A stretch of DNA of 64,000 nt from Actinophytocola sp. (GTDB lineage: Bacteria > Actinomycetota > Actinomycetes > Mycobacteriales > Pseudonocardiaceae). Shown here one piece after another: positions 1-64,000 of this stretch. Numbering within the stretch: position 1 is the stretch's first letter; each line of letters opens with the position of its first letter. The notes below the pieces were generated by a model. The model saw only the letters and a program-made list of their open reading frames with translations, was not told the origin of the DNA and did no database searches. The DNA lies in assembly GCF_009379765.1 (NCBI RefSeq), contig NZ_WHTD01000008.1, forward strand, positions 1-64,000, written 5' to 3'. The position numbers and the translations under genes are program-made.

Positions 1-327
1 GAACGCGCAGCCCTCGAAGTCGGGCTTGGCGAACCATTCGCCGAAGACGTCGAAAATGGCGAGCAGCTGTTCGGCGGGCGTGGTTCCGCGGCGCTGGCTC
101 TCGGCCTGCAGCCACTCCTCGGTCCAGAGCCGTTCGCGGCGTCGGAGGAAGTCGAGAATGAGGTCGGTCTTGGACGGGAAATTGCGGTAGAGGGTCATCT
201 TGGCGGTGCCGGCCTTGGCGATAATCGCGTCGACGCCGACCGCGGCCGTGCCCTCCCGGCTGAACAGCTCGTAGGCGGCGCGCCCGACCCGTTCGCGCCC
301 GCTGTCCTTGTTGCCGCCACCGGCCAT
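1..327 (-). CDS. TetR/AcrR family transcriptional regulator (C-terminus off the window)
   Basis: The gene runs off the left edge, so it is missing from the ORF track. The visible 109 codons start at ATG 327 and hold a typical TetR N-terminal HTH: an amphipathic helix with 'AAYELFSREG', then 'VGVDAIIAKAGTAKMTLYRNF', with the usual T-L-Y-x-x-F end of the recognition helix. The ligand-binding domain begins but is cut off. It is divergent from the deacetylase gene at 558, with about 230 bp between them, so it may regulate that gene or itself. The ligand cannot be deduced. The family call is secure. Confidence 0.88.
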   Translation of the reverse strand, partial: MAGGGNKDSGRERVGRAAYELFSREGTAAVGVDAIIAKAGTAKMTLYRNFPSKTDLILDFLRRRERLWTEEWLQAESQRRGTTPAEQLLAIFDVFGEWFAKPDFEGCAF

Positions 328-557
328 TCGTACGCCCGATTCGCTCGTTTCTTGTCGCGGCCCGATGGTACCCGCAGTAAACAATGGGCCGGCCAATACC
401 GGCCGCGCGGTTTCGCCCGCATTCCAGCGGCTCGGTGGCCGCTCGGTCGAACGAAAGGCGGCGGCGTGTCGTCGCGCCGGTGGGGCTGATCCGGACCGGA
501 CGGAGCTACCGTGTGCGCGACTGGTGGGGATCGCTGAGGGTATGCCCGGAGGCCACC

Positions 558-1340
558 GTGCGTAGTCAGGTTCTTCAGCCGCCGTACGTGTACCGCTGGG
601 GCGTGTTGATCACGGCCGTCGTGACCGTCGTCGTGGCGGTGTTCCTGGCGTTGCGGGCCAACCCGAGCGCCGCCGAGCAGGCCCCGAAGCCCCCGCCGAC
701 ACCGGCGGCGACACGTGCGGCGACGGCCGCCGCCGCGGTGCCCGCGGACCTGGTCGGGCAGACCGCGACCACGGACCGGGTCGTCGCGCTCACCTTCGAC
801 GACGGGCCGCACCCGACGCACACCCGGCAGGTGCTGAACCTGCTCGCCGAGCACCACGCGGTCGCGACGTTCTGCATGGTCGGTGCCCAGGTCCGGCGGT
901 ACCCGGAGCTCGTTCGCCTGGTGGTCGACGCCGGCATGCGGTTGTGCAACCACACCGTCGACCACGACGAGAACCTCGCGCGCAACGCCGAGCCGGTCAT
1001 CGAGCGCAAGGTCCTCGATGCGAGCGCCGACCTGCGCGCCGCGGCCGGCGACGACGTGCCGATCGGGTACTTCCGGGCACCCGGCGGAAACTGGTCGGAT
1101 CCGCTGCGCCGGGTCGTCGCCGAGCACGGCATGAAACCCCTTTCCTGGTCGGTCGACCCGCACGACTGGAGCAGGCCGGGCGTCGCCCGGATCGTCGCGG
1201 TGGTCAAGCAGAACGTCCGCCCCGGCTCGGTGGTCCTCCTGCACGACGGCGGCGGCCGGCGCGACCAGACGGTGCAGGCGTTGCGCGAGCTGCTCCCGTG
1301 GTTCGTCGCCCAGGGCTACCGCTTCGCGTTCCCCGGCTGA
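558..1340 (+). CDS. Membrane-anchored polysaccharide deacetylase (NodB domain)
   Basis: About 260 aa. I prefer GTG 558 to the ORF-track start at 384 because GGAGG lies 5 nt upstream and the N-terminal basic/hydrophobic segment ('VLITAVVTVVVAVFLAL') then forms a normal signal anchor. A Pro/Ala-rich linker leads to a NodB carbohydrate-esterase 4 domain. The domain has the metal/catalytic motifs 'TFDDGPH', 'HTVDHD' (His-His-Asp metal site), 'RAPGG' and the C-terminal 'LLHDGGG'. It probably removes acetyl groups from peptidoglycan or another extracytoplasmic glycan. It stands alone, divergent from the TetR gene, and is not part of the selenoprotein island. The exact substrate is unknown. Confidence 0.87.
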   Translation: MRSQVLQPPYVYRWGVLITAVVTVVVAVFLALRANPSAAEQAPKPPPTPAATRAATAAAAVPADLVGQTATTDRVVALTFDDGPHPTHTRQVLNLLAEHHAVATFCMVGAQVRRYPELVRLVVDAGMRLCNHTVDHDENLARNAEPVIERKVLDASADLRAAAGDDVPIGYFRAPGGNWSDPLRRVVAEHGMKPLSWSVDPHDWSRPGVARIVAVVKQNVRPGSVVLLHDGGGRRDQTVQALRELLPWFVAQGYRFAFPG

Positions 1341-1410
1341 GTGTTCCCCGACCGGTGCGTTCTCGGTCGTCGTCGTTTCGCGGCGGGCCCGCGCGGGTAG
1401 CCAGGTGCCT

Positions 1411-1503
1411 ATGGACATCCCCATGGACCCGGGGGACGGGCGGCTGGGTGGCCGCTACCGGCTCGGTGCCCGGCTGGGCGTCAGCGGGCCGGCCACCGGC
1501 TAG
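1411..1503 (+). pseudogene. 5' stump of a Ser/Thr protein kinase gene
   Basis: Thirty codons from ATG 1411 encode 'GGRYRLGARLGVSGPATG', which resembles the start of an actinobacterial Pkn kinase N-lobe ('GRYRL...LGxGG'). The frame stops at TAG 1501-1503, exactly inside the CTAG boundary of a repeat element (1500-1608). The rest of the kinase is absent: after the element comes an unrelated permease tail. I read this as a kinase gene truncated by insertion of the element plus deletion. A short homology call of this kind is suggestive rather than certain. Confidence 0.5.
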
Positions 1504-1608
1504 TGTCGCGTGATCCTGTTCCTTTGCGTCCGCTGTGGATCAACGTGGTTCCTGGCAAGGCGGAGGAAAGTCGCTCGTACTGGGTGTACTTGGGTTTTTC
1601 TCCAACGC
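1500..1608 (+). mobile_element. CTAG-bounded MITE-like element, family B, one end only
   Basis: This stretch is nearly identical, in inverted orientation, to 7500-7607, which is the right end of the complete family B element. It starts with CTAGTGTCGCGTGATCCTG and continues through a shared body to about 'CTCCAACGC', after which similarity stops. The missing end suggests deletion. It separates two gene fragments (kinase 5' end, permease 3' end), so it probably marks an insertion/deletion breakpoint. Confidence 0.75.
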
Positions 1609-1881
1609 GGCGCGCTCGGCGCGTTGCTGCGCAACCAGGTCGCGGCGGTCGTCGTCGCGTTCGGGTGGTTCTTCTACGCCGAGTGGGCCCTGGTGATGCT
1701 CGTGCCGGCGGTGGGCCGCTGGACCCCGACCGGCGCGGCGAAGGCGGTCAGCGGCTGGACGCCGATCGACATCGCGGGCCCGCTGCCGCCGATGTGGGCG
1801 GGCGGCCTGGTGTTCCTCGGCTACACCGTGGTCGCCGCCGCGGTCGCCGGCCGGGTCAGCATCCGCCGCGACGTCACCTGA
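1606..1881 (+). pseudogene. 3' remnant of an ABC-2-type permease gene
   Basis: After the repeat, the frame ending at TGA 1879-1881 encodes about 90 residues. They contain 'LLRNQVAAVVVAFGWFFYAE', a loop, and a last hydrophobic helix ('AGGLVFLGYTVVAAAVA') with a short basic tail. This is the usual C-terminal third of bacterial ABC-2 permease subunits. No N-terminal part or start with a ribosome binding site exists, because the upstream sequence is the truncated family B element. It is presumably non-functional. Confidence 0.55.
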
Positions 1882-1883
1882 GC

Positions 1884-2624
1884 TCAGCCGGGGACGGTCG
1901 GGACCGCGTCGCGGGAGCGCCGGTCCTTGGGCGGCGGGCGCAGCAGCACGGTGAGCGGGCCCGCCAGGCGGCGGAGCGGGCCGGGTTTCGGGGCCGGTGC
2001 CGTCGTGCGGTCGCGCAGCAGGGGGACGCCGTCGCCGGTGAGGTCGGCCAGGGCGACCGACCGGCCGCCGACCGCGAGCAGCAGGGACGTCGCCGGGCCG
2101 TGGACCGGGGCGCCGCTGCCGCGGGACCAGCCGGCGTCGGTGGCCCGCAGTTCGAGGCCCGCCAGCCGGGAGCCCATGGCGAAGCCGGGGGACGGCTTGG
2201 TAGTCAGGTGGTCGAACGCCACCCACAGGCGGTCCTCGGGCACGTCCCGCGGGATCGCCAACGGGGTCCGGATGTCCAGGTCGTGCAGCACGATGTCGGC
2301 GAGGACCGGGTCGTAGCCGGACCGGGGGATCGTGACCCGCGACCCGGCCCGGCGGCGCAGGCGGTCGACGATCTCGTGCGTGGGTCGCCGGGCCTCGCGC
2401 CGGGTGAGGTACCCGTTGAGCCGGTCGAAGTCGGCGGCGGTCGCGACGATGCCCGCGTACAGCTTCAGCTGGCCGAACCGCAAGTACGTGACCAGGTGCG
2501 CGGCCACGTCGTGCACGGTCCACCCGGCGCACAGGCTCGGGGTCCGGAGCTGGTCGGCGGACAAGGTCGAGACCAGGTCCGCCATCCGCCGCCGCTCGTC
2601 CACGATCATGTCGAAGACCCGCAT
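1884..2624 (-). CDS. Maleylpyruvate isomerase family mycothiol-dependent enzyme
   Basis: 246 aa. The N-terminus ('MIVDERRRMADLVSTLS', then 'PSLCAGWTVHDVAAHL') is the signature of the DinB/MDMPI helical-bundle superfamily. The W-x-V-x-D-x-x-x-H-L segment carries the metal-ligand histidine. The C-terminal part ('GSGAPVHGPATSLLLAVGG') fits the SCP2-like MDMPI C-terminal domain. Enzymes of this group use mycothiol, the actinobacterial thiol, for isomerisation or S-transfer. The real substrate is unknown. It ends 2 bp after the permease remnant on the opposite strand. Confidence 0.8.
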   Translation of the reverse strand: MRVFDMIVDERRRMADLVSTLSADQLRTPSLCAGWTVHDVAAHLVTYLRFGQLKLYAGIVATAADFDRLNGYLTRREARRPTHEIVDRLRRRAGSRVTIPRSGYDPVLADIVLHDLDIRTPLAIPRDVPEDRLWVAFDHLTTKPSPGFAMGSRLAGLELRATDAGWSRGSGAPVHGPATSLLLAVGGRSVALADLTGDGVPLLRDRTTAPAPKPGPLRRLAGPLTVLLRPPPKDRRSRDAVPTVPG

Positions 2625-2676
2625 GGGACAACGGTATGGCGGGCCCGTGGCCCGGACATCTCCTCAGTTGCCGGAT

Positions 2677-2763
2677 GTGTCCCCGCCGGGAGTCTATTGC
2701 TCGAGTCGGTGCGTCCAGGGAGCCGGGCCGGCGAACCAGGTGACGAACTCCCGGCGGGGGACA
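2677..2763. mobile_element. Short MITE-like element, relative of family C
   Basis: An 87-bp element with near-perfect terminal inverted repeats: TGTCCCCGCCGGGAGT on the left and ACTCCCGGCGGGGGACA on the right. The inner bases 'GGGAGTCT.TTGCT' and 'GTGA.GAACT' also occur at the ends of the longer element at 7604-7771, so both belong to one family. It lies between the isomerase homologue and gnd. No coding capacity. Confidence 0.65.
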
Positions 2764-2852
2764 AGCCGTCCGCAACGTGTCGAATCCCGTGCTGACAGCG
2801 GGCCGATCCTCGGGCAAGGTGGCGGCCAGGAAACCAACCAGGAGGACCCCAG

Positions 2853-4289
2853 ATGCCAACTCCGGCACAGATCGGCGTGACAGGGCTCGCGGTCATGGGC
2901 CGCAACCTCGCCCGCAACCTCGCGCGGAACGGGTTCTCGGTCGCGCTGCACAACCGCAGCGTGGCCAGGACCAAGTCGCTCGTCGAGGAGCACGGTGCCG
3001 AGGGCACGTTCGTCGCCACCGAGACCCTCGAGGAGTTCGTCGCCGCCCTGGAGCGGCCCCGACGCGTGGTGATCATGGTGAAGGCCGGCGGGCCGACCGA
3101 CGCGGTCATCGACGAGCTGGTGCCGCTGCTGGAGCGGGGCGACATCGTCATCGACTGCGGCAACGCCCATTTCGCCGACACCCGCCGCCGCGAGGCCGAC
3201 CTGCGTGACCGCGGCCTGCACTTCGTCGGCGCCGGCGTGTCCGGTGGCGAGGAGGGCGCGCTGCTCGGGCCGAGCATCATGCCCGGCGGCTCGGTCGAGT
3301 CCTACAAGACGCTCGGCCCGATGTTCGAGAAGATCGCCGCGCAGGTCGACGGCACGCCGTGCTGCGTGCACATCGGCCCGGACGGTGCCGGCCACTTCGT
3401 CAAGATGGTGCACAACGGCATCGAGTACGCCGACATGCAGCTCATCGCGGAGGCCTACCACCTGCTGCGGGACGGCCTGGGTGCCACGCCCGCCGAGCTC
3501 GCGGCGATCTTCGCCGAGTGGAACTCCGGCGACCTCGAGTCGTTCCTCATCGAGATCACCGCCGAGGTGCTCGGCCACGTCGACGCCGCCACCGGGGACG
3601 CGTTCGTGGACATCGTGCTCGACCAGGCCGAGCAGAAGGGCACCGGCCGCTGGACCGTGCAGACCGCGCTCGACCTGGGCGTGCCGGTCACCGGCATCGC
3701 CGAGGCCACGTTCGCCCGCGCGCTGTCCGCGCACCCCGAGCAGCGCGCCGCCGCCCGCGCCGCGCTGCCCGGACCGGGTTCGGCCAAGCCCCCGGTCGAC
3801 CGGGACACCTTCGTCGACGACGTCCGCAAGGCGCTGTACGCGTCCAAGGTCGTCGCCTACGCGCAGGGCTACGACCAGATGGCCGCGGCGAGCGCGGAGT
3901 ACGGCTGGAACGTCGACCTCGGCTCCACGGCAACGATCTGGCGTGGCGGCTGCATCATCCGGGCCCGGTTCCTCGACCGGATCCGCGAGGCCTACGCCGA
4001 GTCACCGGACCTGCAGTCGCTGCTGGTGGCGCCGTACTTCCGGGAGGCGGTGGCGCAGGGGCAGGACTCCTGGCGCCGGGTGGTCGCGCACGCGGCCGAG
4101 GCCGGCATCCCCACGCCGGGCTTCTCCTCCTCGCTCGCGTACTACGACGCGCTGCGGGCCGAGCGGCTGCCGGCCGCGCTCATCCAGGGGCTGCGCGACT
4201 ACTTCGGCGCGCACACCTACCGCCGGACCGACCGCGACGGCACCTTCCACACCCTCTGGGGCGGCGACCGCACCGAGGTCGACGGCTGA
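2853..4289 (+). CDS. gnd: 6-phosphogluconate dehydrogenase, decarboxylating (NADP-type, long form)
   Basis: 478 aa, the usual length of the long bacterial/eukaryotic form. It catalyses oxidative decarboxylation of 6-phosphogluconate to ribulose 5-phosphate in the pentose phosphate pathway. The Rossmann fingerprint is 'GLAVMGRNLARNLARNG'. The substrate-binding region shows 'GGEEGALLGPSIMPGG', and the catalytic lysine/asparagine motif is 'KMVHNGIEYADMQ'. The C-terminal all-alpha domain contains 'GCIIRARFLDRI' and 'ALIQGLRDYFGAHTY'. The start is ATG 2853 after AGGAGG. It is convergent with the ureohydrolase gene, with an 11-bp gap. Housekeeping gene. Confidence 0.95.
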   Translation: MPTPAQIGVTGLAVMGRNLARNLARNGFSVALHNRSVARTKSLVEEHGAEGTFVATETLEEFVAALERPRRVVIMVKAGGPTDAVIDELVPLLERGDIVIDCGNAHFADTRRREADLRDRGLHFVGAGVSGGEEGALLGPSIMPGGSVESYKTLGPMFEKIAAQVDGTPCCVHIGPDGAGHFVKMVHNGIEYADMQLIAEAYHLLRDGLGATPAELAAIFAEWNSGDLESFLIEITAEVLGHVDAATGDAFVDIVLDQAEQKGTGRWTVQTALDLGVPVTGIAEATFARALSAHPEQRAAARAALPGPGSAKPPVDRDTFVDDVRKALYASKVVAYAQGYDQMAAASAEYGWNVDLGSTATIWRGGCIIRARFLDRIREAYAESPDLQSLLVAPYFREAVAQGQDSWRRVVAHAAEAGIPTPGFSSSLAYYDALRAERLPAALIQGLRDYFGAHTYRRTDRDGTFHTLWGGDRTEVDG

Positions 4290-4300
4290 GCCGGTCCGCC

Positions 4301-5341
4301 TCATTCGGCAGCGGGCGGGCGGTGGTCCGGGCGGTCGGCGAGCAGGGGCCGGGCCGGGTCCCAGGTCGTGCCGTCGGTCTCGTCGCGGCGTTTGCGCGCC
4401 ATGGCGGACAGCACCTCCAGCACCACGCGGTTCGCGAGGTAGGAGGTGATCTCCGCGTGGTCGTGCGGGGGCGAGACCTCCACCAGGTCCACGCCGACCA
4501 CCGGCAGCTCGTAGGCGATCCGGCGGACCGAGTCCAGGAGCTCGCGCGCGGTCAGGCCGCCCGGCTCGGGGGTGCCGGTGCCCGGCGCGTGCCCCGGGTC
4601 GCAGACGTCGATGTCCACCGACAGGAACACGCCGTCGCAGTCGTCGAGGGCGATGGCGAACGCCTCGGTCAGGCACTCGCTCAGCCCACGCGCGACGATC
4701 TCCGTCATCTCGTAGGAGCGCATCCGCTGCTCGGCCATCCAGTCCAGCGTCTCCGGCCCCGGCCAGTAGCCGCGCAGCCCGATCTGCAGGAACCGGTCCC
4801 CGCGCACCGCGCCCGACTCGATGAGCCTGCGCATCGGCTGGCCGTGCCCCACCAGCGAGCCGAACGAGATGTCCCCGGTGTCCGCGTGCGCGTCGAAGTG
4901 GATCATCGACACCCTGCCCCGCCCGAGGTGCTGCGCCACGCCCGCCGCGTCCGGCCAGGCGATCGTGTGGTCGCCGCCCAGCACCAGCGGGACCGCGCCG
5001 TTCGACGTCACCGTGTGCACCGCGTGCTGCAGGTCGCGCACCGACCGGGCCGCGTCGCCGGAGAACATCTCCACGTCGCCGGCGTCGAACACGGTCAGGT
5101 CGCGCAGTCCGTCGACGCGCAGCGCCAGCGACGGGCGCGACCCGTCGTGCGGCAGGTAGCACGACTGCCGGATGTACTGCGGCCCGAACCGGGTGCCCGG
5201 CCGGTGCGACGTGCCGCCGTCGAACGGCGCTCCGAGGATCACCACGTCCGCGCCCGGGTAGGTCGACGCGTCGGCCCAGTCGCACCGGGGCACGCCGAGG
5301 AAGGTCAGGTCCGGACCGTACTGCGCGCCGTACCGTGTCAT
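4301..5341 (-). CDS. Ureohydrolase family enzyme (agmatinase/guanidinobutyrase-like)
   Basis: 346 aa. The Mn-binding ureohydrolase motifs are all present: 'GGDHT', 'FDAHADTGD' and 'SVDIDVCDPGHAPGTGTPEP'. The N-terminal motif 'VVILGAPFDGGTSHRPG' is typical of the agmatinase/guanidinobutyrase branch rather than arginase. It should hydrolyse a guanidino compound to urea plus an amine; the side-chain specificity cannot be read from the sequence. It lies 19 bp downstream of thioredoxin reductase on the same strand and could be co-transcribed with it. Confidence 0.85.
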   Translation of the reverse strand: MTRYGAQYGPDLTFLGVPRCDWADASTYPGADVVILGAPFDGGTSHRPGTRFGPQYIRQSCYLPHDGSRPSLALRVDGLRDLTVFDAGDVEMFSGDAARSVRDLQHAVHTVTSNGAVPLVLGGDHTIAWPDAAGVAQHLGRGRVSMIHFDAHADTGDISFGSLVGHGQPMRRLIESGAVRGDRFLQIGLRGYWPGPETLDWMAEQRMRSYEMTEIVARGLSECLTEAFAIALDDCDGVFLSVDIDVCDPGHAPGTGTPEPGGLTARELLDSVRRIAYELPVVGVDLVEVSPPHDHAEITSYLANRVVLEVLSAMARKRRDETDGTTWDPARPLLADRPDHRPPAAE

Positions 5342-5360
5342 GCGCAGATGATCCCGAGGA

Positions 5361-6329
5361 TTACCCCGGGAGACCAGCGCTTATCGCCGCGTGGTCCAGC
5401 GCGGCCAGGTAGCGCTCGGCGTCCAGCGCCGCCGCGCAGCCGGTGCCCGCCGCGGTGATCGCCTGCCGGTAGGTGTGGTCGACGACGTCTCCGCACGCGA
5501 ACACGCCCGGCACGTTCGTGGTCGTCGACGGCGCACGCACCACGAGGTGGCCCTGCTCGTCCCGGTCCAGCTGACCGGCGAACAGGTCCGACCGCGGATC
5601 GTGCCCGACCGCGACGAACAGACCCGCGAGCGGCAGGTCCTCCGCGGCACCGGTCCGCACGTCCCGCACCTGGATCCCGCTGACCGTGCCGTCGCCCAGC
5701 ACGTCGACGACCTCGCTGTGCCAGCGGAACCGGATCCGGTCGTCCGTGAGCGCCCGCTCCTGCATGATCTTCGACGCGCGCAGCTCGCCGCGCCGGTGCA
5801 CGACGGTGACCGAGGTGGCGAACCGGGTGAGGAACGTGGCCTCCTCCATCGCCGAGTCGCCACCACCCACGACCGCGATGTCCTGGCCACGGAAGAAGAA
5901 CCCGTCACACGTGGCGCACGCGGACACCCCGTGACCCGTCAGCCGCCGCTCGTTGGGCAGGCCGAGCTCGCGGTAGCCGGAGCCGGTGGCCACGACCACC
6001 GCCCTGGCCCGGTAGCGGGTGCTCGCCGTCGAGACGATCTTGACCGGGCCGGAGAGGTCGACGTCGACCGCGTCCTCGGTCACCAGCCGCGCGCCGAAAC
6101 GCGCCGCCTGCCGGCGCAGCCGGTCCATCAGCTCCGGACCCTCGATCCCGTCGGGGAAGCCGGGGAAGTTCTCCACCGCGGTGGTGGTCATGAGCGCGCC
6201 GCCGAACACCGCGCCCTCGAGCACGAGCGGGGCGAGGTTCGCCCTGGCGGCGTAGGTCGCGGCGGTATAGCCGGCCGGGCCGGAACCGATCACGATCAGG
6301 TCGAGCACAGTCTCCACGGCACCGTCCAC
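5361..6329 (-). CDS. trxB: Thioredoxin reductase-like FAD/NAD(P) disulfide oxidoreductase
   Basis: About 322 aa. FAD-binding '[18 protein letters not shown]' is followed by the redox-active 'CATCDG' and the NADPH site '[16 protein letters not shown]'; the C-terminal FAD motif is '[10 protein letters not shown]'. This is the domain order of low-Mr TrxB. I choose GTG 6329 over the track's TTG 6356 because GGAGG lies 5 nt upstream of the GTG. Its promoter region shares an AT-rich box with the divergent metallo-hydrolase gene, tying it to the island regulon. A dedicated reductase makes sense beside thiol/selenol enzymes, but a general housekeeping role cannot be excluded. No thioredoxin gene is visible next to it. 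Confidence 0.85.
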
Positions 6330-6355
6330 CCTTGCCTCCGATCCGACCCTGCGCA

Positions 6356-6376
6356 ATTATAGTATACGATATATAT
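6356..6376. promoter_or_regulatory. AT-rich box in the trxB / MBL-hydrolase divergent promoter
   Basis: The stretch TTATAGTATACGATATATAT stands out in very GC-rich surroundings. Read on the minus strand it contains TATATATCGTATACTATAA, matching the box at 55525 (TATATATCGTCTATCATA) at most positions. It lies 27 nt upstream of the trxB GTG and 26 nt upstream of the hydrolase ATG, so it probably combines -10 elements with an operator. Confidence 0.6.
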
Positions 6377-6401
6377 GTCTGCCATTTCTGGAGGAGCGAC
6401 G

Positions 6402-7436
6402 ATGGACTCTGCTGCCGTGCCCGAGCCGGCCGAGGTCGCCGGCGGCGTCTGGAGCGTCGCGCTGCCCTTCCCCAACCCGCTCGGTTTCGCCTTCTCCTAC
6501 GTGGTTCCGGCGCCGGACGGCGTGCTGGTCGTGGACGCCGGCTGGGACTCCGACGAGTGCTGGGACGCGTTCCGGGCGGGGCTCGCGGCGGCGGGCGCCG
6601 GGCTCGACGACGTGGTCGGCGTGGTCGTCACCCACGTGCACCCCGACCATTACGGGCTGGCGGAACGGATCCGCGCGTCGTCGCCGGCCTGGATCGCGGT
6701 GCATCCCGCGGAGCGGCCGCGGATCGCCGAGGGCGAGCACGACCGGGTCCGCGCGATCGAGGACATGGCCGAGTGGCTGCACCAGGCCGGCGCGCCGGCC
6801 TCGGAGTTCGCCGAGCTGGATGCCGACGCGGCGGACATGCGGTCGCGGATCTCGATGGTGGTCCCCGAACGCGATCTCGTGGACGGCCAGACCGTGCCGG
6901 GCACCGGCGGTGCGCTGGTCGCCGTGCACACACCGGGCCACACGCCGGGCCACCTGTGCTTCCACGACCGGCAGCGGCGCCTGCTGTTCACCGGTGACCA
7001 CATCCTGCCGCGGGTCACGCCGAACATCTCCAAGCGCCCGCAGTCCGATGTGGACCCGCTGCGGGACTTCCTCGGTTCGGTGCGGAAGGTTCGCGGCTTC
7101 GGCGACGTGCAGGTGCTGCCCGGTCACGAGTGGGTCTTCGGCGACCTCGGCGCCCGGCTGGACGTGCTGCTGGTCCACCACGAGGAGCGGCTGACCGAGA
7201 TCGAGGCCGCGGTCGGCGCCGGTGCCGGCACGGTCTGGGCGGTCACCCGCGCGGTGAGCTGGTCGCGGCCGTTCGACAAGCTGCGCGGCCGGGCCCGGCG
7301 CTCGGCCATCGGCGAGACGTTCGCCCACCTGTACCGGCTGGCCGTGGCGGGCCGGATCCAGTGGGTGCCCGGCCGGCCGGACCGTTGGCTGCCGGCCCCG
7401 AGCCGCACGACAGGCGAGCAGCCCGACGTCGCCTAG
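6402..7436 (+). CDS. MBL-fold metallo-hydrolase (glyoxalase II-like)
   Basis: 344 aa from ATG 6402, chosen because GGAGGA lies 6 nt upstream. The metal motif 'THVHPDHYG' (HxHxDH) is complete, with further ligands in 'TPGHTPGHLCF' and 'TGDHIL'. After the lactamase fold comes a helical extension ('LLVHHEERLTEIEAAV') of the kind seen in glyoxalase-II-like and MBLAC-type hydrolases. A thioester or acyl-thiol hydrolase role fits the CoA-heavy surroundings, but that is inference. The stop TAG lies in the CTAG at the left end of a MITE-like element, so the natural 3' end may have been altered. Confidence 0.85.
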   Translation: MDSAAVPEPAEVAGGVWSVALPFPNPLGFAFSYVVPAPDGVLVVDAGWDSDECWDAFRAGLAAAGAGLDDVVGVVVTHVHPDHYGLAERIRASSPAWIAVHPAERPRIAEGEHDRVRAIEDMAEWLHQAGAPASEFAELDADAADMRSRISMVVPERDLVDGQTVPGTGGALVAVHTPGHTPGHLCFHDRQRRLLFTGDHILPRVTPNISKRPQSDVDPLRDFLGSVRKVRGFGDVQVLPGHEWVFGDLGARLDVLLVHHEERLTEIEAAVGAGAGTVWAVTRAVSWSRPFDKLRGRARRSAIGETFAHLYRLAVAGRIQWVPGRPDRWLPAPSRTTGEQPDVA

Positions 7437-7607
7437 TGTCGCGTGACCCTGAAACCTTGACGCCGCTGCGGCCAACAGCGGCCCCTGTCTGTGTTACGGC
7501 GTTGGAGGAAAGCCCAAGTACAACCCGGTACGAGCGACTTTCCTCCGCCTTGCCAGGAACCACGTGGATCCACAGCGGACGCAAGGAACAGGATCACGCG
7601 ACACTAG
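7433..7607. mobile_element. CTAG-bounded MITE-like element, family B, complete copy
   Basis: A 175-bp element beginning CTAGTGTCGCGTGACCCTG and ending CAGGATCACGCGACACTAG, so the ends are inverted repeats flanked by CTAG. The right ~108 bp are the reverse complement of the fragment at 1500-1608. It abuts a second element (7604-7771), sharing the central CTAG. Its left CTAG supplies the stop codon of the MBL hydrolase. No transposase inside. Confidence 0.8.
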
Positions 7608-7771
7608 TGTCCCGCGCCGGGAGTCTGTTGCTTATCTCGGCGGATCCTGGTTTCTGCTGGCAAGGCGCCGGTTCGTCCTCGTACCGGGTTGTACTCGGGC
7701 GGACCGGCAACGCCGCCAGCGGGAAGCTGGGCCGGCGAGATAAGTGATGAACTTCCGGCGCGGGACACTAG
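7604..7771. mobile_element. CTAG-bounded MITE-like element, family C
   Basis: A 168-bp element with ends CTAGTGTCCCGCGCCGGGAGT and ACTTCCGGCGCGGGACACTAG. It includes a subterminal GGCGAGATAAGTGATG paired with CTTATCTCGGC near the other end, giving a long hairpin. A shorter relative is at 2677-2763. Nested directly against family B, it may have used the CTAG of the first element as its target. Confidence 0.75.
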
Positions 7772-7990
7772 CTGGCGGTAGGTCGGGGACGTGGATCGCG
7801 GTCGCGGTGGGCCCGCCGGTTGGCGATGTCTTCCTTCTTGCCGTGGATCCGCCGGCCGTCGCTGTTGGGATGTTGCCGAGCTTCTTGATGTCGACGTGCA
7901 CCCGCTCGCCAGGGTGTTCGGCTTCGTAGCGGCGGATCGGTTCGGCGGTGGCCCGGTCAACGTGCCAGAGCCGGTGGTCGGGAGGACCGG
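7772..7990 (-). pseudogene. IS481-type transposase remnant
   Basis: On the minus strand, about 7901-7960 encodes 'ATAEPIRRYEAEHPGERVHV', continuing 'DIKKLGNIP'. This closely resembles the start of the catalytic domain of IS481 transposases ('RYE..HPGE..H.D.KKLG.IP'). The downstream DDE part is frameshifted and lost, and no intact reading frame remains. It sits right beside two CTAG-bounded elements. IS481-type elements are known to prefer CTAG-containing targets, so this may be the trace of the enzyme that moved them. The next ~100 bp (7991-8090) show nothing I can assign. Confidence 0.6.
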
Positions 7991-8090
7991 TCGTGCGTGC
8001 CGGCCGGGCCGAACATCGACACGGCCTCCACCAACCTGCCCGGGCAGTACCCGTGGCCGGCCGGGTACGGCGATGCCCCGAGCGCGTCGT

Positions 8091-9080
8091 TCAGCGCACC
8101 TGGACGGTGATCCCGTCGACGGCGGGCACGAGCTCGCCCACCACCGGGGCGCCCGGGATCTCGCCGGCGACCAGCAGGCCGCCCGAGGTCTGGGCGTCGG
8201 CGAGCAGCAGCAGGGTCAGCTCGTCGGTGTCGCCCTCGTCGAGGTGCGGGCGCACCCAGTCGAGGTTGCGCTTGGTGCCGCCCGGCACGAAACCCTCCCG
8301 CGCCGAGGACACCGCGCCGTCCAGGTAGGGCACCGCCTTCGCCGAGACCACCGCGGTCACCCCGCTCGCCCTGGCCATCTTGTGCAGGTGGCCGAGCAGG
8401 CCGAAGCCTGTGACGTCGGTCGCCGCGCGGAGTCCGGCGGCGACGGCGGCCGCGGCGGCGTCCCGATTGAGCGCCGCCATCGACTCGACCGCGTGCGCGA
8501 AGACCTCGCCGGTCTGCTTGTGCCGATTGTTGAGCACGCCGACGCCGAGCGGCTTCGTGAGGCTGATCGGCAGCCCCGCGGTCGCGGAGTCGTTGCGCAG
8601 CAGGCGATCCGGGTGCGCGGTACCGGTGACCGCGAGGCCGTACTTCGGCTCCGGGTCATCGATGGAGTGACCGCCGGCCAGGTGGCAGCCGGCCTCCCCG
8701 GTGACCGCCAGGCCGCCGCGGAGCACCTCGCTCGCGAGCTCGATCGGCAGCACGTCCCGTGGCCAGCCCAGCAGGTTCACCGCCAGCAGCGGCGTGCCGC
8801 CCATCGCGTAGATGTCCGACAGCGCGTTGGCCGCGGCGATCCGGCCCCAGTCGTAGGCGTCGTCGACGACCGGGGTGAAGAAGTCCGTTGTGGACAGAAT
8901 GGCGGTGTCCTCGTTGAGCCGCACCGCCGCCGCGTCGTCCCCGTCGTCCAACCCGACCAGCAGCTCGACGTCCGCCGGCCCGGTGCCGAGCAGGCCGCGC
9001 ACCATGTCCTCCAGCTCGCCGGGCGGGATCTTGCACGCGCACCCGCCGCCGTGGGCGTACTGGGTCAGCCGAACCGTCAT
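8091..9080 (-). CDS. selD: Selenide, water dikinase (selenophosphate synthase)
   Basis: 329 aa from ATG 9080; the track's 1021-aa ORF fuses it to antisense of selB. SelD makes selenophosphate from selenide and ATP, the Se donor for Sec-tRNA synthesis. Near the N-terminus 'YAHGGGCACKIPPGEL' is the conserved glycine-rich segment with the catalytic cysteine (Cys rather than Sec) and the following lysine. Further SelD/AIR-synthase motifs are 'TTDFFTPVVDD', 'ANALSDIYAMGG', 'GGHSIDDPEPKYG', 'TDVTGFGLLGHL' and the C-terminal 'DAQTSGGLL'. It is divergent from tRNA-Sec and selB, with about 50 bp between, making a compact Sec-machinery locus. Confidence 0.97.
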   Translation of the reverse strand: MTVRLTQYAHGGGCACKIPPGELEDMVRGLLGTGPADVELLVGLDDGDDAAAVRLNEDTAILSTTDFFTPVVDDAYDWGRIAAANALSDIYAMGGTPLLAVNLLGWPRDVLPIELASEVLRGGLAVTGEAGCHLAGGHSIDDPEPKYGLAVTGTAHPDRLLRNDSATAGLPISLTKPLGVGVLNNRHKQTGEVFAHAVESMAALNRDAAAAAVAAGLRAATDVTGFGLLGHLHKMARASGVTAVVSAKAVPYLDGAVSSAREGFVPGGTKRNLDWVRPHLDEGDTDELTLLLLADAQTSGGLLVAGEIPGAPVVGELVPAVDGITVQVR

Positions 9081-9113
9081 GTGTCGCACGATACCCGCGC
9101 GTGAGCCCAACGC

Positions 9114-9119
9114 TATACT
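9114..9119 (+). promoter_or_regulatory. Probable -10 element of the tRNA-Sec/selB promoter
   Basis: TATACT lies 8 bp before the first base of the tRNA in otherwise GC-rich sequence, a fitting -10 hexamer for transcription starting at or just before the tRNA. A clear -35 is not visible; selD starts on the other strand only 34 bp away. Confidence 0.5.
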
Positions 9120-9127
9120 CTCTATTC

Positions 9128-9223
9128 GGAGGCGTACGTGTTCCTGGTGGGCGCCGCGGTCTTCAAAACCGACGTGGCCCGGTATCCGGGCCAGGCAGGT
9201 TCGATTCCTGTCCGCCTCCGCCA
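9128..9223 (+). tRNA. selC: tRNA-Sec (anticodon TCA)
   Basis: A 96-nt tRNA including an encoded CCA. The acceptor arm GGAGGCG pairs with CGCCTCC, followed by discriminator G and CCA. The anticodon stem-loop has TCA at 9163-9165, which reads UGA. The long class-II variable arm is an 8-bp perfect stem, TGGCCCGG-TAT-CCGGGCCA. The T-arm is CAGG-TTCGATT-CCTG. The long variable arm, UCA anticodon and extended acceptor/T stack identify tRNA-Sec rather than a nonsense-suppressor tRNA. selB starts 22 bp downstream and may be co-transcribed. Confidence 0.97.
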
Positions 9224-9245
9224 TCTTTCCCCGAGGGGCCACACC

Positions 9246-11030
9246 ATGCACGTTCTCGCCACCGCCGGCCACGTCGACCACGGCAAGTCGACGCTGGTCC
9301 GCGCGCTGACCGGGATCGAGCCCGACCGGCTGGCCGAGGAGCGCCGCCGCGGCATGACCCTCGACCTGGGTTTCGCGTGGACCACGCTGCCCGGCGGCGA
9401 GACCGTCGCGTTCGTCGACGTGCCCGGCCACGAGCGGTTCATCTCCACCATGCTCGCCGGTGTCGGCCCGGTGCCCGGCGTGGTCGTCGTGGTCGCCGCG
9501 GACGAGGGCTGGCGGGCCCAGACCAGCGAGCACGTCGAGGTGCTCGACTCGCTCGGCGTGCGGCACGGCCTGCTCGTCGTCACCCGGGCCGACCTCGCCG
9601 ACCCCGCGCCGGCGCTGGCCTACGCGCGAGAGCGGCTGAGGCGGACGTCGCTCGGTGACGTCGAGGCACTCGCGGTCAGCGCGGTCACCGGCGCCGGCCT
9701 CGACGAGCTGCGCGCGGCGCTGTCCCGGCTGGTCGCCCGGCTGCCCGCGCCGGTCACCGACGGCCGGGTCCGGCTGTTCGTCGACCGCGCGTTCACCGTG
9801 CGGGGGAGCGGCACGGTCGTCACCGGCACGTTGGGTGCGGGCACGATCCACCAGAACGACCGGCTGCTGCTCGCCCCGGCCGGCACCGAGGTCCGGGTGC
9901 GCGGGCTGGAGTCGATGGGGGACAAGCACGACGACGTCGCGGCGGTCGCCCGGGTCGCGGTGAACCTGCGCGGGCTGCCGGTCGAGGACGTCCGCCGCGG
10001 GCACGTGCTGATCACGCCGGACCGCTGGGTGCTCACCGACATCGCCGACGTGCGGTTGACCTCGCTCGACCCGACCGACCTGCCCGGCGACCTGATGCTG
10101 CACATCGGCTCGGCCGCGGTGCCGTGCCGGGCGCGACCGTTCGGTGAGGACACCGCGCGGCTGCGGCTGGCCGCCCGGCTGCCGTTGGAGCCCGGGGACC
10201 GGGCGGTGCTGCGCGAGCCGTCGAGCCGGCTCACCACAGGGGTCGTCGTGCTCGACGTCGACCCGCCGGAGCTGCGCAGGCGCGGGGCCGCGCTGAACCG
10301 GGCGATCGAGCTGGAGGACGCCACCGGCCAACCGGACGTGCTGGTCGAGGTGGCCCGGCGGGGCAGCGTCACCCGCGAGTGGCTCGTCGCGCTGGGCGTG
10401 CTGGGCGGCGCCGACCCGGCGCCCGCCGAGCTGGTCGAGGTCGGCGAGCACCTCGTCGACCAGGACACCTGGCAGCGTTGGGGCAAGGAGCTCGCCGCCG
10501 CGGTCGACGCCCACCGCCAGTCGGCGCCGCTGGAACCGGGACTGCCGGCCAAGGCGGCCGCGCAGGCCATCGGCGCGCCGGACCTGCGGCTGGTCGAGGC
10601 CCTGGTCCGCGACTCGGGCGGCGCGCTGGTCGCCCGCGGCGGCCGGATCGCCCGGCCCGGTGCCGCCCCTGGTTTCAGCAACGCGGCCCGCCGCGCCCTC
10701 GACGACGTGTGCGCGCGGCTGGCGGCCGACCCGTTCGCGGCGCCGAGCGTGCCGGAGCTCGCCGAGGCCGGCCTGACCCGCGAGATCCTGGCCGCGGCCG
10801 CCGCGGCGGGCATGGTCCTGCGGCTGCCCGGCGAGGTGATCCTGCACCCGTCCGCGCCGCGGGCCGCCGTCGCCGCGCTCGCCGGCCTCGAGCAGCCGTT
10901 CACCCTGTCCGACGCCCGGCAGGCGCTGGGCACGACGCGGCGGGTGGCGGTGCCGCTGTTCGAGCACCTGGACGCCCTCGGCCTGACCACCCGCGTCGAA
11001 GCCACCCTCCGCCGAGTCACCGCCACCTGA
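9246..11030 (+). CDS. selB: Selenocysteine-specific elongation factor SelB
   Basis: 594 aa from ATG 9246; the track's earlier start lies inside the tRNA. The EF-Tu-like GTPase domain has the P-loop 'GHVDHGKSTL', the switch region 'RRRGMTLDLGFAW', 'DVPGHERF' and a 'TRAD' motif in the NKxD position. Domains II/III follow ('RLFVDRAFTVRGSGTVVTGT'). The C-terminal ~200 residues are a winged-helix array ending in 'EHLDALGLTTRVEATLRRVT', the part that binds the SECIS RNA. It delivers Sec-tRNA to UGA codons preceding a SECIS, and is needed for the four UGSC genes here. The 3' end is followed by a repeat array able to form hairpins. Confidence 0.97.
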   Translation: MHVLATAGHVDHGKSTLVRALTGIEPDRLAEERRRGMTLDLGFAWTTLPGGETVAFVDVPGHERFISTMLAGVGPVPGVVVVVAADEGWRAQTSEHVEVLDSLGVRHGLLVVTRADLADPAPALAYARERLRRTSLGDVEALAVSAVTGAGLDELRAALSRLVARLPAPVTDGRVRLFVDRAFTVRGSGTVVTGTLGAGTIHQNDRLLLAPAGTEVRVRGLESMGDKHDDVAAVARVAVNLRGLPVEDVRRGHVLITPDRWVLTDIADVRLTSLDPTDLPGDLMLHIGSAAVPCRARPFGEDTARLRLAARLPLEPGDRAVLREPSSRLTTGVVVLDVDPPELRRRGAALNRAIELEDATGQPDVLVEVARRGSVTREWLVALGVLGGADPAPAELVEVGEHLVDQDTWQRWGKELAAAVDAHRQSAPLEPGLPAKAAAQAIGAPDLRLVEALVRDSGGALVARGGRIARPGAAPGFSNAARRALDDVCARLAADPFAAPSVPELAEAGLTREILAAAAAAGMVLRLPGEVILHPSAPRAAVAALAGLEQPFTLSDARQALGTTRRVAVPLFEHLDALGLTTRVEATLRRVTAT

Positions 11031-11228
11031 GAACCCCGCGAGTCCAACCCCCAGGACCCGCGAGTCCAACCCCCAGGACCCGCGAGTCCAACGTTCCGGA
11101 CCCGCGAGTCCAACGCTCGGATCGGGGCTCGGCGACGGGCTCGGCGTGCCGGCCACCCGGCCGCGGCCCGGGCCGATCGCGAACAGGGGGACTCGCGGGT
11201 CGGGAGCGGGGGACTCGCGGGGTCTGGG
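11031..11228. repeat. 22-bp-period repeat array (core ACTCGCGGGTC / GACCCGCGAGT)
   Basis: Downstream of selB, AGTCCAACCCCCAGGACCCG-type units repeat every 22 bp four times (11041, 11063, 11085, 11107). After a spacer the reverse orientation (GGACTCGCGGGTC, GGACTCGCGG) appears twice. The opposite orientations can fold into a long hairpin, so the array may end selB transcription. Related arrays are at 14157, 36370 and 63660. Confidence 0.75.
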
Positions 11229-11269
11229 GCATTCGTCACAAGGCGACCACTGTTCGCAAGCCTTGGAAA

Positions 11270-11298
11270 GCTATAATATAGCGTCTACCATAGCCGCT
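11270..11298. promoter_or_regulatory. AT-rich box upstream of the first UGSC operon
   Basis: CTATAATATAG (11271-11281) is a perfect inverted repeat around one A and also gives a TATAAT -10. It continues into TATAGCGTCTACCATAG, which matches 55528-55544 (TATATCGTCTATCATAG) at 15 of 17 positions. It lies about 55-80 bp before the ATG of the hydratase gene. Probably promoter plus operator of the island regulon. Confidence 0.65.
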
Positions 11299-11351
11299 AC
11301 CGCCCTCGCGGCGAGGTCAGGACACACGGGCGCACGCGAACGGGAGGTCAG

Positions 11352-12548
11352 ATGAGCGACGACGACACGAATCCGGAGTACGGCAAGATCACCGACGAGG
11401 CCGTGGGCAAGCTCAAGGCCAGGCTGGGCAAGCGTTATCCGATCCAACAGCCGTACCTGCGGTACGTGAACCAGGACAGCATCGCGCACGTGGCGCGGAG
11501 CATCGGTGACGACAACCCGCTGTACGTGGATCCCAAGTACGCCACCACGACCCGCTACGGCAGGCTCGTCGCGCCGCCGGCGATCTACTACGCCGCCGCC
11601 TGGGGTAGCTGGGACCTGCGCCGCGGCCAGGGCCTGCCGGGCGTGCACGGCCTGCACTCCGGCGACCAGTGGCGGTACTTCCAGCCGCTGTTCGAGGGCG
11701 ACGAGCTGCACGCCACCAAGGAGCTCGTCCGCGCCGACCCGATGGAGGGACGGCTCGCCGGCAAGAAGATGTACATCCAGGCCGACGAGATCCGCTTCTA
11801 CAACCAGAAGGACGAGCTCGTCGCGGTCCAGGTCATGCCGGTGATCCGGGCCGAGCGCGAGGAGTCGAAGAAGCGCGGCAAGTACACCAAGATCCAGAAG
11901 TCGACGTACACGGACGAGGAGATCGCCCAGATCGACGCCGAGCTCGAGCGTGAGGTGGCGCGCGGTGGCACGCCGCGCTACTGGGAGAGCGTCGAGGTCG
12001 GCGAGGCCACCGAACCGGTGGTGAAGGGCCCGCTCACGCTGCCGGACATGGTGACGTGGCTGCAGGGCATCGGCTCGCCGCACGTGCGCAGCGGCAAGTA
12101 CTGGATGGAGTACCGCAAGTCCTCGCCGAAGGTGGCGGTGAAGGACCCGGTCACCGGCATCCCGCAGGCGGTGGAGCGGGTGCACTGGGACGACTTCATG
12201 GCAGCCGAGATCGGCATGCCGGCGGCCTACGACTACGGCTCCCAACGCGGCGGCTACGCGACGTACTTCGCCACCAACTGGGTGGGCGACGACGGCTGGG
12301 TGGCCGAGCTCGACTTCCAGTACCGCGGCATGTTCTTCAACGGCGACGTCTTCCGCATCAACGGAAAGGTCGTGGACAAGTGGCGCGGCGCGAAGACCGG
12401 AACCGGCTACGTCAAGGTCGAGTTCCACACCGTCAACAACCGCGGTGACGACATCATGCCGGGGACGGGGATCATGGCGCTCCCGTCCGAGAAGACCGGT
12501 CCCGTCGAGTTCCCGGTGGACGTCCGGGACGACGGCCGCGCCGAGTAG
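11352..12548 (+). CDS. Double-hotdog MaoC/FAS1-like dehydratase
   Basis: 398 aa; ATG follows GGGAGG by 5 nt. Two hotdog halves are apparent. The N-terminal half has 'YVNQDSIAHVARSIGDDNPL' and 'GLHSGDQWRYFQPLFEGDEL', as in FAS1-like/MaoC N-domains. The C-terminal half begins around 'YWESVEVGEATEPVVKGPLT' and contains 'DYGSQRGGY', 'WVAELDFQYRGMFFNGDVF' and 'NRGDDIMPGTGIMALPS', as in MaoC C-domains. Such proteins hydrate enoyl-CoA or dehydrate hydroxyacyl-CoA. It is the first gene of a three-gene operon with UGSC-1 (10-bp gap) and a UGSC-partner gene. This physically links the selenoprotein to CoA-thioester chemistry. Confidence 0.82.
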   Translation: MSDDDTNPEYGKITDEAVGKLKARLGKRYPIQQPYLRYVNQDSIAHVARSIGDDNPLYVDPKYATTTRYGRLVAPPAIYYAAAWGSWDLRRGQGLPGVHGLHSGDQWRYFQPLFEGDELHATKELVRADPMEGRLAGKKMYIQADEIRFYNQKDELVAVQVMPVIRAEREESKKRGKYTKIQKSTYTDEEIAQIDAELEREVARGGTPRYWESVEVGEATEPVVKGPLTLPDMVTWLQGIGSPHVRSGKYWMEYRKSSPKVAVKDPVTGIPQAVERVHWDDFMAAEIGMPAAYDYGSQRGGYATYFATNWVGDDGWVAELDFQYRGMFFNGDVFRINGKVVDKWRGAKTGTGYVKVEFHTVNNRGDDIMPGTGIMALPSEKTGPVEFPVDVRDDGRAE

Positions 12549-12557
12549 GAGAGGACC

Positions 12558-13103
12558 ATGACGCTGCACGTGTTCCGGCCGGTGCCGTTCGACGACCAGC
12601 AGCAGCTCCAGTTCGCCCGCCGGCTGGACACGTTGCGCGGCAAGCGGGTCGGCTTCATCGGCAACCTCAAGCCGAACTGCGACGTTCTGCTGCACACCAC
12701 CGAGGACCTGCTCGGTGCGCGGCAGGGGATCGCGGGCACGGTCTACCGCGAGAAGGCGAGCTGCAGCAGCGGCGCGCCGGTCGCGATGCTCGACGAGATC
12801 GGCGACACCTGCGACGCGGCCGTCGTCGCCCTCGGCGATTGAGGCTCCTGCACGTCGTGGAGTGTCCATGACGCCGTGGAGCTGGAGAAGCGCAACCTGC
12901 CGACGGTCACGATCGTCGGTGAGACGTTTCGGATGATCGCCGAGTACGAGAGCGAGGGCCTCGGGCTCGCCGGGCTGCCGCTCGCGATCGTCGAGTACCC
13001 GATGGGTGGCGTGCCGACCGAGGAGGCCGTCGCGCGGGCACATCGCGCGTTCGACCAGGTCCTGGCCGGGCTCACCGGTCCCGTCGGCAACGGAGGTACC
13101 TGA
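12558..13103 (+). CDS. UGSC family selenoprotein, copy 1 (Sec at TGA 12840-12842)
   Basis: Two track ORFs (12558-12842 and 12876-13103) are one 181-aa protein if TGA 12840 is read as Sec, residue 95. The joined sequence reads '...AAVVALGD-U-GSCTSWSVHDAVELEK...', and the same U-G-S-C context occurs in three other genes of this window. The first half has 'LRGKRVGFIGNLKPNCDVLL', suggesting an alpha/beta fold. The second half has 'LPTVTIVGETF'. A stem-loop 11 nt after the TGA is a good bacterial SECIS. ATG 12558 follows GGAGAGG, and the stop overlaps the next ATG (TGATG). Sec and Cys three residues apart suggest a selenenylsulfide redox centre. Function otherwise unknown. Confidence 0.92.
12843..12872 (+). 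promoter_or_regulatory. bSECIS stem-loop of UGSC copy 1
   Basis: Directly after TGA come 11 nt (GGCTCCTGCAC), then GTCGTGGA - loop GTG - TCCATGAC, an 8-bp stem (one G-T pair) at 12854-12872. The loop starts 19 nt after the Sec codon and opens with G, matching what bacterial SelB needs. The same design recurs in copies 3 and 4. Confidence 0.8.
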
Positions 13104-14152
13104 TGTCGTTCGCTGGCAAGGAGATCACCGGTGACCTGCTCGCCTACGACGACGTCGAGGCCATGGGCGAGGAGTTCTACGGCGAGAAGTGGACCGACGG
13201 CCTGCCGGTCGTAGCCCCGACCGCGGACCGCGTCGAGCGCATGCTCGGCGCGGCCGACGGCGGCGAGCTGCTGGGGACGATGCCGCCGCGGTGGCGGCGG
13301 ACGTTCGTGCACCACGTGGCGGTCAACGCGGTGCTCGCGGGGTGCCGGCCGGAGTATTTTCCCGTTGTGCTGGCGGGGGTTCGGGCGATCCTCGATCCCA
13401 GGCTGAACCTCTACGGGGTGCAGGGGACGACCAACCCGGCCGGCGTGATGCTGGTCGTGAACGGCCCGGCGCGGCTGGCGCTGGACGTCAACAGTGGCCA
13501 CAACCTCTTCGGCCAGGGCTGGCGCGCCAACGCCACCATCGGCCGCGCGATCCGGCTGTGCATGATCAATATCGGCGGCGGTCTGCCCGTGCTGGGCGAC
13601 ATGTCCACATTGGGCAACCCGAACAAGTACGGGTCGTGCATCGCGGAGAACGAGGAGGAAAGCCCGTGGGCTCCGTTCCATGTGGAGCGTGGCTTCGGTG
13701 CTGACGAGTCGGTGGTCACCGCGGCGGGCGTGACCGCGCCGCAGAACATCGCGATCCTGTCCCAAGACCCGGTCGCGATCCTCGACGGCATCGCCGGCGC
13801 GCTGATGAGCAGCGGGAGCAACCTGCTGCTGTTCACCGCGCAGCCCCTGGTGGTGATCGGCCCGGTGCACGCGAAGCACCTGGCTCGCAACGGCTACGAC
13901 AAGCCGTCGATCCGCCGGTACCTGTGGGAGCACGGCACGATCGAGCTGACCGGTGTGGGCGGCACCGACGGCAAGGCCATGCGCGAGTGGAAGGCGCGGT
14001 GCGTCCACGTCGAGGGCTCCCGGGAGTTCCTCCGCCCGTCGGTGACGCCCGAGGACATCGGGATCGTCGTGGCGGGCGGGAAGAGCGGGCCGCACAGCGC
14101 GGTGCTGCAGCCGTTCAACATCACCCAGCTGGTGAGCATGGCGGTGTCCTGA
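13103..14152 (+). CDS. UGSC-partner family protein, copy a
   Basis: 349 aa, ATG overlapping the UGSC-1 stop and preceded by GGAGG. The function is not established. Family landmarks shared by the paralogues here are 'WTDGLPVVAPT' near residue 30, 'AVNAVLAGCRPEYFPVV' (Cys81), 'GPARLALDVNSG', 'RANATIGRAIRL', 'NKYGSCIAENEEESPW' (Cys179) followed by 'FHVERGF', then 'GPVHAKHLARNGYDK' and a C-terminal 'GIVVAGGKSGPHSAV'. The two invariant cysteines could work with the UGSC Sec/Cys pair. No signal peptide or membrane helix. Translational coupling and the natural fusion at 17-19 kb argue that this family acts together with UGSC proteins. Confidence 0.85.
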   Translation: MSFAGKEITGDLLAYDDVEAMGEEFYGEKWTDGLPVVAPTADRVERMLGAADGGELLGTMPPRWRRTFVHHVAVNAVLAGCRPEYFPVVLAGVRAILDPRLNLYGVQGTTNPAGVMLVVNGPARLALDVNSGHNLFGQGWRANATIGRAIRLCMINIGGGLPVLGDMSTLGNPNKYGSCIAENEEESPWAPFHVERGFGADESVVTAAGVTAPQNIAILSQDPVAILDGIAGALMSSGSNLLLFTAQPLVVIGPVHAKHLARNGYDKPSIRRYLWEHGTIELTGVGGTDGKAMREWKARCVHVEGSREFLRPSVTPEDIGIVVAGGKSGPHSAVLQPFNITQLVSMAVS

Positions 14153-14156
14153 GCGG

Positions 14157-14212
14157 GGAACTCGCGGGTCGAGAATGGGGGACTCGCGGGTCCTGGGGGT
14201 TGGACTCGCGGC
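14157..14212. repeat. 22-bp-period repeat array
   Basis: Three units starting ACTCGCGGGTC or ACTCGCGG at 22-bp spacing follow the stop of the partner gene. The same core occurs at 11031, 36370 and 63660. It precedes a family A element. Confidence 0.7.
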
Positions 14213-14341
14213 TTGGCGCCAGCCTCGCACCGACCAACGCAAGCTCAGGGGACCGTGACGGCACCCAACCACCAACCGACAGCGATCCGCACCATCCGCT
14301 GGAACGCAACCAACACTTTTAATTCCGGGGAGGCGGACTAG
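14213..14341. mobile_element. MITE-like element family A, copy 1 (left end lost)
   Basis: It shares a ~125-bp body with 26556-26801, 30275-30450 and (inverted) 41928-42080: 'CTCAGGGGACCGTGACG', 'CCAACCACCAACC', 'GCAACCAACACTTTTAATTC' and the right end CGGGGAGGCGGACTAG. The left CTAG...TGTCCCATGGATC end is missing. The right end overlaps the 3' end of the ABC ATPase gene on the minus strand and supplies its last codons and stop. Confidence 0.75.
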
Positions 14342-15323
14342 CGAAGTGGCAGCGGGACGGGTGTCCGTGTGCCCCGCGGTCCTCCAGCTCCGGCACCTCC
14401 TCGGCGCAGATGTCGGCGGCCTTCCAGCACCTCGTCCGGAACGTGCATCCCGACGGCAGGTCGGTCGGGCTCGGCAGGTCGCCCTCGAGCAGGATCCGGT
14501 GCACGCTGTCGCGCTTCGACGGGTCCGGGATCGGCACCGCGGAGAGCAGCGCCTGGGTGTACGGGTGGGTCGGCCGCTCGTAGATGTCGTGCTCGTCGCC
14601 CAGCTCGACGATCTTCCCGAGGTACATCACCGCGACCCGGTCGGAGATGTGCCGCACCACGGACAGGTCGTGCGCGATGAACACATAGGACAGTCCGAAG
14701 TCGGCCTGGATGTCGGCCAGCAGGTTGATCACCTGCGCCTGCACGGAGACGTCCAGCGCGGACACCGGCTCGTCGCAGACGATCACCTCGGGGTCCAGTG
14801 CCAGGACCCGCGCGATGCCGATCCGCTGCCGCTGCCCGCCGGAGAACTGGTGCGGATACCGGTCCACGAACGAGGGATCCAGCCCGACCCGCTCCAGCAG
14901 CTCCCCGGCCCGTGCCCGGTGCTTGGCCCGCGGCACGATCCCGCGGTGGATCGCCCACGCCTCGGTCACGAGGTCGCCGACGGTCATCCTCGGGTTCAGC
15001 GACGCGTAGGGGTCCTGGAAGATGATCTGGATCTTGCGGCGCACCTCGCGCAGCTCGCGGCGGTTCATCGAGAACACGTCCCGCCCGCGGTAGAACACCC
15101 GGCCCTCGGTCGGCTCGTCCAGCCGCAGCAGCGTGCGGCCGAGCGTGGACTTCCCGCAGCCCGACTCCCCGACCAGCCCGAGCGTCTCGCCCTCGTGCAG
15201 CTCGAAGCTGACCCCGTTGACCGCCTTCACCTGGCCGGTGGTTCGCCGAACCCCGGTACCTTCCTTGATGGGGAACCACTTGACCACGTTCTCCACCCGC
15301 AGCACAGGCTCCTCAGCGTTCAC
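14319..15323 (-). CDS. Dipeptide/oligopeptide ABC transporter ATP-binding protein (DppF/OppF type)
   Basis: 334 aa from GTG 15323, overlapping the DppD-like gene by 11 nt. Walker A is '[13 protein letters not shown]', the signature '[13 protein letters not shown]', Walker B 'VIVCDEP'. A C-terminal oligopeptide-transporter extension has a cysteine cluster ('[16 protein letters not shown]'). Together with the DppD-like gene it forms the ATPase pair of a peptide/opine-type importer whose permeases are missing here but present at 52-55 kb. The last residues ('SPPPRN', stop TAA) are read from a family A repeat, so the native C-terminus has been replaced. Confidence 0.9.
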
Positions 15324-16356
15324 CGCGCACCACCTCCGCGCCGAAGTGACAGGCCGCCCGGCGGCCGGGCGCCACCTCGACCGCGTCCGGCCGGTCCGTC
15401 GCACACATGTCCTCGGCCAGCGGGCAGCGCGGGTGGAACTCGCAGCCCGCCGGGATGGCGGACAGGTTCGGCGGCGACCCGTCGATCGCCTCCAGCCGGC
15501 CACCCTTCTGGTCCGCCCGCGGGATCGAGCGCATCAGCGCCCGGGTGTACGGGTGCGCGGGACCGTCGTACACCTCGGCGATCGACCCGTACTCGATGCC
15601 GCGGCCGGCGTACATGACGACCGCGTGGTCGGCGACCTCGGCCACCACGCCGAGGTCGTGGGTGATGAGCACCAGACCCATGCCGAGGTCGTGCCGAAGC
15701 TCCGCCAGCAGCGCCATGATCTGCGCCTGCACGGTGACGTCGAGCGCGGTGGTCGGCTCGTCGGCGATCAGCAGGTCCGGCTCCAGCGCGATGGCCATCG
15801 CGATCATCACCCGCTGCCGCATGCCGCCGGAGAACTGGTGCGGGTAGTCGCCGATCCGGTTGCGCGCGTTGGGGATCCGCACCCGGTCGAGCAGCTCGGC
15901 CGCTCTCGTCGAGGCGTCGGCATGGGAGAGCCCGCGGTGCACCCGGAACATCTCCGCGATCTGGAACCCGACCGTGAACACCGGGTTCAGCGCGGTCAGC
16001 GCGTCCTGGAAGATGATCGCGATCCGCTCCCCGCGGATGCGCCGCAGCTCCTTGCGGGACAGCGTCAGCAGATCCACGTCGTCGAACAGCACCTCGCCGC
16101 CGGTGACGTAGCCGGGTGGCGACTCGATGATGCCGAGCACCGCCCGCGCGGCCACCGACTTGCCCGACCCGGACTCGCCGAGGATCGCCAGCGTCTCCCC
16201 GCGGTTGACCGAATAGGACAGTCCGTTGACCGCGTTGGTCAGGCCGTAGGAGGTGCGGTACTCGACCCGCAGGTCGCGCACCTCCAGCAGCGGCCGGCCC
16301 GGGGCCGCGTCCGTGCGCCGCGGCACGGCCCGGGTCGAGGACACAGGCGAGCCCAT
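15313..16356 (-). CDS. Dipeptide/oligopeptide ABC transporter ATP-binding protein (DppD/OppD type)
   Basis: 347 aa, ATG 16356 sharing one base with the stop of the amidohydrolase gene. Walker A '[12 protein letters not shown]', signature '[12 protein letters not shown]', Walker B 'LLIADEP', and the C-terminal '[18 protein letters not shown]' of OppD/DppD subunits. It acts with the DppF-like subunit to energise import. The amidohydrolase and UGSC-2 fusion upstream in the same operon suggest the imported compound feeds that enzyme set. Confidence 0.9.
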
Positions 16357-17183
16357 CACTGCCAGCCGAGCCACTCGCGAACCCCGCGGCCCATGACCCA
16401 CCCGAGATCGGTGGGGGAGAGGAACCCGAGCTCGTCGACGAACAGCCTGCGCACCTCGTCGTAGGTGCACGACAGCCGGGTGAGGTCGCTGCCCCAGAAC
16501 ACCCGCCGCGGCTCGAACGCGTCGACCACCCGGCGGATCCGGTCGTGCAGCGACGGGCAGGGATAGCCCTCCGTGACGTTGCTGGGCAGGCAGGTGGCCT
16601 TCACCGCGACGTTGTCGTACTTGGCGAGCTTCACCAGGTCGTCGAGCACCGGGTCCATGCCCGCGTCGCGCACGTCGGTCCGCAGCGCAAGGTGGTCCAG
16701 CGTCAGGCGCAGGTTCGGGTGGCGCGCGGCGATCCGGTCCACGGACTCGAGCCCGCCGGGCGCGAACACCATCACCGGCACGCCCGCGGCCTCGGCCTCC
16801 GGCCACATCCAGTCCGCGGTGCCGTCGGTGAGCCAGTCCGCTGCCGGGCCTCGGCTGAACGTCACCCGGATGCCGAGCATGCCCGCCTCGTCCCGCCAGG
16901 TCGCGAGCTTGCCGCGGCTCGCCTGGTCGGTGAGCGTGATCCGGCCCATCACCCGGAACTTGTCCGGGTGCGCCCGCGCGGCGGCGAGGCAGGTGTCGTT
17001 GCGGTCGCCCTCGAACGACGGCGGCACGAGCACCGTGGCGTCCACGCCGGCGGCCGCCATCTCGGCGAGCAGCTCATCGGCGGAGAACTGGTCGCCGTGG
17101 GCGAAGTCCCGGCCGCCGGGTGGCCACGGGCGGTCCGGCGTCTCGGGGTCCCAGATGTGCGCCTGGGCGTCAGTGATGATCAC
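16356..17183 (-). CDS. Amidohydrolase-2 family metal-dependent hydrolase
   Basis: 275 aa from GTG 17183. The TIM-barrel amidohydrolase-2 family (ACMSD, 2-pyrone-4,6-dicarboxylate lactonase type) is indicated by 'DAQAHIWDPETP', 'RLTLDHLAL' and 'FEPRRVFWGSDLTRL' (active-site Asp near the C-terminus). The first motif is Q-A-H rather than the usual H-x-H. This is typical of lactonase-like members that do without one metal ligand. It is encoded 25 bp after the UGSC-2/partner fusion and overlaps dppD, so it belongs to that operon. Likely a lactone/dicarboxylate hydrolase or decarboxylase; substrate unknown. Confidence 0.82.
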   Translation of the reverse strand: MIITDAQAHIWDPETPDRPWPPGGRDFAHGDQFSADELLAEMAAAGVDATVLVPPSFEGDRNDTCLAAARAHPDKFRVMGRITLTDQASRGKLATWRDEAGMLGIRVTFSRGPAADWLTDGTADWMWPEAEAAGVPVMVFAPGGLESVDRIAARHPNLRLTLDHLALRTDVRDAGMDPVLDDLVKLAKYDNVAVKATCLPSNVTEGYPCPSLHDRIRRVVDAFEPRRVFWGSDLTRLSCTYDEVRRLFVDELGFLSPTDLGWVMGRGVREWLGWQ

Positions 17184-17208
17184 GTGTGCACGCTCCCGTT
17201 GTCGTCGG

Positions 17209-18930
17209 TCATCTGGGTTCCCGGTCGGCGGGCGGCTCGACGCGGCGGCTGACCGGGACGCCCTGCCCGTGGTTGCCGATGTAGGCGCGGGACTGGTTGC
17301 GGCCCGGGTTGCCGGCCACCACCACGTCGATCCACTCAGGACGCATGAGCCCGCGCACCGGCCGGCCGGTCTCCTCGGCGTCGGCGTACTCGGCGGGGGC
17401 CTTGCCGCGGGCGACGAGGTCCGGCCACTCGAACTTCTTCCCGCTGACGCCGCGCCCGTAGCGGGCCACCCACGCGCCGTCCAGCCACACGTTGTCGTAG
17501 AGGTAGCGGCGCACGTCGTCCTTGGTGAGCCCCTCCGCGGCGATGATCCCGGCGATCGCCGGGCCGAGCACCACGAACGGGTGCTGCTTCTCGTAGATGA
17601 AGTTGTGGTAGCACCACGGGCCGAGCACGTCGGTCATCAGCCGGGCGATCGTCGCCAGGTGGTCGGTGGCGCGGGCGCCGCAGCTGTAGATCGGCGCGCT
17701 GGCCGCGTAGACGCTGCGGACCGTCACGACGTCGTCGGCCTCGGTGAAGCCGCGGTCGACCCGGTAGGGCGCCCAGCCGATGTCGCGGACCGCGGCCTCG
17801 TGCTCGGCGAGCGCGACGTTGAAGGTCGCGCCGATCGCGCCCTTGTCCGTCTCGTCCGGGATCGGCCGCAGGCCGGCCACGTTGCGCAGGTAGAGCCGCA
17901 GGAACCGGCCGACCGACGTGTTGGCCCGCGGGCCGACCCGCAGCGCGCCGGTGCCGGAGTTGAAGTCCAGCTCCTTCGCCAACGGTCCACTGAGGATCAC
18001 CATCGGCTCCCAGCCCGGGGTGCTGCCGGCGTCCTCGACGCGGAACTCCGGGTCGGCGGTCGCCTCCACGGCCGCGACGAGGATCGGCATGTACTCGGGC
18101 CGGCAGCCGGCCATGACGCCGTTGACCGCGACGGTGTGGACGGTCGCCTCGCGGCTCGCCGGCAGCAGGACGCCGAGGACCTCGTCGGGGTCGCGGTCGG
18201 TGTGCCGGAGGAACCGCGCGACCCGCTGTGGCGTCGGCGGGACGACCGGGAGGCCGTCGGTCCAGTGCCGGTCGGTGAAGCCGTCGAGGATGTCGTCGTA
18301 GGTACCGCGCAGGACGATCTCGGCCCGGCCCGGCTCCGCCGCCTCCTGCCGGGTGGTGTGGCCGGGCTGGACGAGCACCCCGTCGAACAGCGCCGGCAGC
18401 ACCCGTTCGTCCACCTTGGACTCGAAGGTGGCGGCGGAGTCGGTCAGCATCACGCCCGGGTAGACCGCGAGCGGGATGTCGGCCACGCCGAGCGCGTCGG
18501 CGATCATGCCGGCCATGACCTCGAACTCGGCTGAGACGATCGCGACCGTCGGGACGCCCGCCCGCTCGATCGCCACGCAGGCCCGCAACACGGCGGGCGT
18601 GCAGGAGCCTCAAGCCCCGACACCGACGACCGCCACGTCTATCCCGTGCCGGCGCAGCCGCTCCGGCAGCCGGGCGACCGCGTCGTGCTCCTCGGCGGTC
18701 GTCCCGTGGATGTTGCCGAACTCGGCGTGGGGGACGAACCCGATGCCGTCGAAGCGCTCCCGGGCGGCCCGCTCGAACCGGGCGAACATGAGGTCGCCCT
18801 TGAACACGTGGTCCCAGACGAAGGCGACCCGCTTGCCGGTGAGGTCGGCCGGCCTGCGGGCGAGGTCGCCGGGCGGCAAGCCGCCGCGGCGCCCCAGCGG
18901 CCAGAGGACCTCGTAATGGGGTTCGGTCAT
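17209..18930 (-). CDS. UGSC selenoprotein fused to a UGSC-partner domain (copy 2/b; Sec at TGA 18612-18610)
   Basis: Read through TGA 18612, ORFs 18610-18930 and 17209-18591 give one 573-aa protein with Sec107. The context is 'VAVVGVGA-U-GSCTPAVLRACVAIERAG'. Residues 1-180 are the UGSC domain ('LTGKRVAFVWDHVF' early, 'VPTVAIVSAEF' after Sec). From about 210, 'HWTDGLPVVPPTPQRV', 'AVNGVMAGCRPEYMP' and 'GPRANTSVGRFLRL' mark the partner domain. Here the second partner Cys motif is degenerate ('FNVALAEHEAAVRDIGW'). ATG 18930 has GAGG upstream, and a 6-bp stem-loop follows the TGA. The fusion is strong evidence that UGSC and partner form one functional unit. First gene of an operon with the amidohydrolase and dppDF. 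Confidence 0.9.
18581..18609 (-). promoter_or_regulatory. bSECIS candidate of UGSC copy 2
   Basis: After TGA and 11 nt (GGCTCCTGCAC) comes GCCCGC - loop CGTGTT - GCGGGC, a perfect 6-bp stem. The stem sequence differs from copies 1, 3 and 4 but distance and shape are the same, as expected for structure-level conservation. Confidence 0.65.
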
Positions 18931-18968
18931 CTGCGACCTCGCATGGTCTCGACTGCGGCTCTGCGATA

Positions 18969-18982
18969 CAGAATATATTCTA
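18969..18982. promoter_or_regulatory. AT-rich palindrome before UGSC copy 2
   Basis: AGAATATATTCT (18970-18981) is a perfect 12-bp palindrome 40-52 bp before the UGSC-2 ATG, between it and the upstream CoA-transferase stop. The GAATATATT core recurs at 31617 and, inverted, at 50147. It implies a separate promoter for the UGSC-2 operon. Confidence 0.65.
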
Positions 18983-18994
18983 GCGACGGCGATG

Positions 18995-20863
18995 TTACTT
19001 CGCGATGTCCGCGGGCGCCAGGGTGTCCGATGAGACCGGTTCGTGCCATTCGGCCAGCACCTGGTCCACCGGGGTCGAGGCGAACAGCGGCGCGGCGGAC
19101 CGCACCCCGACCGGCATGCGGCGGAAGCGCCATGGGCTCGTGAACGCCAGCCGCTCGCCGAACTCGGGTGACCAGCCACGGACCAGCACCGACCGGTACA
19201 GGTCGCCGAGGGGCCCCTGGGCGGTGCCGGCGAGATGCGCGAGCGTCACCTCCTCGGCGTCGGGCAGCTCGGCCTGCGCGGGGTCGGTCCCGCGGTAGTG
19301 GCTCGCGCACGTGTTGACCAGCGCGCGCAGCTGGGACAGCAGCAGGTGGCTGCCGCCTCGGTCGGCGGCCAGCGCGGCGACCACGGCGAAGGTGGCCCAG
19401 GCGCCGGCGTTCGGGTCGGCGACGCCCCAGTTCAGCAGGCCCAGCGGCGCGCCGGTCCGGTCGGTCACGGCGGCCTCGATACCGGCCAGCGCGGTGAGCA
19501 TCGGCGCATAGCTGCGGGCGAGGTACTGCCCGTCGACCGTCCGGCCGCCCATCGACAGCAGGACGAGTGCGGGGTTCGCCGCGAGCAGCCGCCCCGGTGC
19601 GAGGTCCAGCCGTTCGAGCACGCCGGTCGCGAAGCTCTCGACGACCACGTCCGCCTCGGCCACCAGCGCGAGGAAGAGCGCGTGGTCGGCGGGATCCTTG
19701 AGCTCCAGCCGGATTCCGCGCTTGTTCCGGTTGGCCGCGTTGAAGAGCCACGCCCGCTCGTAGCCGGGCAGCGTCGCCCGGTCCGACGGCAGCCCGGCCG
19801 GGAAGTCGACCCCGCGCCGCCGGCCCACGTCGAGCCGGTCGAGGCTCTCGACCTTCACCACGTCCGCGCCGAGATCCGCGAGCCAGGCGCTCGCCACCGG
19901 CGCGGCCCACACCCAGCCGAGGTCGAGCACCCGCAGCCCGGCGAGCGGACCGCCGGGGCTCGGGTCGCGTGGTCGCAGCGTCCACGAGCACGGGTGCGGC
20001 GCCGGCCGGTGCGCGGTGACCGCCGGTACCGGGTCGGTGCCGGCGAGCAGCTCGGGGTCGGCCAGCGCCTCGCCGGCCGTCCGAAGTGGAGCGATCGGCA
20101 CCCGGAACTCCCGCCCGGCCGCGACGACGTCGGCCACCGTGCGCTCGCGCAGGATCTCGGTGATCAGCCCGGCCACCTCGTCGGCGTGCTCGGCCGCGAT
20201 CACGAGCTGGTCGGCGAGCTCCGGCCGCCCGGCCCACGGCGGGTCGCCGAGCAGCGCGAGGAACGCCTCCCACTCGACGCGCGCCCGGCAGATCACCACG
20301 ACCCAGCCGTCGCGGCAGCGGAACATCCGGAACGGGAACGGCCCTCCGGAGCCCGACGCGCTCGGCCCGGACCGGCGCCACGGCCGGCCGTAGTTGAGGA
20401 ACTGGATGGCGTTCACGCCGGACATCCCGGCGAGACACGCGACCGGGTCGACGACGACGTGCTCGCCGACGCCGTCCCGGCGCGCCCCGAGCCAGCCGGC
20501 CAGTGCGGCGGTGGCGGCCTGCAGTCCGGCGATCGCCTCGAGCATCCGGCCGGGTGGTGCCAGCCCTGGTCCGTCGGGCTCGCCGATCACCGCGCCGATC
20601 CCGGACAGCTCGGCGATCCGCGCGTTGGCGTCGGGCAGCGCGGCCGGCCACCCGAGCTCGACGAGGGTGAGCCCTGTCAGTGCCGCCGGCCACGGCTCGT
20701 CGCCGCCGAGCAAGGCGGTGAGCGGCGCGGGGTCGTCGGTGAGGCAGACGTCGAAGTCGGCGACCTCGCCCCGGGTATCGACCGGGAACCCGGCCTGCCG
20801 CAAGGCGTCGGCGGCGAACCGGCAGGCATAGCCGGTGCCGAGGGCGAGGATCCGCGGGCTCAT
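18995..20863 (-). CDS. Tandem class III CoA-transferase (CaiB/BaiF family, double length)
   Basis: 622 aa from ATG 20863; the track's longer start runs into tandem repeats. The second half begins 'PLAGLRVLDLGWVWAAPVAS' and has 'LADLGADVVKVES', 'NRNKRGIRLELKDPAD' and 'WGVADPNAGAW', placing the catalytic Asp. The first half resembles a CaiB C-terminal region ('LEAIAGLQAATAALAGWLG', 'VVVICRARVEWEAFLALLG') without the usual aspartate. These enzymes move CoA between carboxylic acids, the typical entry into CoA-linked catabolism. Two-domain versions exist. It lies upstream of UGSC-2 on the same strand, with a promoter-like box between. Confidence 0.85.
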   Translation of the reverse strand: MSPRILALGTGYACRFAADALRQAGFPVDTRGEVADFDVCLTDDPAPLTALLGGDEPWPAALTGLTLVELGWPAALPDANARIAELSGIGAVIGEPDGPGLAPPGRMLEAIAGLQAATAALAGWLGARRDGVGEHVVVDPVACLAGMSGVNAIQFLNYGRPWRRSGPSASGSGGPFPFRMFRCRDGWVVVICRARVEWEAFLALLGDPPWAGRPELADQLVIAAEHADEVAGLITEILRERTVADVVAAGREFRVPIAPLRTAGEALADPELLAGTDPVPAVTAHRPAPHPCSWTLRPRDPSPGGPLAGLRVLDLGWVWAAPVASAWLADLGADVVKVESLDRLDVGRRRGVDFPAGLPSDRATLPGYERAWLFNAANRNKRGIRLELKDPADHALFLALVAEADVVVESFATGVLERLDLAPGRLLAANPALVLLSMGGRTVDGQYLARSYAPMLTALAGIEAAVTDRTGAPLGLLNWGVADPNAGAWATFAVVAALAADRGGSHLLLSQLRALVNTCASHYRGTDPAQAELPDAEEVTLAHLAGTAQGPLGDLYRSVLVRGWSPEFGERLAFTSPWRFRRMPVGVRSAAPLFASTPVDQVLAEWHEPVSSDTLAPADIAK

Positions 20864-21100
20864 GCTGTGACACCCTGCCTCGCTCCGCTCGGCGTGGACG
20901 GCATTCGCGCGAAGCACGGTGGTTGGCTTGGTCGGTCGGCTCACGCCGTGACACCTGCCTTGCTCCGCTCGGCGTGGACGGCATTCGCGCGAAGCAAGGT
21001 GGTTGGGTTGGTTGGTTTGCTCATGCTGTGGCACCTGCCTCGCTCCGCTCGGCGTGGACGGCATTCGCGCGAAGCACAGTGGTTGCGTTGGTCATTCGGC
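20858..21100. repeat. Three tandem ~80-bp repeats
   Basis: Units start at about 20858, 20939 and 21019 (GCTCAYGCYGTGRCACC...), and a fourth partial start lies at 21099. Each holds CTCCGCTCGGCGTGGACGGC and ATTCGCGCGAAGCA. The first unit overlaps the CoA-transferase start codon and the last abuts the dipeptidase stop, so the whole intergenic region consists of this repeat. In minus-strand translation each unit encodes 'LRANAVHAERSEAG'-like text, which explains the spurious N-terminal extensions in the ORF track. Confidence 0.85.
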
Positions 21101-22066
21101 TCACGCCCAGGCCGCCTCGAGCACGCGCAGGTGGTTGCCGCCGAGGATGGCCCGCACCGCGTCGGTGTCGTAGCCGCGCCCGACGAGTGCCGTGGCCAGG
21201 TTGGGGAACTCGGAGATCGTGGCGATGCCGGTAGGCCAGGACCAGGGCGGGTCGCCGTAGATCTCCCGCGGCAGGCTCGCGAAGCGGTCGTAGAACGCGC
21301 GCGGGTGGTTCTCGAAGATCGCGAGCCCGATGCCGACGTGCTCGACGCCGATGCGCGCCACGATGTGGTCGACGTGGTCCAGCATGTGGTCGATCCGCAC
21401 GCCGGGACCGCCCGCGTAGAAGGGGATCCCGGACACGCCGACCACGCCGCCGTTCGCGGCGACCAGGTCGAGCTGCTCGTCGGTGAGGTTGTTCGGGTGG
21501 TCGAACACGGCGCGGGCGTTGGTGTGGCTCCAGATCGCCGGCCGGGTGGCGACCGCGCACGCGTCGCGCAGCGTCTCCGGGCTCGCGTGGCACAGGTCCA
21601 GCAGCACCCCCCGGCCCTGCAGCTCCTCGACGAGTCCGACGCCGAACCGGGACAGGCCGGTGTCGACCCGGTCGCCCGGACCGCAGCCCGCGTCGTTGAG
21701 CGTGGTGTAGACGAGCTGCATCCGGCGGACGCCGAGGTCGTGGAAGAGCTCGACCTTGCGCAGGTCCTTGTCCAGCTGGCGGGAGTCCTCCAGCGCCAGG
21801 ATGAGCCCGAGCCTGCCGTTCTCCTTGGCCGAGCGGATGTCGGCGACCGTGCGGACGATCACGGCCGCGTCGGCGTTGGCCGCGACCATCGCGCGCAGGT
21901 CGAGGATCTTCTCGACGGCCGCGGTGAACGGGTCGGTGATCGACACCGGCACCATCGCGGCGGTCACGCCCGCGTCGCGGACGGTTCGCAGGTAGTCGCC
22001 GGTGAGCCCGGCGTTGTTCATGCTGTCGATCACGAGGGTGTCGCGGTACACGTCTGGGATGGCCAC
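21101..22066 (-). CDS. M19 (renal dipeptidase-like) membrane dipeptidase family protein
   Basis: About 321 aa from GTG 22066. The N-terminal 'DTLVIDSMNNAG' takes the place of the usual metal-binding 'IDGHND'. Later motifs fit M19: 'ALEDSRQL', 'QLVYTTLNDAGCG', 'VLLDLCHASPETL', 'PAIWSHTNARAVFDHPNNLT' and 'GVEHVGIGLAIFE', where typical members have 'GxDFDG'. The loss of both His/Asp motifs (N-terminal HxD and DFDG) means some metal ligands are changed, so the activity may not be peptidase. Divergent from the alpha-hydroxyacid oxidase, sharing an AT-rich box. Few bases separate box and start, so the mRNA may be leaderless. Confidence 0.78.
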   Translation of the reverse strand: MAIPDVYRDTLVIDSMNNAGLTGDYLRTVRDAGVTAAMVPVSITDPFTAAVEKILDLRAMVAANADAAVIVRTVADIRSAKENGRLGLILALEDSRQLDKDLRKVELFHDLGVRRMQLVYTTLNDAGCGPGDRVDTGLSRFGVGLVEELQGRGVLLDLCHASPETLRDACAVATRPAIWSHTNARAVFDHPNNLTDEQLDLVAANGGVVGVSGIPFYAGGPGVRIDHMLDHVDHIVARIGVEHVGIGLAIFENHPRAFYDRFASLPREIYGDPPWSWPTGIATISEFPNLATALVGRGYDTDAVRAILGGNHLRVLEAAWA

Positions 22067-22068
22067 GA

Positions 22069-22086
22069 AAATATAGGATAGATTAG
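22069..22086. promoter_or_regulatory. AT-rich box between the dipeptidase-like and alpha-hydroxyacid oxidase genes
   Basis: AAATATAGGATAGATTAG fills the entire 20-bp space between the two start codons. TATAGGATAGATT matches the reverse complement at 29322-29334 (TATAGAATAGATT) at 12 of 13 positions. With TAGGAT ending 7 bp before ATG 22087, a leaderless transcript is likely for the oxidase. Confidence 0.6.
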
Positions 22087-23139
22087 ATGGCTGTGAAGGT
22101 CGAGGTGCGAACGCCCGAGGAGCTGGAGCGGGCCGCGGCGCGGGTGCTGCCCGCGGCGGTGCGCGACTTCGTGGCCGGTGGCGCGGACGACGAGGTCGCG
22201 CTGGCCGGCAACCTCGCCGCGTTCCGGCGCCGGACCCTGCACCCGCGGGTGCTTGCCGGTGCCGACGATCCCGACCCGGCGGCCGAGGTGCTCGGTGCCC
22301 GGCTGGCCGCGCCGGTCCTCGTCGCCCCGATGGGGATGCAGCGGCTGGTGCACGCCGACGGCGAGCTGGCGACCTCCGGCGCCGCGGCCGAGCTGGGGCT
22401 CGGCTTCGTGCTGGCCACCGGGTCGAGCGTGCCGATCGAGGAGATCGCTGGGCCGGCCCGCTGGTTCCAGCTCTACCTCCTGGCCGACCGCACGGTCACC
22501 GCCGACCTCGTGCGGCGCGCGGTCGACGCGGGCTGCCGCGCCGTCGTGCTCACCGTCGACGCGCCGGTGGTCGGCAACCGTCCCCGCGACAACCGGACCC
22601 GTACCAGCGGTGGCTGGCGCAACGCCAACTTCGACCCGTACCCGTCGATCGACGCCGAGCACCACGGGTACGTGTCGACGATCCGGCCGGACATCGGCTG
22701 GGCCGACCTCGCGTGGCTCGTCGAGACGGCCGGCGTTCCCGTTGTCGTGAAGGGAGTCCTGCGGCCCGAGGACGCCGTGCGGGCGGTCGAGCACGGCGCG
22801 GCCGGGGTGGTGGTGTCCAACCACGGCGGCCGCCAGCTGGGCCGGGCGGTGGCCCCGCTCGACGTGCTGGAGTCCGTTGTGGACGCCGTGGCCGGCCGGG
22901 CCGCGGTCCTGCTCGACGGCGGCGTGCGGCGGGCCGCGGACGTGCTGACCGCGGTGGCCCTCGGTGCCGACGCGGTCCTCATCGGACGGTTGGCCCTGTG
23001 GGCGCTGGCGGTGGGCGCGCGCGAGGGTGTGACGGCGGTCCTGGGCGGCCTGCTCGCCGACATCCGCCGCACGATGACCTTGCTCGGCGCCCGGACCCTC
23101 GCCGACCTCCCCGGACTGGTCAGCTCGCCGGGACGGTGA
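22087..23139 (+). CDS. FMN-dependent alpha-hydroxyacid oxidase/dehydrogenase family
   Basis: 350 aa. FMN-barrel signatures are present: 'APVLVAPMGMQRLVHADGE', 'ATGSSVPIEEI', 'WFQLYLLADR', 'VLTVDAPVVGNRPRDNR', the lysine in 'VPVVVKGVLRPEDA', the active-site 'SNHGGRQL' and 'LLDGGVRRAADVL'. This is the lactate/mandelate/glycolate oxidase family, which oxidises 2-hydroxyacids to 2-oxoacids. There is no Shine-Dalgarno; the AT-rich box ends right before ATG, suggesting a leaderless mRNA. Its 3' end overlaps the interrupted partner gene on the other strand by 20 bp. In context it could process a hydroxyacid released by the island pathway. Confidence 0.88.
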   Translation: MAVKVEVRTPEELERAAARVLPAAVRDFVAGGADDEVALAGNLAAFRRRTLHPRVLAGADDPDPAAEVLGARLAAPVLVAPMGMQRLVHADGELATSGAAAELGLGFVLATGSSVPIEEIAGPARWFQLYLLADRTVTADLVRRAVDAGCRAVVLTVDAPVVGNRPRDNRTRTSGGWRNANFDPYPSIDAEHHGYVSTIRPDIGWADLAWLVETAGVPVVVKGVLRPEDAVRAVEHGAAGVVVSNHGGRQLGRAVAPLDVLESVVDAVAGRAAVLLDGGVRRAADVLTAVALGADAVLIGRLALWALAVGAREGVTAVLGGLLADIRRTMTLLGARTLADLPGLVSSPGR

Positions 23140-24142
23140 CCGAGCGGCTCGAGGACCAGGTCGGCAGCAGCGTCGCCTTCGTGCCGGGACCGCCGGCCAC
23201 CATGATCGTGATGTCCTCCGGCGCCAGGGCGGCCGGCAGCACGCCCTCCTCGGCGGCCCGCGGCGCGACCCTGCCGGCGATGCCGGGCGCCAGCCGGTCG
23301 AGCGGCACCCGGGCCCGCTCCCACAGGCGCGCCCGCACCCGGTCCTTCGTCCAGCCCGCGTCGCGCAGCCGGCCCACCCACTCCGGCGGCACGACCACCA
23401 CCGGTTAGCCCGAGCCCAGCGTGTCCCCGGTGGGCCCGGCGGCCACCGGCAGCAGCAGCGCCGCGGCGAGCGTGTCGAGCAGGTCCTCGACGTCCTGGCT
23501 GACCGCGTCGACCACCTCGACCGTCCCGGAGATGCCGAGCACGGTCACCTCGCCGCCCCGCTCGGTGCCCAGGTCCGGCCACCCCGCGGACCCCGGCAGC
23601 TCACCGAAGCACAGGCCGTACTTCGCCGGCTGGCCCATGATCGCCACGTCGATCGCGCCCGGCACCGCCGCGCCGACCACCCGCACCAGCATCGCCAGCG
23701 CCCGCCCGATCGTCGCGTTCGCCGCGGCACCCGGACCCATGCAGTTCGCGCCCGCGTTGACCCCGGTCGCCTCGACGGCCGCGCCGTGCAGCGCGACCGC
23801 GACGGCGGCGCTGCCGGTCGTCGTCGTGAGACCCAGCAGGTTGAACCGCTCCTCCTGGATCGCGCGGACCGCGGCCACCAGCACCGGCAGCGCGCTCGGC
23901 CGGCAGCCGGCCAGCACCGCGCACACCGCCACGTCCGCGACGGTGACCTCGCGGCGCAGCGGGGCGAGCGTGCCCAGCGCGACGTCGTCCCAGGCGCCCA
24001 GCATCGACTCCACCCGCACCGGCGTCGGCGGGATCACCGGGTGGCCGTCCCCGACGCCGATCGACGTCAGCCAGCCGGTGACCGTGGCGGCGTCCTCGGA
24101 CGGGTCGGCCTGCACCGTGTGCGGCAGCGGCGGCAGCTCCAT
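23120..24142 (-). pseudogene. UGSC-partner family protein, copy c, interrupted by an in-frame TAA
   Basis: From ATG 24142 to the stop at 23120 one frame of 341 codons aligns end to end with the other partner proteins. It is broken only by TAA at 23407-23405 (codon 246). Conserved parts before the stop are 'AVCAVLAGC' (Cys80), 'GAAANATIGRALAMLV' and 'PAKYGLC' (Cys178). After it come 'VVVVPPEWVGRLRDAGWTKD' and 'ITIMVAGGPGTKATL'. In copy a the aligned residue is Gln ('TAQPLVVIGP'), so a CAA-to-TAA change explains it. Restart at nearby GTG codons as a split protein is possible but no ribosome binding site is visible. TAA cannot be Sec. Confidence 0.75.
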
Positions 24143-24146
24143 GTCG

Positions 24147-24161
24147 GGATATGATATAGCA
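24147..24161. promoter_or_regulatory. AT-rich box between partner c and PrpD genes
   Basis: GGATATGATATAGC lies 5-18 bp before the partner-c ATG (minus) and about 27 bp before the PrpD ATG (plus). ATATGATAT repeats a half-site seen in the box at 27101-27112, read on the other strand. The short distance to the minus-strand ATG again suggests a leaderless message. Confidence 0.55.
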
Positions 24162-24187
24162 AACCGGCGAACGAAAGGCGGCAGCCC

Positions 24188-25642
24188 ATGGTGGCACCGA
24201 ACGTCCTCGAGGACCGAACCGGCGACGCGATGCTCGACCTCGTCCGCTGGGCGGGCGGGCTGACCATCGCCGACATCCCGGAGGCGGTCGTCGACGACAC
24301 CCAGCGGCGGCTGCTCGACCTGGTCGCCGCCGGCCTCGCCGGCACCCAGGCCGACGGCGTCCCGCAGCTGCTGCGCGCGGTCGCCGACTGGGGCGGCCGC
24401 CCGGTCGCGAGCGTCATCGGCTGCCCCGAGCGCACCTCGGTGCCGCACGCGGTGCTGCTCAACGCCACGATCAGCCGCGCGCTGGAGCTCGACGACGTGC
24501 ACGAGAAGGCGTTGCTGCACCCGACCGTCGCCACCGCGCCGATCGCGCTGGCGCTCGCCGAGCAGGACCGGTCGATCGACGGCGCGCGCCTCCTCACCGC
24601 GCTCGTCGCCGCGCAGGAGGTGATGTGCCGGCTCGGGCTCGCGCCGGAGTACCACGTCGCCGGGCCGCGGCACCGGCCGCGCGGCTGGTCGTTCACCTAC
24701 CAGTGCGGTGCGCTCGGCGGCGCGCTCGTGGCGGCCCTGCTGCGCGGGCTCGACGAGTCACGCACGCTCGACGCGCTGGGCAACGCCTACACCGCGCTCG
24801 CCGGCAACCAGCAGGCGATCAAGGAGGCCGCGCTCGCCATCCAGGTGCAGCAGGGAGTGACCGCGCAGACCGCGGTGCAGTCCGCCGACCTCGCCGCGTT
24901 GGGGATCACCGGGCCGCACGAGGTGCTGGAGGGGGAGTACGGCTGGCTCAGCTACTGGCACGGCGGCTCCTACGACCGGTCCGTCGTCGTGACGGAGCTC
25001 GGGGAACGCTGGGAGTCGGCGGGCGCGAGCGTCAAGCCCTACCCGGTCTGCCGGATCACGCACAACACGGTCGGCGCGACGCTCGCCGCCACCGCGGGGG
25101 TCGCGCCCGCGGACGTCGACCGGATCGTGGTGCACGTCAACAGCCAGGAGAGCTGGGAGGAGGTCGTGCACCCGCTGGAGCGCCGCAGGCGGCCGACGTC
25201 GTCGATGGACGCGCAGTTCAGCCTGCCGTTCATCGTCGCGATCGCGGCCGTGCGGGGGACCGTGACGCTGGCCGACCTGACCGAGTCGGCCATCCGCGAC
25301 CCCCGGGTGCTGGCCCTGGCCGACCGCGTCGAGCCGGTGCTCGACCCGGGGTTCGAGGCGGCGGCGGGCCGGGTGATCCCGATGCCGGTCACGGTGGACG
25401 TCCACCTGCGCGACGGCGCGGTGGTCAGCAGGCGGTCGGCGCATCCGCTCGGGCATCCGGGCAACCCGATGGACTGGGCCGCGGTGGAGGCGAAGGTGTG
25501 GGACTGCGCCGCGTGGGGCGTCACCCCCGCGGACGGCGCGGTGGTCGAGGAGCTGGTCGCGGCGGTGCGGGGGTTGGCGTCGGAACCCTCGCCGGGCCGG
25601 GTGGCCGGGCTGCTGGCGCGGGCGAAGGCGGTGTCGGCATGA
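24188..25642 (+). CDS. MmgE/PrpD family protein (2-methylcitrate dehydratase/aconitate decarboxylase fold)
   Basis: 484 aa. The family pattern is clear: 'RLLDLVAAGLAGTQADG', 'HAVLLNATISRALELDDVHE' (conserved Asp-Asp), 'GWSFTYQCGALGGALVAAL', 'KPYPVCRITHNTV' and 'TSSMDAQFSLPFIVAIAAV'. Members dehydrate or decarboxylate tricarboxylic acids such as 2-methylcitrate. In catabolic islands they often handle other branched polycarboxylates. It overlaps the next gene by 4 nt (ATGA), so both are in one transcript starting at the AT-rich box. The substrate is not deducible. Confidence 0.85.
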   Translation: MVAPNVLEDRTGDAMLDLVRWAGGLTIADIPEAVVDDTQRRLLDLVAAGLAGTQADGVPQLLRAVADWGGRPVASVIGCPERTSVPHAVLLNATISRALELDDVHEKALLHPTVATAPIALALAEQDRSIDGARLLTALVAAQEVMCRLGLAPEYHVAGPRHRPRGWSFTYQCGALGGALVAALLRGLDESRTLDALGNAYTALAGNQQAIKEAALAIQVQQGVTAQTAVQSADLAALGITGPHEVLEGEYGWLSYWHGGSYDRSVVVTELGERWESAGASVKPYPVCRITHNTVGATLAATAGVAPADVDRIVVHVNSQESWEEVVHPLERRRRPTSSMDAQFSLPFIVAIAAVRGTVTLADLTESAIRDPRVLALADRVEPVLDPGFEAAAGRVIPMPVTVDVHLRDGAVVSRRSAHPLGHPGNPMDWAAVEAKVWDCAAWGVTPADGAVVEELVAAVRGLASEPSPGRVAGLLARAKAVSA

Positions 25643-26559
25643 AGGCGGCGCGGCTGCACGAGTTCGGGTCACCGCTGCGGATCGACGACGTGCCGGCGCC
25701 CGCGCCGGGTCCCGACGAGGTGCTCGTCCGGCTGACCCACGCCGGGGTCAACCCGATCGACATCCGGCTGCGGGACGGCGGCGCCGGGCGCGTCGAGCTG
25801 CCGTTCGTGCCGGGCTGCGACGGCGTGGGGCGGGCCGACTCGGGGCCGGTCGTCGTCTACGGCGCGGGGCTCGGGCTGCGGCGGGCGGGCACGTACGCCG
25901 AGCAGGTCGCGGTGCCGGCGAAGGGCGTGGTGCGGCTGCCGGACGGGGTGGATCCGGTGCAGGCGGCCGGGATCGGGCTCGCCGGGGTGACCGCGTGGGC
26001 GCTCGTCGGGCGCGGGGTGACGGCCGCGGACCGGGTGCTCGTGCTGGGTGCCAGTGGTGGCGTCGGCTCGCTGGCGGTGCAGCTCGCGCGCTCGGCCGGG
26101 GCGCGGGTGTGGGCCCAGACCACCGACCCGGAGGACGCCTCGCGGCTGGATCTCGGTGCCGATCGGGTCGTCGCGTGCGACGCGGCCGGGCTGCGCGACG
26201 CGGTCCGCGAGCTGGAGCCGACCGTGGTGCTCGACGGGCTCGGCGGCGCGTTCACCGGCGCGGCCGTCCGGGCGGTGGCGAACGGCGGCCGGATCACCGT
26301 GTTCGGCGTGAGCGCGGGAGCCCGCGGCGAGGTCGACTACGCGACGCTCTACCGCAAGTCGGTGACGCTGTACGGGCACGCGAGCCTCGCGATGCCCGCC
26401 GCCGACGTGCGCGACGCGCTGGTCGGCTGCCTGGAACTGGTCGGCGCCGGACAGGTGCGCGTGTTGGTCGACGAGGTGCTGCCACTGGGCGCGGTCAACG
26501 CCGCGCACCGGCGGCTGACCGAGCGGCGCACCACGGGAAAACTGGTGCTCGCCGTCTAG
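25639..26559 (+). CDS. Zinc-less quinone oxidoreductase / MDR-family alcohol dehydrogenase-like
   Basis: 306 aa, ATG overlapping the PrpD stop. The MDR fold is shown by 'MKAARLHEFGSPLRIDDVP', 'THAGVNPIDIRLRDG', 'VPGCDGVG' and the NADPH-binding 'VLVLGASGGVGSLAVQLARS', ending '...RRTTGKLVLAV'. The catalytic-zinc Cys/His set is absent, as in quinone reductase and enoyl-reductase-like members. It may reduce an enoyl or quinone intermediate. The stop TAG is part of the CTAG that begins a family A repeat. Confidence 0.85.
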   Translation: MKAARLHEFGSPLRIDDVPAPAPGPDEVLVRLTHAGVNPIDIRLRDGGAGRVELPFVPGCDGVGRADSGPVVVYGAGLGLRRAGTYAEQVAVPAKGVVRLPDGVDPVQAAGIGLAGVTAWALVGRGVTAADRVLVLGASGGVGSLAVQLARSAGARVWAQTTDPEDASRLDLGADRVVACDAAGLRDAVRELEPTVVLDGLGGAFTGAAVRAVANGGRITVFGVSAGARGEVDYATLYRKSVTLYGHASLAMPAADVRDALVGCLELVGAGQVRVLVDEVLPLGAVNAAHRRLTERRTTGKLVLAV

Positions 26560-26801
26560 GAAATGTCCCATGGATCAGGCTTGTGGCATGGCCTCGCGCC
26601 GACCAACGGAAGCTCAGGGGACCGCGACGGCACCCAGCCACCAACCACCGCATGTCCGCACCGCTCGCTGGGACGCAACCAACACTTTTAACTCCGGGGA
26701 GGCGGTCTGGCACCCCAGCCACCAACCACCGCATGTCCGCACCGTCCGCTGGACGCGACCAACACTTTAAAATCCGGGGAGGCGGACTAGCGGCGGACTA
26801 G
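26556..26801. mobile_element. MITE-like element family A, copy 2, with internal duplication
   Basis: Begins CTAGGAAATGTCCCATGGATC and ends GGAGGCGGACTAGCGGCGGACTAG. The right-hand ~75 bp ('CACCAACCACCGCATGTCCG' to 'TCCGGGGAGGCGG') are present twice in tandem. CTAG at the left gives the stop of the quinone oxidoreductase and CTAG at the right gives the stop of the convergent NifU-like gene. Confidence 0.8.
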
Positions 26802-27052
26802 AAGCCGACCTTGTCGACGTGCACCTGGCCGACGCCGGGGTCCTGGTCGCGGATCGCCTTGTCGAGGATGGCGACCAGGATCTCGTCGGGCACGAGGCAC
26901 TCCATGCACGCGTCGGGCTTGGCCTCGAGCACGACCCGCACCGAGTTGTCCGGCTCGATGGAGCCGATCCGCAGGTCGAACCCGTCCGCGGCGAGCGCGG
27001 GCCGAACGTTGTCCAGTGCCTTCTCCACAGCCTTCGCCACGGCCTGCTGCAT
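26798..27052 (-). CDS. Small NifU C-terminal-like protein
   Basis: 84 aa. I choose ATG 27052, which follows GAGAGGAG, over the longer track start. The sequence 'MQQAVAKAVEKALDNVRPAL' with a central 'DACMECLVPDEIL' resembles the NifU/Nfu C-terminal domain. In that domain a CxxC pair transiently binds an Fe-S cluster (usual form C-x2-C-P-S-S). Here C-M-E-C is kept but the following Pro-Ser-Ser is not, so a metal or redox role is possible rather than proven. It has its own AT-rich promoter box and so seems to belong to the island regulon. Confidence 0.65.
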   Translation of the reverse strand: MQQAVAKAVEKALDNVRPALAADGFDLRIGSIEPDNSVRVVLEAKPDACMECLVPDEILVAILDKAIRDQDPGVGQVHVDKVGF

Positions 27053-27099
27053 GGTGACCACTCCTCTCGCGGCGGTGGCCACGACGCCACCGGTCGAGA

Positions 27100-27115
27100 C
27101 ATATCATATATCAGA
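27100..27115. promoter_or_regulatory. AT-rich box before the NifU-like gene
   Basis: CATATCATATATCAG in a GC-rich stretch, about 48 bp upstream of the NifU-like ATG. TGATATATGATATG on the minus strand shares TGATATAT with the palindrome at 43142. It lies just after the 3' end of partner d. Confidence 0.6.
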
Positions 27116-27126
27116 AAGCCTGGCGC

Positions 27127-28164
27127 TCAGGGCTTGATCTCGGCCGAGCGGGCCTGGCCGTAGTGGCCGGCCGGCAGGAAGCACGAGTGGCCGCCGCTCA
27201 TTCCGCCGGTCACCACGAGCATCAGCGACGCCGGGTCGTTGACGATCGGGATGCGGCCGTTCACCAGGTAGTGCTCCTCGCCCTCGCCGTGGCGTAGGTG
27301 GGCGCGGCGGTTGGACAGCGCGTCAGCCGGCAGGGTGGTGTTCTCCACAAGATGCCGGGCGAGCCCGGCCTTGTCGAATCCGCCGTCGCGCAGGATTTGG
27401 GCGTGTAGCGGGTTCAACGCCAGCACCGGGGTCGCGTTCGGGTCGACCACGTTGGGGGTGCCGAGGCTCGGCAGGCTGCCGAAGAACGTCTTCACCACGT
27501 CCTTCCAGTCGTCGCTGGAGTCGTGGATGTTGATCGCAGCGTTGACTCCGACGACCGTCACCACGTCCTGGTCCGCCGCGAAGCCGCGGTCCACGTGCAG
27601 CGGCGCCCACGGCGAGTCCTCCTCGTTCTCGCCAACGCACAGCGTGTACTTGCCGACGAAACCCTGGGTGCACTTGTCGACCTCGCCCGGCCGGGCGCCG
27701 CCCAGGTTGATCAGGGCCAGCCGGATCGCGCGGCCGATCGTCGCGTTGGCCTGCCAGCCGGGACCCATCACGCCGGTCGAGCAGTTCAGGCCTATCCGCG
27801 CCCGGATGGGGCCGTTGACGATGAGCATCGGCGTGAGCGGGTTGGTCGTCGGCTGCATGCCGGCCAGCTGGAAACCCGGCTCCAGCAACAGCTCGAACGT
27901 GGTCAGCACCACCGGCAGGTACTCCGGCCGGCAGCCGGCCATGACTGCGTTCACCGCGAGCTTCTCGACCGTGGCCGCGCCGTTCGTCGGCGGCACCGGG
28001 CCCAGCGAGGAGGCCGGGTCGCGGGTGGTGCCAGTGAGCATCCGCAGCACCCGCTCGCGCGTGGGCGGCACCACCGGGAGGCCGTCGGTGTGGCCGCGCT
28101 CGTGCAGCCACGCGCTGACGACCTCCACGTCGTCCGGTAGGTCCGCCACAGTGGACGTCAGCAT
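27127..28164 (-). CDS. UGSC-partner family protein, copy d
   Basis: 345 aa. The start ATG lies inside the last codons of UGSC-3 (7-nt overlap) with GAGGGG upstream, so translation is coupled. Family landmarks are intact: 'GHTDGLPVVPPTRERV', 'AVNAVMAGCRPEYLPVV' (Cys78), 'QPTTNPLTPMLIVNGP', 'QANATIGRAIRLALINLGG', 'KYTLCVGENEEDSPWAP' (Cys176), 'LHAQILRDGGFDKAGLARH' and 'MLVVTGGMSGGHSCFLP'. Molecular role unknown. Position directly behind a UGSC gene repeats the arrangement at 12.6-14.2 kb. No signal peptide, so cytoplasmic. Confidence 0.85.
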   Translation of the reverse strand: MLTSTVADLPDDVEVVSAWLHERGHTDGLPVVPPTRERVLRMLTGTTRDPASSLGPVPPTNGAATVEKLAVNAVMAGCRPEYLPVVLTTFELLLEPGFQLAGMQPTTNPLTPMLIVNGPIRARIGLNCSTGVMGPGWQANATIGRAIRLALINLGGARPGEVDKCTQGFVGKYTLCVGENEEDSPWAPLHVDRGFAADQDVVTVVGVNAAINIHDSSDDWKDVVKTFFGSLPSLGTPNVVDPNATPVLALNPLHAQILRDGGFDKAGLARHLVENTTLPADALSNRRAHLRHGEGEEHYLVNGRIPIVNDPASLMLVVTGGMSGGHSCFLPAGHYGQARSAEIKP

Positions 28165-28679
28165 GTCAGCCCCTCGACTATCGTGGCGCCCCGTTCGCCC
28201 AGCGCCGCCCGGATGTCCGGCTCGGGCCGGTCGTTGAGCGGGTGAGGGAACACCACGCGTGGCAGCTCGGTGGCCCCGGACCCGGTGGCGACCGCCACCG
28301 CGAGACCGGCGAAGGCCTCGGTGAACAGCGTCACCGTCGGCACCCCGCGCCGTTCGAACTCAACGGAATCGTGGATACACCACGATGTGCAGGAGCCTCA
28401 ATTGCCGATGCCGACGACGACGGCGTCGCAGTCGACGGCCATGGCCTCCAGCACGTCATCGGGCAGCGTCTGGGCCGCCGAGATCTGCCGCTCGACGATG
28501 CGCGCGACACCGTAGTCGGCCCGCAGCATCGTGGTGAGCTCGTCGGCGATCACGTTCATGCAGCGCCAGCTGTTGTTGACGATGCCGACCGTGGCGCCGC
28601 GCATGGTGGCCAGGCGGGCCGCGGCGAGCCCGGTCCGGCCGGTCGCCTGCTCCGCGTAGGGCATCAGGATGTCCACCAT
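28158..28679 (-). CDS. UGSC family selenoprotein, copy 3 (Sec at TGA 28400-28398)
   Basis: Joining 28398-28679 with 28158-28397 through TGA gives 173 aa with Sec94 in 'AVVVGIGN-U-GSCTSWCIHDSVEFERRG'. The start ATG 28679 shares a base with the stop of the isochorismatase-like gene. The N-terminal half has 'GATVGIVNNSWRCMNVIADE', the C-terminal half 'VPTVTLFTEAFAGLA', as in copies 1 and 4. An additional Cys four residues after the UGSC Cys (S-W-C) is unique to this copy. It is followed by the best SECIS hairpin of the set. Middle gene of a three-gene operon: isochorismatase-like, UGSC-3, partner d. Confidence 0.92.
28368..28397 (-). promoter_or_regulatory. bSECIS stem-loop of UGSC copy 3
   Basis: TGA, 11 nt (GGCTCCTGCAC), then ATCGTGG - loop TGTAT - CCACGAT: a perfect 7-bp stem whose loop carries G at position 2. 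Loop distance from the Sec codon is 18 nt. Being in coding sequence, it also encodes the residues after U-G-S-C. Confidence 0.82.
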
Positions 28680-29302
28680 CAGTGTCCTCCTCCGTTCCCG
28701 GGTTCCCCGGCGCCGAGCGCGGCGACGAGGGTGTCCGACGAGTCGACGGCCGCGAACGTCGGCAGTGTGCGCGTGATCGCGAACTCGTGCATCTCCTGGC
28801 TGTAGGACGCGCACAGGTCCTCGAGGACCGTCACGGCGTAGCCGGAGTCGCCGGCGTGCCGGGCGGCCGACTCGACGACGAAGTTGGTGGCGACGCCGCC
28901 GAGGTAGAGCTCGCGGACGCCGAGCGTAGTCAGCCGCTGCTCCAGCCCGGTGCCGATGAACGGGTTGACGCAGCCCTTCTCGAACACCGCCTCGCCGTCG
29001 GCCGGGGCGGCCTCCGGGACGAACTCGGTGTCCGGGTCGCCCGCGCGCAGCAGGCCGTTCTTCTCCATACCCCCGAAGCGGGCCGAGCGGTTGGTGCGCC
29101 GCAGGTAGGCCGGGTCGAACGCGACCCGGACGTGCAGCACGGGTAACCCGTGCCGGCGAACCGCGGCGAGCACACCGGCCACCCGCGGGAGTACCTTGCG
29201 GTCGGTGGTGTGTGCGCTGAGCCCGGAGGCCGTGCCGAGCTTCCCGTCCGGGCCGCAGATCGCGACTTGGTAGTCCATCAACAGCAGTGCCGCTCGTCGC
29301 AC
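28679..29302 (-). CDS. Isochorismatase-like hydrolase lacking the usual nucleophilic Cys
   Basis: 207 aa from GTG 29302. The fold is clear: 'AALLLMDYQVAICGP' with the catalytic Asp, 'VFEKGCVNPF' with the Lys, and 'LGVRELYLGGVATNFVVESA' with the cis-peptide strand. In cysteine hydrolases of this family the last motif reads T-N-x-C-V-E; here Cys is replaced by Val. So a nicotinamidase/ureidoacrylate-amidase mechanism is unlikely, and an isochorismatase-type or non-hydrolytic role is more plausible. First gene of the UGSC-3 operon, divergent from an LLM oxidoreductase and sharing an AT-rich box with it. Confidence 0.82.
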   Translation of the reverse strand: MRRAALLLMDYQVAICGPDGKLGTASGLSAHTTDRKVLPRVAGVLAAVRRHGLPVLHVRVAFDPAYLRRTNRSARFGGMEKNGLLRAGDPDTEFVPEAAPADGEAVFEKGCVNPFIGTGLEQRLTTLGVRELYLGGVATNFVVESAARHAGDSGYAVTVLEDLCASYSQEMHEFAITRTLPTFAAVDSSDTLVAALGAGEPGNGGGH

Positions 29303-29318
29303 CGGCGCCTCCGTACCC

Positions 29319-29336
29319 TGAATCTATTCTATAGTC
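29319..29336. promoter_or_regulatory. AT-rich box between isochorismatase-like and LLM genes
   Basis: TGAATCTATTCTATAGTC; its reverse complement holds TATAGAATAGATT, matching the box at 22073-22085 at 12 of 13 positions. It is 17-30 bp from the minus-strand GTG and about 40 bp before the plus-strand GTG, fitting a shared divergent operator. Confidence 0.6.
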
Positions 29337-29372
29337 ACGGACTCTAGCAGCCGTTTCCGTTGGGAGGCCGTC

Positions 29373-30278
29373 GTGACCACGGAGTTCGGCGTGACATTGC
29401 AGTCCGGGGCCGACCCGGCCGCGTTCGCCCGGCTGGCCGAGGACGCGGAGTTCGACTACCTGGCGTGCGGGGAGCACCTCGTCTTCCATGGGCCCACCAC
29501 GAACGCGTTCGTCTCGCTGGCGTTCGCGGCCGGGGTGACGTCGCGGATCAAGCTCGTGAGCGCGGTGACGCTGCTGCCGCTCTACCAGCCGACCGTGGCC
29601 GCGAAGCTCGCCGCGTCCCTCGACGTCGTGAGCGGCGGCCGCTTCACCCTGGGGGTCGGGATCGGTGGCGAGTTCCCGCTCGAGTTCGAGGCGGCCGGGG
29701 TGCCGGTCGAGTCGCGGGGCGCGCGGACCGACGAGGCGCTCGAGATCGTCGACCGCCTGCTGACCTCCACCGACGTGTCCTTCGACGGTCGCTTCACGCG
29801 GTTCGCCGGCGTGACGCTCGCGCCGCGCCAGAAGCGCAGGACCCCGTTCTGGATCGCCGGGCGGCGGCCCGCGGCGCTGCGCCGCGCGGCCAGGTGGGGC
29901 GACGCGTGGCTGCCGTACCTGCGCACTCCGGAACAGGTGGCCGAGGGTCGCGCGGCGATCGACGGGTACGCCAGGGCGGACGGCAAGTCCGGCTGGGCGG
30001 GGCGGACCGCGCTGTTCGCGTTCACGACGGTGGACCGGGACGGCGACCGGGCCCGGGAGATGGCCGCGGACCGGGTCGGCCGCACCTACCGGCAGGACTT
30101 CTCCGCGTTCGCGGCGAAGTACCTGGTCGCGGGGACGCCGGAAGAGTGCGTGGCCCGGCTGCGGGAGTATCTCGCGGTGGGGGTGACCACGGTGATCTTC
30201 CGGATCGCGTGCCCCCGCCGGGAGGCGGACACGATGCTGCGGCTGATCGCCGAGGAAGTGGTCCCCGAACTGCGCTAG
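29373..30278 (+). CDS. LLM-class (luciferase-like) flavin/F420-dependent oxidoreductase
   Basis: 301 aa; GTG follows GGGAGG. Family features are 'EFDYLACGEHLVFHG', 'IKLVSAVTLLPLYQPTVAAK', 'SGGRFTLGVGIGGEFPLEFE', 'VPVESRGARTDEALEIV' and 'AARWGDAWLPYLRTPEQ'. Members use FMN or F420 as a co-substrate in monooxygenation or hydride transfer; the cofactor cannot be fixed from sequence alone. TAG 30276-30278 lies in the CTAG starting a family A repeat. Part of the island by its promoter box. Confidence 0.87.
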   Translation: MTTEFGVTLQSGADPAAFARLAEDAEFDYLACGEHLVFHGPTTNAFVSLAFAAGVTSRIKLVSAVTLLPLYQPTVAAKLAASLDVVSGGRFTLGVGIGGEFPLEFEAAGVPVESRGARTDEALEIVDRLLTSTDVSFDGRFTRFAGVTLAPRQKRRTPFWIAGRRPAALRRAARWGDAWLPYLRTPEQVAEGRAAIDGYARADGKSGWAGRTALFAFTTVDRDGDRAREMAADRVGRTYRQDFSAFAAKYLVAGTPEECVARLREYLAVGVTTVIFRIACPRREADTMLRLIAEEVVPELR

Positions 30279-30450
30279 CGCATGTCCCATGGATCATCGC
30301 GTACGGGTTCGACGTGGCTTGGGCGCAAAGCCTTGCACCGACCAAACGCAACCTCAGGGGACCGTGACGCAACCCAACCACCAACCATCGCAGATCCGCA
30401 CCATCCGCTGGAACGCAACCAACACTTTCAATTCCGGGGAGGCGGACAAG
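30275..30450. mobile_element. MITE-like element family A, copy 3
   Basis: Starts CTAGCGCATGTCCCATGGATC, includes CTCAGGGGACCGTGACGC and GCAACCAACACTTTCAATTC, ends GGAGGCGGACAAG (final CTAG mutated to CAAG). It gives the stop codon of the LLM gene and, on the minus strand, the last residues ('PPPRN') and stop of the CoA-transferase/racemase gene. So the element was inserted between, or onto, two convergent gene ends. Confidence 0.8.
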
Positions 30451-31579
30451 CGCCGGAATCGGTGAGACTGGCGATCTCCGCGGCCGAGAAGCCCCAGTCG
30501 GCGAGCACCTCGACCGCGTCGTCGCCGGGGGCCGGGGGTGGGCCGGCCACCGCGCCGGGCGTGCGGCTGAACCGGGGCGCCGGGGCAGGCTGTGGCACCC
30601 CGCCGACGTCCACGAACGCCGCGCGGGCCACGTGGTGCGGGTGCTCGGTCACCTCGGCCAGGCTCAGCACCGGCGCGAAGCAGGAGTCCGTCCCGCTCAG
30701 CAGCGTGGACCACGCCTCGCGGGTGCGGGTGCGGAACAACGCCTCCAGTCGGGTGCGCAGCAAGGGCCAGTCGGCGTGGGTGATGGGATCCGCCAGACCG
30801 GCGGGGTCCAGGCCGATCCGGCGGAAGAGTTGGCGGTGGAACTTCGGCTCGATCGCGCCGATCGACACGTACTTCCCGTCCGAGGTCTCGTAGACGTCGT
30901 AGAACGGGGCGCCCGAGTCCAGGTAGTTGGTCCCGCGCTCGTCGTGCCAGGTGCCGTTGCGGCGACGGCCGTGGAACTGGGTCATCAGCAGCGACGCGGC
31001 GTCCACCATGGCCGCGTCCACCACCTGGCCCCGGCCGGACGAGCGCGCTTCCAGCAGCGCGCACACCAGCCCGAACGCCAGCAGCATGCCGCCCGCGTTG
31101 TCGCCCACCAGGTTCAGCGGGATCACCGGCGGCCCGCCCGCTCGCCCGATCGGGTCTAGGGCGCCGGCGAGCGCGATGTAGTTGATGTCGTGACCCGCGG
31201 TCGGCGCGAGCGGACCGTCCTGGCCCCACCCGGTGGCCCGGCCGTACACCAGCCGCGGGTTGCGCGCCATGCAGACCTCCGGGCCGAGACCCAGCCGCTC
31301 GACCACCCCCGGGCGAAACCCCTCGAACAGGGCGTCGGCCCGGTCGGCCAGCCGCAGCACCACGTCCGCGCCGGCCGGATGCTTGAGATCGACCAGCACC
31401 GACCGGCGGCCACGCACCACCAGCTCGAGCCGCGGGTTCGGCGCCTGGACGTGCCGGTCCCCACCCGGGCGATCCACCCGCACGACCTCCGCGCCCAGGT
31501 CCGACAGCATCATGCCGGCGAACGGGCCCGGTCCCCGGCCGGCCAGCTCCACGATCCGCAGCCCGCTCAGTGGTCCCAC
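30428..31579 (-). CDS. Alpha-methylacyl-CoA racemase-type class III CoA-transferase family protein
   Basis: 383 aa. 'MGPLSGLRIVELAGRGPGPF' opens the CaiB/BaiF fold. The racemase branch is suggested by 'TAGHDINYIALAGAL' (catalytic His in G-H-D-x-N-Y) and 'NLVGDNAGGMLLAFGL' (catalytic Asp). Both are residues of AMACR that exchange the alpha proton of a 2-methylacyl-CoA. A racemase would handle a branched acyl-CoA in the island pathway. The C-terminal 'CPPPRN' is read from the family A element. Divergent from the W-type UGSC fusion with an AT-rich box between. Confidence 0.87.
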   Translation of the reverse strand: MGPLSGLRIVELAGRGPGPFAGMMLSDLGAEVVRVDRPGGDRHVQAPNPRLELVVRGRRSVLVDLKHPAGADVVLRLADRADALFEGFRPGVVERLGLGPEVCMARNPRLVYGRATGWGQDGPLAPTAGHDINYIALAGALDPIGRAGGPPVIPLNLVGDNAGGMLLAFGLVCALLEARSSGRGQVVDAAMVDAASLLMTQFHGRRRNGTWHDERGTNYLDSGAPFYDVYETSDGKYVSIGAIEPKFHRQLFRRIGLDPAGLADPITHADWPLLRTRLEALFRTRTREAWSTLLSGTDSCFAPVLSLAEVTEHPHHVARAAFVDVGGVPQPAPAPRFSRTPGAVAGPPPAPGDDAVEVLADWGFSAAEIASLTDSGACPPPRN

Positions 31580-31612
31580 CCGGCACCTCCATGTCGCTTG
31601 TGCTCCGCGCTG

Positions 31613-31630
31613 GCTAGAATATATTTTAGA
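31613..31630. promoter_or_regulatory. AT-rich box between racemase and W-type fusion genes
   Basis: CTAGAATATATTTTAGAG, near-palindromic (TAGAATATATTTTA), with the GAATATATT core also found at 18971. It is 35-50 bp before the racemase ATG and about 26 bp before the fusion-gene GTG. Confidence 0.62.
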
Positions 31631-31655
31631 GCATCCGAAGAAGGGAACCCGCGAC

Positions 31656-33311
31656 GTGGCGACTCAGGCGATCGATCCCCGCATCCCCGCTCCCGCGTCG
31701 CCGGCGGCACTCGCACCACGCCGCCGCGACCTCGGCCGCGTCATGCTGTTCGACAACGGCAAGCTCGCCCCGGACTACGGCCCCTACCGCGCGATCTTCG
31801 ACGTCGTCGAGGCGGCGCTCGGCAACGGCACCGGGGTCGGCACGGAGGTCCTGCACCACAGCGACGACCTGTTGCGCGGCTCCGGCGAGCGGCTCCGCGA
31901 GGTCGCCCGCTGGGTCCGCGACCAGGACGTGGCGGGTGTCGTCTTCGCGCTGGGCGACTGGGGCGTGAGCCAGCCGACCGCGATCGTCGCCGCCGAGCTC
32001 GAGCGGCTGGGCGTGCCCGCATCCGTCGTCACCACCGAGATCGGCGGCCGGCAGGTGCTCGCCGCCGCGGCCCGGATGGCGCCCGGCCTGCCGGTCACCA
32101 CGCTGACGGCACTGCGGTCGGCGAGCTACGACGAGGTCGCGGCCGAGACCAAGGAGCTGCTCGAAGACATCCTCGACGGCCTCACCGCGGCGCCGGCCAC
32201 CCTGCGGGACCGGTTCGCGGCGCGGCCCATCGCGGCACCCGCCCCGGCCGCGCCGACCGGCCTGCTGGAGCTCACCACCGCCGACCCGTCGGCCGAGTTC
32301 ACCGCGATCATGCGGGACAGCCTCCTCGGCGACGGCCTCCCGCTGGTGGCCCCCACGACCGAGCGCGTCGCGGAGTTCCTCGCCGCAGCCGGGAAGGAAC
32401 CGCAAACCCCGGTCTGGCCGGTCATCCCACCCCGCGACACCCCGGTGACCGCGCGCGAGGTCGCCGCGGTCGCGGTGGCCGCAGGCTGCGGCCCGCGGTG
32501 GGCGCCGGTCGTGTTCGCCGCGTACGAGGCCATGGCGGCGCCGGAGTTCCGACTCTTCCAGGCCGCGATCACCACCCACCCGGGCGGCACCTTCGTGCTC
32601 GTCAGCGGTCCGGACCACGAGAAGTACGGCTTCGCGGCCGGCCGCGGCGCGCTCGGCCCCGGCTTCGAGGCCAACGCGACGACCGGCCGGGCGGTGGCGC
32701 TGGGCTACTCGTTCCTGCTCGGCGCGGTCCCCGGCGGCGCCGACCTCACCGCGCAGGGCTCGCCGGCCGAGTTCTCCTACTGCTGCGCGGAGAACCTCGA
32801 CGAGAGCCCCTGGCCCGGCCTGCACGCCGCCCTCGGCCACCCCGACGCGACCACGGTGACGGTCCTCAAGTGCGAGGGCCCGCACAACATCCTCGACCAG
32901 CAGAGCGCCGACCCGGCGCGCCTGCTGGGCACGTTCGCGAGCTCGATGGCGACGCTGGGCTCCAACGCCGCCTACGTCGCCACCGCCGAGACGATCCTGC
33001 TGCTCAACCCCGAGCACGCCCGCCTGCTGGCCGCCGCCGGCTGGACCCGGCGCGACGTCCAGGAGTTCCTGTTCGACGCCGCCCGCAACCCGCGCGAGGA
33101 CCTGCGCGGTCGCGGGCTCGCCCCGATCTGGCCGGCCTGGTTCGACGCCGCCGACCGGGTTCCCGTGATGCCGGACTCGTCGAGCCTGCTGGTCGCGGTG
33201 GCCGGCGGCGCGGGCCCGGCCTCCCAGGTCGCCGTGCCGTGGGGTTACTCGCATGCGGTGACCAGAGCCGTCCAGCCCACTGTCCAGCCCGCTGTCCAGC
33301 CCACTGTCTAG
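31656..33311 (+). CDS. UGSC-like/partner fusion in which U-G-S-C is W-G-V-S (copy e)
   Basis: 551 aa from GTG 31656 (AGAAGGGA upstream). Residues 1-190 follow the UGSC domain, but the Sec position is TGG, not TGA: 'GVVFALGD-W-GVSQPTAIVA' with Trp102, and the partner Cys is Ser. The flanks ('ALGD' before, 'ELERLGVP' after) match the true selenoproteins. From ~215 the partner domain appears: 'LLGDGLPLVAPTTERV', 'AVAVAAGCGPRWAPVV', 'EANATTGRAVAL' and 'FSYCCAENLDESPW'. It ends in a repeated tail 'VQPTVQPAVQPTV'. A redox-dead, perhaps structural or regulatory, paralogue is the simplest reading. It lies 18 bp upstream of a solute-binding-protein gene. Confidence 0.85.
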   Translation: MATQAIDPRIPAPASPAALAPRRRDLGRVMLFDNGKLAPDYGPYRAIFDVVEAALGNGTGVGTEVLHHSDDLLRGSGERLREVARWVRDQDVAGVVFALGDWGVSQPTAIVAAELERLGVPASVVTTEIGGRQVLAAAARMAPGLPVTTLTALRSASYDEVAAETKELLEDILDGLTAAPATLRDRFAARPIAAPAPAAPTGLLELTTADPSAEFTAIMRDSLLGDGLPLVAPTTERVAEFLAAAGKEPQTPVWPVIPPRDTPVTAREVAAVAVAAGCGPRWAPVVFAAYEAMAAPEFRLFQAAITTHPGGTFVLVSGPDHEKYGFAAGRGALGPGFEANATTGRAVALGYSFLLGAVPGGADLTAQGSPAEFSYCCAENLDESPWPGLHAALGHPDATTVTVLKCEGPHNILDQQSADPARLLGTFASSMATLGSNAAYVATAETILLLNPEHARLLAAAGWTRRDVQEFLFDAARNPREDLRGRGLAPIWPAWFDAADRVPVMPDSSSLLVAVAGGAGPASQVAVPWGYSHAVTRAVQPTVQPAVQPTV

Positions 33312-33329
33312 TCCACAGAGGAGAGACAC

Positions 33330-34402
33330 ATGTTCCGGATCACCCGGTCCGTCCGGTGGGGTGCCCTGCTCGCCGCCTCGGCGCTCGCGCTCACCGCGTG
33401 CGGCGGCGGAGGCGGCGGTGACGCGGGCGGCACCATCCGGATCGCGATCAGCTCCGAGAGCCTCGCGACCCAGCTCGTGCGGATGGCCGACGACATGGGC
33501 ATGTTCAAGGACCAGGGGCTGGACGTCGAGCTGATCAACAGCAACGGCGGCGCCCAGGCGGTCACCGCGATGCTGTCCGGCAACGTCCAGTTCGCCGCGG
33601 CCGGCGCGCCCGAGGTGATCACCAGCAACGCCGAGGGCCGCGACGTCAGGGCGATCGCCCGGCTCTACTCCGGACTGTCCGGCTCGGTGGTGCTGTCGAA
33701 GGACACCGCCGACCGGCTCGGCGTGCGCACCGACACCTCGCTGGAGGAGCGGGTGAAGGCGCCGGACATCCCGATCGAGGAGCGGCTCAAGGATCTCGAC
33801 GGGCTCAACATCGCGTTCGCGAGCGCCACGTCGTCGCTCAAGTCGCCGGTGATCAGCTCGGCGGAAGGCGTTGGCGTCAAGGTGAACCCGGTGTACATGA
33901 AGCAGGAGAACATGCCGGCCGCGATGTCCGCCGGGGCGATCGACGCGCTGCAGGCCTCGCCGCCGGTGTCCGAGCTCGGTGTGCTGTCCGCCGGTGGCGT
34001 GATGTGGATCGAGGGTCCGACCGGGCAGTTCCCGGCGGAGCACACGCCGACGTCGTCCTCGACGCTGATGACCACCGCCGAGTACATCGACAAGGACCCG
34101 GAGACGGTCAAGAAGGTGGCCGCGGCGATCTCCAAGACCGCGCAGCTGGTGGTCGACGAGCCGGACAAGGCGAACAGAACGTGCGCAGCCGGTTCAGCGA
34201 CGTCGACGCGAAGATCTTCGACGCCGCGTGGGAGGCGAACAAGGGCTCGTTCGTCCAGCCGCGGGTGACCGCCGACCAGTTCGCGCACGACATCACGGTG
34301 CTGCCGAAGGAGTTGTCCACAAAGGAGGTCATGGCGCTGGACCCGAAGAACCTGATCGTGCCGGACGAGTTCAACCCGACCGACCCGGCACCGAAGTCCT
34401 GA
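33330..34402 (+). pseudogene. ABC transporter solute-binding lipoprotein (SsuA/NMT1 type), frameshifted
   Basis: ATG 33330 after GAGGAG. The lipoprotein signal peptide ends 'ALTACGGGGG'. The NMT1/SsuA-like body reads 'IRIAISSESLATQLVRMADD' and 'NSNGGAQAVTAMLSGNVQFA'. The frame runs into nonsense after 'VVDEPDKAN' (about 34175). The continuation lies in another frame: 'NVRSRFSDVDAKIFDAAWEA' down to TGA 34402. That tail aligns with the intact paralogue at 42077 ('FPDLDAKTFDAAYA'). One base has probably been lost, or a sequencing error is present. If real, the product would lose about 75 C-terminal residues. It likely served the permease at 34766. Confidence 0.75.
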
Positions 34403-34409
34403 GCACTGC

Positions 34410-34560
34410 CCTGGGTTTGGTTGACACGTGACTTGCGTGGGCTCAACCGCAGGGCACGATCGTGCACTCGGATCGCGGCAGCCATGTTCCGGTCCCGCAG
34501 GATGTCTCAGCGCTCCATACCGCCGGCTTGGTCGGTTCGATGGCAGGGTCGGAGCCCGCA
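34410..34560 (+). pseudogene. IS3-type transposase remnant
   Basis: The frame through 34455-34545 encodes 'TIVHSDRGSHVPVPQDVSAL', then 'HTAGLVGSMA'. This is the recognisable DDE-domain segment of IS3-family OrfB ('HSDRGSQY...', 'GL.GSMG'). There is no start, and the rest of the transposase is absent. It separates the frameshifted solute-binding-protein gene from its probable permease. Confidence 0.55.
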
Positions 34561-34572
34561 GGGCCACCACGA

Positions 34573-34641
34573 CTACGACGACACCGTGTCGGTGAGGACG
34601 GTGTCGAGCGCTTCCTTGGTGGTGGCAACCGTGGCCGTCAT
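34573..34641 (-). other. 22-codon ORF or gene stump behind an AT-rich box
   Basis: ATG 34641, with GGAGG 8 nt upstream, opens a 22-codon frame ('MTATVATTKEALDTVL...') ending in TAG next to the IS3 remnant. An AT-rich regulon box lies about 40 bp upstream. The good start signals suggest either a real leader peptide or the 5' end of an island gene lost when the IS arrived. I recognise no homologue. Confidence 0.35.
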
Positions 34642-34677
34642 CGGCAGGTCCTCCGTGGAGTCTGGGCAGGAGTCGGC

Positions 34678-34696
34678 TGATAATATATGGTATGAC
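34678..34696. promoter_or_regulatory. AT-rich box before the ABC permease gene
   Basis: TGATAATATATGGTATGAC, 70 bp before the permease GTG and 37 bp before the divergent mini-ORF. AATATAT is shared with the boxes at 18971, 31617 and 50147. GATAAT/TATGGT could be the -10. Confidence 0.58.
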
Positions 34697-34765
34697 GGCA
34701 CATCGTGCGAGGTCACAGGCACGTGACCCCGCCCGGACCCGGCGAGTACGACGGAGGCTGCTGGC

Positions 34766-35614
34766 GTGGCGATGATGACCCCGGTGGAGGGCAAGGACAT
34801 GGCTCCGGCGGTCACCGCCGCCGGAGACCGGCTCGAGGACCGCGACTCGTCGAGCCGATCGACGGTGACCGTGGGGCTGCTGCGGCTGGCCGTGCTGGTC
34901 GTGGCGCTGCTGGCGTGGCAGTTCGTCGCCGGCGCGTTCGACATCGAGTTCTTCATCAGCAAACCGACCGAGATCTGGGCGCAGCTGTCGGACTGGATCA
35001 CCACCGGCTACCTGCTGGACAACCTCGGCGTGACGCTGCAGGCGACGCTGTACGGGTTCCTGCTCGGCGCGGCGGCGGGCATCGTGGCGGGCTTCGTGCT
35101 GGGCCTGATCCCGTTGCTGGGCCGGCTGCTCGACCCGTTCATCACCGCGGTCTACAGCCTGCCCAAGCTCGCGCTGGCGCCGCTGTTCGTGCTGTGGTTC
35201 GGCATCGACCTGGAGATGAAGGTCGTGCTGACCGCGGTGATCGTGTTCTTCCTGGTCTTCTGGAACACCTACACCGGCGTGCGGGAGACCGACGAGGAGC
35301 TGGTGGACGTCCTGCGGGTGATGGGCGCGCGGCGCCGAGACATGATCCGCAAGGTCGTCCTGCCCGGCTCGCTCACCTACATCTACGTCGGCCTCAAGCT
35401 CGCCATCCCGTACGCCCTGGTCGGTGCGGTGGTGGGGGAGCTGATCGCGTCGAACAAGGGGCTGGGCTACATCCTGATGTCGGCGGCGGGGGCGTTCAAC
35501 ACCGCGGGCATCATGGCGGCCCTGGTGGTCCTGATGGTGATCGCGACGCTCATGAACACGCTGCTGAACCTCACCGAGGTGTACGTCATGCGCTGGAAGC
35601 GCGCGGGGCGCTGA
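34766..35614 (+). CDS. ABC transporter permease, SsuC/TauC (sulfonate/nitrate/taurine) type
   Basis: 282 aa from GTG 34766 (GGAGG 8 nt upstream). About six transmembrane segments, with the SsuC-like 'SKPTEIWAQLSDWI' after the first helix and the ATPase-contact loop 'VLRVMGARRRDMIRKVVLPG'. It is the inner-membrane channel of an importer for small anionic organics. No ATPase gene is adjacent; the orphan ATPase at 44055 or the one at 37216 could serve it. The upstream solute-binding-protein gene is frameshifted. Its 3' end overlaps the convergent permease gene by 29 bp. Confidence 0.88.
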   Translation: MAMMTPVEGKDMAPAVTAAGDRLEDRDSSSRSTVTVGLLRLAVLVVALLAWQFVAGAFDIEFFISKPTEIWAQLSDWITTGYLLDNLGVTLQATLYGFLLGAAAGIVAGFVLGLIPLLGRLLDPFITAVYSLPKLALAPLFVLWFGIDLEMKVVLTAVIVFFLVFWNTYTGVRETDEELVDVLRVMGARRRDMIRKVVLPGSLTYIYVGLKLAIPYALVGAVVGELIASNKGLGYILMSAAGAFNTAGIMAALVVLMVIATLMNTLLNLTEVYVMRWKRAGR

Positions 35615-36407
35615 GCTCCTCGGGCCGCCACCGCAGCAGCCTGGCCTCCAGGCGCAGCATCGCCTCGTTGAGGACCGTCGCGGTGGCGGCCAGCAGCACG
35701 ACGACGGCGAACAGCGTGTCGGTCCGGAAGAGCTGCGCCGCCTGGTTCATCAGGTAGCCGACGCCCGCGCCGGCCGAGAACACCTCACCCACGACGACCC
35801 CGGTGAGCCCGTGGGCGATCGACTGCCGCACCCCGGTGAGCGCGTACGGCAGGGTCCCGGGCAGCACCACGGTCCGCAGCACCTGCGCCGGTGACCCGCC
35901 GAACGACCGGGACATCCGCACCAGCCGCTGGTCGGCGGCGCGCACCCCGGCCATCGTGTTGAGCAGCACGGGAAAGACGGCGGCGAGGAACACGACGACG
36001 AGCTTGTACTCGAGCCCGAACCCGAACCACACCACGAAAAGCGGCACGAGCGCGATCCGCGGCGTCGAGTAGAACGCCATCACCAGGGGCTCGAACAGGT
36101 CGCGCACGGGCCCGTACCACCCCATGAACAACCCGAGCGGCAACCCGACCCCCACCGCGAGCGCCCACCCGGCGAGGAACCCGGTGGCGGTGGCGTAGGC
36201 GTGCACCGCCCAGAAGTCCGCATCGGACACGAGCGTGCCGAGCGCGGACCCGACCCCGGAGGGCGACCCGGTGAACACCGGATCCACCCACCCGGACCGG
36301 GCGAGCAGCTCCCACCCGACGAGCACGAGAACGAGGAACCCGCCACCCCGAACCACTCTGCGGGAACGGCGGACTCGCGGGTCCGGAGTGGGGGACTCGC
36401 GGGTCAT
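35586..36407 (-). CDS. ABC transporter permease, SsuC/TauC type (second of a pair)
   Basis: 273 aa. ATG 36407 overlaps the stop of the preceding permease (ATGA), which fixes the start. The first residues ('[15 protein letters not shown]') are encoded by a 22-bp-period repeat array, an odd N-terminus created by a repeat. After that the protein is a normal permease: 'SPSGVGSALGTLV', 'RIALVPLFVVWFG' and the loop 'MSRSFGGSPAQVLRTVVLPG'. It is last in the operon OsmC - solute-binding protein - ATPase - permease - permease, so the channel is probably a heterodimer. Confidence 0.88.
   Translation of the reverse strand: MTRESPTPDPRVRRSRRVVRGGGFLVLVLVGWELLARSGWVDPVFTGSPSGVGSALGTLVSDADFWAVHAYATATGFLAGWALAVGVGLPLGLFMGWYGPVRDLFEPLVMAFYSTPRIALVPLFVVWFGFGLEYKLVVVFLAAVFPVLLNTMAGVRAADQRLVRMSRSFGGSPAQVLRTVVLPGTLPYALTGVRQSIAHGLTGVVVGEVFSAGAGVGYLMNQAAQLFRTDTLFAVVVLLAATATVLNEAMLRLEARLLRWRPEELSAPRASSA
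36370..36406. repeat. 22-bp-period repeat (two units) inside a permease start
   Basis: Two ACTCGCGGGTC cores 22 bp apart. They lie within the first codons of the permease gene on the minus strand, showing this repeat can be tolerated in coding sequence. Confidence 0.7.
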
Positions 36408-37219
36408 CGGGGTTGCCAGCGGGTGAGTCGCTTCTCTGCCACGCCGAGCAGCTCGTTCAGCAGGGTGCCGCAGGCGGCCACGATCACCACGGCCGCGATG
36501 ATCCGTTCCACCTGGATGGTCATCGCCGCGTCGGCGATCACCCAGCCCAGGCCCGCCGCCGACGCCCACATCTGCGCGCCGACCACGCCCGTCACCGCGT
36601 GCGTCAGGGCCTGCCGCACGCCCGCGAACACCAGCGGCACCGAGCCCGGCAGCGCCACCGTCCGCAGGAGCTGCCAGGGCGACGCGCCGAACGAGCGGGC
36701 CATCGCCACCAGCCGCGGGCGCGCGTCCCGCACGCCCGCGACCGTGTTCAGCAGCACCGGGAAGACGCTCCACAGCGCGACAACCGTGACCTGGTAGGCG
36801 AACCCGTAGCCCAGCCACACCATCAGCAGCGGGATCAGCGCGATCCGCGGCACGGCGTTCAGCACGAACACGAACGGCTCCAGCGTCTCCCGGACCGCGC
36901 GGCTCCAGCCCATCACCACGCCGAGCCCGATCCCCGCCACGACCGCGATCACCCAGCCGGCCGCGAACCCCCGCACGGTCGCCAGCACGTGCACCGACCA
37001 GAACGAGCCCTCCCCGGTCAGCGCCGCCAGCGTCGACGCCACCTCGGTCGGCGAGCTCACGTACAGCTTCGTGTGCGGGCCGGACCGCGACGCGAGCTCC
37101 CAGCACCCCAGCAGCACGACGATCAGCCCGCCGCCCAGGGACAGCCGGTGCCGGCGGCGTGACCGAGGTGGCGCCGGCACCCGGGCCGGCGCCGCGGGCC
37201 GCCGCAGCACCGCGGTCAC
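36404..37219 (-). CDS. ABC transporter permease, SsuC/TauC type (first of a pair)
   Basis: 271 aa from GTG 37219, overlapping the ATPase stop (GTGA). An Arg/Pro-rich cytoplasmic N-tail precedes '[15 protein letters not shown]'. Then come '[14 protein letters not shown]', '[16 protein letters not shown]' and the EAA-type loop '[20 protein letters not shown]'. It pairs with the permease at 35586, with which it shares the loop motif. Part of an uptake operon for an organic anion. Confidence 0.88.
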
Positions 37220-37998
37220 GGCACGCGCGCCGGGGCCGGGGAGTGCAGCAGCCCCCAGATGTGCTCCTCCAGCGCCACGAACCCGGCCGACCGCTTCACC
37301 GTCGGGTCCCGCGGCCGCGGCAGGTCGACGTCGAGCACCGAGCGCACCGTCCCCGGCCGGCCGGTCATCGTGACCACCCGGTCGGAGAGGAAGATCGCCT
37401 CCTCGATGTCGTGCGTGACGAACAGGACGGTCACCCGGCCGGCCTGCCAGATCCGGGCCAGCTCCACCTGCAGCTGCTCCCGGGTCTGCGCGTCCAGCGC
37501 CCCGAACGGCTCGTCCATCAGCAGCAGCTCCGGCTCCGTCGCGAGCGCCCGTGCCAGGTTCACCCGCTGGCGCATCCCGCCGGACAGCTCGCCCGGGTAG
37601 TGCCGCTCGAAGCCGGTGAGCCCGACGAACTCGATCAGCTCCCGCACCCGCCGCTCCCGTGCGGCGGCGGGCACCCGGCGTTGCAACGCCATCCCGTAGC
37701 CCACGTTGTCGAACGTGGACCGCCACGGCAGCAGCGACGGGTCCTGGAACACCACCGCCCGCTCCACGCCGGGCCCGGCGATCGGCCGCCCGTCGAGCAC
37801 GAGGGACCCGCCGTCGTAGGACTCCAGGCCGGCCACGCAGTTGAGGAACGTGGTCTTGCCACACCCGCTCGGCCCGACGATCGAGACGAACTCGCCGTCC
37901 GCGACGGACAACGAGAGCTCGTCGAGCGCCACCGTGACGGTGCCGCGGCCGGACCGGTACGCCTTGCGGACGGCGCGGGCCTCCAGCCGCGCGGTCAC
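37216..37998 (-). CDS. ABC transporter ATPase, SsuB/TauB type
   Basis: 260 aa from GTG 37998, overlapping the solute-binding-protein stop (GTGA). Walker A '[12 protein letters not shown]', Q-loop '[13 protein letters not shown]', signature '[14 protein letters not shown]', Walker B '[12 protein letters not shown]', H-loop 'FVTHDIEEA'. The D-loop and '[13 protein letters not shown]' are typical for nitrate/sulfonate/taurine importers. Tightly overlapped genes on both sides show a single translationally coupled operon. Confidence 0.92.
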
Positions 37999-39044
37999 GA
38001 CGCCTCGTATCCGTTGGCGCGCTCGGCCAGCACCTCGTCCAGCAGCGAGAAGTTCCACACCCGGTCCAGCGGGATGTCCTCCTTCTTGCCCTGCGCCGCC
38101 GTCGTCACGTCGAGCACGAGCCGCAGCGCCTTCTCGTCGGTCTTGCCGCCGTCGAACATGTCCCGCTCGATCACCGCGTAGCAGCCCTGCGCCAGCGCGT
38201 CGTCGAAGTCCCATTCGGACCTGAAGAAGTCGACGACCTCGGCCTTGTTGGCCTTGAGGTGGTCCAGTGTCTCGAGTGTGCCGGCGAGGAACCGCTTGAC
38301 CAGCAACGGGTTCTCGGTGACCAGCTGGTCCGAGGTGCCCACGATGGACACCGGCGAGCCGGGGAACTCCGCCGATACCGAGGTGACCTCGCGCAGCCCG
38401 GCGTCCTCGGCGAGGAGCTTGGCCGGCGGGTAGCCGGTGAAACCGTCCGCCTGGCCGTCCTCGACCAGCTGGATGATCTGCTTGGTGTTGGACCTGGTCT
38501 GGATCCAGCTGACGCCGTTCTCGGGGTCGATGTCCGCGCGGCGCAGGATCTCCTTGATCATGTCGTTGGGGCCGAACAGGCGCTTGCCGCGCAGGTCGTC
38601 GACCGAGGAGATGCCGGGCACGGTGTAGAGGCCGAGGTTGTCCTTGAACGTCAGCATGACCGCGTGGACCGGCGCGCCGCGCACCGCGCCGCTGTGCGTC
38701 TGGACGCCTGCGGCGGAGAACTGCAGCTGGCCCGACGCCATGGCGGCGACCGCGTCGGCGATGCCGTCGACGGCCTCGACGTCGAGGCCGAACTTCTCGT
38801 AGATGCCGTGCGAGATCCCCCAACGGGCCCACATGTGGTTGACGCTGGTCGCCCCGGCCGAGACGGTCGCCTTGGCCAGGGGTTCGCCCTTCGCGGCGAG
38901 CAGCGACGGCGCGCCGCCGCCCGCGGGCGCGGCACCGGTGGGCTCGGTGCCGCCACATGCGGAAGCCACACCGACGGCGGCGACCGCGCCGAACAGGCGA
39001 AGGATGTCGCGACGCGGGAGACTCCCGCGGGTGGTGCCTTTCAT
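37995..39044 (-). CDS. ABC transporter solute-binding protein (SsuA/NMT1 type), Tat-like lipoprotein
   Basis: 349 aa. The N-terminus '[11 protein letters not shown]' has a twin-arginine motif, then a hydrophobic stretch ending at lipobox 'GVASAC', so export by Tat and lipidation are likely. The mature part ('[20 protein letters not shown]', '[18 protein letters not shown]', '[16 protein letters not shown]') is a type-II periplasmic-binding fold for nitrate/sulfonate/aromatic-acid-like ligands. The start overlaps the OsmC stop. Tat export may mean a cofactor or pre-folded state is needed. Confidence 0.88.
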
Positions 39045-39502
39045 GACCTGCCTCCTGTTGGTAGGGGTGCGCCGACGACCTCGTAGGTCGTCGTGATGTC
39101 CGCGACGTGGGACAACGTCGCGTGGACCGAGCAGTCGCCGTGGCACGCGTGTGCCGCGGCGGTGAGGGACTCCTCGTCGAGGTCGTCCCCGGAGACGGCG
39201 AGGTGCATGGCGATCGCGCGGAACACCGCGGGCCGGGTGGTGGCCGGTGCGCCGGTCACCGTGACGTGGAGCGCGCGCGGCACCTTCCCGCGCCGGCGCA
39301 GCTCGGCGACGAAGCTCGCGCCCGAGCAGCCGGCGAGCGCCATCAGCAGCAGGTCCCGGGCGGCGACCGCGCGCCCGTTCGGCCTGCCGATCTTGCCGCC
39401 GAGATCCATGTGGACGTGGTGGCCGTGCTCGTCGGCGGCGTCGAACAGCGCCTCGCCGGGGTCGACGGCGACCTCCACGGTGCGGGTGGTGGAGTTGGCC
39501 AT
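39041..39502 (-). CDS. OsmC/Ohr family protein
   Basis: 153 aa. Two conserved cysteines of thiol peroxidases of this family are in place: '[18 protein letters not shown]' and '[18 protein letters not shown]'. OsmC proteins reduce organic hydroperoxides or act on other electrophiles through this Cys pair. First gene of a transporter operon, four-base overlap with the solute-binding-protein gene. In the island a peroxidase could protect selenols or act on a pathway intermediate. Its start codon and ribosome binding site lie in a 65-bp sequence that is duplicated upstream. Confidence 0.85.
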
Positions 39503-39620
39503 GGTGGTGTCCTTTCCCTCGGGGGTCAGGGAGTTGCTTGCGGGAGCGGTGCGGTCGAGTTGGCCACGGTGGTGTCCTTTTCCCCCGGGTCAGGGAGTTG
39601 CTCACGGGAGCGGCTCGATC
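39492..39620. repeat. 65-bp tandem duplication
   Basis: The stretch from GAGTTGGCCATGGTGGTG (39492) recurs from GAGTTGGCCACGGTGGTG (39557) with about 85-90% identity, down to CAGGGAGTTGCTYRCGGGAGCGG. The unit covers the OsmC start and ribosome binding site and, in the second copy, the 3' end of the molybdoenzyme gene. In the second copy the ATG has become GTG/ACG on the minus strand. Confidence 0.75.
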
Positions 39621-41896
39621 CGGCACGGGTAGTCCTTCACCGGCACCGACCCGGAGATGGGGTCGCGGACCGCGTTGCTGATGACCAGGTTGACGTTGGC
39701 GCCGTCGGCGGAGAACGGGTCGTGCCCGGGCAGGCCCAGCTCCTCGCACGCCTCCCACCACCCGGTCTGCGTGGCCACCACGCCCGCGGCGACCGAGGTG
39801 GTCAGCCGGGCGCGCAGCCGGATCGCGCCGGTGGCGGTGGCGAGCCGGACCATCGCGCCGTCCAGCACGCCGTGCGCGCGGGCGTCGTCCGGGTGCACCT
39901 CGAGGTAGGGCTCGGGCACCTGCTCGCGCAGCGCCGGAATGCCGCGGCCGGTGCTGTGCGTGAACTGGCGCAGCTTGCTCGAGGTGAGCACCAGGGGGAA
40001 CTCGGCGGTGAACGCCGCGGTGCGGTCGGTGGCGGCGGGCAGCGGGTCGTAGCCGTGGGTCAGGAACGTCTCGGAGTACAGCTCCACCTTGCGGGTCGGC
40101 GTGGCGAAGCCGGTCACCTTCCCGGCGTCGTCGGTCCGCTCGTGGCGGCGGAACGTGACCGTCGCGGTCGGCCGGCGCAGGCCGCCGGGATGCGCCTCCA
40201 GCTCGTCGAGGGTGAGCCCGGTGCCGCGCAGCTGCTCGGCGTAGGCCGCGCGGACGTCACCGTCCCAGAAGGACTCGCCGAGGCCGAGCCGGACCGCGAG
40301 GTCGAAGATGACCTCGACGTCGGGCCGGGACTCGTGCCGCGGGACGAGCACCGGCGCCCGGTACTGGGTGTGCGCCTGGGTGACCGGACCGCCGCCGAAC
40401 GTGGTCGCGAGTCCCGGCGACTCCCACGGCGTCGCGGCCGGCAGCAGCAGGTCGGCGAACCGCGCGGTCGGGTTCTCGACCATGTCGACGTGCACGTGGA
40501 AGTCCAGTGCCCGCAACGCTTCCCGGCCGCGGCGGCTGTCGCCGTTCTGCAGCAGCGCGTTGCCGCCGAACGCGACGAGCGCGCGGACCGGGTAGGGCCG
40601 GTCGTCGAGCGCGGCGTCGTACACGTCGTAGGCGGCGACGCCGTGCTTCGGCGCGCCGAGCGGTCGTTCCGCGAGCCCGAGGCGGGTCGCCGCGGCCGGC
40701 CGGAGCTTCGGCAGGCCGCCGGGGGAGCCGAACGTGACGTTGCCGCCCGGCGCCTCCAGCCAGCCGGTCAGCGCGTACAGGACGCCGAGCGCGCGGCTGG
40801 TCTGCGCGGTGTCGGTGTGCTGCTCCACGCCGTTGTAGGTGTCGTAGCACAGGGCGCCGGAGGAGCCGACGTGCTCGGCGAGCCGCCGGAGGTCTACTTC
40901 GGACACCCTGGTGAGCCCGGCCACGGTCGCCGGGTCGTAGCGCGCGGCCCGCTCGGCGAGCAGCGTGAACGCGCTGCGCATGCCCGGCCGGTCCACCCGC
41001 AGCCGGGGCCGGACCGGCCAGGTCGACGGGTGCCGCTCGACGTCCACCGCACGCGCCGCGGTTCCGTCCCACACCACGAAGTCGCCGGCATCGCCGCCGG
41101 AGCGCAGGAACCGGCCGGTCGCGGTGTCCACGAGGAACGGCCCGTTCGTCCACCAGGTCACGAAGTCGTGGTCGAACGTGCCGTCGGCGAGCAGAAGGTG
41201 CAGCACGCCCAGCGCGAGCGCCGCGTCGGTGCCCGGCCGCGGCCGGATCCACAGGTCGGCCCGCTCGGTGGTCGTGGTGGCCCGCGGGTCGACCACCGCG
41301 AGCCGGGCGCCGCGCCGGGTCGCCTCCTGGATCCGCCGCCAGGTCTGGAGGTGCGACGCGGCCGGGTTGTGGCCCCACACGAGGATCGCGGCGGCCGCCT
41401 CGTAGTGCGCGGTCGGCAGCCGCCCGCCGAACGTGTACGCGGCGCCGCCACCCCGGCCCCAACTGCAGATGTGGCCCGTCGTCAGCACGTTGGGCGAGCC
41501 GAACGCGGTGGCGAGCCGGTCGAGGAACGGCGACCAGTCACCGGCGTGGCTGCCGCCCGGCGCGGGCCGGGTGAACACCACCGACTCCGGGCCGTACCGC
41601 GCGGCGAGCGCACGCAGCCGGTCCGCCGCGAACGACAACGCCTCGTCCCAGGAGATCCGCTCCCAGCCCGGGTCGCCGGCCGTCTTCGGGTTGGTGCGCC
41701 GCATCGGGTACCGCAGCCGGCCCGGGTCGTGCACGAACTGCGGGGCCGCGGCGCCCTTCACGCAGAACGCGTGGTTGGGATGGTCCGGGTCGGCGCGGAC
41801 CGACAGCAGCACGTCGTCGGCCGACACCACCGCCACCGATCCGCACCGGGACTTGCACTGCGCGCAGTAGCCACGCACCGTTCGGCCGGCCGCCAT
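39602..41896 (-). CDS. Molybdopterin-dependent oxidoreductase (DMSO-reductase superfamily)
   Basis: 764 aa. The N-terminal 4Fe-4S motif 'YCAQCKSRCG...FCVKG' (C-x2-C-x3-C-x~27-C) is complete. The molybdopterin domain shows 'WERISWDEALSFAADRL', 'LTTGHICSWGRGGGA' with a cysteine where the Mo ligand sits in this superfamily, 'AILVWGHNPAASHLQTWRRI' and 'LAVVDPRATTTTERAD'. The dinucleotide-binding C-terminal domain has 'RQFTHSTGRG' and 'VEVHPDDARAHGVLDGAMV'. No Tat signal, so cytoplasmic. Relatives include thiosulfate/arsenate reductases and acetylene-hydratase-like enzymes; the substrate is open. Cys, not Sec, is the probable metal ligand. Confidence 0.88.
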   Translation of the reverse strand: MAAGRTVRGYCAQCKSRCGSVAVVSADDVLLSVRADPDHPNHAFCVKGAAAPQFVHDPGRLRYPMRRTNPKTAGDPGWERISWDEALSFAADRLRALAARYGPESVVFTRPAPGGSHAGDWSPFLDRLATAFGSPNVLTTGHICSWGRGGGAAYTFGGRLPTAHYEAAAAILVWGHNPAASHLQTWRRIQEATRRGARLAVVDPRATTTTERADLWIRPRPGTDAALALGVLHLLLADGTFDHDFVTWWTNGPFLVDTATGRFLRSGGDAGDFVVWDGTAARAVDVERHPSTWPVRPRLRVDRPGMRSAFTLLAERAARYDPATVAGLTRVSEVDLRRLAEHVGSSGALCYDTYNGVEQHTDTAQTSRALGVLYALTGWLEAPGGNVTFGSPGGLPKLRPAAATRLGLAERPLGAPKHGVAAYDVYDAALDDRPYPVRALVAFGGNALLQNGDSRRGREALRALDFHVHVDMVENPTARFADLLLPAATPWESPGLATTFGGGPVTQAHTQYRAPVLVPRHESRPDVEVIFDLAVRLGLGESFWDGDVRAAYAEQLRGTGLTLDELEAHPGGLRRPTATVTFRRHERTDDAGKVTGFATPTRKVELYSETFLTHGYDPLPAATDRTAAFTAEFPLVLTSSKLRQFTHSTGRGIPALREQVPEPYLEVHPDDARAHGVLDGAMVRLATATGAIRLRARLTTSVAAGVVATQTGWWEACEELGLPGHDPFSADGANVNLVISNAVRDPISGSVPVKDYPCRIEPLP

Positions 41897-41927
41897 GGCT
41901 GGTTCCTCTCACTCAGCCGCGGCGGCC

Positions 41928-42080
41928 CTAGTCCGCCTCCCCGGATTTTTATGCGGGGGTTGCGTCCCGGCACAGGTGCGGGTGGCAAGGTGGATTGTGG
42001 CTGGGTATCGTCACGTTCCCCTGAGGTATCTGTTGATCGAGCGCGGACTTTCGCACAAAGATCCACGGGACAGGGACTAG
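41928..42080. mobile_element. MITE-like element family A, copy 4 (inverted, complete)
   Basis: A 153-bp element bounded by CTAG on both sides. Left end CTAGTCCGCCTCCCCGGAT, right end GATCCACGGGACAGGGACTAG. The inner sequence CACGTTCCCCTGAGG corresponds to the family core. The right CTAG provides the stop codon of the solute-binding protein at 42077. The ends show a short inverted repeat (CTAGTCC/GGACTAG). Confidence 0.8.
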
Positions 42081-43126
42081 CCGATCGCTTCCTTGACGAT
42101 GTCGGCGGCGACGGCCTTCTCGTAGTCCACGCCGAGGGGCGTGCCGCTCGTGTCGGCGAAGTCGGACAGCGCCTTGAACGCCTCGGGCGTGATCAACGGC
42201 GAGTCCGGCACGGACTTGACTGAGTAGGCGTAGGCCGCGTCGAACGTCTTCGCGTCGAGGTCGGGGAACTCCTTGCGCAGGCAGGGCTTGCCGGCGTCGG
42301 GGTCGTCCCGCAGGAGCTTCATGGCGTCGGCGATGCCGGCCACGAGCGCCTTGACCTTGTCCGGGTTCTGCGCGAGCTCCCGGGTGTTCGCCGAGCCGAC
42401 CAGGTAGGGGTACTGGGTCAGCTCCTCGAACTCGTCACCGGAGAACAGGATCTTGCCGATCCCCTGCGACTCGGCCTGGTTGCCGTTGGGCGGCGAGCCG
42501 GCGAGCCCGCCGATCTTGTCGATCTTCATCGCGGCGAACATGTTGCTGTAGTTGTTCAGCGCGAGCATCCGGATGTCCTTGTCCGGGTCCATCCCGAACT
42601 TCGGCAGCACGAACCGCAGGAGCTGGTCGATCGAGTCGCCCGGGTTGAGGATCGCGACGGTCTCGCCACGCAGCGCGTGCACCCGGTCCTCGAGCGAGGA
42701 GTCCGGGGTGACGCCCGTCGCGTCGATGAGCTTGTTGCTGCCGACGACCTGCACGCCGTAGCCGCGGCTCGCGTTGAACAGCATCTGGACCGGGGCGCCC
42801 TCGCGGATCGGGCTCACCGCCGCGGGCGCGCCGGTCATCGCCGACAGCGCGTCGCCGGAGACCAGGCCGGCGATGGCGGCGGTGGTGCCCTGCGGGGAGA
42901 CGGTCAGCTCGACGTCCAGGCCGTGATCGGTGAAGTAGTTCTCGCACACCGCCACGTACGCGGCGGCCCAGGTGATGACCTTGCCGCCCAACACGATCGT
43001 GGCCGAGCCGAGGTCGGTCGTGCCTGAGCCGCTGTCCGCGGCTCCCTCGTCGCCGCACGAGGTGAGACCGAGGACCAGTGCGAGAGCGGCGGTCGCGGCG
43101 CCGATGCCGCGAATCGTGCGAACCAT
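42077..43126 (-). CDS. ABC transporter solute-binding lipoprotein (SsuA/NMT1 type)
   Basis: 349 aa. Signal peptide with lipobox 'LGLTSCGDEG'. The binding fold is shown by 'AAYVAVCENYFTDHGLDVEL', 'TTAAIAGLVSGDALSAMTGA', 'LRGETVAILNPGDSIDQLLR' and 'FPDLDAKTFDAAYAYSVKSV'. It is an intact paralogue of the frameshifted protein at 33330. No permease is adjacent, so it may supply the permease at 34766 together with the ATPase at 44055. Divergent from the GntR regulator with palindromic boxes between them, a usual place for direct control. Confidence 0.88.
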   Translation of the reverse strand: MVRTIRGIGAATAALALVLGLTSCGDEGAADSGSGTTDLGSATIVLGGKVITWAAAYVAVCENYFTDHGLDVELTVSPQGTTAAIAGLVSGDALSAMTGAPAAVSPIREGAPVQMLFNASRGYGVQVVGSNKLIDATGVTPDSSLEDRVHALRGETVAILNPGDSIDQLLRFVLPKFGMDPDKDIRMLALNNYSNMFAAMKIDKIGGLAGSPPNGNQAESQGIGKILFSGDEFEELTQYPYLVGSANTRELAQNPDKVKALVAGIADAMKLLRDDPDAGKPCLRKEFPDLDAKTFDAAYAYSVKSVPDSPLITPEAFKALSDFADTSGTPLGVDYEKAVAADIVKEAIG

Positions 43127-43141
43127 GTCACGACCTCCATA

Positions 43142-43163
43142 GATGATATATCATCTTAAGATG
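43142..43163. promoter_or_regulatory. Double palindrome upstream of the solute-binding-protein and GntR genes
   Basis: GATGATATATCATC (43142-43155) is a perfect 14-bp palindrome, directly overlapping a second one, CATCTTAAGATG (43152-43163). They start 16 bp before the solute-binding-protein ATG on the minus strand, a position suited to repression. The best-formed operator candidates of the island, next to its only resident regulator. Confidence 0.7.
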
Positions 43164-43248
43164 TACCCGGAGTGCTGTCAACGGACCCGACTGTCACCTT
43201 GGGTGACGACACGCCTGGATCGGAACCTTTTCCGAACCTGCACGAGTT

Positions 43249-43264
43249 GGCTATATCGTTTAGT
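43249..43264. promoter_or_regulatory. AT-rich box before the GntR gene
   Basis: GCTATATCGTTTAGTT, about 45-60 bp before ATG 43309. TATATCGTNTA is shared with the boxes at 55528 and (inverted) 6359, pointing to autoregulation. Confidence 0.55.
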
Positions 43265-43308
43265 TCACCCTGCGTACACTGAGGCGTACCGCAGCGCGAG
43301 GAGAGGTC

Positions 43309-44049
43309 ATGGCGCGCACATCGATCATGAACAGTGAAGGCAGACCTGACGGCCTGCAGGACTTCGTCGCGCGCCGGTTGGCCAAGGCGATCGCGTCGGG
43401 TGATCTCCCGCCGGGGACCCGCCTGTCGCCCGCCCGGCTGGCCGAGGACCTCGGCGTGTCGCACATTCCGGTCCGCGAGGCACTCGCCGCGCTGGAGGCG
43501 GTCGGGCAGGTGAAGCGGATCCCCCGGGTCGGGTTCTTCGTCGCGGAGCTGTCCACGGACGACATCGAGGACATCTACCACTGGCGGCAGGTGCTCGAGG
43601 ACGAGGCGCACCGGCTGGGCGTGCCGAAGCTGGAGGAGGCCGACCTCGCGCGGATGCGCGAGATCAACAGCGACATGCTCAAGGCGGTCCACGACCGCAA
43701 CACGCCCGCGTTCGTCGAGCTGAACCGGACCTTCCACTTCGTGCCGTTCGAGCGGGCGGGCAGTGAGCACCTCATCCGGTTCGTCACCCACCTGTGGGAC
43801 GCCGCGGCGCGCTACCAGAACACGATGGCCTACGTGCGGGTGCCGAAGGATCTGCTCCAGGAGCACCACGACGGGCTGATGTCCGCGTTCGAGGCTCGCG
43901 ACGTTGGCGCGGTCAACGGCTGGATGGCCAGGCACCGGGGGATCACCCTGGACGCCATCCGCAAGATCCACGCCGCCGCCGCCGAGGCGGAGAAAGCGGA
44001 GAAGTCCGAGAAAGCCAAGAAGGCCGAGAAGGCCGGGCAGAAGGCCTGA
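43309..44049 (+). CDS. GntR family transcriptional regulator, FCD (FadR-C) type
   Basis: 246 aa; ATG after GGAGAGG. The winged-helix N-terminus ('RLAKAIASGDLPPGTRLSPA', then 'LAEDLGVSHIPVREALAALE') is diagnostic of GntR. The C-terminal helical FCD ligand domain has 'DIYHWRQVLEDEAHRLG', 'RTFHFVPFERAGSEHL' and 'EHHDGLMSAFEARD', including the His/Asp metal-site positions. A Lys/Ala/Glu-rich tail ('AEKAEKSEKAKKAEKAG') ends the protein. FCD regulators usually respond to organic acids. It is the only intact regulator between 6 and 57 kb and probably binds the AT-rich boxes found there. Confidence 0.9.
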   Translation: MARTSIMNSEGRPDGLQDFVARRLAKAIASGDLPPGTRLSPARLAEDLGVSHIPVREALAALEAVGQVKRIPRVGFFVAELSTDDIEDIYHWRQVLEDEAHRLGVPKLEEADLARMREINSDMLKAVHDRNTPAFVELNRTFHFVPFERAGSEHLIRFVTHLWDAAARYQNTMAYVRVPKDLLQEHHDGLMSAFEARDVGAVNGWMARHRGITLDAIRKIHAAAAEAEKAEKSEKAKKAEKAGQKA

Positions 44050-44054
44050 GCCCG

Positions 44055-44885
44055 CTACATCTCGCCGCCTCTCAGCATGTCGTCCTGCAGGATCGCCCAC
44101 AGCTCCTGCTGGAGCTCGCGGAAGCGGTCGTGGAAGCGGACGTCGAACACGTCCCGAGGGTGCTGGATGTCGATGGTCTTGATCGTGCGCATCGTGCCCG
44201 GCCGGGACGAGACCACGACCACCCGGTCGGACAGCGTCACCGCCTCGGCCAGGTCGTGGGTGACGAACAGGATCGTCGTCCCCTCGCCCGACCACAGCCG
44301 TAGCAGCTCCTGCTGGAGCACGAGCTTGAGCTGCGCGTCCAGGGCGCCGAACGGCTCGTCCATGAGCAGCGTCTCGGGCTGGTAGATCAGCGTGCGGGCG
44401 AGCACGACCCGCTTGCGCATGCCGCCGGAGAGCTCCGCGGGGTAGTGGTTGCCGAAGTCGGTGAGGCCCACCTTCTCGATCATCTCGTCGATCAGCTCGG
44501 TCCGCTCCGCGCGCGGGTGGTGGCGGATCTCCAGCGGGATGGCGATGTTCTGCCGGACCGTGCGCCACGGCAGCAGCGTGTCGGCCTGGGTGACGTAGCC
44601 GACGTTGGTGTTCACCGCGTCGACCGGCTCGCCCTTGTAGCGCACGCTCCCGCTGGACGGCTTCATCAGCCCGGCGGTGATGTTGAGCAGGGTGGACTTG
44701 CCGCAGCCGCTGGGCCCCACGATGCTGACGAACTCGCCGGGCCGCACGTCGAAGTGCGCGTCGCCGAGGGCCTGGAACGGTTTGCTCTTCTTGAAGAAGC
44801 GCTTCCCCACATGGTCGAAGGAGATCATCGGCGGCACGTCCGCCCCGGCCTCCTGGCTGTCCAGCACTTGCGTCTCCTGCCGCAT
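44055..44885 (-). CDS. ABC transporter ATPase, SsuB/TauB type
   Basis: 276 aa from ATG 44885 (TAGGAGG 7 nt upstream). Walker A '[12 protein letters not shown]', Q-loop 'YVTQADTLLPWRT', signature 'LSGGMRKRVVLART', Walker B '[11 protein letters not shown]', 'FVTHDLAEAV'. Typical for sulfonate/nitrate-like importers. It is the last gene of the UGSC-4 operon and has no permease beside it; the lone permease at 34766 and solute-binding protein at 42077 are candidate partners. Convergent with the GntR gene, with a 5-bp gap. Confidence 0.92.
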   Translation of the reverse strand: MRQETQVLDSQEAGADVPPMISFDHVGKRFFKKSKPFQALGDAHFDVRPGEFVSIVGPSGCGKSTLLNITAGLMKPSSGSVRYKGEPVDAVNTNVGYVTQADTLLPWRTVRQNIAIPLEIRHHPRAERTELIDEMIEKVGLTDFGNHYPAELSGGMRKRVVLARTLIYQPETLLMDEPFGALDAQLKLVLQQELLRLWSGEGTTILFVTHDLAEAVTLSDRVVVVSSRPGTMRTIKTIDIQHPRDVFDVRFHDRFRELQQELWAILQDDMLRGGEM

Positions 44886-44917
44886 CGAAAACCCTCCTAC
44901 GCCGTCGTATTCGGTTG

Positions 44918-45652
44918 TCAGCTGTTGCGGCGCCGCAGCGACCACATCTGGGAGCCCCGCTCCAGCTCCAGCGCCACCGGCCAGGACACACCCGGCGGGT
45001 CGAGCTCGCGGCGCATCGACCCGAGCACCCGCCTGGACAGCTCCGGGTCGCGCGCCGCGGCGGCGGCCAGCTCGCGGGCCCGCGCGTCCACGTCGGCGGC
45101 GTCGACCGACTCCCATGCCAGGCCGAGCTCCGCCGCCCTCGTCCCGGACACCTCCGCGCCGAACAACCCGATCGCGGCCGCCGCCTCCCGGCTGACCACC
45201 CGGCCGAGCAGGGTGAAGTGGCCACCGCCGGGGTGGAGGCCGATCCGGGTGAAGCCGGCGATGATCCGCGTGTCGTGTGCGACGATCCGCAGGTCCGTGG
45301 CCAGCAGCAGGTTGACCCCCGCGCCGACCGCCGCACCCTGGACCGCGGCGATCGTCGGCACCGACATGTTCCCGACCCGGACGAACGCGTCGTAGATGGA
45401 GCCGAGCTCGGCGAACCGTTCCGGGTCGGCGGGGTCCTCGCCGGCCCGGGCCAGGACCTCGCGCTCGGCGCCGGAGCAGAACGTGCCGCCCCCGCCGCGC
45501 ACGATGACCGCGCCGACGGCCGGGTCGGCGTCGACCTGGTCGCACACCTGCACGAGCCGCCGCGACGACTCCGGGTTCAGCGCGTTGCGGGTCTTGGGTG
45601 AGTCGATGGTGATCGTGGCGATCCCGTCGGTGACCTCGACATCGATAGTCAT
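44918..45652 (-). CDS. Enoyl-CoA hydratase/isomerase family protein
   Basis: 244 aa from ATG 45652. Crotonase-fold signatures: 'IATITIDSPKTRNALNPESS', the oxyanion-hole segment 'GGGGTFCSGAEREVLAR', then 'TIAAVQGAAVGAGVNLLLAT' and 'ARIGLHPGGGHF'-type 'FTRIGLHPGGGHFTLLGRVV'. One catalytic Glu position lies in 'RIGLHPGGG', where hydratases often have Glu, so hydration is not assured; isomerase or thioesterase-like action is possible. Encoded between a partner gene and an ATPase in the UGSC-4 operon. Confidence 0.85.
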   Translation of the reverse strand: MTIDVEVTDGIATITIDSPKTRNALNPESSRRLVQVCDQVDADPAVGAVIVRGGGGTFCSGAEREVLARAGEDPADPERFAELGSIYDAFVRVGNMSVPTIAAVQGAAVGAGVNLLLATDLRIVAHDTRIIAGFTRIGLHPGGGHFTLLGRVVSREAAAAIGLFGAEVSGTRAAELGLAWESVDAADVDARARELAAAAARDPELSRRVLGSMRRELDPPGVSWPVALELERGSQMWSLRRRNS

Positions 45653-45671
45653 CGGTGGTTGCTCGGCCTCT

Positions 45672-46757
45672 CTAGTAGCGGAACTCCATGACACTCTTGA
45701 CCGGGGTGCCGTCCTCGAGTGTGATCGGGTTGACAGGCACCATCGTCGCCTCTCCGAAGCTCGGTGAGATCACCGAGTGCGGCCCGGGCCCGCCAGCGAC
45801 CACGATGTTGATCTCCGCCGGGCTGTCCGCCAGCGGGATGCCCGCGTCGGGGTGGTCGGACCGGTAGCGCCGGGGCCTGCGGTGGCGGACCATGCCGTTC
45901 AGCGTCTCCGGCGGGAAGTCCGACACCTTCACCCTGGAGTGCTCGTAGAGGAACTCCCGCACGTCGTTCTTGGTGAACCCGTCCTCGGCGAGGATCTGCG
46001 CGTGCTCGGGGCAGAAGAGGATCAGCGGGCCGCCGCCGAGCTGGACGTTCTGGTGGCCCGCGCTCGCCGCGGCCGAGCAGAACGTGCGCAGGATCCCGGT
46101 CGCGCTGCGGCTCGCCAGCTCCAGCACGTTCTGCGTGCCGGTGACCGAGAACAGCGACACCGCGCTCGTCTCCACGTCGTAGCCGCGCTCGACGTGGAAC
46201 GGCTCCCACGGCGACTCGGCCTCGTTCTCCGCGATGCACATGCCGTACTTGCCCGGCTGGCCCTGGGTCGACTTGTCCATCGTCTGCGGCGCGCCGCCGC
46301 CGATGTTCATCATGCAGAGCCGCACCGCCCGGCCGACCGTGGCGTTGGCCCGGAAGCCCTGGCCGAGGCAGTTGCCCTTGCCGTTGAAGCCCAGCTCGTC
46401 GGCGATCGGGCCGTTGACCATCACCATCACCGCCACCGGGTTGGTGGTGGCCTGGATGCCGAACGTGTTGAAGTCCGGGTGCGCGAGGCCGCGCACCGCG
46501 GCGAGCACCACCGGCAGGTACTCCGGCTTGCAGCCCGCCATGACCGCGTTGACCGCGACGTTGTGCACGGTCGCCTCGGCCCGGGTCGCCGGGATCCTCC
46601 CGAGCGAGGAGTGCGGGTCGAGGTCGGTGAACTCCAGCGCGGCCGCGACCGCGTCCTCGGTGGGTGGCACGATCGGCAGGCCGTCGGTCCAGCCCTGGTC
46701 CGCGTAGTGGTCGAGTACGTCGGCGAGCTCGCCTTCGATGGTCAGCAGCTCGGGCAT
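45672..46757 (-). CDS. UGSC-partner family protein, copy f
   Basis: 361 aa, ATG sharing one base with the CoA-transferase stop and GGAG upstream. Landmarks: 'GWTDGLPIVPPTEDAV', 'AVNAVMAGCKPEYLPVV' (Cys76), 'IQATTNPVAVMVMVNGPIAD', 'RANATVGRAVRLCMMNIGGG', 'GKYGMCIAENEAESPWEP' (Cys174), 'FHVERGY', 'EHAQILAEDGFTKNDVREFL' and 'INIVVAGGPGPHSVISPSF'. It has a slightly longer loop ('RHRRPRRYRSDHPDAG') before the C-terminal motif. It lies in the same operon as UGSC-4 but separated from it by two CoA-transferase genes. Function unknown. Confidence 0.85.
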   Translation of the reverse strand: MPELLTIEGELADVLDHYADQGWTDGLPIVPPTEDAVAAALEFTDLDPHSSLGRIPATRAEATVHNVAVNAVMAGCKPEYLPVVLAAVRGLAHPDFNTFGIQATTNPVAVMVMVNGPIADELGFNGKGNCLGQGFRANATVGRAVRLCMMNIGGGAPQTMDKSTQGQPGKYGMCIAENEAESPWEPFHVERGYDVETSAVSLFSVTGTQNVLELASRSATGILRTFCSAAASAGHQNVQLGGGPLILFCPEHAQILAEDGFTKNDVREFLYEHSRVKVSDFPPETLNGMVRHRRPRRYRSDHPDAGIPLADSPAEINIVVAGGPGPHSVISPSFGEATMVPVNPITLEDGTPVKSVMEFRY

Positions 46758-48229
46758 CAGATCACTCCGTCCGCGCGTAGGGCCGCGAGCGTGGTCTCGT
46801 CGAGGCCGAGCTCGGCGAACACCGTCGCGTTGTCGGCGCCGCGGGGTGGGCCCGCGTGCTCGACGGTGTGCTCGCGGCTCGGGAACTTCGGCACGACGCC
46901 CTGCATCAGCACCGGGCCGAGCACGTCGTCGGCCACCTCGATGAGGTCGCCCCTGGCCTGGAACTGCGGGTCGGCCACGATGTCCTCGGCGGAGTACACC
47001 TGCTGGTGCACCGCGTCCGCCTCGGCGAGGCGCTTCTCGAGCGTGGCGTAGTCCCACTTGGCGGCCCAGATGTGCAGCAGCTCGTCGCACTCGTCGAGGA
47101 ACTCGACCACCGCGGCCGGGTCGCTCATCATCACGCCCGCGTCGACGCGGGCCATCTGCGGCACGGCCTCGGCGGCCTGCAGGATGCGCCGGATCGCCGC
47201 CGGGCCCACCGCGCTCACCACGAACCACCTGCCGTCCGCGGACCGGAAGAGGTTGCGCAGCACGCCGTGGCTGGTGAGCTTGTTGCCCGGCCGGTGCGGC
47301 GCGGTGCCGAACTGGTGGTAGCTCGCGATCTGGGTCGGGATGATCCGGAACAGGCCCTCGAACAGCGCGATGTCGACGACCTCGACGCCGGTGGCCGGAC
47401 CGTTGTGCCCGCGGCCCCACAGCGCGGCCATGATCCCGAACGCGCCGAACGTGGCCGCGACGCCGTCCGCGAGCGTGGTCGACGGGAAGGTCGGCGGGCC
47501 GTCCGACTCGCCGTTGAGGTGGGCGAACCCGCTGATCGCCTCCGCGATCGTGCCGAACCCGGGGCGGCCGCTGACCGGACCGCTCTGGCCGAACCCGGAG
47601 ATCCGCAGCATCACCGCGTCGACCCCGGCCGCGGTCAGGTCGGCCGGGCCCAGGCCCCACTTCTCCAGCGTGCCGGGGCGGAAGTTCTCGCAGATGACGT
47701 CCGCGTCCCTGGCCAGCTCGACGGCGAGCTCGCGGCCGCGCCCGGTGTTGATGTCGAGCGTGATCACCCGCTTGCCGCGCTGGATGACCGACCACCACAT
47801 GGACTGCTCGCCCTTGCGCGGCAGCATGGTCCGGATCGAGGTCTTGGTCGGGTGCTCGACGGCGATCACGTCCGCGCCGAGGTCGGCGAGCAGGCTCGCG
47901 GACAGCGCGCCGGAGTACTGGTGGGACAGGTCGAGCACGCGCAACCCGGCGAGAATCGGCCCGCCCGCCAGCCCCCCCGAGCCACCCCAAGGCCCCGCCG
48001 CGTCACCCCGCGACGTGGCCGTGTCGCCCGCTGGCGTCGATGAGTCGTCCCGTGGCGTAGCCGTGTCGCCCGCTGGCGTAGTCGTGTCGTCTGGTGGCGT
48101 GGCCGTGTCGCCCGCTGGCGTGGTCGTGCTGTCCCGTGGCGTGGCCGTGTCGTCCGCTGGCGTGGCCATGTCGTCTGGTGGCGTGGCTGTGTCGTCCGGC
48201 TGTGTCGTCGGTTCGCTGGTCACGGTCAT
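46757..48229 (-). CDS. Class III CoA-transferase with a heptad-repeat N-terminal extension
   Basis: 490 aa. The first ~75 residues are about nine 7-residue repeats of the type T-A-T-P-x-D-D, encoded by 21-bp DNA repeats. The CaiB/BaiF enzyme then starts at 'ILAGLRVLDLSHQYSGALSA', with 'LADLGADVIAVEHP', 'NFRPGTLEKWGLG' and the catalytic Asp in 'STTLADGVAATFG'. The ATG overlaps the upstream CoA-transferase stop (ATGA). The Thr/Pro/Asp-rich extension is not part of the family and is probably disordered. It transfers CoA to a carboxylic acid substrate of the pathway. Confidence 0.88.
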   Translation of the reverse strand: MTVTSEPTTQPDDTATPPDDMATPADDTATPRDSTTTPAGDTATPPDDTTTPAGDTATPRDDSSTPAGDTATSRGDAAGPWGGSGGLAGGPILAGLRVLDLSHQYSGALSASLLADLGADVIAVEHPTKTSIRTMLPRKGEQSMWWSVIQRGKRVITLDINTGRGRELAVELARDADVICENFRPGTLEKWGLGPADLTAAGVDAVMLRISGFGQSGPVSGRPGFGTIAEAISGFAHLNGESDGPPTFPSTTLADGVAATFGAFGIMAALWGRGHNGPATGVEVVDIALFEGLFRIIPTQIASYHQFGTAPHRPGNKLTSHGVLRNLFRSADGRWFVVSAVGPAAIRRILQAAEAVPQMARVDAGVMMSDPAAVVEFLDECDELLHIWAAKWDYATLEKRLAEADAVHQQVYSAEDIVADPQFQARGDLIEVADDVLGPVLMQGVVPKFPSREHTVEHAGPPRGADNATVFAELGLDETTLAALRADGVI

Positions 48230-49491
48230 TCCGCCGCCTCCACCCTCGCCGCTGTCGTGGCCGCTGTCGTGGCCGCCGTCCTGGCCACCACGCCGGCGTC
48301 CACCAGCGCGTCGATGCGCTCCCGGTCCAGGCCGAGGAGCTTGCCCAGCACCTCGTCGGTGTGCTCGCCCATCACCGGCGGGACCGTCGCCGGGCCGGGC
48401 CGCCACCGGTCGGACTCCACCGGCAGCTTGATCACGTCCAGCTCGGCTCCCTCGATCCGCCGCACGATCCCGTTGTGCACGGCCTGTTCCGAGGCGATCG
48501 CGTCGTGCAGCTCGAGCACGGGGCTGTTCGGCACGTCCGCCTCCTCCAGTGCGGCCAGCCACTCGGCACGGGTCCGGCCGCGGAAGATCTCCTCCAGAGT
48601 GGACATCAGGATGTCCCGGTGCGCCAGCCGGTCGGCGTTGGAGGTGAACCGCGGGTCGTCCTTCCACTCCGGCCGCCCGACCGCGTCGCACAGCCGGCGC
48701 CAGAACCCGTTGGTGAACGCGCCGACCATCACGTACTGCCCGTCGGCGCACAGGAATGCCTGGTACGGCACGATCTGCGCGTGCCCGCGGCCCAGCCGGG
48801 GGATCGTCTTGCCGAGGGTGGCGACCGACGGGATGTAGTTGGCCATCATCGCCATCGACGCGTCCAGCATCGCGATCTCGACGTGCTGGCCCTCGGGCAG
48901 CGCGTCCCGGCGGTGCAGCGCGGCGAGGATGCCGGCCAGCGCGAACAGCCCGGTCGCGTAGTCGGAGATCGGCGCGCCGATGCGCACCGGGCCGCCGCCC
49001 ACCTCGCCGGTGATGCCCATCAGGCCGGACACCGACTGCATGATGATGTCGTTGGCCGGCCGGTCGCGCCACGGCCCGGTCGGGCCGAACGCGGAGATCG
49101 AGCAGTAGACCAGGCCCTCGCGCACCTTGCGCAGGTCCTCGTAGCCGAGCCGGTGCCGGTCGAGCACGCCCGGCCGGAAGTTCTGCACGACGATGTCGCA
49201 GGTGCGGGCGAGGCCCGTGGCGAGCTCCCGGCCGTCCTCGGTGGACAGGTCGATGAGGACGGACTTCTTGTTGCGGTTCAACGCGAGGTAGTAGTCCGAC
49301 TCGATGGGGCCGAGCATCGGCTCGCCCATGTACCGCGCGCCGTCCCCCCGCCCCGGCTTCTCGACCTTGACCACCTCGGCACCGAGGTCGGCCAGGAACA
49401 TCGTCGCGAACGGCCCGGCCGCCGCGTGCGAGAAGTCGAGCACGCGCAGGCCGTCCAGCGGCAGGGCGGCCTGCGCCGACGTCGTTGCCAC
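48226..49491 (-). CDS. Class III CoA-transferase (CaiB/BaiF family)
   Basis: 421 aa from GTG 49491, 30 bp after UGSC-4. Complete family pattern: 'PLDGLRVLDFSHAAAGPFAT', 'LADLGAEVVKVEKPGRGD', 'LALNRNKKSVLIDLSTEDG', the catalytic Asp in 'GAPISDYATGLFALAG' and 'RADALVDAGV'-like 'RIDALVDAGVV' near the end. An Ala/Thr-rich tail closes the protein. Formyl-CoA- or succinyl-CoA-type transferases of this class activate acids without ATP. Paired with the next gene, it may form a heteromeric enzyme. Confidence 0.9.
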   Translation of the reverse strand: MATTSAQAALPLDGLRVLDFSHAAAGPFATMFLADLGAEVVKVEKPGRGDGARYMGEPMLGPIESDYYLALNRNKKSVLIDLSTEDGRELATGLARTCDIVVQNFRPGVLDRHRLGYEDLRKVREGLVYCSISAFGPTGPWRDRPANDIIMQSVSGLMGITGEVGGGPVRIGAPISDYATGLFALAGILAALHRRDALPEGQHVEIAMLDASMAMMANYIPSVATLGKTIPRLGRGHAQIVPYQAFLCADGQYVMVGAFTNGFWRRLCDAVGRPEWKDDPRFTSNADRLAHRDILMSTLEEIFRGRTRAEWLAALEEADVPNSPVLELHDAIASEQAVHNGIVRRIEGAELDVIKLPVESDRWRPGPATVPPVMGEHTDEVLGKLLGLDRERIDALVDAGVVARTAATTAATTAARVEAAE

Positions 49492-49521
49492 AGTGGTGGT
49501 TCCCTCTCTGGTTGGGGCGTC

Positions 49522-50118
49522 TCAGCGCGAGTACGCGGACCTCGGCGCGACCGCCTCCTGGTACGCCTGCGCCACCTCCTCGGCGGGACGGGTCAGGCCG
49601 AAGACGACCTCGTCGTAAGCCTCGTCGGTCAGCGCGCGCATCTCCTCGTCGGAGATCTGCCCGATGGGGTGGGGCAGGATCTGGATGGCGACCATGCCGA
49701 GGCCCAGTGCGGTCACCTCCGCTCTCGCCTTGTAGCCGAACGGCTCGGTGACCACCGAGACCGTGGGGATGCCGAGCTTTTCCAGGGTCACGCCGTCGTG
49801 GACACTCCACGAGCTGCACGAGCCTCAATCACCGAACGCGGTGACGACCAGGTCGCAGGTCCGCATCTCCTCGAGGACCTCGGGCTCCATCGGCTTGCTC
49901 GCCGTGGGCTTGGCCGCGTGGACGAACTCGATGCCGGTGTGCCGGGACCCGAGCAGCTCCTCGAGCCGGCGCAGGTAGATGTCGGCGTTCACCTTCGAGT
50001 TCCACAGCAGCCCGATGCGCTTGCCGTCGAGCGAGTCCGGCCGGCGGGACAGCCCGCCCTCGCCGCCCGGCGCCGCCCCGGGATCGGGGGTTGGGCGATA
50101 GACACGGTACGTGGTCAC
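49522..50118 (-). CDS. UGSC family selenoprotein, copy 4 (Sec at TGA 49827-49825)
   Basis: Reading through TGA joins 49825-50118 and 49522-49824 into 198 aa with Sec98: 'DLVVTAFGD-U-GSCSSWSVHDGVTLEKLG'. GTG 50118 follows GGGAGG. It is closest to copy 1 ('VYRPTPDPG' at the N-terminus against 'VFRPVPFDD', 'DGKRIGLLWNSKVNADIYL', 'IPTVSVVTEPF'). The SECIS hairpin is almost the same as in copy 1. First gene of a six-gene operon: UGSC-4, two CoA-transferases, partner f, enoyl-CoA hydratase, ABC ATPase. This operon ties the selenoprotein directly to acyl-CoA formation. Confidence 0.92.
49796..49824 (-). promoter_or_regulatory. bSECIS stem-loop of UGSC copy 4
   Basis: TGA, 12 nt (GGCTCGTGCAGC), then TCGTGGA - loop GTG - TCCACGA, a perfect 7-bp stem. 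Loop and upper stem equal copy 1 (TGGA-GTG-TCCA). Confidence 0.82.
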
Positions 50119-50136
50119 GAGCTGACCTCCCGCCTG

Positions 50137-50157
50137 GTTAATACTATATATTCGAGC
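50137..50157. promoter_or_regulatory. AT-rich box before UGSC copy 4
   Basis: GTTAATACTATATATTCGAG; on the coding (minus) strand CGAATATATAGTATTAAC, 20-38 bp before GTG 50118. GAATATAT is shared with 18971 and 31617. The 57 bp between it and the next gene's stop (50215) show nothing else. Confidence 0.62.
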
Positions 50158-50214
50158 CTATGTCGTTGATCCGTGAGTGTCAATGAACCGCTGGTGACCT
50201 GCGTTTTGGAGACT

Positions 50215-50670
50215 TCAGCGGTGGATGATCGTCCACCGCTCGGTCCGTCGCGGACCGTCGGCGGCGCGGTACTCGGTGGCGGTGGTGACGAGGAGCATCG
50301 GGCCGTCCCGGCCCTGCTTCTCGGTCACCGACTCGAACGTCGTGACCGCCTCGACGGTCTCGCCCGCGCGGATGGGCGCGTGGAAGTCGACCGAGCAGCC
50401 GCCCATGAGCCGGCGGCGCAGCGCCGGGTGGTCGATCACGACCTCGCCCGGCCGGTGGCGCCTGCCGTCGACGCCGACGTCACCGCCGACCGCGAAGGGC
50501 GGCAGGAACAGCGCGGGCGCCACCGTCGGGTCGGCGGGCCGGGGCAGGCCGACCGCCTCGGCGTAGCGCAGGATGTCGGCCGCGTGCACCTCGACCCGCG
50601 TCGGTGCCCAGGCCCGCTGCCCGACGAGCGCCTCGAGCGTCCTGCGCGCGTCGTCCCAGCCTGTGTTCAC
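50215..50670 (-). CDS. MaoC/FAS1-like dehydratase domain protein (single hotdog)
   Basis: 151 aa from GTG 50670, overlapping the epimerase stop (GTGA). Hotdog features: 'RVEVHAADILRYAEAVGLP', 'PTVAPALFLPPFAVGG', 'LMGGCSVDFHAPIRAGETVE' and 'LLVTTATEYRAADG'. It is equivalent to the N-terminal half of FAS1-like dehydratases. With the short MaoC protein at 51722 (C-terminal half) it probably forms a two-subunit enoyl-CoA hydratase. Last gene of the operon that starts with the dipeptide solute-binding protein. Confidence 0.82.
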   Translation of the reverse strand: MNTGWDDARRTLEALVGQRAWAPTRVEVHAADILRYAEAVGLPRPADPTVAPALFLPPFAVGGDVGVDGRRHRPGEVVIDHPALRRRLMGGCSVDFHAPIRAGETVEAVTTFESVTEKQGRDGPMLLVTTATEYRAADGPRRTERWTIIHR

Positions 50671-51725
50671 GGTGTGCCCCCTGTGGACTCGAGTGCGGCG
50701 CGGTAGATCTCTACGGCCCGGTCCTCCCGGGCGTAGTCGAACGCGTGCTCGCCGAGCGACAGTTCCTCCGTGGACCCGCGGGCGACGGGGTGCTCGGCCA
50801 GCCACCGCGCGGCGCGCCGGGTCGCCTCGGTGACACCCACGACGTCCCGGTAGCCGAGGGCGCGGATCGCGCCGAGGTCGAAGACGGTGTTCTGGCGCAA
50901 CGCGAACGGGTTGCGGCACGGGCTCGCGGACAGCGGCACCGGCACGACGTCGAACGCGTGGCCGAGCGCGTCCGCGACGGTCGCGGCGATCGCGGCGACG
51001 CTCAGCACGTGCTCGTCGCCGACGTTGAAGGTGCGGCCCGCAGCGCCCGGGTGGGTCATCGTGAGCAGCACCGCCGCCGCGAGGTTCTCGGCGTAGCCGC
51101 GCTGGGGCAGCATCAGCCCGTCGCCCTCGAGCGCGAGAGCGCGGCGGCCGTCGAGCACCCGGCGCACGAAGTACCACTCGAACGGGATGTAGGCGTGCGG
51201 GCCGTAGACCATCGTGTAGCGCAGGATCGCCGCCTCGAACGCGCCGCGGGCCTCGGCGTCGGCGACGAGCCGCTCGTTGCGCTGCACCCCGGCGCTCAGC
51301 TTGTCGCCCGGCAGGTCGGCGAGCGGGCGCGGGGGCGGGTCGCCCTCGCGCAGCGGCAGCGGGTGGCCCGTGCCGCCCACGGGCACCTTCCAACCGGTGT
51401 ACGCGGGCAGCCCGGTCACCGCGACCAGCCGCCCGACCCGGCCGGACAGCACGGTGACCACGTGTCGCAGCCGGCCGGAGGTCGAGACCGCGACGTCGAA
51501 CTCCCGGCCGGCCACGGCCGCGCGCAGGTCGGGGAGCTCGGTCGGGTCGGCGTGCAGGTGCTCGACCTCGCCGCCGAAGTCGACCTCGTGCGCGCCGGTG
51601 TGCAGGATCGTCACCCGGTCGCCCTCGGCCAGCAGCCGGCGCACCACGGCGTACCCGGTCGGCCCGGTACCGCCGACGACGAGCACGGACTGCGCGGGCC
51701 CGGACTTCGCGGGCACCGATCTCAT
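50667..51725 (-). CDS. NAD-dependent epimerase/dehydratase (extended SDR)
   Basis: 352 aa, ATG 51725 overlapping the MaoC stop (ATGA). The Rossmann motif 'SVLVVGGTGPTGYAVVRRLL' is followed by 'HLHADPTELPDLRAAV', 'GRLVAVTGLPAYTGW' and an active-site-like Tyr in 'ILRYTMVYGPHAYIPF'. The canonical YxxxK is not obvious, so the chemistry may differ from classical epimerases. It sits between two halves of a hotdog hydratase, implying action on an acyl-CoA or acid intermediate. Confidence 0.78.
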   Translation of the reverse strand: MRSVPAKSGPAQSVLVVGGTGPTGYAVVRRLLAEGDRVTILHTGAHEVDFGGEVEHLHADPTELPDLRAAVAGREFDVAVSTSGRLRHVVTVLSGRVGRLVAVTGLPAYTGWKVPVGGTGHPLPLREGDPPPRPLADLPGDKLSAGVQRNERLVADAEARGAFEAAILRYTMVYGPHAYIPFEWYFVRRVLDGRRALALEGDGLMLPQRGYAENLAAAVLLTMTHPGAAGRTFNVGDEHVLSVAAIAATVADALGHAFDVVPVPLSASPCRNPFALRQNTVFDLGAIRALGYRDVVGVTEATRRAARWLAEHPVARGSTEELSLGEHAFDYAREDRAVEIYRAALESTGGTP

Positions 51726-52078
51726 GGGCGCACCAGCGCCGACCCGCTGACCACCGTGGTGCCGGCGCCGTCGCGGATCCACAGCCGGGCCTCGCCGGTG
51801 CCCCGGTCCAGCGTGCCGCCGCAGACAAGGTCCGTGTCGACCGGCACGACCGCGTGGTTGCGCCACTCCAGGTGCTCGAGCGGGCCCGCGCCGCCGAGCA
51901 GCCGCACCAGGTAGGTGCCGAGCAGCGGCCCCTGTACGATCGACCGCTCGAGACCCTCGGCGCGGGCCCGCTCGTGGTCGAAGTGCAGGAGCTGGAACTC
52001 CCACATCGCCGCGGCGTAGCGCACGGTGTCGAGCAGCCCAGGACGCAGGCGCAGCTCCGGCAGGTCGTCGGTGGTCAC
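51722..52078 (-). CDS. MaoC-like dehydratase (single hotdog)
   Basis: 118 aa from GTG 52078. 'MWEFQLLHFDHERARAEGLE' and 'SIVQGPLLGTYLVRLLGG' mark the MaoC hydratase motif region (H-x-D followed by V-x-G). Then comes 'HLEWRNHAVVPVDTDLVCGG'. It is the short C-terminal-type partner of the protein at 50215. Lies 11 bp after the dppC-like gene, so in the transport operon. Confidence 0.8.
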   Translation of the reverse strand: MTTDDLPELRLRPGLLDTVRYAAAMWEFQLLHFDHERARAEGLERSIVQGPLLGTYLVRLLGGAGPLEHLEWRNHAVVPVDTDLVCGGTLDRGTGEARLWIRDGAGTTVVSGSALVRP

Positions 52079-52088
52079 CCTGGCTCCT

Positions 52089-52970
52089 TCACTTCAGGTA
52101 CGGGTCCCAGCGGTCCTGCAGGCCGTCGCCGAGCATGTTGGCGCCGAGCACGAGCGCGACCAGCGCGATGCCCGGGAACGCCGGGAACCACCAGGCGAGC
52201 GCGAGGTAGTTGCGTGAGTCGCTCAGCATCTGGCCCCAGGACGGGGTGTTCGGGTCGACGCCGAGGCCGAGGAAGGACAGCGAGGCCTCGGCGATGATGA
52301 ACCAGGCGAAGTTGAACGTCGTGATCACGATGATCGACGAGCGCACGTTGGGCAGGATGTGCCGCAGCAGGATCCGGGTGTGCCCGGCGCCGAGCGCGCG
52401 GGCGCCGTCGACGAACTGCCGCTGAGCGATCGACATCGCCTCGCCGCGGACCACCCTGGCGAAGAGGATCCAGCCGCCGACGATCAGCACCGCGACGATG
52501 TTGCCGACGCCGCGCCCGATCGCGGCCACCACGACGATCGCGAGCGCCAGGAACGGGAACGACTGCTGGATCTCGGCGATCATCGTGACGATCGCGTCGA
52601 AGACGCCCCGGAAGTACCCGGCGAGCAGCCCGATCGTCACGCCGATCAGGCCCGCGCCGAGCACCGCGAGCCCGCCGACGATCAGCGAGATCCGCGCGCC
52701 GTAGATCACCCGGCTGAGCACGTCCCGGCCGAGGTGGTCGGTGCCGAGCACGTGGTCGCTCGTGCCGGTGCCGACCCACGCGGGCGGTGCGAGCCGGTGC
52801 GCCAGGTCGATCGCGTTCGGGTCGTGCGGGGCCAGCAGCGGCGCGAAGACCGCCACGAGCACGATCGGCACCACGAGCACCAGGCCGACGGTGATCTGCA
52901 GCCGCCCGGCCCTGCGGACCCGCCGGGTTCTCGTGGCCGCCGCGGGCATCCGGATCGCGAGGTCGGCCAT
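52089..52970 (-). CDS. Dipeptide/nickel-type ABC transporter permease (DppC family)
   Basis: 293 aa, ATG 52970 sharing a base with the DppB-like stop. 'FAPLLAPHDPNAIDLAHRLA' and 'HVLGTDHLGRDVLSRVIYGA' are hallmarks of DppC/OppC N-termini. The ATPase-contact loop is 'GARALGAGHTRILLRHILPN'. Its ATPase subunits are not in this operon; the DppD/DppF pair at 14-16 kb fits. Confidence 0.92.
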   Translation of the reverse strand: MADLAIRMPAAATRTRRVRRAGRLQITVGLVLVVPIVLVAVFAPLLAPHDPNAIDLAHRLAPPAWVGTGTSDHVLGTDHLGRDVLSRVIYGARISLIVGGLAVLGAGLIGVTIGLLAGYFRGVFDAIVTMIAEIQQSFPFLALAIVVVAAIGRGVGNIVAVLIVGGWILFARVVRGEAMSIAQRQFVDGARALGAGHTRILLRHILPNVRSSIIVITTFNFAWFIIAEASLSFLGLGVDPNTPSWGQMLSDSRNYLALAWWFPAFPGIALVALVLGANMLGDGLQDRWDPYLK

Positions 52971-53887
52971 CAGGTCCTCCGCAGACGCGGGTCGAGGAAG
53001 GTGTAGGCCAGGTCGAGCACCATGTAGGTGAGCACCACCACGAGCGCCACCATGAACACCGCGCCCTGCACCACCGGGAAGTCACGGGAGAGCACTCCGT
53101 CGACCATCAGCCGGCCGACCCCCGGCCAGGCGAACACCACCTCGGTCACCAGCGCGCCGCCCATGAGCGTGGAGAACATGTAGGCGGTGAGCGTGAGGAT
53201 CGAGATGCCGCTGTTCTTCAGCGCGTGCACGCCGACCACCCGGGTCGTGCGCAACCCCTTGGCGTGCGCGGTCTGGGTGTACTCGGCCGACAGCGACTCG
53301 ATCATGCTCGCCCTGGCGATGCGGGTCGTGTTCGCCAGCGAGAACGCGCCGAGCGTCGCCGCGGGCAGGATCAGGTGCTCGATGCCGCCGCTGCCGGAGG
53401 AGGGGAGCCACTGGAGCGTCACCGCGAAGATCAGGATCGCGATGATGCCCAGCCAGAACGTCGGCACCGACTGCCCGATGAGCGCGCCGCCGACCACGAC
53501 CTTGTCCGGCCAGCGGCGGCGCATCCGGGCGGCGAACGAGCCGAGCAGCGTGCCGCCGACGGTCGCGATGAGCACGGCGGCGCCGGTCAGCTCCAGCGTG
53601 GCCGGCAGCCGCTCGAACACGATGTCGGCCACCGGCCGCTGCTGCAGGTAGGACTGACCGAAGTCCAGCCGGGCGAACCGGCCGAGGAACAGCAGGTACT
53701 GCACCAGCACCGGCTTGTCCAGGCCGAGGTCCGCGCGGACCGCGTCCCGCTGCTCGTCTGTGGCGACGTCCGGCAGCATGAGCGCCACCGGATCGCCGCC
53801 GAGCCGCTGGAGCAGGAAGATCACGGTCAGCGCGCCCCAGATGACCACGATCATCCTGGGGATCCGCCGGAGCAGGTAGCCGGCCAT
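52970..53887 (-). CDS. Dipeptide/nickel-type ABC transporter permease (DppB family)
   Basis: 305 aa. 'YLLRRIPRMIVVIWGALTVI' with 'FLLQRLGGDPVALML' at the N-terminus and the loop 'HAKGLRTTRVVGVHALKNSG' are diagnostic of DppB/OppB permeases. Five to six membrane helices. Encoded between the solute-binding-protein and DppC-like genes. Confidence 0.92.
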   Translation of the reverse strand: MAGYLLRRIPRMIVVIWGALTVIFLLQRLGGDPVALMLPDVATDEQRDAVRADLGLDKPVLVQYLLFLGRFARLDFGQSYLQQRPVADIVFERLPATLELTGAAVLIATVGGTLLGSFAARMRRRWPDKVVVGGALIGQSVPTFWLGIIAILIFAVTLQWLPSSGSGGIEHLILPAATLGAFSLANTTRIARASMIESLSAEYTQTAHAKGLRTTRVVGVHALKNSGISILTLTAYMFSTLMGGALVTEVVFAWPGVGRLMVDGVLSRDFPVVQGAVFMVALVVVLTYMVLDLAYTFLDPRLRRT

Positions 53888-53891
53888 CGGC

Positions 53892-55439
53892 TCAGCCGGT
53901 CCGCTTCGCGTCGAACAGGTTGATGTAGGTCGAGGGCAGGAACTCCACCCCCTGCACGCTCGGGTCCACCGCGTAGAGCCCGGGGTCGGAGTGGAAGGCG
54001 ACGAAGAACGCCTGCTCCTGGGCGTAGGCGGAGAGCTCCGCGAGGTAGTCGCCGCGCTCCTTGGTGTCGGTGATCGTGAAGCTCTGGTCGAGCATCTGGT
54101 CGAGCTTCTTGTCCGCGTCGATCTTGCGGATGTTGTCGCTGCGGAAGATCTCCAGCGTCCAGGACAGGTCGTAGGCCGGCGCGTCCTGGATGGACCAGTA
54201 GTTGATCGGGCCCCAGCTGCCGGCGTAGAGCCGGTCGAGCCACGCGCCGCTCTCCATGGGGTTCTGCTTGACCTTGATGCCGACGGCGTCGAGGTAGCCC
54301 GAGATCGCCTGGCAGATCTCCTTGTCCCGGTAGTACCGGCCGAGCGGGTAGTCGAAGGCGACCTCCACCCCGTTGGGGTAGCCCGCTTCCTTCAGCAGCT
54401 CCTTGGCCTTGTCCGGGTCGTAGGGCCGGGACTTGAGGTCGGCGTTGTAGCCGACGGAGTCCTTGCCGACCAGCTGACCGGAGAGGTCCTTGCCGTAGCC
54501 CTGGGTGATCGAGTCGAGCAGTGCCTTCTTGTCGATGGCGTAGTCGATCGCCTGGCGGACCCGGACGTCCTTGAGCGGGGTGTTCGTCGTGGTCTGGAAG
54601 AAGATGCTCGAGCTCTGCCCGGACGGGACCGAGACCAGCTTCTTGCCGCCGGCCTCGACCTGGTCGGCGAAGTCGGGCAGCACCCGGTAGGCGACGTCGA
54701 TGTCGCCGGCCAGCAACGCGGAGACGCGGGTGGACTCCTCCGGGACCGAGCGCAGCTCGACCCGCTTGAGCTGGGGCACCGTGCCCCAGAAGTCGGCGTT
54801 GGGGGAGAGCACGGCCTTCTCGCCGGGGGAGAAGCTGTCGAGCTTGAACGGGCCGGAGCCGATCGGCTTGGTGACGAGCGCGCCGGGGTTCTCCTGGGTG
54901 TACTTCGGCGGGACCAGCCAGACGACCGAGGTGCGGGTGGGCCAGTTGCCGACCGGGGTGGAGAGGTAGAAGTCGATGGTCAGCGGGTCGATGATCTCCA
55001 TCTTCTGGAGGGCCTCGATGCGCACCCGCCACGGGGTCTTCTTGTCGTCGAGCGCGCGCTGGAAGGTGTAGCGCACGGCCTCGGCGTCGAGCGGCTCGCC
55101 GTTGGTGAACGTGACGCCCTCGCGGAGCTTGAACCGCCAGTGCTTGGCGTCGATCGCCTCGAAGGACTCGGCCGCCCACGGTTCGGGCGCGCCGTTGTCG
55201 GTGCTGACCAGGGTGTCGTAGACGAAGCGCCAGTAGGTGTAGTCGGAGGTGGTCGTGGCGCTGATGGGGTCGTAGTTCGGGGTGACGTGGTCCATGCCGA
55301 TGATCAGCGACTGGTCGGCGCTGCGGCCGCCCGCGTCACCGCCGCCGCCGCCGCAGCCGGCCGCGATCAGCGCGACAGCGGTGGTGAGTACGAGGAGTCG
55401 AGGACCGTTGTTCCGCCGCCGCACAGGTGGGAAGTGCAC
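53892..55439 (-). CDS. Family 5 extracellular solute-binding lipoprotein (DppA/OppA type)
   Basis: 515 aa from GTG 55439, which has GGAGG 5 nt upstream; the track start further out is not needed. Signal peptide with lipobox 'ALIAAGCGGG'. Family features: 'GMDHVTPNYDPISATTTSDY', 'HWRFKLREGVTFTNGEPLDA', 'VVWLVPPKYTQ', 'VRQAIDYAIDKKALLDSI' and 'KELLKEAGYPNGVEV'. These proteins bind peptides, opines, nickel complexes or other ligands. First gene of the operon that includes DppBC-like permeases, two hotdog proteins and an SDR enzyme. Confidence 0.92.
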   Translation of the reverse strand: MHFPPVRRRNNGPRLLVLTTAVALIAAGCGGGGGDAGGRSADQSLIIGMDHVTPNYDPISATTTSDYTYWRFVYDTLVSTDNGAPEPWAAESFEAIDAKHWRFKLREGVTFTNGEPLDAEAVRYTFQRALDDKKTPWRVRIEALQKMEIIDPLTIDFYLSTPVGNWPTRTSVVWLVPPKYTQENPGALVTKPIGSGPFKLDSFSPGEKAVLSPNADFWGTVPQLKRVELRSVPEESTRVSALLAGDIDVAYRVLPDFADQVEAGGKKLVSVPSGQSSSIFFQTTTNTPLKDVRVRQAIDYAIDKKALLDSITQGYGKDLSGQLVGKDSVGYNADLKSRPYDPDKAKELLKEAGYPNGVEVAFDYPLGRYYRDKEICQAISGYLDAVGIKVKQNPMESGAWLDRLYAGSWGPINYWSIQDAPAYDLSWTLEIFRSDNIRKIDADKKLDQMLDQSFTITDTKERGDYLAELSAYAQEQAFFVAFHSDPGLYAVDPSVQGVEFLPSTYINLFDAKRTG

Positions 55440-55523
55440 CGCTGCCTCCTTTGCCAGCGTCAGGAGGGCACCGCGCCGCTCCAAGCAGGGGGCGTTCCGC
55501 GTGCGTTGCCCGGGTCCTAAGGA

Positions 55524-55547
55524 GACTATATATCGTCTATCATAGTG
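55524..55547. promoter_or_regulatory. AT-rich box between the solute-binding-protein and isopropylmalate-dehydrogenase-like genes
   Basis: GACTATATATCGTCTATCATAG. TATATCGTCTATCATAG matches the box at 11275 at 15 of 17 positions, and TATATATCGT also the inverted box at 6365. It lies about 32-55 bp before the plus-strand GTG and about 85-108 bp before the minus-strand GTG. Confidence 0.65.
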
Positions 55548-55578
55548 TCCAGTGTTTCCTGGGAAGGGAGATCCGGTT

Positions 55579-56616
55579 GTGAGGCACACGGTGGTGCACG
55601 TACCCGGTGACGGCATCGGACCCGAGGTCACGTGGGCGGCCCGCCGGGTCGTCGACGCGACCGGGGTCCCGGTCGACTGGGTACTGGCCGACGCGGGTGA
55701 GGACGCGTTCGCCGCGTCCGGGACGACCGTTCCGCCGCGGACCGCGGCGCTGGTGCGCGAGGTCGGCGTGGTCCTCAAAGGACCGATGGCCAACCCGGTC
55801 GGGCACGGCTACGCCAGTCCCAACATCGCGTTGCGCCGGGCGGCCGGAGCGTACGCCAACGTTCGGCTGGCATGGGCCCTGCCAGGTGCCCGCACCCACT
55901 TCCCCGGGACCGACCTCGCGGTGGTTCGCGAGGTCACCGAGGACGTGTTCACCGGCGCGGCCCAGCACGTGGGCCCGGACGCGGCGATCGCGGTGAAGTG
56001 GGTGACCCGCGCGGCGACACACCGGGTGACCCGGTTCGCCTTCGACTACGCGCGGCAGCACAGCCGGCGCCGGATCACGGTGGCCCACAAGGCGGCGACG
56101 CTGAAGGAGACCGACGGCCTCTTCCTCGCCGCGGCGCGCGAGATCGCGTCCGAGTACCCCGACATCCTGCTGGACGACTGCCTGGTGGACGCGCTCGCGA
56201 TGCACCTGGTGCGCGACCCGGCCGGGTACGACGTGCTGCTCGCGCCGTTCCAGTACGGCGACATCCTGGCCGACCTGTGTGCCGGGCTGGTGGGTGGGCT
56301 GGGGCTGGTGCCGGGCGCGTCGTTCGGCCCGTCGGCAGCACTGTTCGAGGCGGCGCACGGGAGTGCGCCGAAGTACGCCGGGCGGGACGTGGTGAACCCG
56401 GTCGCGCTCGTGCTCTCCGGTGCCTTGCTGCTCGACCACCTCGGTGAGCACGGCGCCGCCGACCGGATCCGCGCCGCGGTCGCCGCCACCGTGGCCGGCC
56501 CGGTGACCACCTACGACCTCGGCGGAACGGCGAGCACGACGGAGATGACCGACGCGATCATCGCGGCGCTGCCCGGCGGCGGCGAGGAAAGCGCAGGGAA
56601 AGGAAGTGCGGCATGA
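55579..56616 (+). CDS. Isocitrate/isopropylmalate dehydrogenase family protein
   Basis: 345 aa from GTG 55579 (GGGAG upstream). Decarboxylating beta-hydroxyacid dehydrogenase motifs: 'HVPGDGIGPEVTWAARRVVD', 'VVLKGPMANPVGHGYASPNI', 'ANVRLAWALPG', 'KAATLKETDGLFLAAAREIA', the Mg site 'LLDDCLVDALAMHLV', 'GDILADLCAGLVGGLGLVPG' and 'FEAAHGSAPKYAGRDVVNPV'. It is a paralogue of LeuB/tartrate dehydrogenase, probably acting on a 2- or 3-hydroxy dicarboxylate in the island pathway rather than in leucine synthesis, since no leu genes are nearby. It overlaps the LLM gene (ATGA). Confidence 0.88.
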   Translation: MRHTVVHVPGDGIGPEVTWAARRVVDATGVPVDWVLADAGEDAFAASGTTVPPRTAALVREVGVVLKGPMANPVGHGYASPNIALRRAAGAYANVRLAWALPGARTHFPGTDLAVVREVTEDVFTGAAQHVGPDAAIAVKWVTRAATHRVTRFAFDYARQHSRRRITVAHKAATLKETDGLFLAAAREIASEYPDILLDDCLVDALAMHLVRDPAGYDVLLAPFQYGDILADLCAGLVGGLGLVPGASFGPSAALFEAAHGSAPKYAGRDVVNPVALVLSGALLLDHLGEHGAADRIRAAVAATVAGPVTTYDLGGTASTTEMTDAIIAALPGGGEESAGKGSAA

Positions 56617-57644
56617 GGTTCGGTTTCGGGGTCAGCCTGGTGTGCGACGACCTGGCGGCGTTCCCGGGTTGGGTACGCACGGTCGACGAGTGCGGGTTCG
56701 ACGTCATCGGTCTGACGGACTCGCCTGCCCTGTACCCGGAGACGTACATGACCGGGGTGCTGGCCGCGCAGAACACGACGCGCGTCCGGTTCGGGCCGCG
56801 GGTGACCAACCCGCTGACCCGGCACCCGATCGTGGCCGCGCAGGCCATCGGCTCGCTGGACGTGCTGTCCGGTGGCCGGGCGCTGTTCGGCATCGGCGCC
56901 GGCGACAGTGCCGCGCACACCGCGGGCGCGCGTCCCGCCCGGGTGGCCGACATCGAGGAGTACCTGCTGACCGTCCGCGGCCTGCTCCGCGGCGAGGAGG
57001 TCGTCTACAAGGGCGCGCCGCTGCGGATGTTCTCGCCGCCGCGCGACGTGCCGATCTACGTGGCGGCCGCGGGCCCGAAGATGCTGCGGATGGCCGGCCG
57101 GGTCGCCGACGGGGTGATCATCGGCACCGGCATCATCCCGGAGGTCGTCGAGCACACCCTCGGCCTGATCCGCGAGGGCGCGGAGTCCGCGGGCCGCTCA
57201 CTGTCCGATTTGGACCTGTGGTGGTTGTGCGGTGCGCGGCTGGCGGACAGCAGGGCGGAGGCGGAGGAGCGGATGCTGACCCTGTCGGCCGCGTTGGTCA
57301 ACGCGCACGGCCAGGTCACCCTGGGCGGCAAGCTGATCCCGGACGACGTGCTCGGCGAGGCGCAGTACCTGGTGGACCACTACGACTTCGACGCGCACAT
57401 CAAACACGGCGCGACGCCGAACGCGGACCTGCTGCGCTCGCTGCCCAAGCTCCGCGACCACGCGTCCCGCCGGTATGTCGTGGGCGGGACGCCCGACGAG
57501 TGCGTGGCCCAGATCCGCGAGGCGGGAGAGGCGGGGGCGAACCAGTTCTGGTGGACGGTGTCGTTCCCGGACAAGATGGAGTTCGTGCGCGCCTTCTCGG
57601 CCGAGGTGATGGCGCCGCTGCGCTCCCCGGAGCCCGTCGCCTGA
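56613..57644 (+). CDS. LLM-class flavin/F420-dependent oxidoreductase
   Basis: 343 aa, ATG overlapping the previous stop. Family motifs: 'MRFGFGVSLVCDDLAAFPGW', 'GFDVIGLTDSPALYPETYM', 'GPRVTNPLTRHPIVAAQAIG', 'LSGGRALFGIGAGDSAAHTA' and 'RMAGRVADGVIIGTGIIPEV'. This pattern is like the methylenetetrahydromethanopterin-reductase-type F420 enzymes. Second LLM protein of the island; with the dehydrogenase it forms a two-gene operon. Confidence 0.87.
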   Translation: MRFGFGVSLVCDDLAAFPGWVRTVDECGFDVIGLTDSPALYPETYMTGVLAAQNTTRVRFGPRVTNPLTRHPIVAAQAIGSLDVLSGGRALFGIGAGDSAAHTAGARPARVADIEEYLLTVRGLLRGEEVVYKGAPLRMFSPPRDVPIYVAAAGPKMLRMAGRVADGVIIGTGIIPEVVEHTLGLIREGAESAGRSLSDLDLWWLCGARLADSRAEAEERMLTLSAALVNAHGQVTLGGKLIPDDVLGEAQYLVDHYDFDAHIKHGATPNADLLRSLPKLRDHASRRYVVGGTPDECVAQIREAGEAGANQFWWTVSFPDKMEFVRAFSAEVMAPLRSPEPVA

Positions 57645-57707
57645 GCGCCGGTCCGCCGGTCCGCCGGTCCGGTTAGTTGGGTTGACCATACTCGCTAGGG
57701 TGCGCGA

Positions 57708-58226
57708 GTGGACTCGGCGATCTCGACGACAGTGGCCAGCGCGGATGTCTTGCCTGTTGATCAGTATGTGGCCGGTTTGGTGAAGAAGCGGATGGCGTCG
57801 GGGGTGTTGTTCCGCGACCGTGCGGGGCGCGTGTTGTTGGTTGAGCCCACGTACAAGCCGAACTGGGAGATCCCGGGCGGTGCGGCGGAGGTCGATGAGG
57901 CACCGTGGGCGACCGCCGCTCGTGAGGTCGTCGAGGAGTTGGGTCTGGATCACCCGGTCGGGCGGATCCTGGTCATCGACTACGTTCGGCCGCAGGATTC
58001 ACGGCCGGAGGGCGTGGTCTTCGTGTTCGACGGTGGGGTTCTCGACGGGGCCGGGCTGGTCGGGATGGTGCCGGCGAGCGGCGAGATCCGTTCGGTCGGC
58101 TTCTATCCGTTGGACGAGGCACGGACGCGGGTGAAGCCGCTGCTCGCCGACCGCCTGGCCGCTGCGCTGACCGCGGTCGACGAGGGCGTCACGGTGCTGT
58201 GCGAGCAGGGCAAGCGAATCGGCTGA
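57708..58226 (+). CDS. NUDIX hydrolase
   Basis: 172 aa. The complete Nudix box is 'GGAAEVDEAPWATAAREVVE' followed by 'ELGL' (G-x5-E-x7-R-E-V-x-E-E). Substrates are nucleoside-diphosphate derivatives; the preceding 'YKPNWEIPGG' and following 'ILVIDYV' do not fix it. No AT-rich regulon box precedes it, so the island seems to end before this gene. The 3' end overlaps the convergent acyl-CoA dehydrogenase gene by 38 bp. Confidence 0.9.
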   Translation: MDSAISTTVASADVLPVDQYVAGLVKKRMASGVLFRDRAGRVLLVEPTYKPNWEIPGGAAEVDEAPWATAAREVVEELGLDHPVGRILVIDYVRPQDSRPEGVVFVFDGGVLDGAGLVGMVPASGEIRSVGFYPLDEARTRVKPLLADRLAAALTAVDEGVTVLCEQGKRIG

Positions 58227-59445
58227 GCTCGGTTCGGACCGCAGTAGGCACGTTGCCGCTGTGGGTGCGTGGTTGCGGGACCGGGGCGGTGTCGGTGTGT
58301 CGTTTGCCGGCGGCCCGGTAGAGGTTGTCGTGGATCCCGTCGGCGTACCGCAGGCCGCTGAGGTCGCGACCGGTCTTGGCGGTCTGCGAGTCAGCGCGAA
58401 ACCCAGCCGCGCCGAGCAGTAACGCGAGTTCGGCGACGGCCTGGTGAGCGGTGTCGACGCCGTGTGCTTTGGTCGCGGCGCCCCACAGCTCGGCATCGGG
58501 GTCTCGGGTGTCGGCGAGGTTGGTGGCGATGGCCGCGCCGAGCAGCGCGGTGTTGATCTGAGCGTGCGCGCGGCCGAGGGTGACAAGTGCGGAGTCCCGA
58601 AGCCGTGGCAGGTCGCCGGCCGACTGTCGGGCGGTGAGGGTGTCGGTGACGGTGTCGAAGACCGCGGCTGCGGCGCCGAGCGCGGTGGCGGCGACCAGGG
58701 GTCGGTAGCCAGCGAAATGTTCGCGTAGCAGTGTCATTCCGTCGCCGTGGAGGATGTCCGCGGATCGCACGGGAACCTGATCGAGGTCGAGGAATCCCCA
58801 GCTCCAGCCGGCGAGCCCGGCCGGTTGGATGAGTTGTCGGTGCAGTTCGGGTCGATGGGCGTCGACGGTCGCGGCGGCGAGTCGGTCGTCGGGTGCGCGG
58901 AAGAAGACGACGAACACCGCGGCCTCGGTCAGCCTGCTGATCCAGGTCTTGCGGCCGCTGACCAGCAGCGTGTTGGTCGGGCCGGGGACCGCAGCGGTTG
59001 TCGTCGCGGCGGGGCGAGAACCGCCGTGAGCTTCGGTGATCGCGATGCCGGCGAGGTCTCCGGCGCGCAGTCGCGGCAGCCAGCATCGACGACACTCGGT
59101 GGAGCCGTGGCGGGCGATGAGCTCGCCGTGTCCGAGACCGGCCGAGTCGCGGAGGTCGATGTCTCGGTATCCACACAGGAACTGCCGGAACAGCCGGACC
59201 AGCGGAGCCAGCCTGGCAGCTCCGGTTAGGTCGACATGACCGCGGTCGGCCAGCTCGCGGCGGAGTCGCAGGAGACGTCGGCTGCGCTCGGCGCCGGGCG
59301 GCAGCTCGGGACCGACCGGGCAGGTCTCGAGGGTCGCGTCGAGGTCGTCGGCGAACTCGCGCAGCAACGACCAGGCGAATCGGCCGTTGGGGTCGAGCAG
59401 TCCTCTGAACGGGTCCAGCCATTGGGCGATGGGGTCGCTGGTCAT
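58189..59445 (-). CDS. Acyl-CoA dehydrogenase-like flavoprotein
   Basis: 418 aa from ATG 59445. 'GHGELIARHGSTECRRCWLP', 'RLRAGDLAGIAITEAHGGSR' and 'TLLVSGRKTWISRLTEAAVF' follow the acyl-CoA dehydrogenase N-terminal and middle domains ('AxTEpxxGSD', 'xGxKxWIS'). The C-terminal helical part ('LRDSALVTLGRAHAQINTAL') is present. The usual catalytic Glu is not clearly seen, so it could be a biosynthetic variant. Last gene of a two-gene operon with the acyltransferase. Confidence 0.78.
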   Translation of the reverse strand: MTSDPIAQWLDPFRGLLDPNGRFAWSLLREFADDLDATLETCPVGPELPPGAERSRRLLRLRRELADRGHVDLTGAARLAPLVRLFRQFLCGYRDIDLRDSAGLGHGELIARHGSTECRRCWLPRLRAGDLAGIAITEAHGGSRPAATTTAAVPGPTNTLLVSGRKTWISRLTEAAVFVVFFRAPDDRLAAATVDAHRPELHRQLIQPAGLAGWSWGFLDLDQVPVRSADILHGDGMTLLREHFAGYRPLVAATALGAAAAVFDTVTDTLTARQSAGDLPRLRDSALVTLGRAHAQINTALLGAAIATNLADTRDPDAELWGAATKAHGVDTAHQAVAELALLLGAAGFRADSQTAKTGRDLSGLRYADGIHDNLYRAAGKRHTDTAPVPQPRTHSGNVPTAVRTELSRFACPARTAP

Positions 59446-60230
59446 GACCGGTCCTGCACGCGGGCGGGGTGGCCGAACGCGATCGCCCCGGCGGGGACGT
59501 CCCGGGTGACGAGGGACGCGGCGCCCACCAGCGCGTACTCGCCGATCGTCACACCGGCCAGCACAGTCGTGCCGGAGCCGACCTTGGCGCCGGTCTCGAA
59601 CCGGGGCGCTGTCAGCCGCGGCTCGGAGTTGGGGTCCCGCCAGGTGAGGGTCTTGTCGTTGATCGTGCGGATGCCCGCGCCGAGGAAGACCCGGTCGGCG
59701 ATGACCGTGGCGCTGGTGATGTGGGAGCCGGGTGAGCAACGGACGTCGCGGCCGATACGGGTCTCACGCTCGATGGTCAGGTGGTGGCCGAGCTGGGTCT
59801 CCGTGCCGACCGCGATGTCGGTGCGCAGCAGGCTGTGGTGCCCGACGACCGTGTTCACGCCGAGCCGGACGCCGGCGTAGACGACGGCACCGGACCGGAC
59901 GACCGCCCCGGCACCGACCACGGTGCCGCCACCGAGCCCTGGGCGGATCCGTCCGACGGCGTAGCCTAGCTCGGGTTTGCCGACCACCGTGTGTTCCTCG
60001 ACCCGTGCTTGCTCGCCAATAAGCGTTCCGCCGTGCACGACCGCGAACGGCCCGATCTCGGCACCGGCACGCACGATGACTGCGAGCGGAGTGCCGAGCG
60101 CATCAGCGGGGACGAAAAGGGCAAACCTGCTGATGACGGCACCAGTCTCCGCGTGGAGCAGTCCGGCGGCGTCGAGCTCGATGGCGGACATGTCGTGAGT
60201 GCTGGTGCTTGAAGCGGTGGGGGTCTGCAT
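59442..60230 (-). CDS. Left-handed beta-helix (hexapeptide-repeat) acyltransferase
   Basis: 262 aa from ATG 60230 (GGGAGG upstream). Repeated [LIV]-G-x4 hexapeptides run through the protein: 'IGPFAVVHGGTLIGEQARV', 'VVGAGAVVRSGAVVYAGVRL' and 'VGSGTTVLAGVTIGEYALVG'. It ends with the typical 'GAASLVTRDVPAGAIAFGHP'. O- or N-acyltransferase of the LbH class. The start of the acyl-CoA dehydrogenase gene overlaps its stop (ATGA), so acyl supply and transfer may be linked. Divergent from the XRE regulator gene. Confidence 0.88.
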   Translation of the reverse strand: MQTPTASSTSTHDMSAIELDAAGLLHAETGAVISRFALFVPADALGTPLAVIVRAGAEIGPFAVVHGGTLIGEQARVEEHTVVGKPELGYAVGRIRPGLGGGTVVGAGAVVRSGAVVYAGVRLGVNTVVGHHSLLRTDIAVGTETQLGHHLTIERETRIGRDVRCSPGSHITSATVIADRVFLGAGIRTINDKTLTWRDPNSEPRLTAPRFETGAKVGSGTTVLAGVTIGEYALVGAASLVTRDVPAGAIAFGHPARVQDRS

Positions 60231-60335
60231 GTCGTTCCTCCCGCCGCGGCGGGGATGATGACCCCGCCCGCGGTACTTCGAGGACACTCGCGAGACAGGG
60301 TCGCTGACCAGCATCTTTGCAACGGTCGCGAACTA

Positions 60336-60354
60336 GTTTGCACGGCATGCAAAC
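60336..60354. promoter_or_regulatory. Inverted repeat in the acyltransferase / XRE divergent promoter
   Basis: GTTTGCA-CGGCA-TGCAAAC, a 7-bp inverted repeat with 5-bp spacer. A further TTTGCA half-site lies 22 bp upstream (60317). Placed between divergent genes, it is the likely operator of the XRE protein encoded next to it. Confidence 0.55.
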
Positions 60355-60412
60355 GCTCTGGTACATGCTGTAACCGGACGGGTAAACTTGCAGATCGGAC
60401 TCAACAAGGGAT

Positions 60413-61795
60413 ATGTCGATGGACCCCGATCCCGAGATCCGGATGAACGCAACGGTCCGCACAGCGCTCGTGACCGGCGATGTCGGCCAGATCGTGCGCG
60501 CCGTGCGTAATGCCAACAACCTCACGCTCAAGGACCTCGCCGACCGATGCGGCTACTCGATCGCGTCCGTGTCTCGGATGGAACGTGGAAAGCAACCGAT
60601 GCGCGACGTCACCATGCTGCGCCGGTTCGCCGAAGCTCTGCGGATCCCCCCGACACTCCTCGGGCTTGCCGACACTCCGTCGCGGTCCGTGCCGTTCCCC
60701 CCACGCGCCGCTAGGGTCAGATCCATTCTGGCGCTGGACGAGGGGACGGACCCGATGCGTCGTCGAACGCTGCTGGCTGGGCTGACTGGCCTCGCTGGCG
60801 CGGCCGTCCTGAACGCCGAGGCCCGGGCCTCCGCCGGCATCGAGCCGATCAAGGCCCTCGAGAACACCCTGCTGAACCCATCCACGCCCACAGGCGTCCC
60901 GACCACTCTCACCCAGCTACGGCAGTACGCCGCATGCGCCCGGTCGGTCTTCCAGCACGGCCATTACCTCGACGCTGTCGGCCACATGCCCGCCCTGCTC
61001 GCCGCTGCGGCAGCGACCCGCGCGGACGTGGCCGGCGACGAGGACACCGCCGCAGCTGACGGTCAGCTCGCCGAGGTCTACTCACTGGCCACCCAGCTTC
61101 TCGTCAAGCTCGGCCACGACCACCTCGCCTGGGTCGCCGCTGACAGGGCCCTGCAAGCCGCCTACTCCAGCGGCGAGGTCCTCACCATGGCCACTGCCCG
61201 CCGAACCCAAGGCGTGGTGCTCCGCCGCGCCGGGCAGGCCGACACGGCGCAGCAATTCATGGTCGACACCGCCGCGGCCCTGCAACCGGGCCTGCACCAG
61301 GGCCCGGAGCACCTGTCCGTGTATGGGTCTTTGCTGGCCACCGCCGCGTACACAGCAGCCGTCGACGGCAACGGCGCCAACGCGAACGCCCTCATCAACG
61401 AGGCGTTGAACACCGCTGACCGCTTCGCCTCCGACGCAAACCACCGGTACACCGCTTTCGGCCCCACCGGTGTCCGGCTCTATCAGATCACCATCGCCCG
61501 AGTCCTCGGCGACCCCGGCACCGCGATCGACGTCGCCCGCCAGGTCAACCCAGCAACGATCCCCGTCGCTGAACGCCGCGCCCGCTACTGGTCCGACGTC
61601 GCGAGATCCTTCGACCAGTGGAACAAGCCGGCACACACCTACCGAGCACTCCTCGCGGCGGAACGCGCCGCCCCCGACGAGGTGCGCCACCGCAAGCCAG
61701 TCCAACAGATCACCACCAACCTGCTAACCCACCCGAAAGCGCGCACACTCCCCGGCCTGCACAAGTTCGCCCGCCGGGTCGGCATAGCAGGTTGA
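60413..61795 (+). CDS. XRE-family regulator with C-terminal TPR-like region
   Basis: 460 aa. The helix-turn-helix is near the N-terminus: 'IVRAVRNANNLTLKDLADRC', then 'SIASVSRMERGKQPMRDV'. A linker carries 'RRRTLLAGLTGLAGAAVL', resembling a Tat-like stretch often seen as a relic in these actinobacterial regulators. The C-terminal ~300 residues are helical, TPR-like. Such proteins regulate development or secondary metabolism in actinomycetes. Probably controls the acyltransferase/dehydrogenase operon via the palindrome between them. Confidence 0.82.
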   Translation: MSMDPDPEIRMNATVRTALVTGDVGQIVRAVRNANNLTLKDLADRCGYSIASVSRMERGKQPMRDVTMLRRFAEALRIPPTLLGLADTPSRSVPFPPRAARVRSILALDEGTDPMRRRTLLAGLTGLAGAAVLNAEARASAGIEPIKALENTLLNPSTPTGVPTTLTQLRQYAACARSVFQHGHYLDAVGHMPALLAAAAATRADVAGDEDTAAADGQLAEVYSLATQLLVKLGHDHLAWVAADRALQAAYSSGEVLTMATARRTQGVVLRRAGQADTAQQFMVDTAAALQPGLHQGPEHLSVYGSLLATAAYTAAVDGNGANANALINEALNTADRFASDANHRYTAFGPTGVRLYQITIARVLGDPGTAIDVARQVNPATIPVAERRARYWSDVARSFDQWNKPAHTYRALLAAERAAPDEVRHRKPVQQITTNLLTHPKARTLPGLHKFARRVGIAG

Positions 61796-61924
61796 CGGAC
61801 AGCGCACATCGGGTCGCGGTGAAGTCGAGCGGGACCGGGCACGCGCCTCGGCCGACCACCAGACCCGGATTCCCTCTGACCCCAGCGATGCTGGGAGGAC
61901 GCCGTCACCACGTCCTGCTGTAGC

Positions 61925-62190
61925 CACCGCACATCGCCGTCCGGCATGCGGTGGCGGGTGAGGAAGGCAAGCCAGCGGTCGTGGTTGAAGATCAGCTTGG
62001 GGCATCCTGGTTCTTGCTGTCTCGGAGCCCGACGGCGGTGGGGCCGAAGGCCCACTGCCTGCTGTCCTGCGCAGTGCCGCCTCGTCGAGAATGAACCAGA
62101 ACCGTTGGTCGAGGTTGTCGAGGATCCTCTGCTGGGTGAGCCGTGCCGCTGTGTACCGGTCAATCTGATTCCGGCTGACGCGATCTCGGC
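61925..62190 (-). pseudogene. Remnant of a DUF5753 regulator joined to a DUF397 gene
   Basis: Minus-strand frames show 'AARLTQQRILDNLDQ' and 'FILDEAALRRTAG', which look like the DUF5753 domain of Scr1-type XRE regulators ('VLDEAALRR'). Directly after, in other frames, come 'AFGPTAVGLRDSKNQDAP' and 'KLIFNHDRWLAFL', the DUF397 pattern ('VRDSK...', 'W.AFL'). The two families are typically neighbours in actinobacteria; here both are truncated and frameshifted. No intact product. The flanking ~230 bp (61796-61924, 62191-62298) show nothing further. Confidence 0.55.
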
Positions 62191-62298
62191 CTGTGGACAG
62201 GGATGGCTCGGACCCACTGTCCACAGGCCGGACCGGTCACGAGCCGAAACCGTCGGTGCCGCCGGTAGAGTTGATACCGGGGGCCCGGAGGCCAAGCC

Positions 62299-63618
62299 CT
62301 ACCCGGTCGCGGCGACCACTGCGTCCACAATGGACTCGTCAGCGCTCTCGGGCACCGCGAGCAGGTCCAGCAGGCACGCCCCGCCGGCCACGCGGCCCAC
62401 CACCGGCCGCGTGCCCAGGCGCAGCCGTTCCACGTAGGACTCCGGCAGCCGCACCGCCGCGCTCTCCAGGGTCACCCCCGGCGCCCCGCCGCCACCGACC
62501 GTTGCCGGGCTCGTCGTTGCCACCGCGTCGATTCCGCGGTCCCGCAGGGAGCTCGCGATCCGGTCGGCGCGGGCCAGCAGGTCCTCCTGCCTCGCCTCCA
62601 GCGCCCGCGCGGTCGGCGTCGGCGGCACGCGCAAGGTCGCCTCCAGCGCGGCCAGGGTCAGCTTCCCCACCCGCAACGCCCGCGCCATCGGGTGCCGCCG
62701 CAGGCGGTGCACCAGGTCCGCCCGGCCCAGGATCAACCCGCACTGCGGGCCACCCAGCAGCTTGTCCCCACTTGCGATCACCAGGTCGGCACCCGCCCGC
62801 AGCGCCGAAGCGGCATCCGGCTCCGCCGGCAGCAACGGGTGCGGCGTGAGCAGGCCCGAGCCGACGTCGGCCACGACGGGGACACCCAGCGTCGCCAGCT
62901 CCGCGACCGGAACGTCCGCCGTGAAGCCCGTGACCACGAAGTTCGACGGGTGCACCTTCAGCACGAACCCCGTCGACTCCCCGACGGCGGCCGTGTAGTC
63001 GGCGAGGGCGGTGCGGTTGGTCGTGCCAACCTCGCGCAGCGTCGCGCCGGTGCTCGTCAGCAGGTCCGGCAGGCGGAAGCCGTCGCCGATCTCCACCAGC
63101 TCGCCGCGGCTGACCACGATCTCTCGGCCCATCGCGAGCGCGGTCGCCGCCAGGACCAGCGCCGCCGCGCCGTTGTTGACCACGTGCACGGCCTCGGCGT
63201 CGGGCACCGCCGCGGCCAGCGCCGCCAGCATCCCCAGGCCACGGCCCGACCGGCGCCCGGTGGCGAGGTCCAGCTCGACGTCGGTGGGCCCGGCGGCCGC
63301 CACGACGGCCTCGGTCGCCGCGGCGGACAGCGGAGCCCGGCCCAGGTTGGTGTGCAGCAGGACCCCGGTGGCGTTCACGACCGGCCCGAGCGACGCACCA
63401 CGCACCGGCAGCGCCGCCACCGCCTCGTCGGCGACCGCCGACTGGTCGATCTCGCCCGCGCGTGCCCTGCCCTGCGCCGCCACGACCGCCTGCTTCACCG
63501 CGGGCCGGCCCACCCGCCCGGCCGCCTCGACCAACCGCGGATCGGCCAGCACCTCGTCGGTCCGCGGCACGAGGCGCCGTCTGTCCACAGAGGAAGCCGT
63601 CTGACCAGGCGTGTTCAC
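62299..63618 (-). CDS. selA: L-seryl-tRNA(Sec) selenium transferase
   Basis: 439 aa. PLP enzyme that converts Ser-tRNA(Sec) to Sec-tRNA(Sec) with selenophosphate. Motifs: 'VNATGVLLHTNLGRAPLS', 'VHVVNNGAAALVLAATAL', 'VVSRGELVEIGDGFRLPDLL', 'LREVGTTNRTALADYTAAVG' and the PLP-lysine segment 'DLVIASGDKLLGGPQCGLIL'. The start overlaps no other gene; upstream is a repeat array. It lies 51 kb from selD/selC/selB, on the far side of the selenoprotein genes. Confidence 0.96.
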   Translation of the reverse strand: MNTPGQTASSVDRRRLVPRTDEVLADPRLVEAAGRVGRPAVKQAVVAAQGRARAGEIDQSAVADEAVAALPVRGASLGPVVNATGVLLHTNLGRAPLSAAATEAVVAAAGPTDVELDLATGRRSGRGLGMLAALAAAVPDAEAVHVVNNGAAALVLAATALAMGREIVVSRGELVEIGDGFRLPDLLTSTGATLREVGTTNRTALADYTAAVGESTGFVLKVHPSNFVVTGFTADVPVAELATLGVPVVADVGSGLLTPHPLLPAEPDAASALRAGADLVIASGDKLLGGPQCGLILGRADLVHRLRRHPMARALRVGKLTLAALEATLRVPPTPTARALEARQEDLLARADRIASSLRDRGIDAVATTSPATVGGGGAPGVTLESAAVRLPESYVERLRLGTRPVVGRVAGGACLLDLLAVPESADESIVDAVVAATG

Positions 63619-63654
63619 CCCGCCAGCCTACCGCCGCGCACATGCACCGCAGCC

Positions 63655-63762
63655 TCCACGCCCGCGAGTCCAACGCTCCGGACCCGCGAGTTCGACGTTT
63701 GGGGCTGTGGGTGGGGTCGTGAGTGTTGGACTCGCGGGTCGTGAACGTTGGACTCGCGGGAT
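63655..63762. repeat. 22-bp-period repeat array, both orientations
   Basis: CCCGCGAGTCCAACG and ACCCGCGAGTTCGACG lie 22 bp apart. After a GTGGG-rich spacer, TTGGACTCGCGGG occurs twice in reverse orientation, also 22 bp apart. The two halves can form a large hairpin. It is upstream of selA (divergent side) and resembles the array behind selB. Confidence 0.72.
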
Positions 63763-64000
63763 TCCTGGGCGAATTTTCGGAGTAACGGCAATACGGCAAA
63801 TGGCGGCTCGGTCACCCGGATGCCGTCCTTCGGTATCACCCCGCGTATTACCGGAGGATCACGGGTCCGCCGGGTGGTGGATTGCCGTACCAGGTCGCCT
63901 GCGGAATTCTGTTCCGACCATCCGGGACGACATCGGCATGCGGCCCACGCCGAATTCCCGGACGGGCGCGCACCCATCCGGCGAAAGGAAGTCCCGGATG
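63763..64000 (+). other. Upstream region and possible start of a gene leaving the window
   Basis: No ORF that I trust lies in this stretch. The last bases, GAAAGGAAGTCCCGGATG, put an ATG (63998-64000) 8 nt after AAGGAAG, so a plus-strand gene may begin exactly at the window edge. Nothing can be said about its product. Confidence 0.3.

Follow-up and report, generated by a model that had tools for sequence, protein, structure and literature searches.

The repeats analyzed here have their closest described counterparts in the REP, BIME and REPIN elements, short extragenic sequences present in hundreds of copies, for the most part between convergent or co-directional genes (PMC3733652, PMC3116915, PMC2817692), and in the MIRU of Mycobacterium tuberculosis, whose units of 40-100 bp occupy about 41 loci (PMC2734929). 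Like the former, our repeats lie near stop codons, are specific in sequence to each species and often stand in opposite orientations, but they show a constrained octamer, an exact 22-bp step and a palindrome that is not conserved between species. Like MIRU, they are tandem repeats dispersed over intergenic and operon junctions and missing in relatives whose genes nearly touch; they differ from MIRU, whose copy number varies between strains, in their 22-bp unit, their two orientations and their family-wide octamer. A third system, the TAACTGA heptamer arrays of marine Beggiatoaceae, has a 7-bp period and stands immediately before start codons (PMC4679880). Both are genome-wide arrays of a short word in direct repeat, with a fixed place relative to genes and a patchy occurrence among relatives, yet the 22-bp arrays sit behind stop codons.

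The window, that is, the whole stretch of 64,000 nucleotides of Actinophytocola sp. analyzed here, had been described in the initial annotation as carrying one core at 22-bp steps at four loci (11031, 14157, 36370 and 63655), and all four were confirmed. In its general form the core is an octamer, GACTCGCG, repeated with a period of 22 bp, each unit having a 14-bp spacer. The arrays and the genes that they adjoin are the following:

9222-11030 (+), selB, selenocysteine elongation factor, start approximate; Pfam GTP_EFTU and SelB-wing_3
11031-11226 (no single strand), array 1, immediately downstream of the stop codon of selB: four units in the CGCGAGTC sense (cores 11033-11043, 11055-11065, 11077-11087 and 11099-11109, read on the + strand), a spacer and two GACTCGCG units (11191-11201 and 11213-11223)
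14158-14214 (+), array 2: three GACTCGCG units at 14160, 14182 and 14204, with the stop codon of the + strand gene 13103-14152 located 6 bp upstream, facing a convergent ABC-transporter gene at 14319-15305 (-)
35586-36407 (-), ABC-transporter permease (BPD_transp_1), its N-terminus lengthened by array 3
36372-36405 (+), array 3: two GACTCGCG units where the stop and start codons of two permease genes overlap (ATGA)
36404-37219 (-), second permease (BPD_transp_1), upstream in the same operon, with a TGA that overlaps the ATG of the next gene
63659-63762 (no single strand), array 4: CGCGAGTC units at 63659 and 63681 and GACTCGCG units at 63730 and 63752, between two divergent genes, selA (-) and one on the + strand that starts at 63998

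Array 3 reads CGCGAGTC in the sense of its genes. Array 4, whose second CGCGAGTC unit has one octamer mismatch, is the only one of the four that does not lie behind a stop codon. The proposal that the units often occur in both orientations and form large hairpins held for 11031 and 63655, where the two arms fold strongly as RNA (z of -7.4 and about -7, respectively), whereas the arrays at 14157 and 36370 have a single orientation and their neighbouring units are able to pair only because the core GACTCGCGGGTC is nearly palindromic. The proposal that one array encodes the N-terminus of a permease was borne out by comparison with the congener G002. The overlap of the permease genes is GTGA in that genome and ATGA here, and the two units at 36370 are a net in-frame insertion of 42 nt after the third codon, which adds a net 14 codons relative to the G002 homologue unless a later GTG start is used. 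Two arrays happen to adjoin genes of the selenocysteine machinery, one behind selB and one beside selA: a tRNA-Sec, the only match in an Rfam search of the window, is located at 9128-9223 (+) with selB directly behind it, and selA lies about 51 kb away at 62299-63618 (-).

Genome-wide, 275 exact copies of ACTCGCGGGTC (133 + 142) were counted against 10 (7 + 3) of the reversed control, and 80 exact core pairs stand 22 bp apart against none in the control. Degenerate cores with up to two mismatches were not above chance in the window (73 matches vs 72.8 expected), so the excess lies in exact copies in the 22-bp register and not in single degenerate cores. The 22-mer of Actinophytocola sp. approximates GACTCGCGGGTCCTGRGCGTTG, with variation mainly at spacer positions 4-6 and 8-10, and its core is a near-palindrome that is absent from the variants of other species. 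The genome is an 8.36-Mb draft with short contigs, and its statistics are based on about 1 Mb of sequence picked around core matches; in this sample, 122 of 129 consecutive exact octamers no more than 100 bp apart are spaced by 22 bp. The bias of an octamer search was avoided by comparing middle units left free between two exact neighbours. Mismatches in these units affect 0.7% of octamer sites but 8.4% of spacer sites in this genome, and 1.5% against 11.6% in other genomes. These rates, together with the regular step, indicate that the octamer and the 22-bp spacing are constrained. Between species, neither spacer sequence nor palindrome, strand or arm order is conserved.

The spacers also record how the arrays grew. 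Of 90 pairs of adjacent spacers, 18 are identical where 3.4 would be expected, which shows that units duplicate locally. In contrast, unlike neighbouring spacer pairs common to several loci (5 vs 4.7 expected) do not exceed chance, so copying or movement of arrays as whole multi-unit blocks is unsupported. The excess of identical neighbours would suit pure slippage minisatellites grown from chance sequence locus by locus, without dispersal, but we consider this very improbable: independent chance seeds could not have given scores of unlinked loci a single consensus 22-mer. The shared consensus refutes slippage as a full account, although slippage may explain array growth after seeding.

Based on genes called with a purpose-written codon-phase Markov caller, 48 of the 67 arrays of this genome lie within 30 bp of a stop codon, whereas random intergenic placement gives 8.0 +/- 2.8 (maximum 19 in 1000 simulations). 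Between convergent genes there are 27 of the 67, against 10.9 +/- 3.1 at random; where the flanking genes are in tandem, arrays stand a median of 19 bp from the upstream stop and 117 bp from the next start. Eight arrays occupy divergent gaps, as does the array of the window beside selA. The same tendency towards gene ends is shown by 113 arrays of the named relatives, for which the spacing statistics rest on loci from a three-unit search. Random placement and spacings other than 22 bp, the outcome that would have spoken against the initial annotation, were thus looked for and not seen. Behind the stops, the sense strand carries CGCGAGTC in 25 of 29 tandem junctions of this genome, a polarity that purely neutral insertion would not predict. 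A Rho-like, C-rich sense strand was considered as a rule; it holds in this genome and in the marine Pseudonocardia CNS-139 and CNS-004 and fails in several species (pooled across species, p = 0.04 with kinship between species ignored). Both orientations are present in 32 of the 67 arrays and a single one in 35. In 28 of the 32 two-orientation arrays CGCGAGTC comes first, and the arm order is opposite to this in all 14 two-orientation arrays of CNS-139 and CNS-004.

Placement behind stops and between convergent genes, the sense-strand polarity and the strong two-arm folds at 11031 and 63655 would agree with bidirectional terminators, or with 3' hairpins that stabilise RNA, selected at gene ends. 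Yet no T-tract follows the four arrays of the window, two of which have no two-arm stem, about half of all arrays have a single orientation, the near-palindrome is lost in other species, the C-rich sense rule breaks in several of them and the array at 36370 lies within a start/stop-coupled operon. At a histidine-kinase junction (L219), moreover, the array lies 3 bp past the stop codon, ahead of an intrinsic terminator that is retained in the compared congeners, and at three other loci (L214, L299 and L301) a terminator-like hairpin stands between the stop codon and the array. An array before a conserved terminator and others after terminator-like hairpins show that terminator function fails to explain the arrays. 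The position fits the bidirectional terminators initially proposed, but selection as terminators or stabilising hairpins appears unlikely to have produced the arrays. A terminator or RNA role is possible at single loci and unlikely in general.

The arrays are lineage-specific additions behind gene ends. None of the 21 orthologous junctions compared in the congener G001 has an array within 240 bp downstream of the stop, although this genome is itself rich in arrays (137 array pairs), and more empty sites were found in the congeners G002-G005; the series thus comprises one array-rich congener and four with none or few arrays. C-termini are essentially unchanged with or without an array, even where it starts 2-3 bp past the stop. 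Since they match those of orthologs without arrays and the choice of stop codons near arrays is unremarkable, an element that supplies the stop codon was rejected; GTAG REPs do supply one. Insertion at a stop/start operon junction, a habit of MIRU, was seen at 36370 and at L213:16561-16669, and many other arrays are convergent. No target-site duplication could be demonstrated at the array insertions. The only close pair of genomes (G316 and G317) is identical over 20 kb.

These empty sites bear on the idea that the host maintains the arrays: a nucleoid-associated or roadblock protein would bind the octamer at two-helical-turn steps, and arrays between transcription units would be selected to organise DNA or to stop RNA polymerase. 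A conserved site at a conserved spacing, as expected for a nucleoid-protein binding array, was indeed found: octamer and step are constrained whereas spacer, strand and palindrome are free, and convergent junctions are favoured. However, none of the 21 positions is shared with the congener, a CysK junction being the one where both species compared have arrays, which differ in their spacers, and within the genera concerned many species have no arrays. Unconserved positions and array-free species mean that no particular site is needed, which leaves host maintenance a doubtful explanation.

Pairs of the form GACTCGCG-N14-GACTCGCG were found in 88 of 392 Pseudonocardiaceae genomes, about 55 of which have at least 10 pairs, with controls near zero; among 396 genomes sampled from the rest of the phylum, none has three units in register. 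The named carriers comprise many Pseudonocardia, Actinophytocola gossypii, Amycolatopsis taiwanensis, Saccharothrix yanglingensis, Lentzea and Herbihabitans, among others, and their spread over these genera identifies the family concerned as Pseudonocardiaceae. Many species in array-bearing genera have no arrays at all. Across the family the spacer is species-specific, and the congener G001 has the spacer of A. gossypii, which points to Actinophytocola as the genus of the window. Matches in Acidimicrobiaceae, Bacteroidia, Planctomycetaceae and Deltaproteobacteria look like unrelated repeats that share the octamer by chance. Outside Pseudonocardiaceae, Nocardioides sp. zg-DK7169 has six GACTCGCG units at 22 bp (L079, 3034-3160) with an unrelated spacer, an array that may be due to chance or may be a distant relative. 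In the open-access literature we found nothing on the octamer, nor on such repeats in Pseudonocardia, Amycolatopsis or Actinophytocola.

Three features of REPs were looked for in these repeats: 1) a GTAG/CGTC tag on a palindrome of 20-40 nt, 2) an inverted doublet as the replicating unit and 3) a REP-associated transposase. No tag was found, the unit being GACTCGCG plus its spacer, and the units are direct repeats at 22 bp instead of inverted doublets. This genome and 12 of the 13 array-bearing genomes tested have no RAYT (Y1_Tnp, PF01797), the exception being one copy in G133, whereas the positive control genomes were detected. REP/REPIN elements moved by a RAYT or an IS200-type Y1 transposase are therefore hardly credible here, and RAYT-driven REPs were rejected, in spite of a copy number, a placement at gene ends and two-arm arrays that resemble those of REPs (PMC3733652, PMC3116915). 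The earlier suggestion of a REP-like mobile sequence survives only in part: hundreds of extragenic copies, a place at the 3' ends of convergent and co-directional genes and lineage-specific insertion were found, but not the enzyme, the tag or the doublet. Since the period of 22 bp also falls short of the 40-100 bp of MIRU, the arrays lack defining features of both groups, and we file them as a variant of dispersed stop-proximal repeats.

With moderate confidence, we interpret the arrays as non-autonomous, REP/MIRU-like dispersed DNA repeats that are peculiar to Pseudonocardiaceae and amplified locally, with a constrained core probably read by a putative DNA-binding protein. A unit of octamer and species-specific spacer joins many gene ends, mostly a few bases past the stop codon, and multiplies locally into arrays with the exact step; the comparisons above show the lineage-specific insertion, the position, the constraint and the local duplication. 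From its sequence constraint, the core is probably read by a candidate DNA-binding protein; a sequence-specific protein acting at two-helical-turn steps would explain most simply why octamer and step are constrained. This putative trans-acting protein would recognise the octamers and might either mobilise the repeat or bind the arrays as sites of a function in chromatin or supercoiling. At other places, insertions may be purged by selection, coding and promoter DNA being presumably intolerant of them. An influence on RNA stability or on where transcription ends is a possible by-product at single loci and does not account for the arrays. In plasmid iterons and in the TnsB end sites of Tn7, a protein binds direct repeats spaced by about two helical turns. 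In contrast with these, the 22-bp arrays come with no replication origin, cargo or transposase, and protein binding is here putative.

Against this interpretation, no disperser was found: apart from the missing RAYT, no gene is common to the intervals between paired arrays; the genes there are unrelated, and an autonomous element with arrays as its ends was rejected. Viral contigs, plasmids and phages gave no array matches. A second type of array, with a 30-bp period and the word GAAGGNNNCCTTC, is present in 125 of the 392 Pseudonocardiaceae genomes, mostly where 22-bp arrays are scarce; it numbers hundreds in the congeners G002 and G004 and in many genomes of genus g16, and G208 has both types. 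In G002 and G004 these arrays lie behind stop codons (L241, L288-L295), and in a small sample 6 of 11 are convergent. It is conceivable, though we hold it tentatively, that dispersal follows a route other than REP and RAYT, in which a Pseudonocardiaceae protein would read GACTCGCG sites 22 bp apart and place single units behind stops, giving each species its own repeat dialect, with the 30-bp GAAGGNNNCCTTC arrays taking like positions in many species where the 22-bp type is scarce.

Other repeats were observed in the window and in congeners. A second repeat of this genome, with an 80-bp unit (..CCAACCACC....GGGACGCAACCAACACTTTAAAATCCGGGGAGGCGG..), occurs at 20857-21107 and 26629-26785, also near gene ends, and similar sequence is present near 14240-14340. 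A tandem repeat with periods of 21/42/84 bp (CCCGTGGCGTGGCCGTGTCGT) lies between or next to genes at 48007-48209, and at 39488-39613 a 65-bp stretch is directly duplicated where a gene call ends. In the congener G004 (L228, L234, L237 and L245) a further repeat containing CTACGCTGGAATCCGGGGGCCGGAGGCCA stands behind stop codons.

These arrays mislead annotation, since they can extend N-termini, as at 36370, and look like terminators. They show that gene ends of G+C-rich Actinobacteria have been colonised in a REP-like manner in the absence of RAYT, the enzyme by which REPs spread. With their conserved octamer and changing spacers, the roughly 55 species of Pseudonocardiaceae that have at least 10 pairs each, together with the many array-free relatives, offer a natural series for comparison that could lead to the factor that spreads or reads the repeat.

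Follow-up and report, generated by a model that had tools for sequence, protein, structure and literature searches.

The window analysed here is a stretch of 64,000 nucleotides from an Actinophytocola sp. (RefSeq assembly GCF_009379765.1, contig NZ_WHTD01000008.1, positions 1 to 64,000), which carries four copies of a short repeat, A to D, at the ends of the genes listed in Table 1. The original prediction, made from the letters of the window, had proposed these four copies, and they are present far above chance (44 genome matches to copy A at E <= 0.001). It had also placed the TAG stops of the dehydrogenase, NifU, LLM and NMT1-like solute-binding genes in the CTAGs that flank the elements, and the ends of a DppF-like ATPase and of a second protein inside an element, all of which we find to be so. 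The second protein had been called a racemase; it does end inside the element, but according to Pfam it belongs to CoA-transferase family III.

Table 1. Repeat copies in the window and their neighbour genes.
Feature	Position	Strand	Remarks
Copy A, type I	14212..14341 (approximate start)	+	3' CTAG 14338-14341; conserved core 14244-14336
Copy B, type I	26556..26801	+	Full copy extends to ~26711; CTAG 26556 (5' end)
Copy C, type I	30275..30449	+	5' CTAG 30275; 3' end CAAG; core 30353-30445
Copy D, type I	41928..42080	-	CTAG 41928 and 42077 (both ends); core ~41933-42025
Oligopeptide ABC transporter ATPase (DppF-like)	14319..15503	-	Terminal ASPPPRN and stop read from copy A
Zinc-binding dehydrogenase (quinone oxidoreductase type)	25600..26559	+	TAG stop is the copy B 5' CTAG; region searched, start not fixed
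NifU-domain gene	26798..27103	-	TAG stop is the copy B 3' CTAG; region searched
Luciferase-like monooxygenase (LLM)	29373..30278	+	TAG stop is the copy C 5' CTAG
CoA-transferase family III	30428..31579	-	Terminal CPPPRN and stop read from copy C
NMT1-like solute-binding protein	42077..43126	-	TAG stop is the copy D 5' CTAG

The copies had further been described as bounded by CTAG, which is correct for both ends of copies B and D only; copy A, the 5' end of which is eroded or unclear, has CTAG at its 3' end and copy C at its 5' end. In copy B the full copy is followed by a partial tandem copy of about 80 bp (~26714-26790) and by GGCGGACTAG as end repeat, the CTAGs there being at 26787 and 26798. 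Tandem repetition of the 3' element end (GGAGAGGCGGAACAG or GGCGGACTAG) is frequent (loci L115, L116, L126 and L160, and 26784-26801 in the window) and could be a remnant of the way in which the element inserts.

The window contains other repeats as well. Tandem repeats of 22 bases (GGACTCGCGGGTC...) lie near gene ends at 11036-11118, 14151-14211, 36364-36415 and 63661-63772, one of the arrays touching copy A, and 20874-21113 and 47956-48207 hold three tandem 80-base units and an array of 21-base units that have diverged, respectively. A second family, of palindromic MITEs of about 155-175 bp that have CTAGTGTCSCGYG at their ends (the genome contains 127 of these ends), is represented at 7433-7607 and 7604-7771, which have one CTAG in common, and from 1500 onward. 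At the contig end L286:1-645 an end of this family stands next to a truncated IS630-like helix-turn-helix ORF, which is likely to be an autonomous relative. A selenocysteine tRNA is encoded at 9128-9219 (Rfam RF01852, 71.8 bits).

The elements are about 130-175 bp long, with a core of about 94 bp. When 62 cores, taken from several genera, were aligned, two conserved boxes stood out about 25 variable bases apart, the first with the consensus CTCAGGGGAmCGTGACGnnrCyCAgCCACaA, the second with the consensus ACGcaACCAaCACTnnnAATyCcGGgGAGGCGG, the final bases of which are a strong Shine-Dalgarno sequence. The box 1 pattern (AGGGGAMCGTGACGNNRCNCARCCAC, at most two mismatches) matched 79 times in the genome of Actinophytocola, a soil actinomycete, where the reversed pattern, taken as control, matched 0 times; two Saccharopolyspora genomes gave 124 and 128 matches. 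The best identity between copies in the genome search with copy A was 93%, and recent, near-identical dispersed copies were not seen in it. With a sequence model of the core (R1) we found it in 38 of 201 Pseudonocardiaceae genomes, belonging to 14 of 47 genera, in copy numbers from 1 to about 128 per genome. When 399 genomes sampled from the whole order were searched with the same model, 15 of the 16 positives were Pseudonocardiaceae, and the other match was marginal. Box 1 was absent from viral contigs, and a phage origin was rejected on this ground.

In the 1.8 Mb searched the two boxes occurred together, always about 25 nt apart, and never flanked a transposase or a long insert, by which an autonomous long form was rejected. 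The reading frame of box 1 differs from copy to copy, so that its conservation is one of DNA or RNA rather than of a peptide, and for the same reason we discarded the long ORFs of the elements as conserved peptides. A riboswitch or other structured RNA was likewise dismissed: the RNAalifold energy of the sense-strand consensus was no better than that of shuffled columns, and Rfam had no match to the element. The antisense strand yielded one short stem (-4.6 versus -1.0 +/- 1.1 in shuffles), with no covariation support.

The original prediction of MITE-like elements delimited by CTAG was not borne out in the sense of a classical MITE. CTAG is missing from one end or from both in many copies, clear paired terminal inverted repeats were not found (the ends do not pair), and relatives in other genera, as well as a second type of element in the same genome, are flanked by RTGA stop/start overlaps. 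The predicted bias to gene ends was upheld. In a tree of the cores the labels of the two types cluster (4 changes versus 27 in shuffles), with few forks resolved.

Type I, which is frequent in Actinophytocola, has a 5' half (CTAGnnnnTGTCCCATGGATC...) different from that of type II and is found mostly at the 3' ends of genes, often at CTAG and often between convergent genes. It shows no bias of direction (++ 19, -- 15, +- 27); these left/right counts, and those for type II below, depend on gene calls made with a custom codon-score script. CTAG was tallied in 45 copies with flanks, a few of them of type II. A 5' CTAG is present in 19 of the 45, and in 13 of these it provides the left gene with its TAG stop, as compared with 32 stops among 129 other CTAGs in 447 kb (p=3e-4); the stop of the left gene lies in CTAG in 14/34 cases, versus 38/385 stops overall (p=8e-6). 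At the 3' end, where CTAG occurs in 22/45 copies, it is the stop of a convergent gene in 7/22, which does not differ from the background (p=0.6). Genome-wide, the over-use of CTAG as a stop applies to the 5' end and not to the 3' end. Since the 3' CTAG serves as a stop no more often than the background does, it seems to be the end of the element itself (GGCGGACTAG). Eight of the 45 copies have CTAG on both ends, and in eight copies the convergent gene reads about 18 bases into the element and ends in ...PPPRN or similar.

Type II sits between co-directional genes in several genera, among them Saccharopolyspora, Labedaea and Amycolatopsis; of 20 further copies in the Actinophytocola genome, 17 have the ++ orientation and thereby this same setting. 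The orientation is strongly biased (++ 83 versus -- 21, p=7e-10). The stop of the upstream gene forms an RTGA at the 5' end of the element, and the downstream gene starts 4 or 7 bases past the conserved Shine-Dalgarno end, GGAGGCGG; relative to the core, the stops of the upstream genes cluster at -40 and -34 and the downstream starts at +4 and +7. Among the 42 type II copies with a left RTGA, 24 have an ORF that runs from the left RTG(A) to exactly the right RTGA, while the other two frames of the same copies are open in 2/84; the phase of the right start is biased too (38/58, p=5e-7). The pairs split by elements are of the pyrB-pyrC (in two genera), purS-purQ and trpB-trpA kind, names that we read from the proteins and not from annotation. 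Two orthologous sites free of the element (L139 compared with L181, and L194 compared with L182) show a plain ATGA overlap. In Saccharopolyspora (L117, L166) a lipoyl-domain acyltransferase-like protein carries the element ORF as an in-frame fusion that lengthens it at the N-terminus, and the ORF seems to serve as the N-terminus of that protein.

The region of the window is syntenic with A. oryzae at about 80% identity. At the site of copy B, A. oryzae has no element and a single palindromic CTAG (G002:C2:533811), which serves the dehydrogenase (ending ...LVLAL) and NifU (ending ...GFENVEAH) alike as TAG stop; in the window each gene has a separate CTAG, and the proteins end in ...LVLAV and ...VDKVGF. 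This empty site, where one CTAG ends two convergent genes, supports the earlier idea of a low-damage insertion at stop codons. The NifU of the window is six codons shorter than its A. oryzae orthologue and lacks the ENVEAH tail. The right flank of copy B has therefore also changed, by 18 bp, and for this reason the comparison is not that of a clean duplication. The site of copy D is empty in A. oryzae as well, with a few bases between the TGA stop of the solute-binding gene there and the start that follows, as are the sites L003, L025 and L020, the last with CTGA on both sides when filled and a single CTGA when empty. Few sites show a clear target duplication. At L012/L068 the element is absent without a resolved junction, the unclear alignments L110/L079, L060/L149 and L141/L115 were left out of the set of empty sites, and the flanks of copies A and C are rearranged or replaced in A. 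oryzae. L010/L059 and L019/L098 are filled sites common to both species, which indicates that some of the insertions are old.

From these results we propose that the repeats probably constitute a Pseudonocardiaceae family of short non-autonomous mobile elements, with a sequence of its own, that insert at stop codons in the manner of MIRUs. A protein acting in trans would insert the element at a stop codon, leaving a stop codon on each side, so that both neighbours would stay expressed. Type II, presumably the older form, would enter RTGA stop/start overlaps in operons; the start of its mini-ORF would overlap the upstream stop and its stop the next start, and the mini-ORF together with the Shine-Dalgarno end would allow ribosomes to pass from gene to mini-ORF to gene by translational coupling. 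Type I, with its other 5' half, would be a form derived in Actinophytocola that enters TAG or TGA stops; for convergent gene ends two stops would suffice. Neither the boxes in the 1.8 Mb nor the PF13546 loci led to a mobilising enzyme or an autonomous partner, and an IS701-type (DDE_5) partner was rejected because the five PF13546 loci in the genome have no matching CTAG ends in the stretch examined.

Alternatively, type I could be an ordinary MITE that depends on an IS630-like transposase with the TA in CTAG as its target, the same machinery serving the second, palindromic family (ends CTAGTGTCSCG), CTAG coinciding with stops merely because in a G+C-rich genome it is rare and concentrated there. 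CTAG is indeed rare (~0.3 per kb) and 25% of the background CTAGs are stop codons, some type I copies start with CTAGTGTCCC or CTAGTGCCC, an IS630-like helix-turn-helix ORF adjoins the end CTAGTGTCCCGCG at a contig end, and the left flanks of the elements include CTAG, TTAG, CTAA and TTAA. We nevertheless regard this explanation as unlikely, for the use of the 5' CTAG as a stop exceeds that background, the 3' element end is not the matching inverted repeat, and CTAG is absent where the same core lies at RTGA sites of other genera and in the type II copies of Actinophytocola itself. A comparison with IS630-type terminal inverted repeats found the type II ends unrelated and in type I only a short 5' likeness. 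Since a palindromic CTAG family and a truncated IS630-like ORF are present, type I may have gained ends that an IS630-like transposase uses, which we offer as a lead only.

Random insertion without target preference, followed by selection against gene-damaging copies, would be expected to leave survivors at gene edges, as most of the DNA is coding; the nucleotide-exact positions of stops and starts relative to the core, the coincidence of the ORF ends with RTGA and the enrichment of the left stops for CTAG or RTGA make it very unlikely. To a conserved leader or cis-regulatory RNA of the riboswitch or attenuator kind, duplicated before many genes, we give hardly any credence. It could account for the constant Shine-Dalgarno spacing and for two boxes so strongly conserved across several genera, but not for a sense strand without consensus structure or Rfam match, neighbour genes without an evident common pathway, empty orthologous sites, and a type I that lies mostly at 3' gene ends.

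Insertion at stop codons, the reading that we prefer, has its closest counterpart in the MIRUs of mycobacteria. MIRUs are the basis of tuberculosis typing and were reportedly found by Supply et al. in 1997 to insert at DTGA with an overlap at both ends; to our knowledge, the mechanism by which they spread has not been worked out. They are short interspersed intergenic repeats with many copies, co-directional with the flanking genes, and contain a mini-ORF with a 4-nt overlap that couples it to its neighbour; their insertion at start codons causes little damage (PMC12548453). The repeats, for which Supply et al. (1997) are cited, have been stated to be exclusive to M. leprae and the M. tuberculosis complex (PMC4213456). 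Type II has the traits of a MIRU in its RTGA on the left and right, its ATGA empty sites, its mini-ORF overlapping both neighbours and its co-directional setting, whereas type I, with CTAG/TAG, convergent genes, no coupling and no orientation bias, lacks them. The elements differ from MIRUs in belonging to another bacterial family and in that their two conserved boxes and Shine-Dalgarno end are shared by many genera. The Pseudonocardiaceae element would thus work like a MIRU, the comparison being one of the described mode and not of sequence.

With MITEs of the IS630/Tc1 type, which have CTAG (TA) as target, the element has in common its small size, its non-coding nature and the CTAG flanks of type I; it differs by having no paired terminal inverted repeats and by the target of type II. 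The enterobacterial RU-1/2/3, the Neisseria Correia and the pneumococcal BOX/RUP repeats are mostly palindromic or TIR-bounded, have TA-type targets and are not known to be bound to stop codons as the present element is. They resemble the element in being able to supply ORF segments or gene ends, and they too are short dispersed repeats (PMC2759123, PMC2229807, PMC3049150). An account of such repeats in Pseudonocardiaceae was not found in the literature, a search that covered few subscription papers and is weak evidence of absence.

More tentatively, and with the odds rather against it, one could imagine a widespread class of mobile elements inserted by a machinery for which stop codons are the recognition signal, either the TGA of stop/start overlaps or the TAG of CTAG. 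MIRUs and the Pseudonocardiaceae family would be separate members of this class, and one lineage would have switched from splitting operon junctions, with a mini-ORF for coupling, to convergent gene ends. The elements rewrite gene ends and N-termini, and with more than 100 copies per genome, many species, a copy number graded from 1 to about 128 and empty sites, the family makes the mobiliser and its target rule open to comparison.
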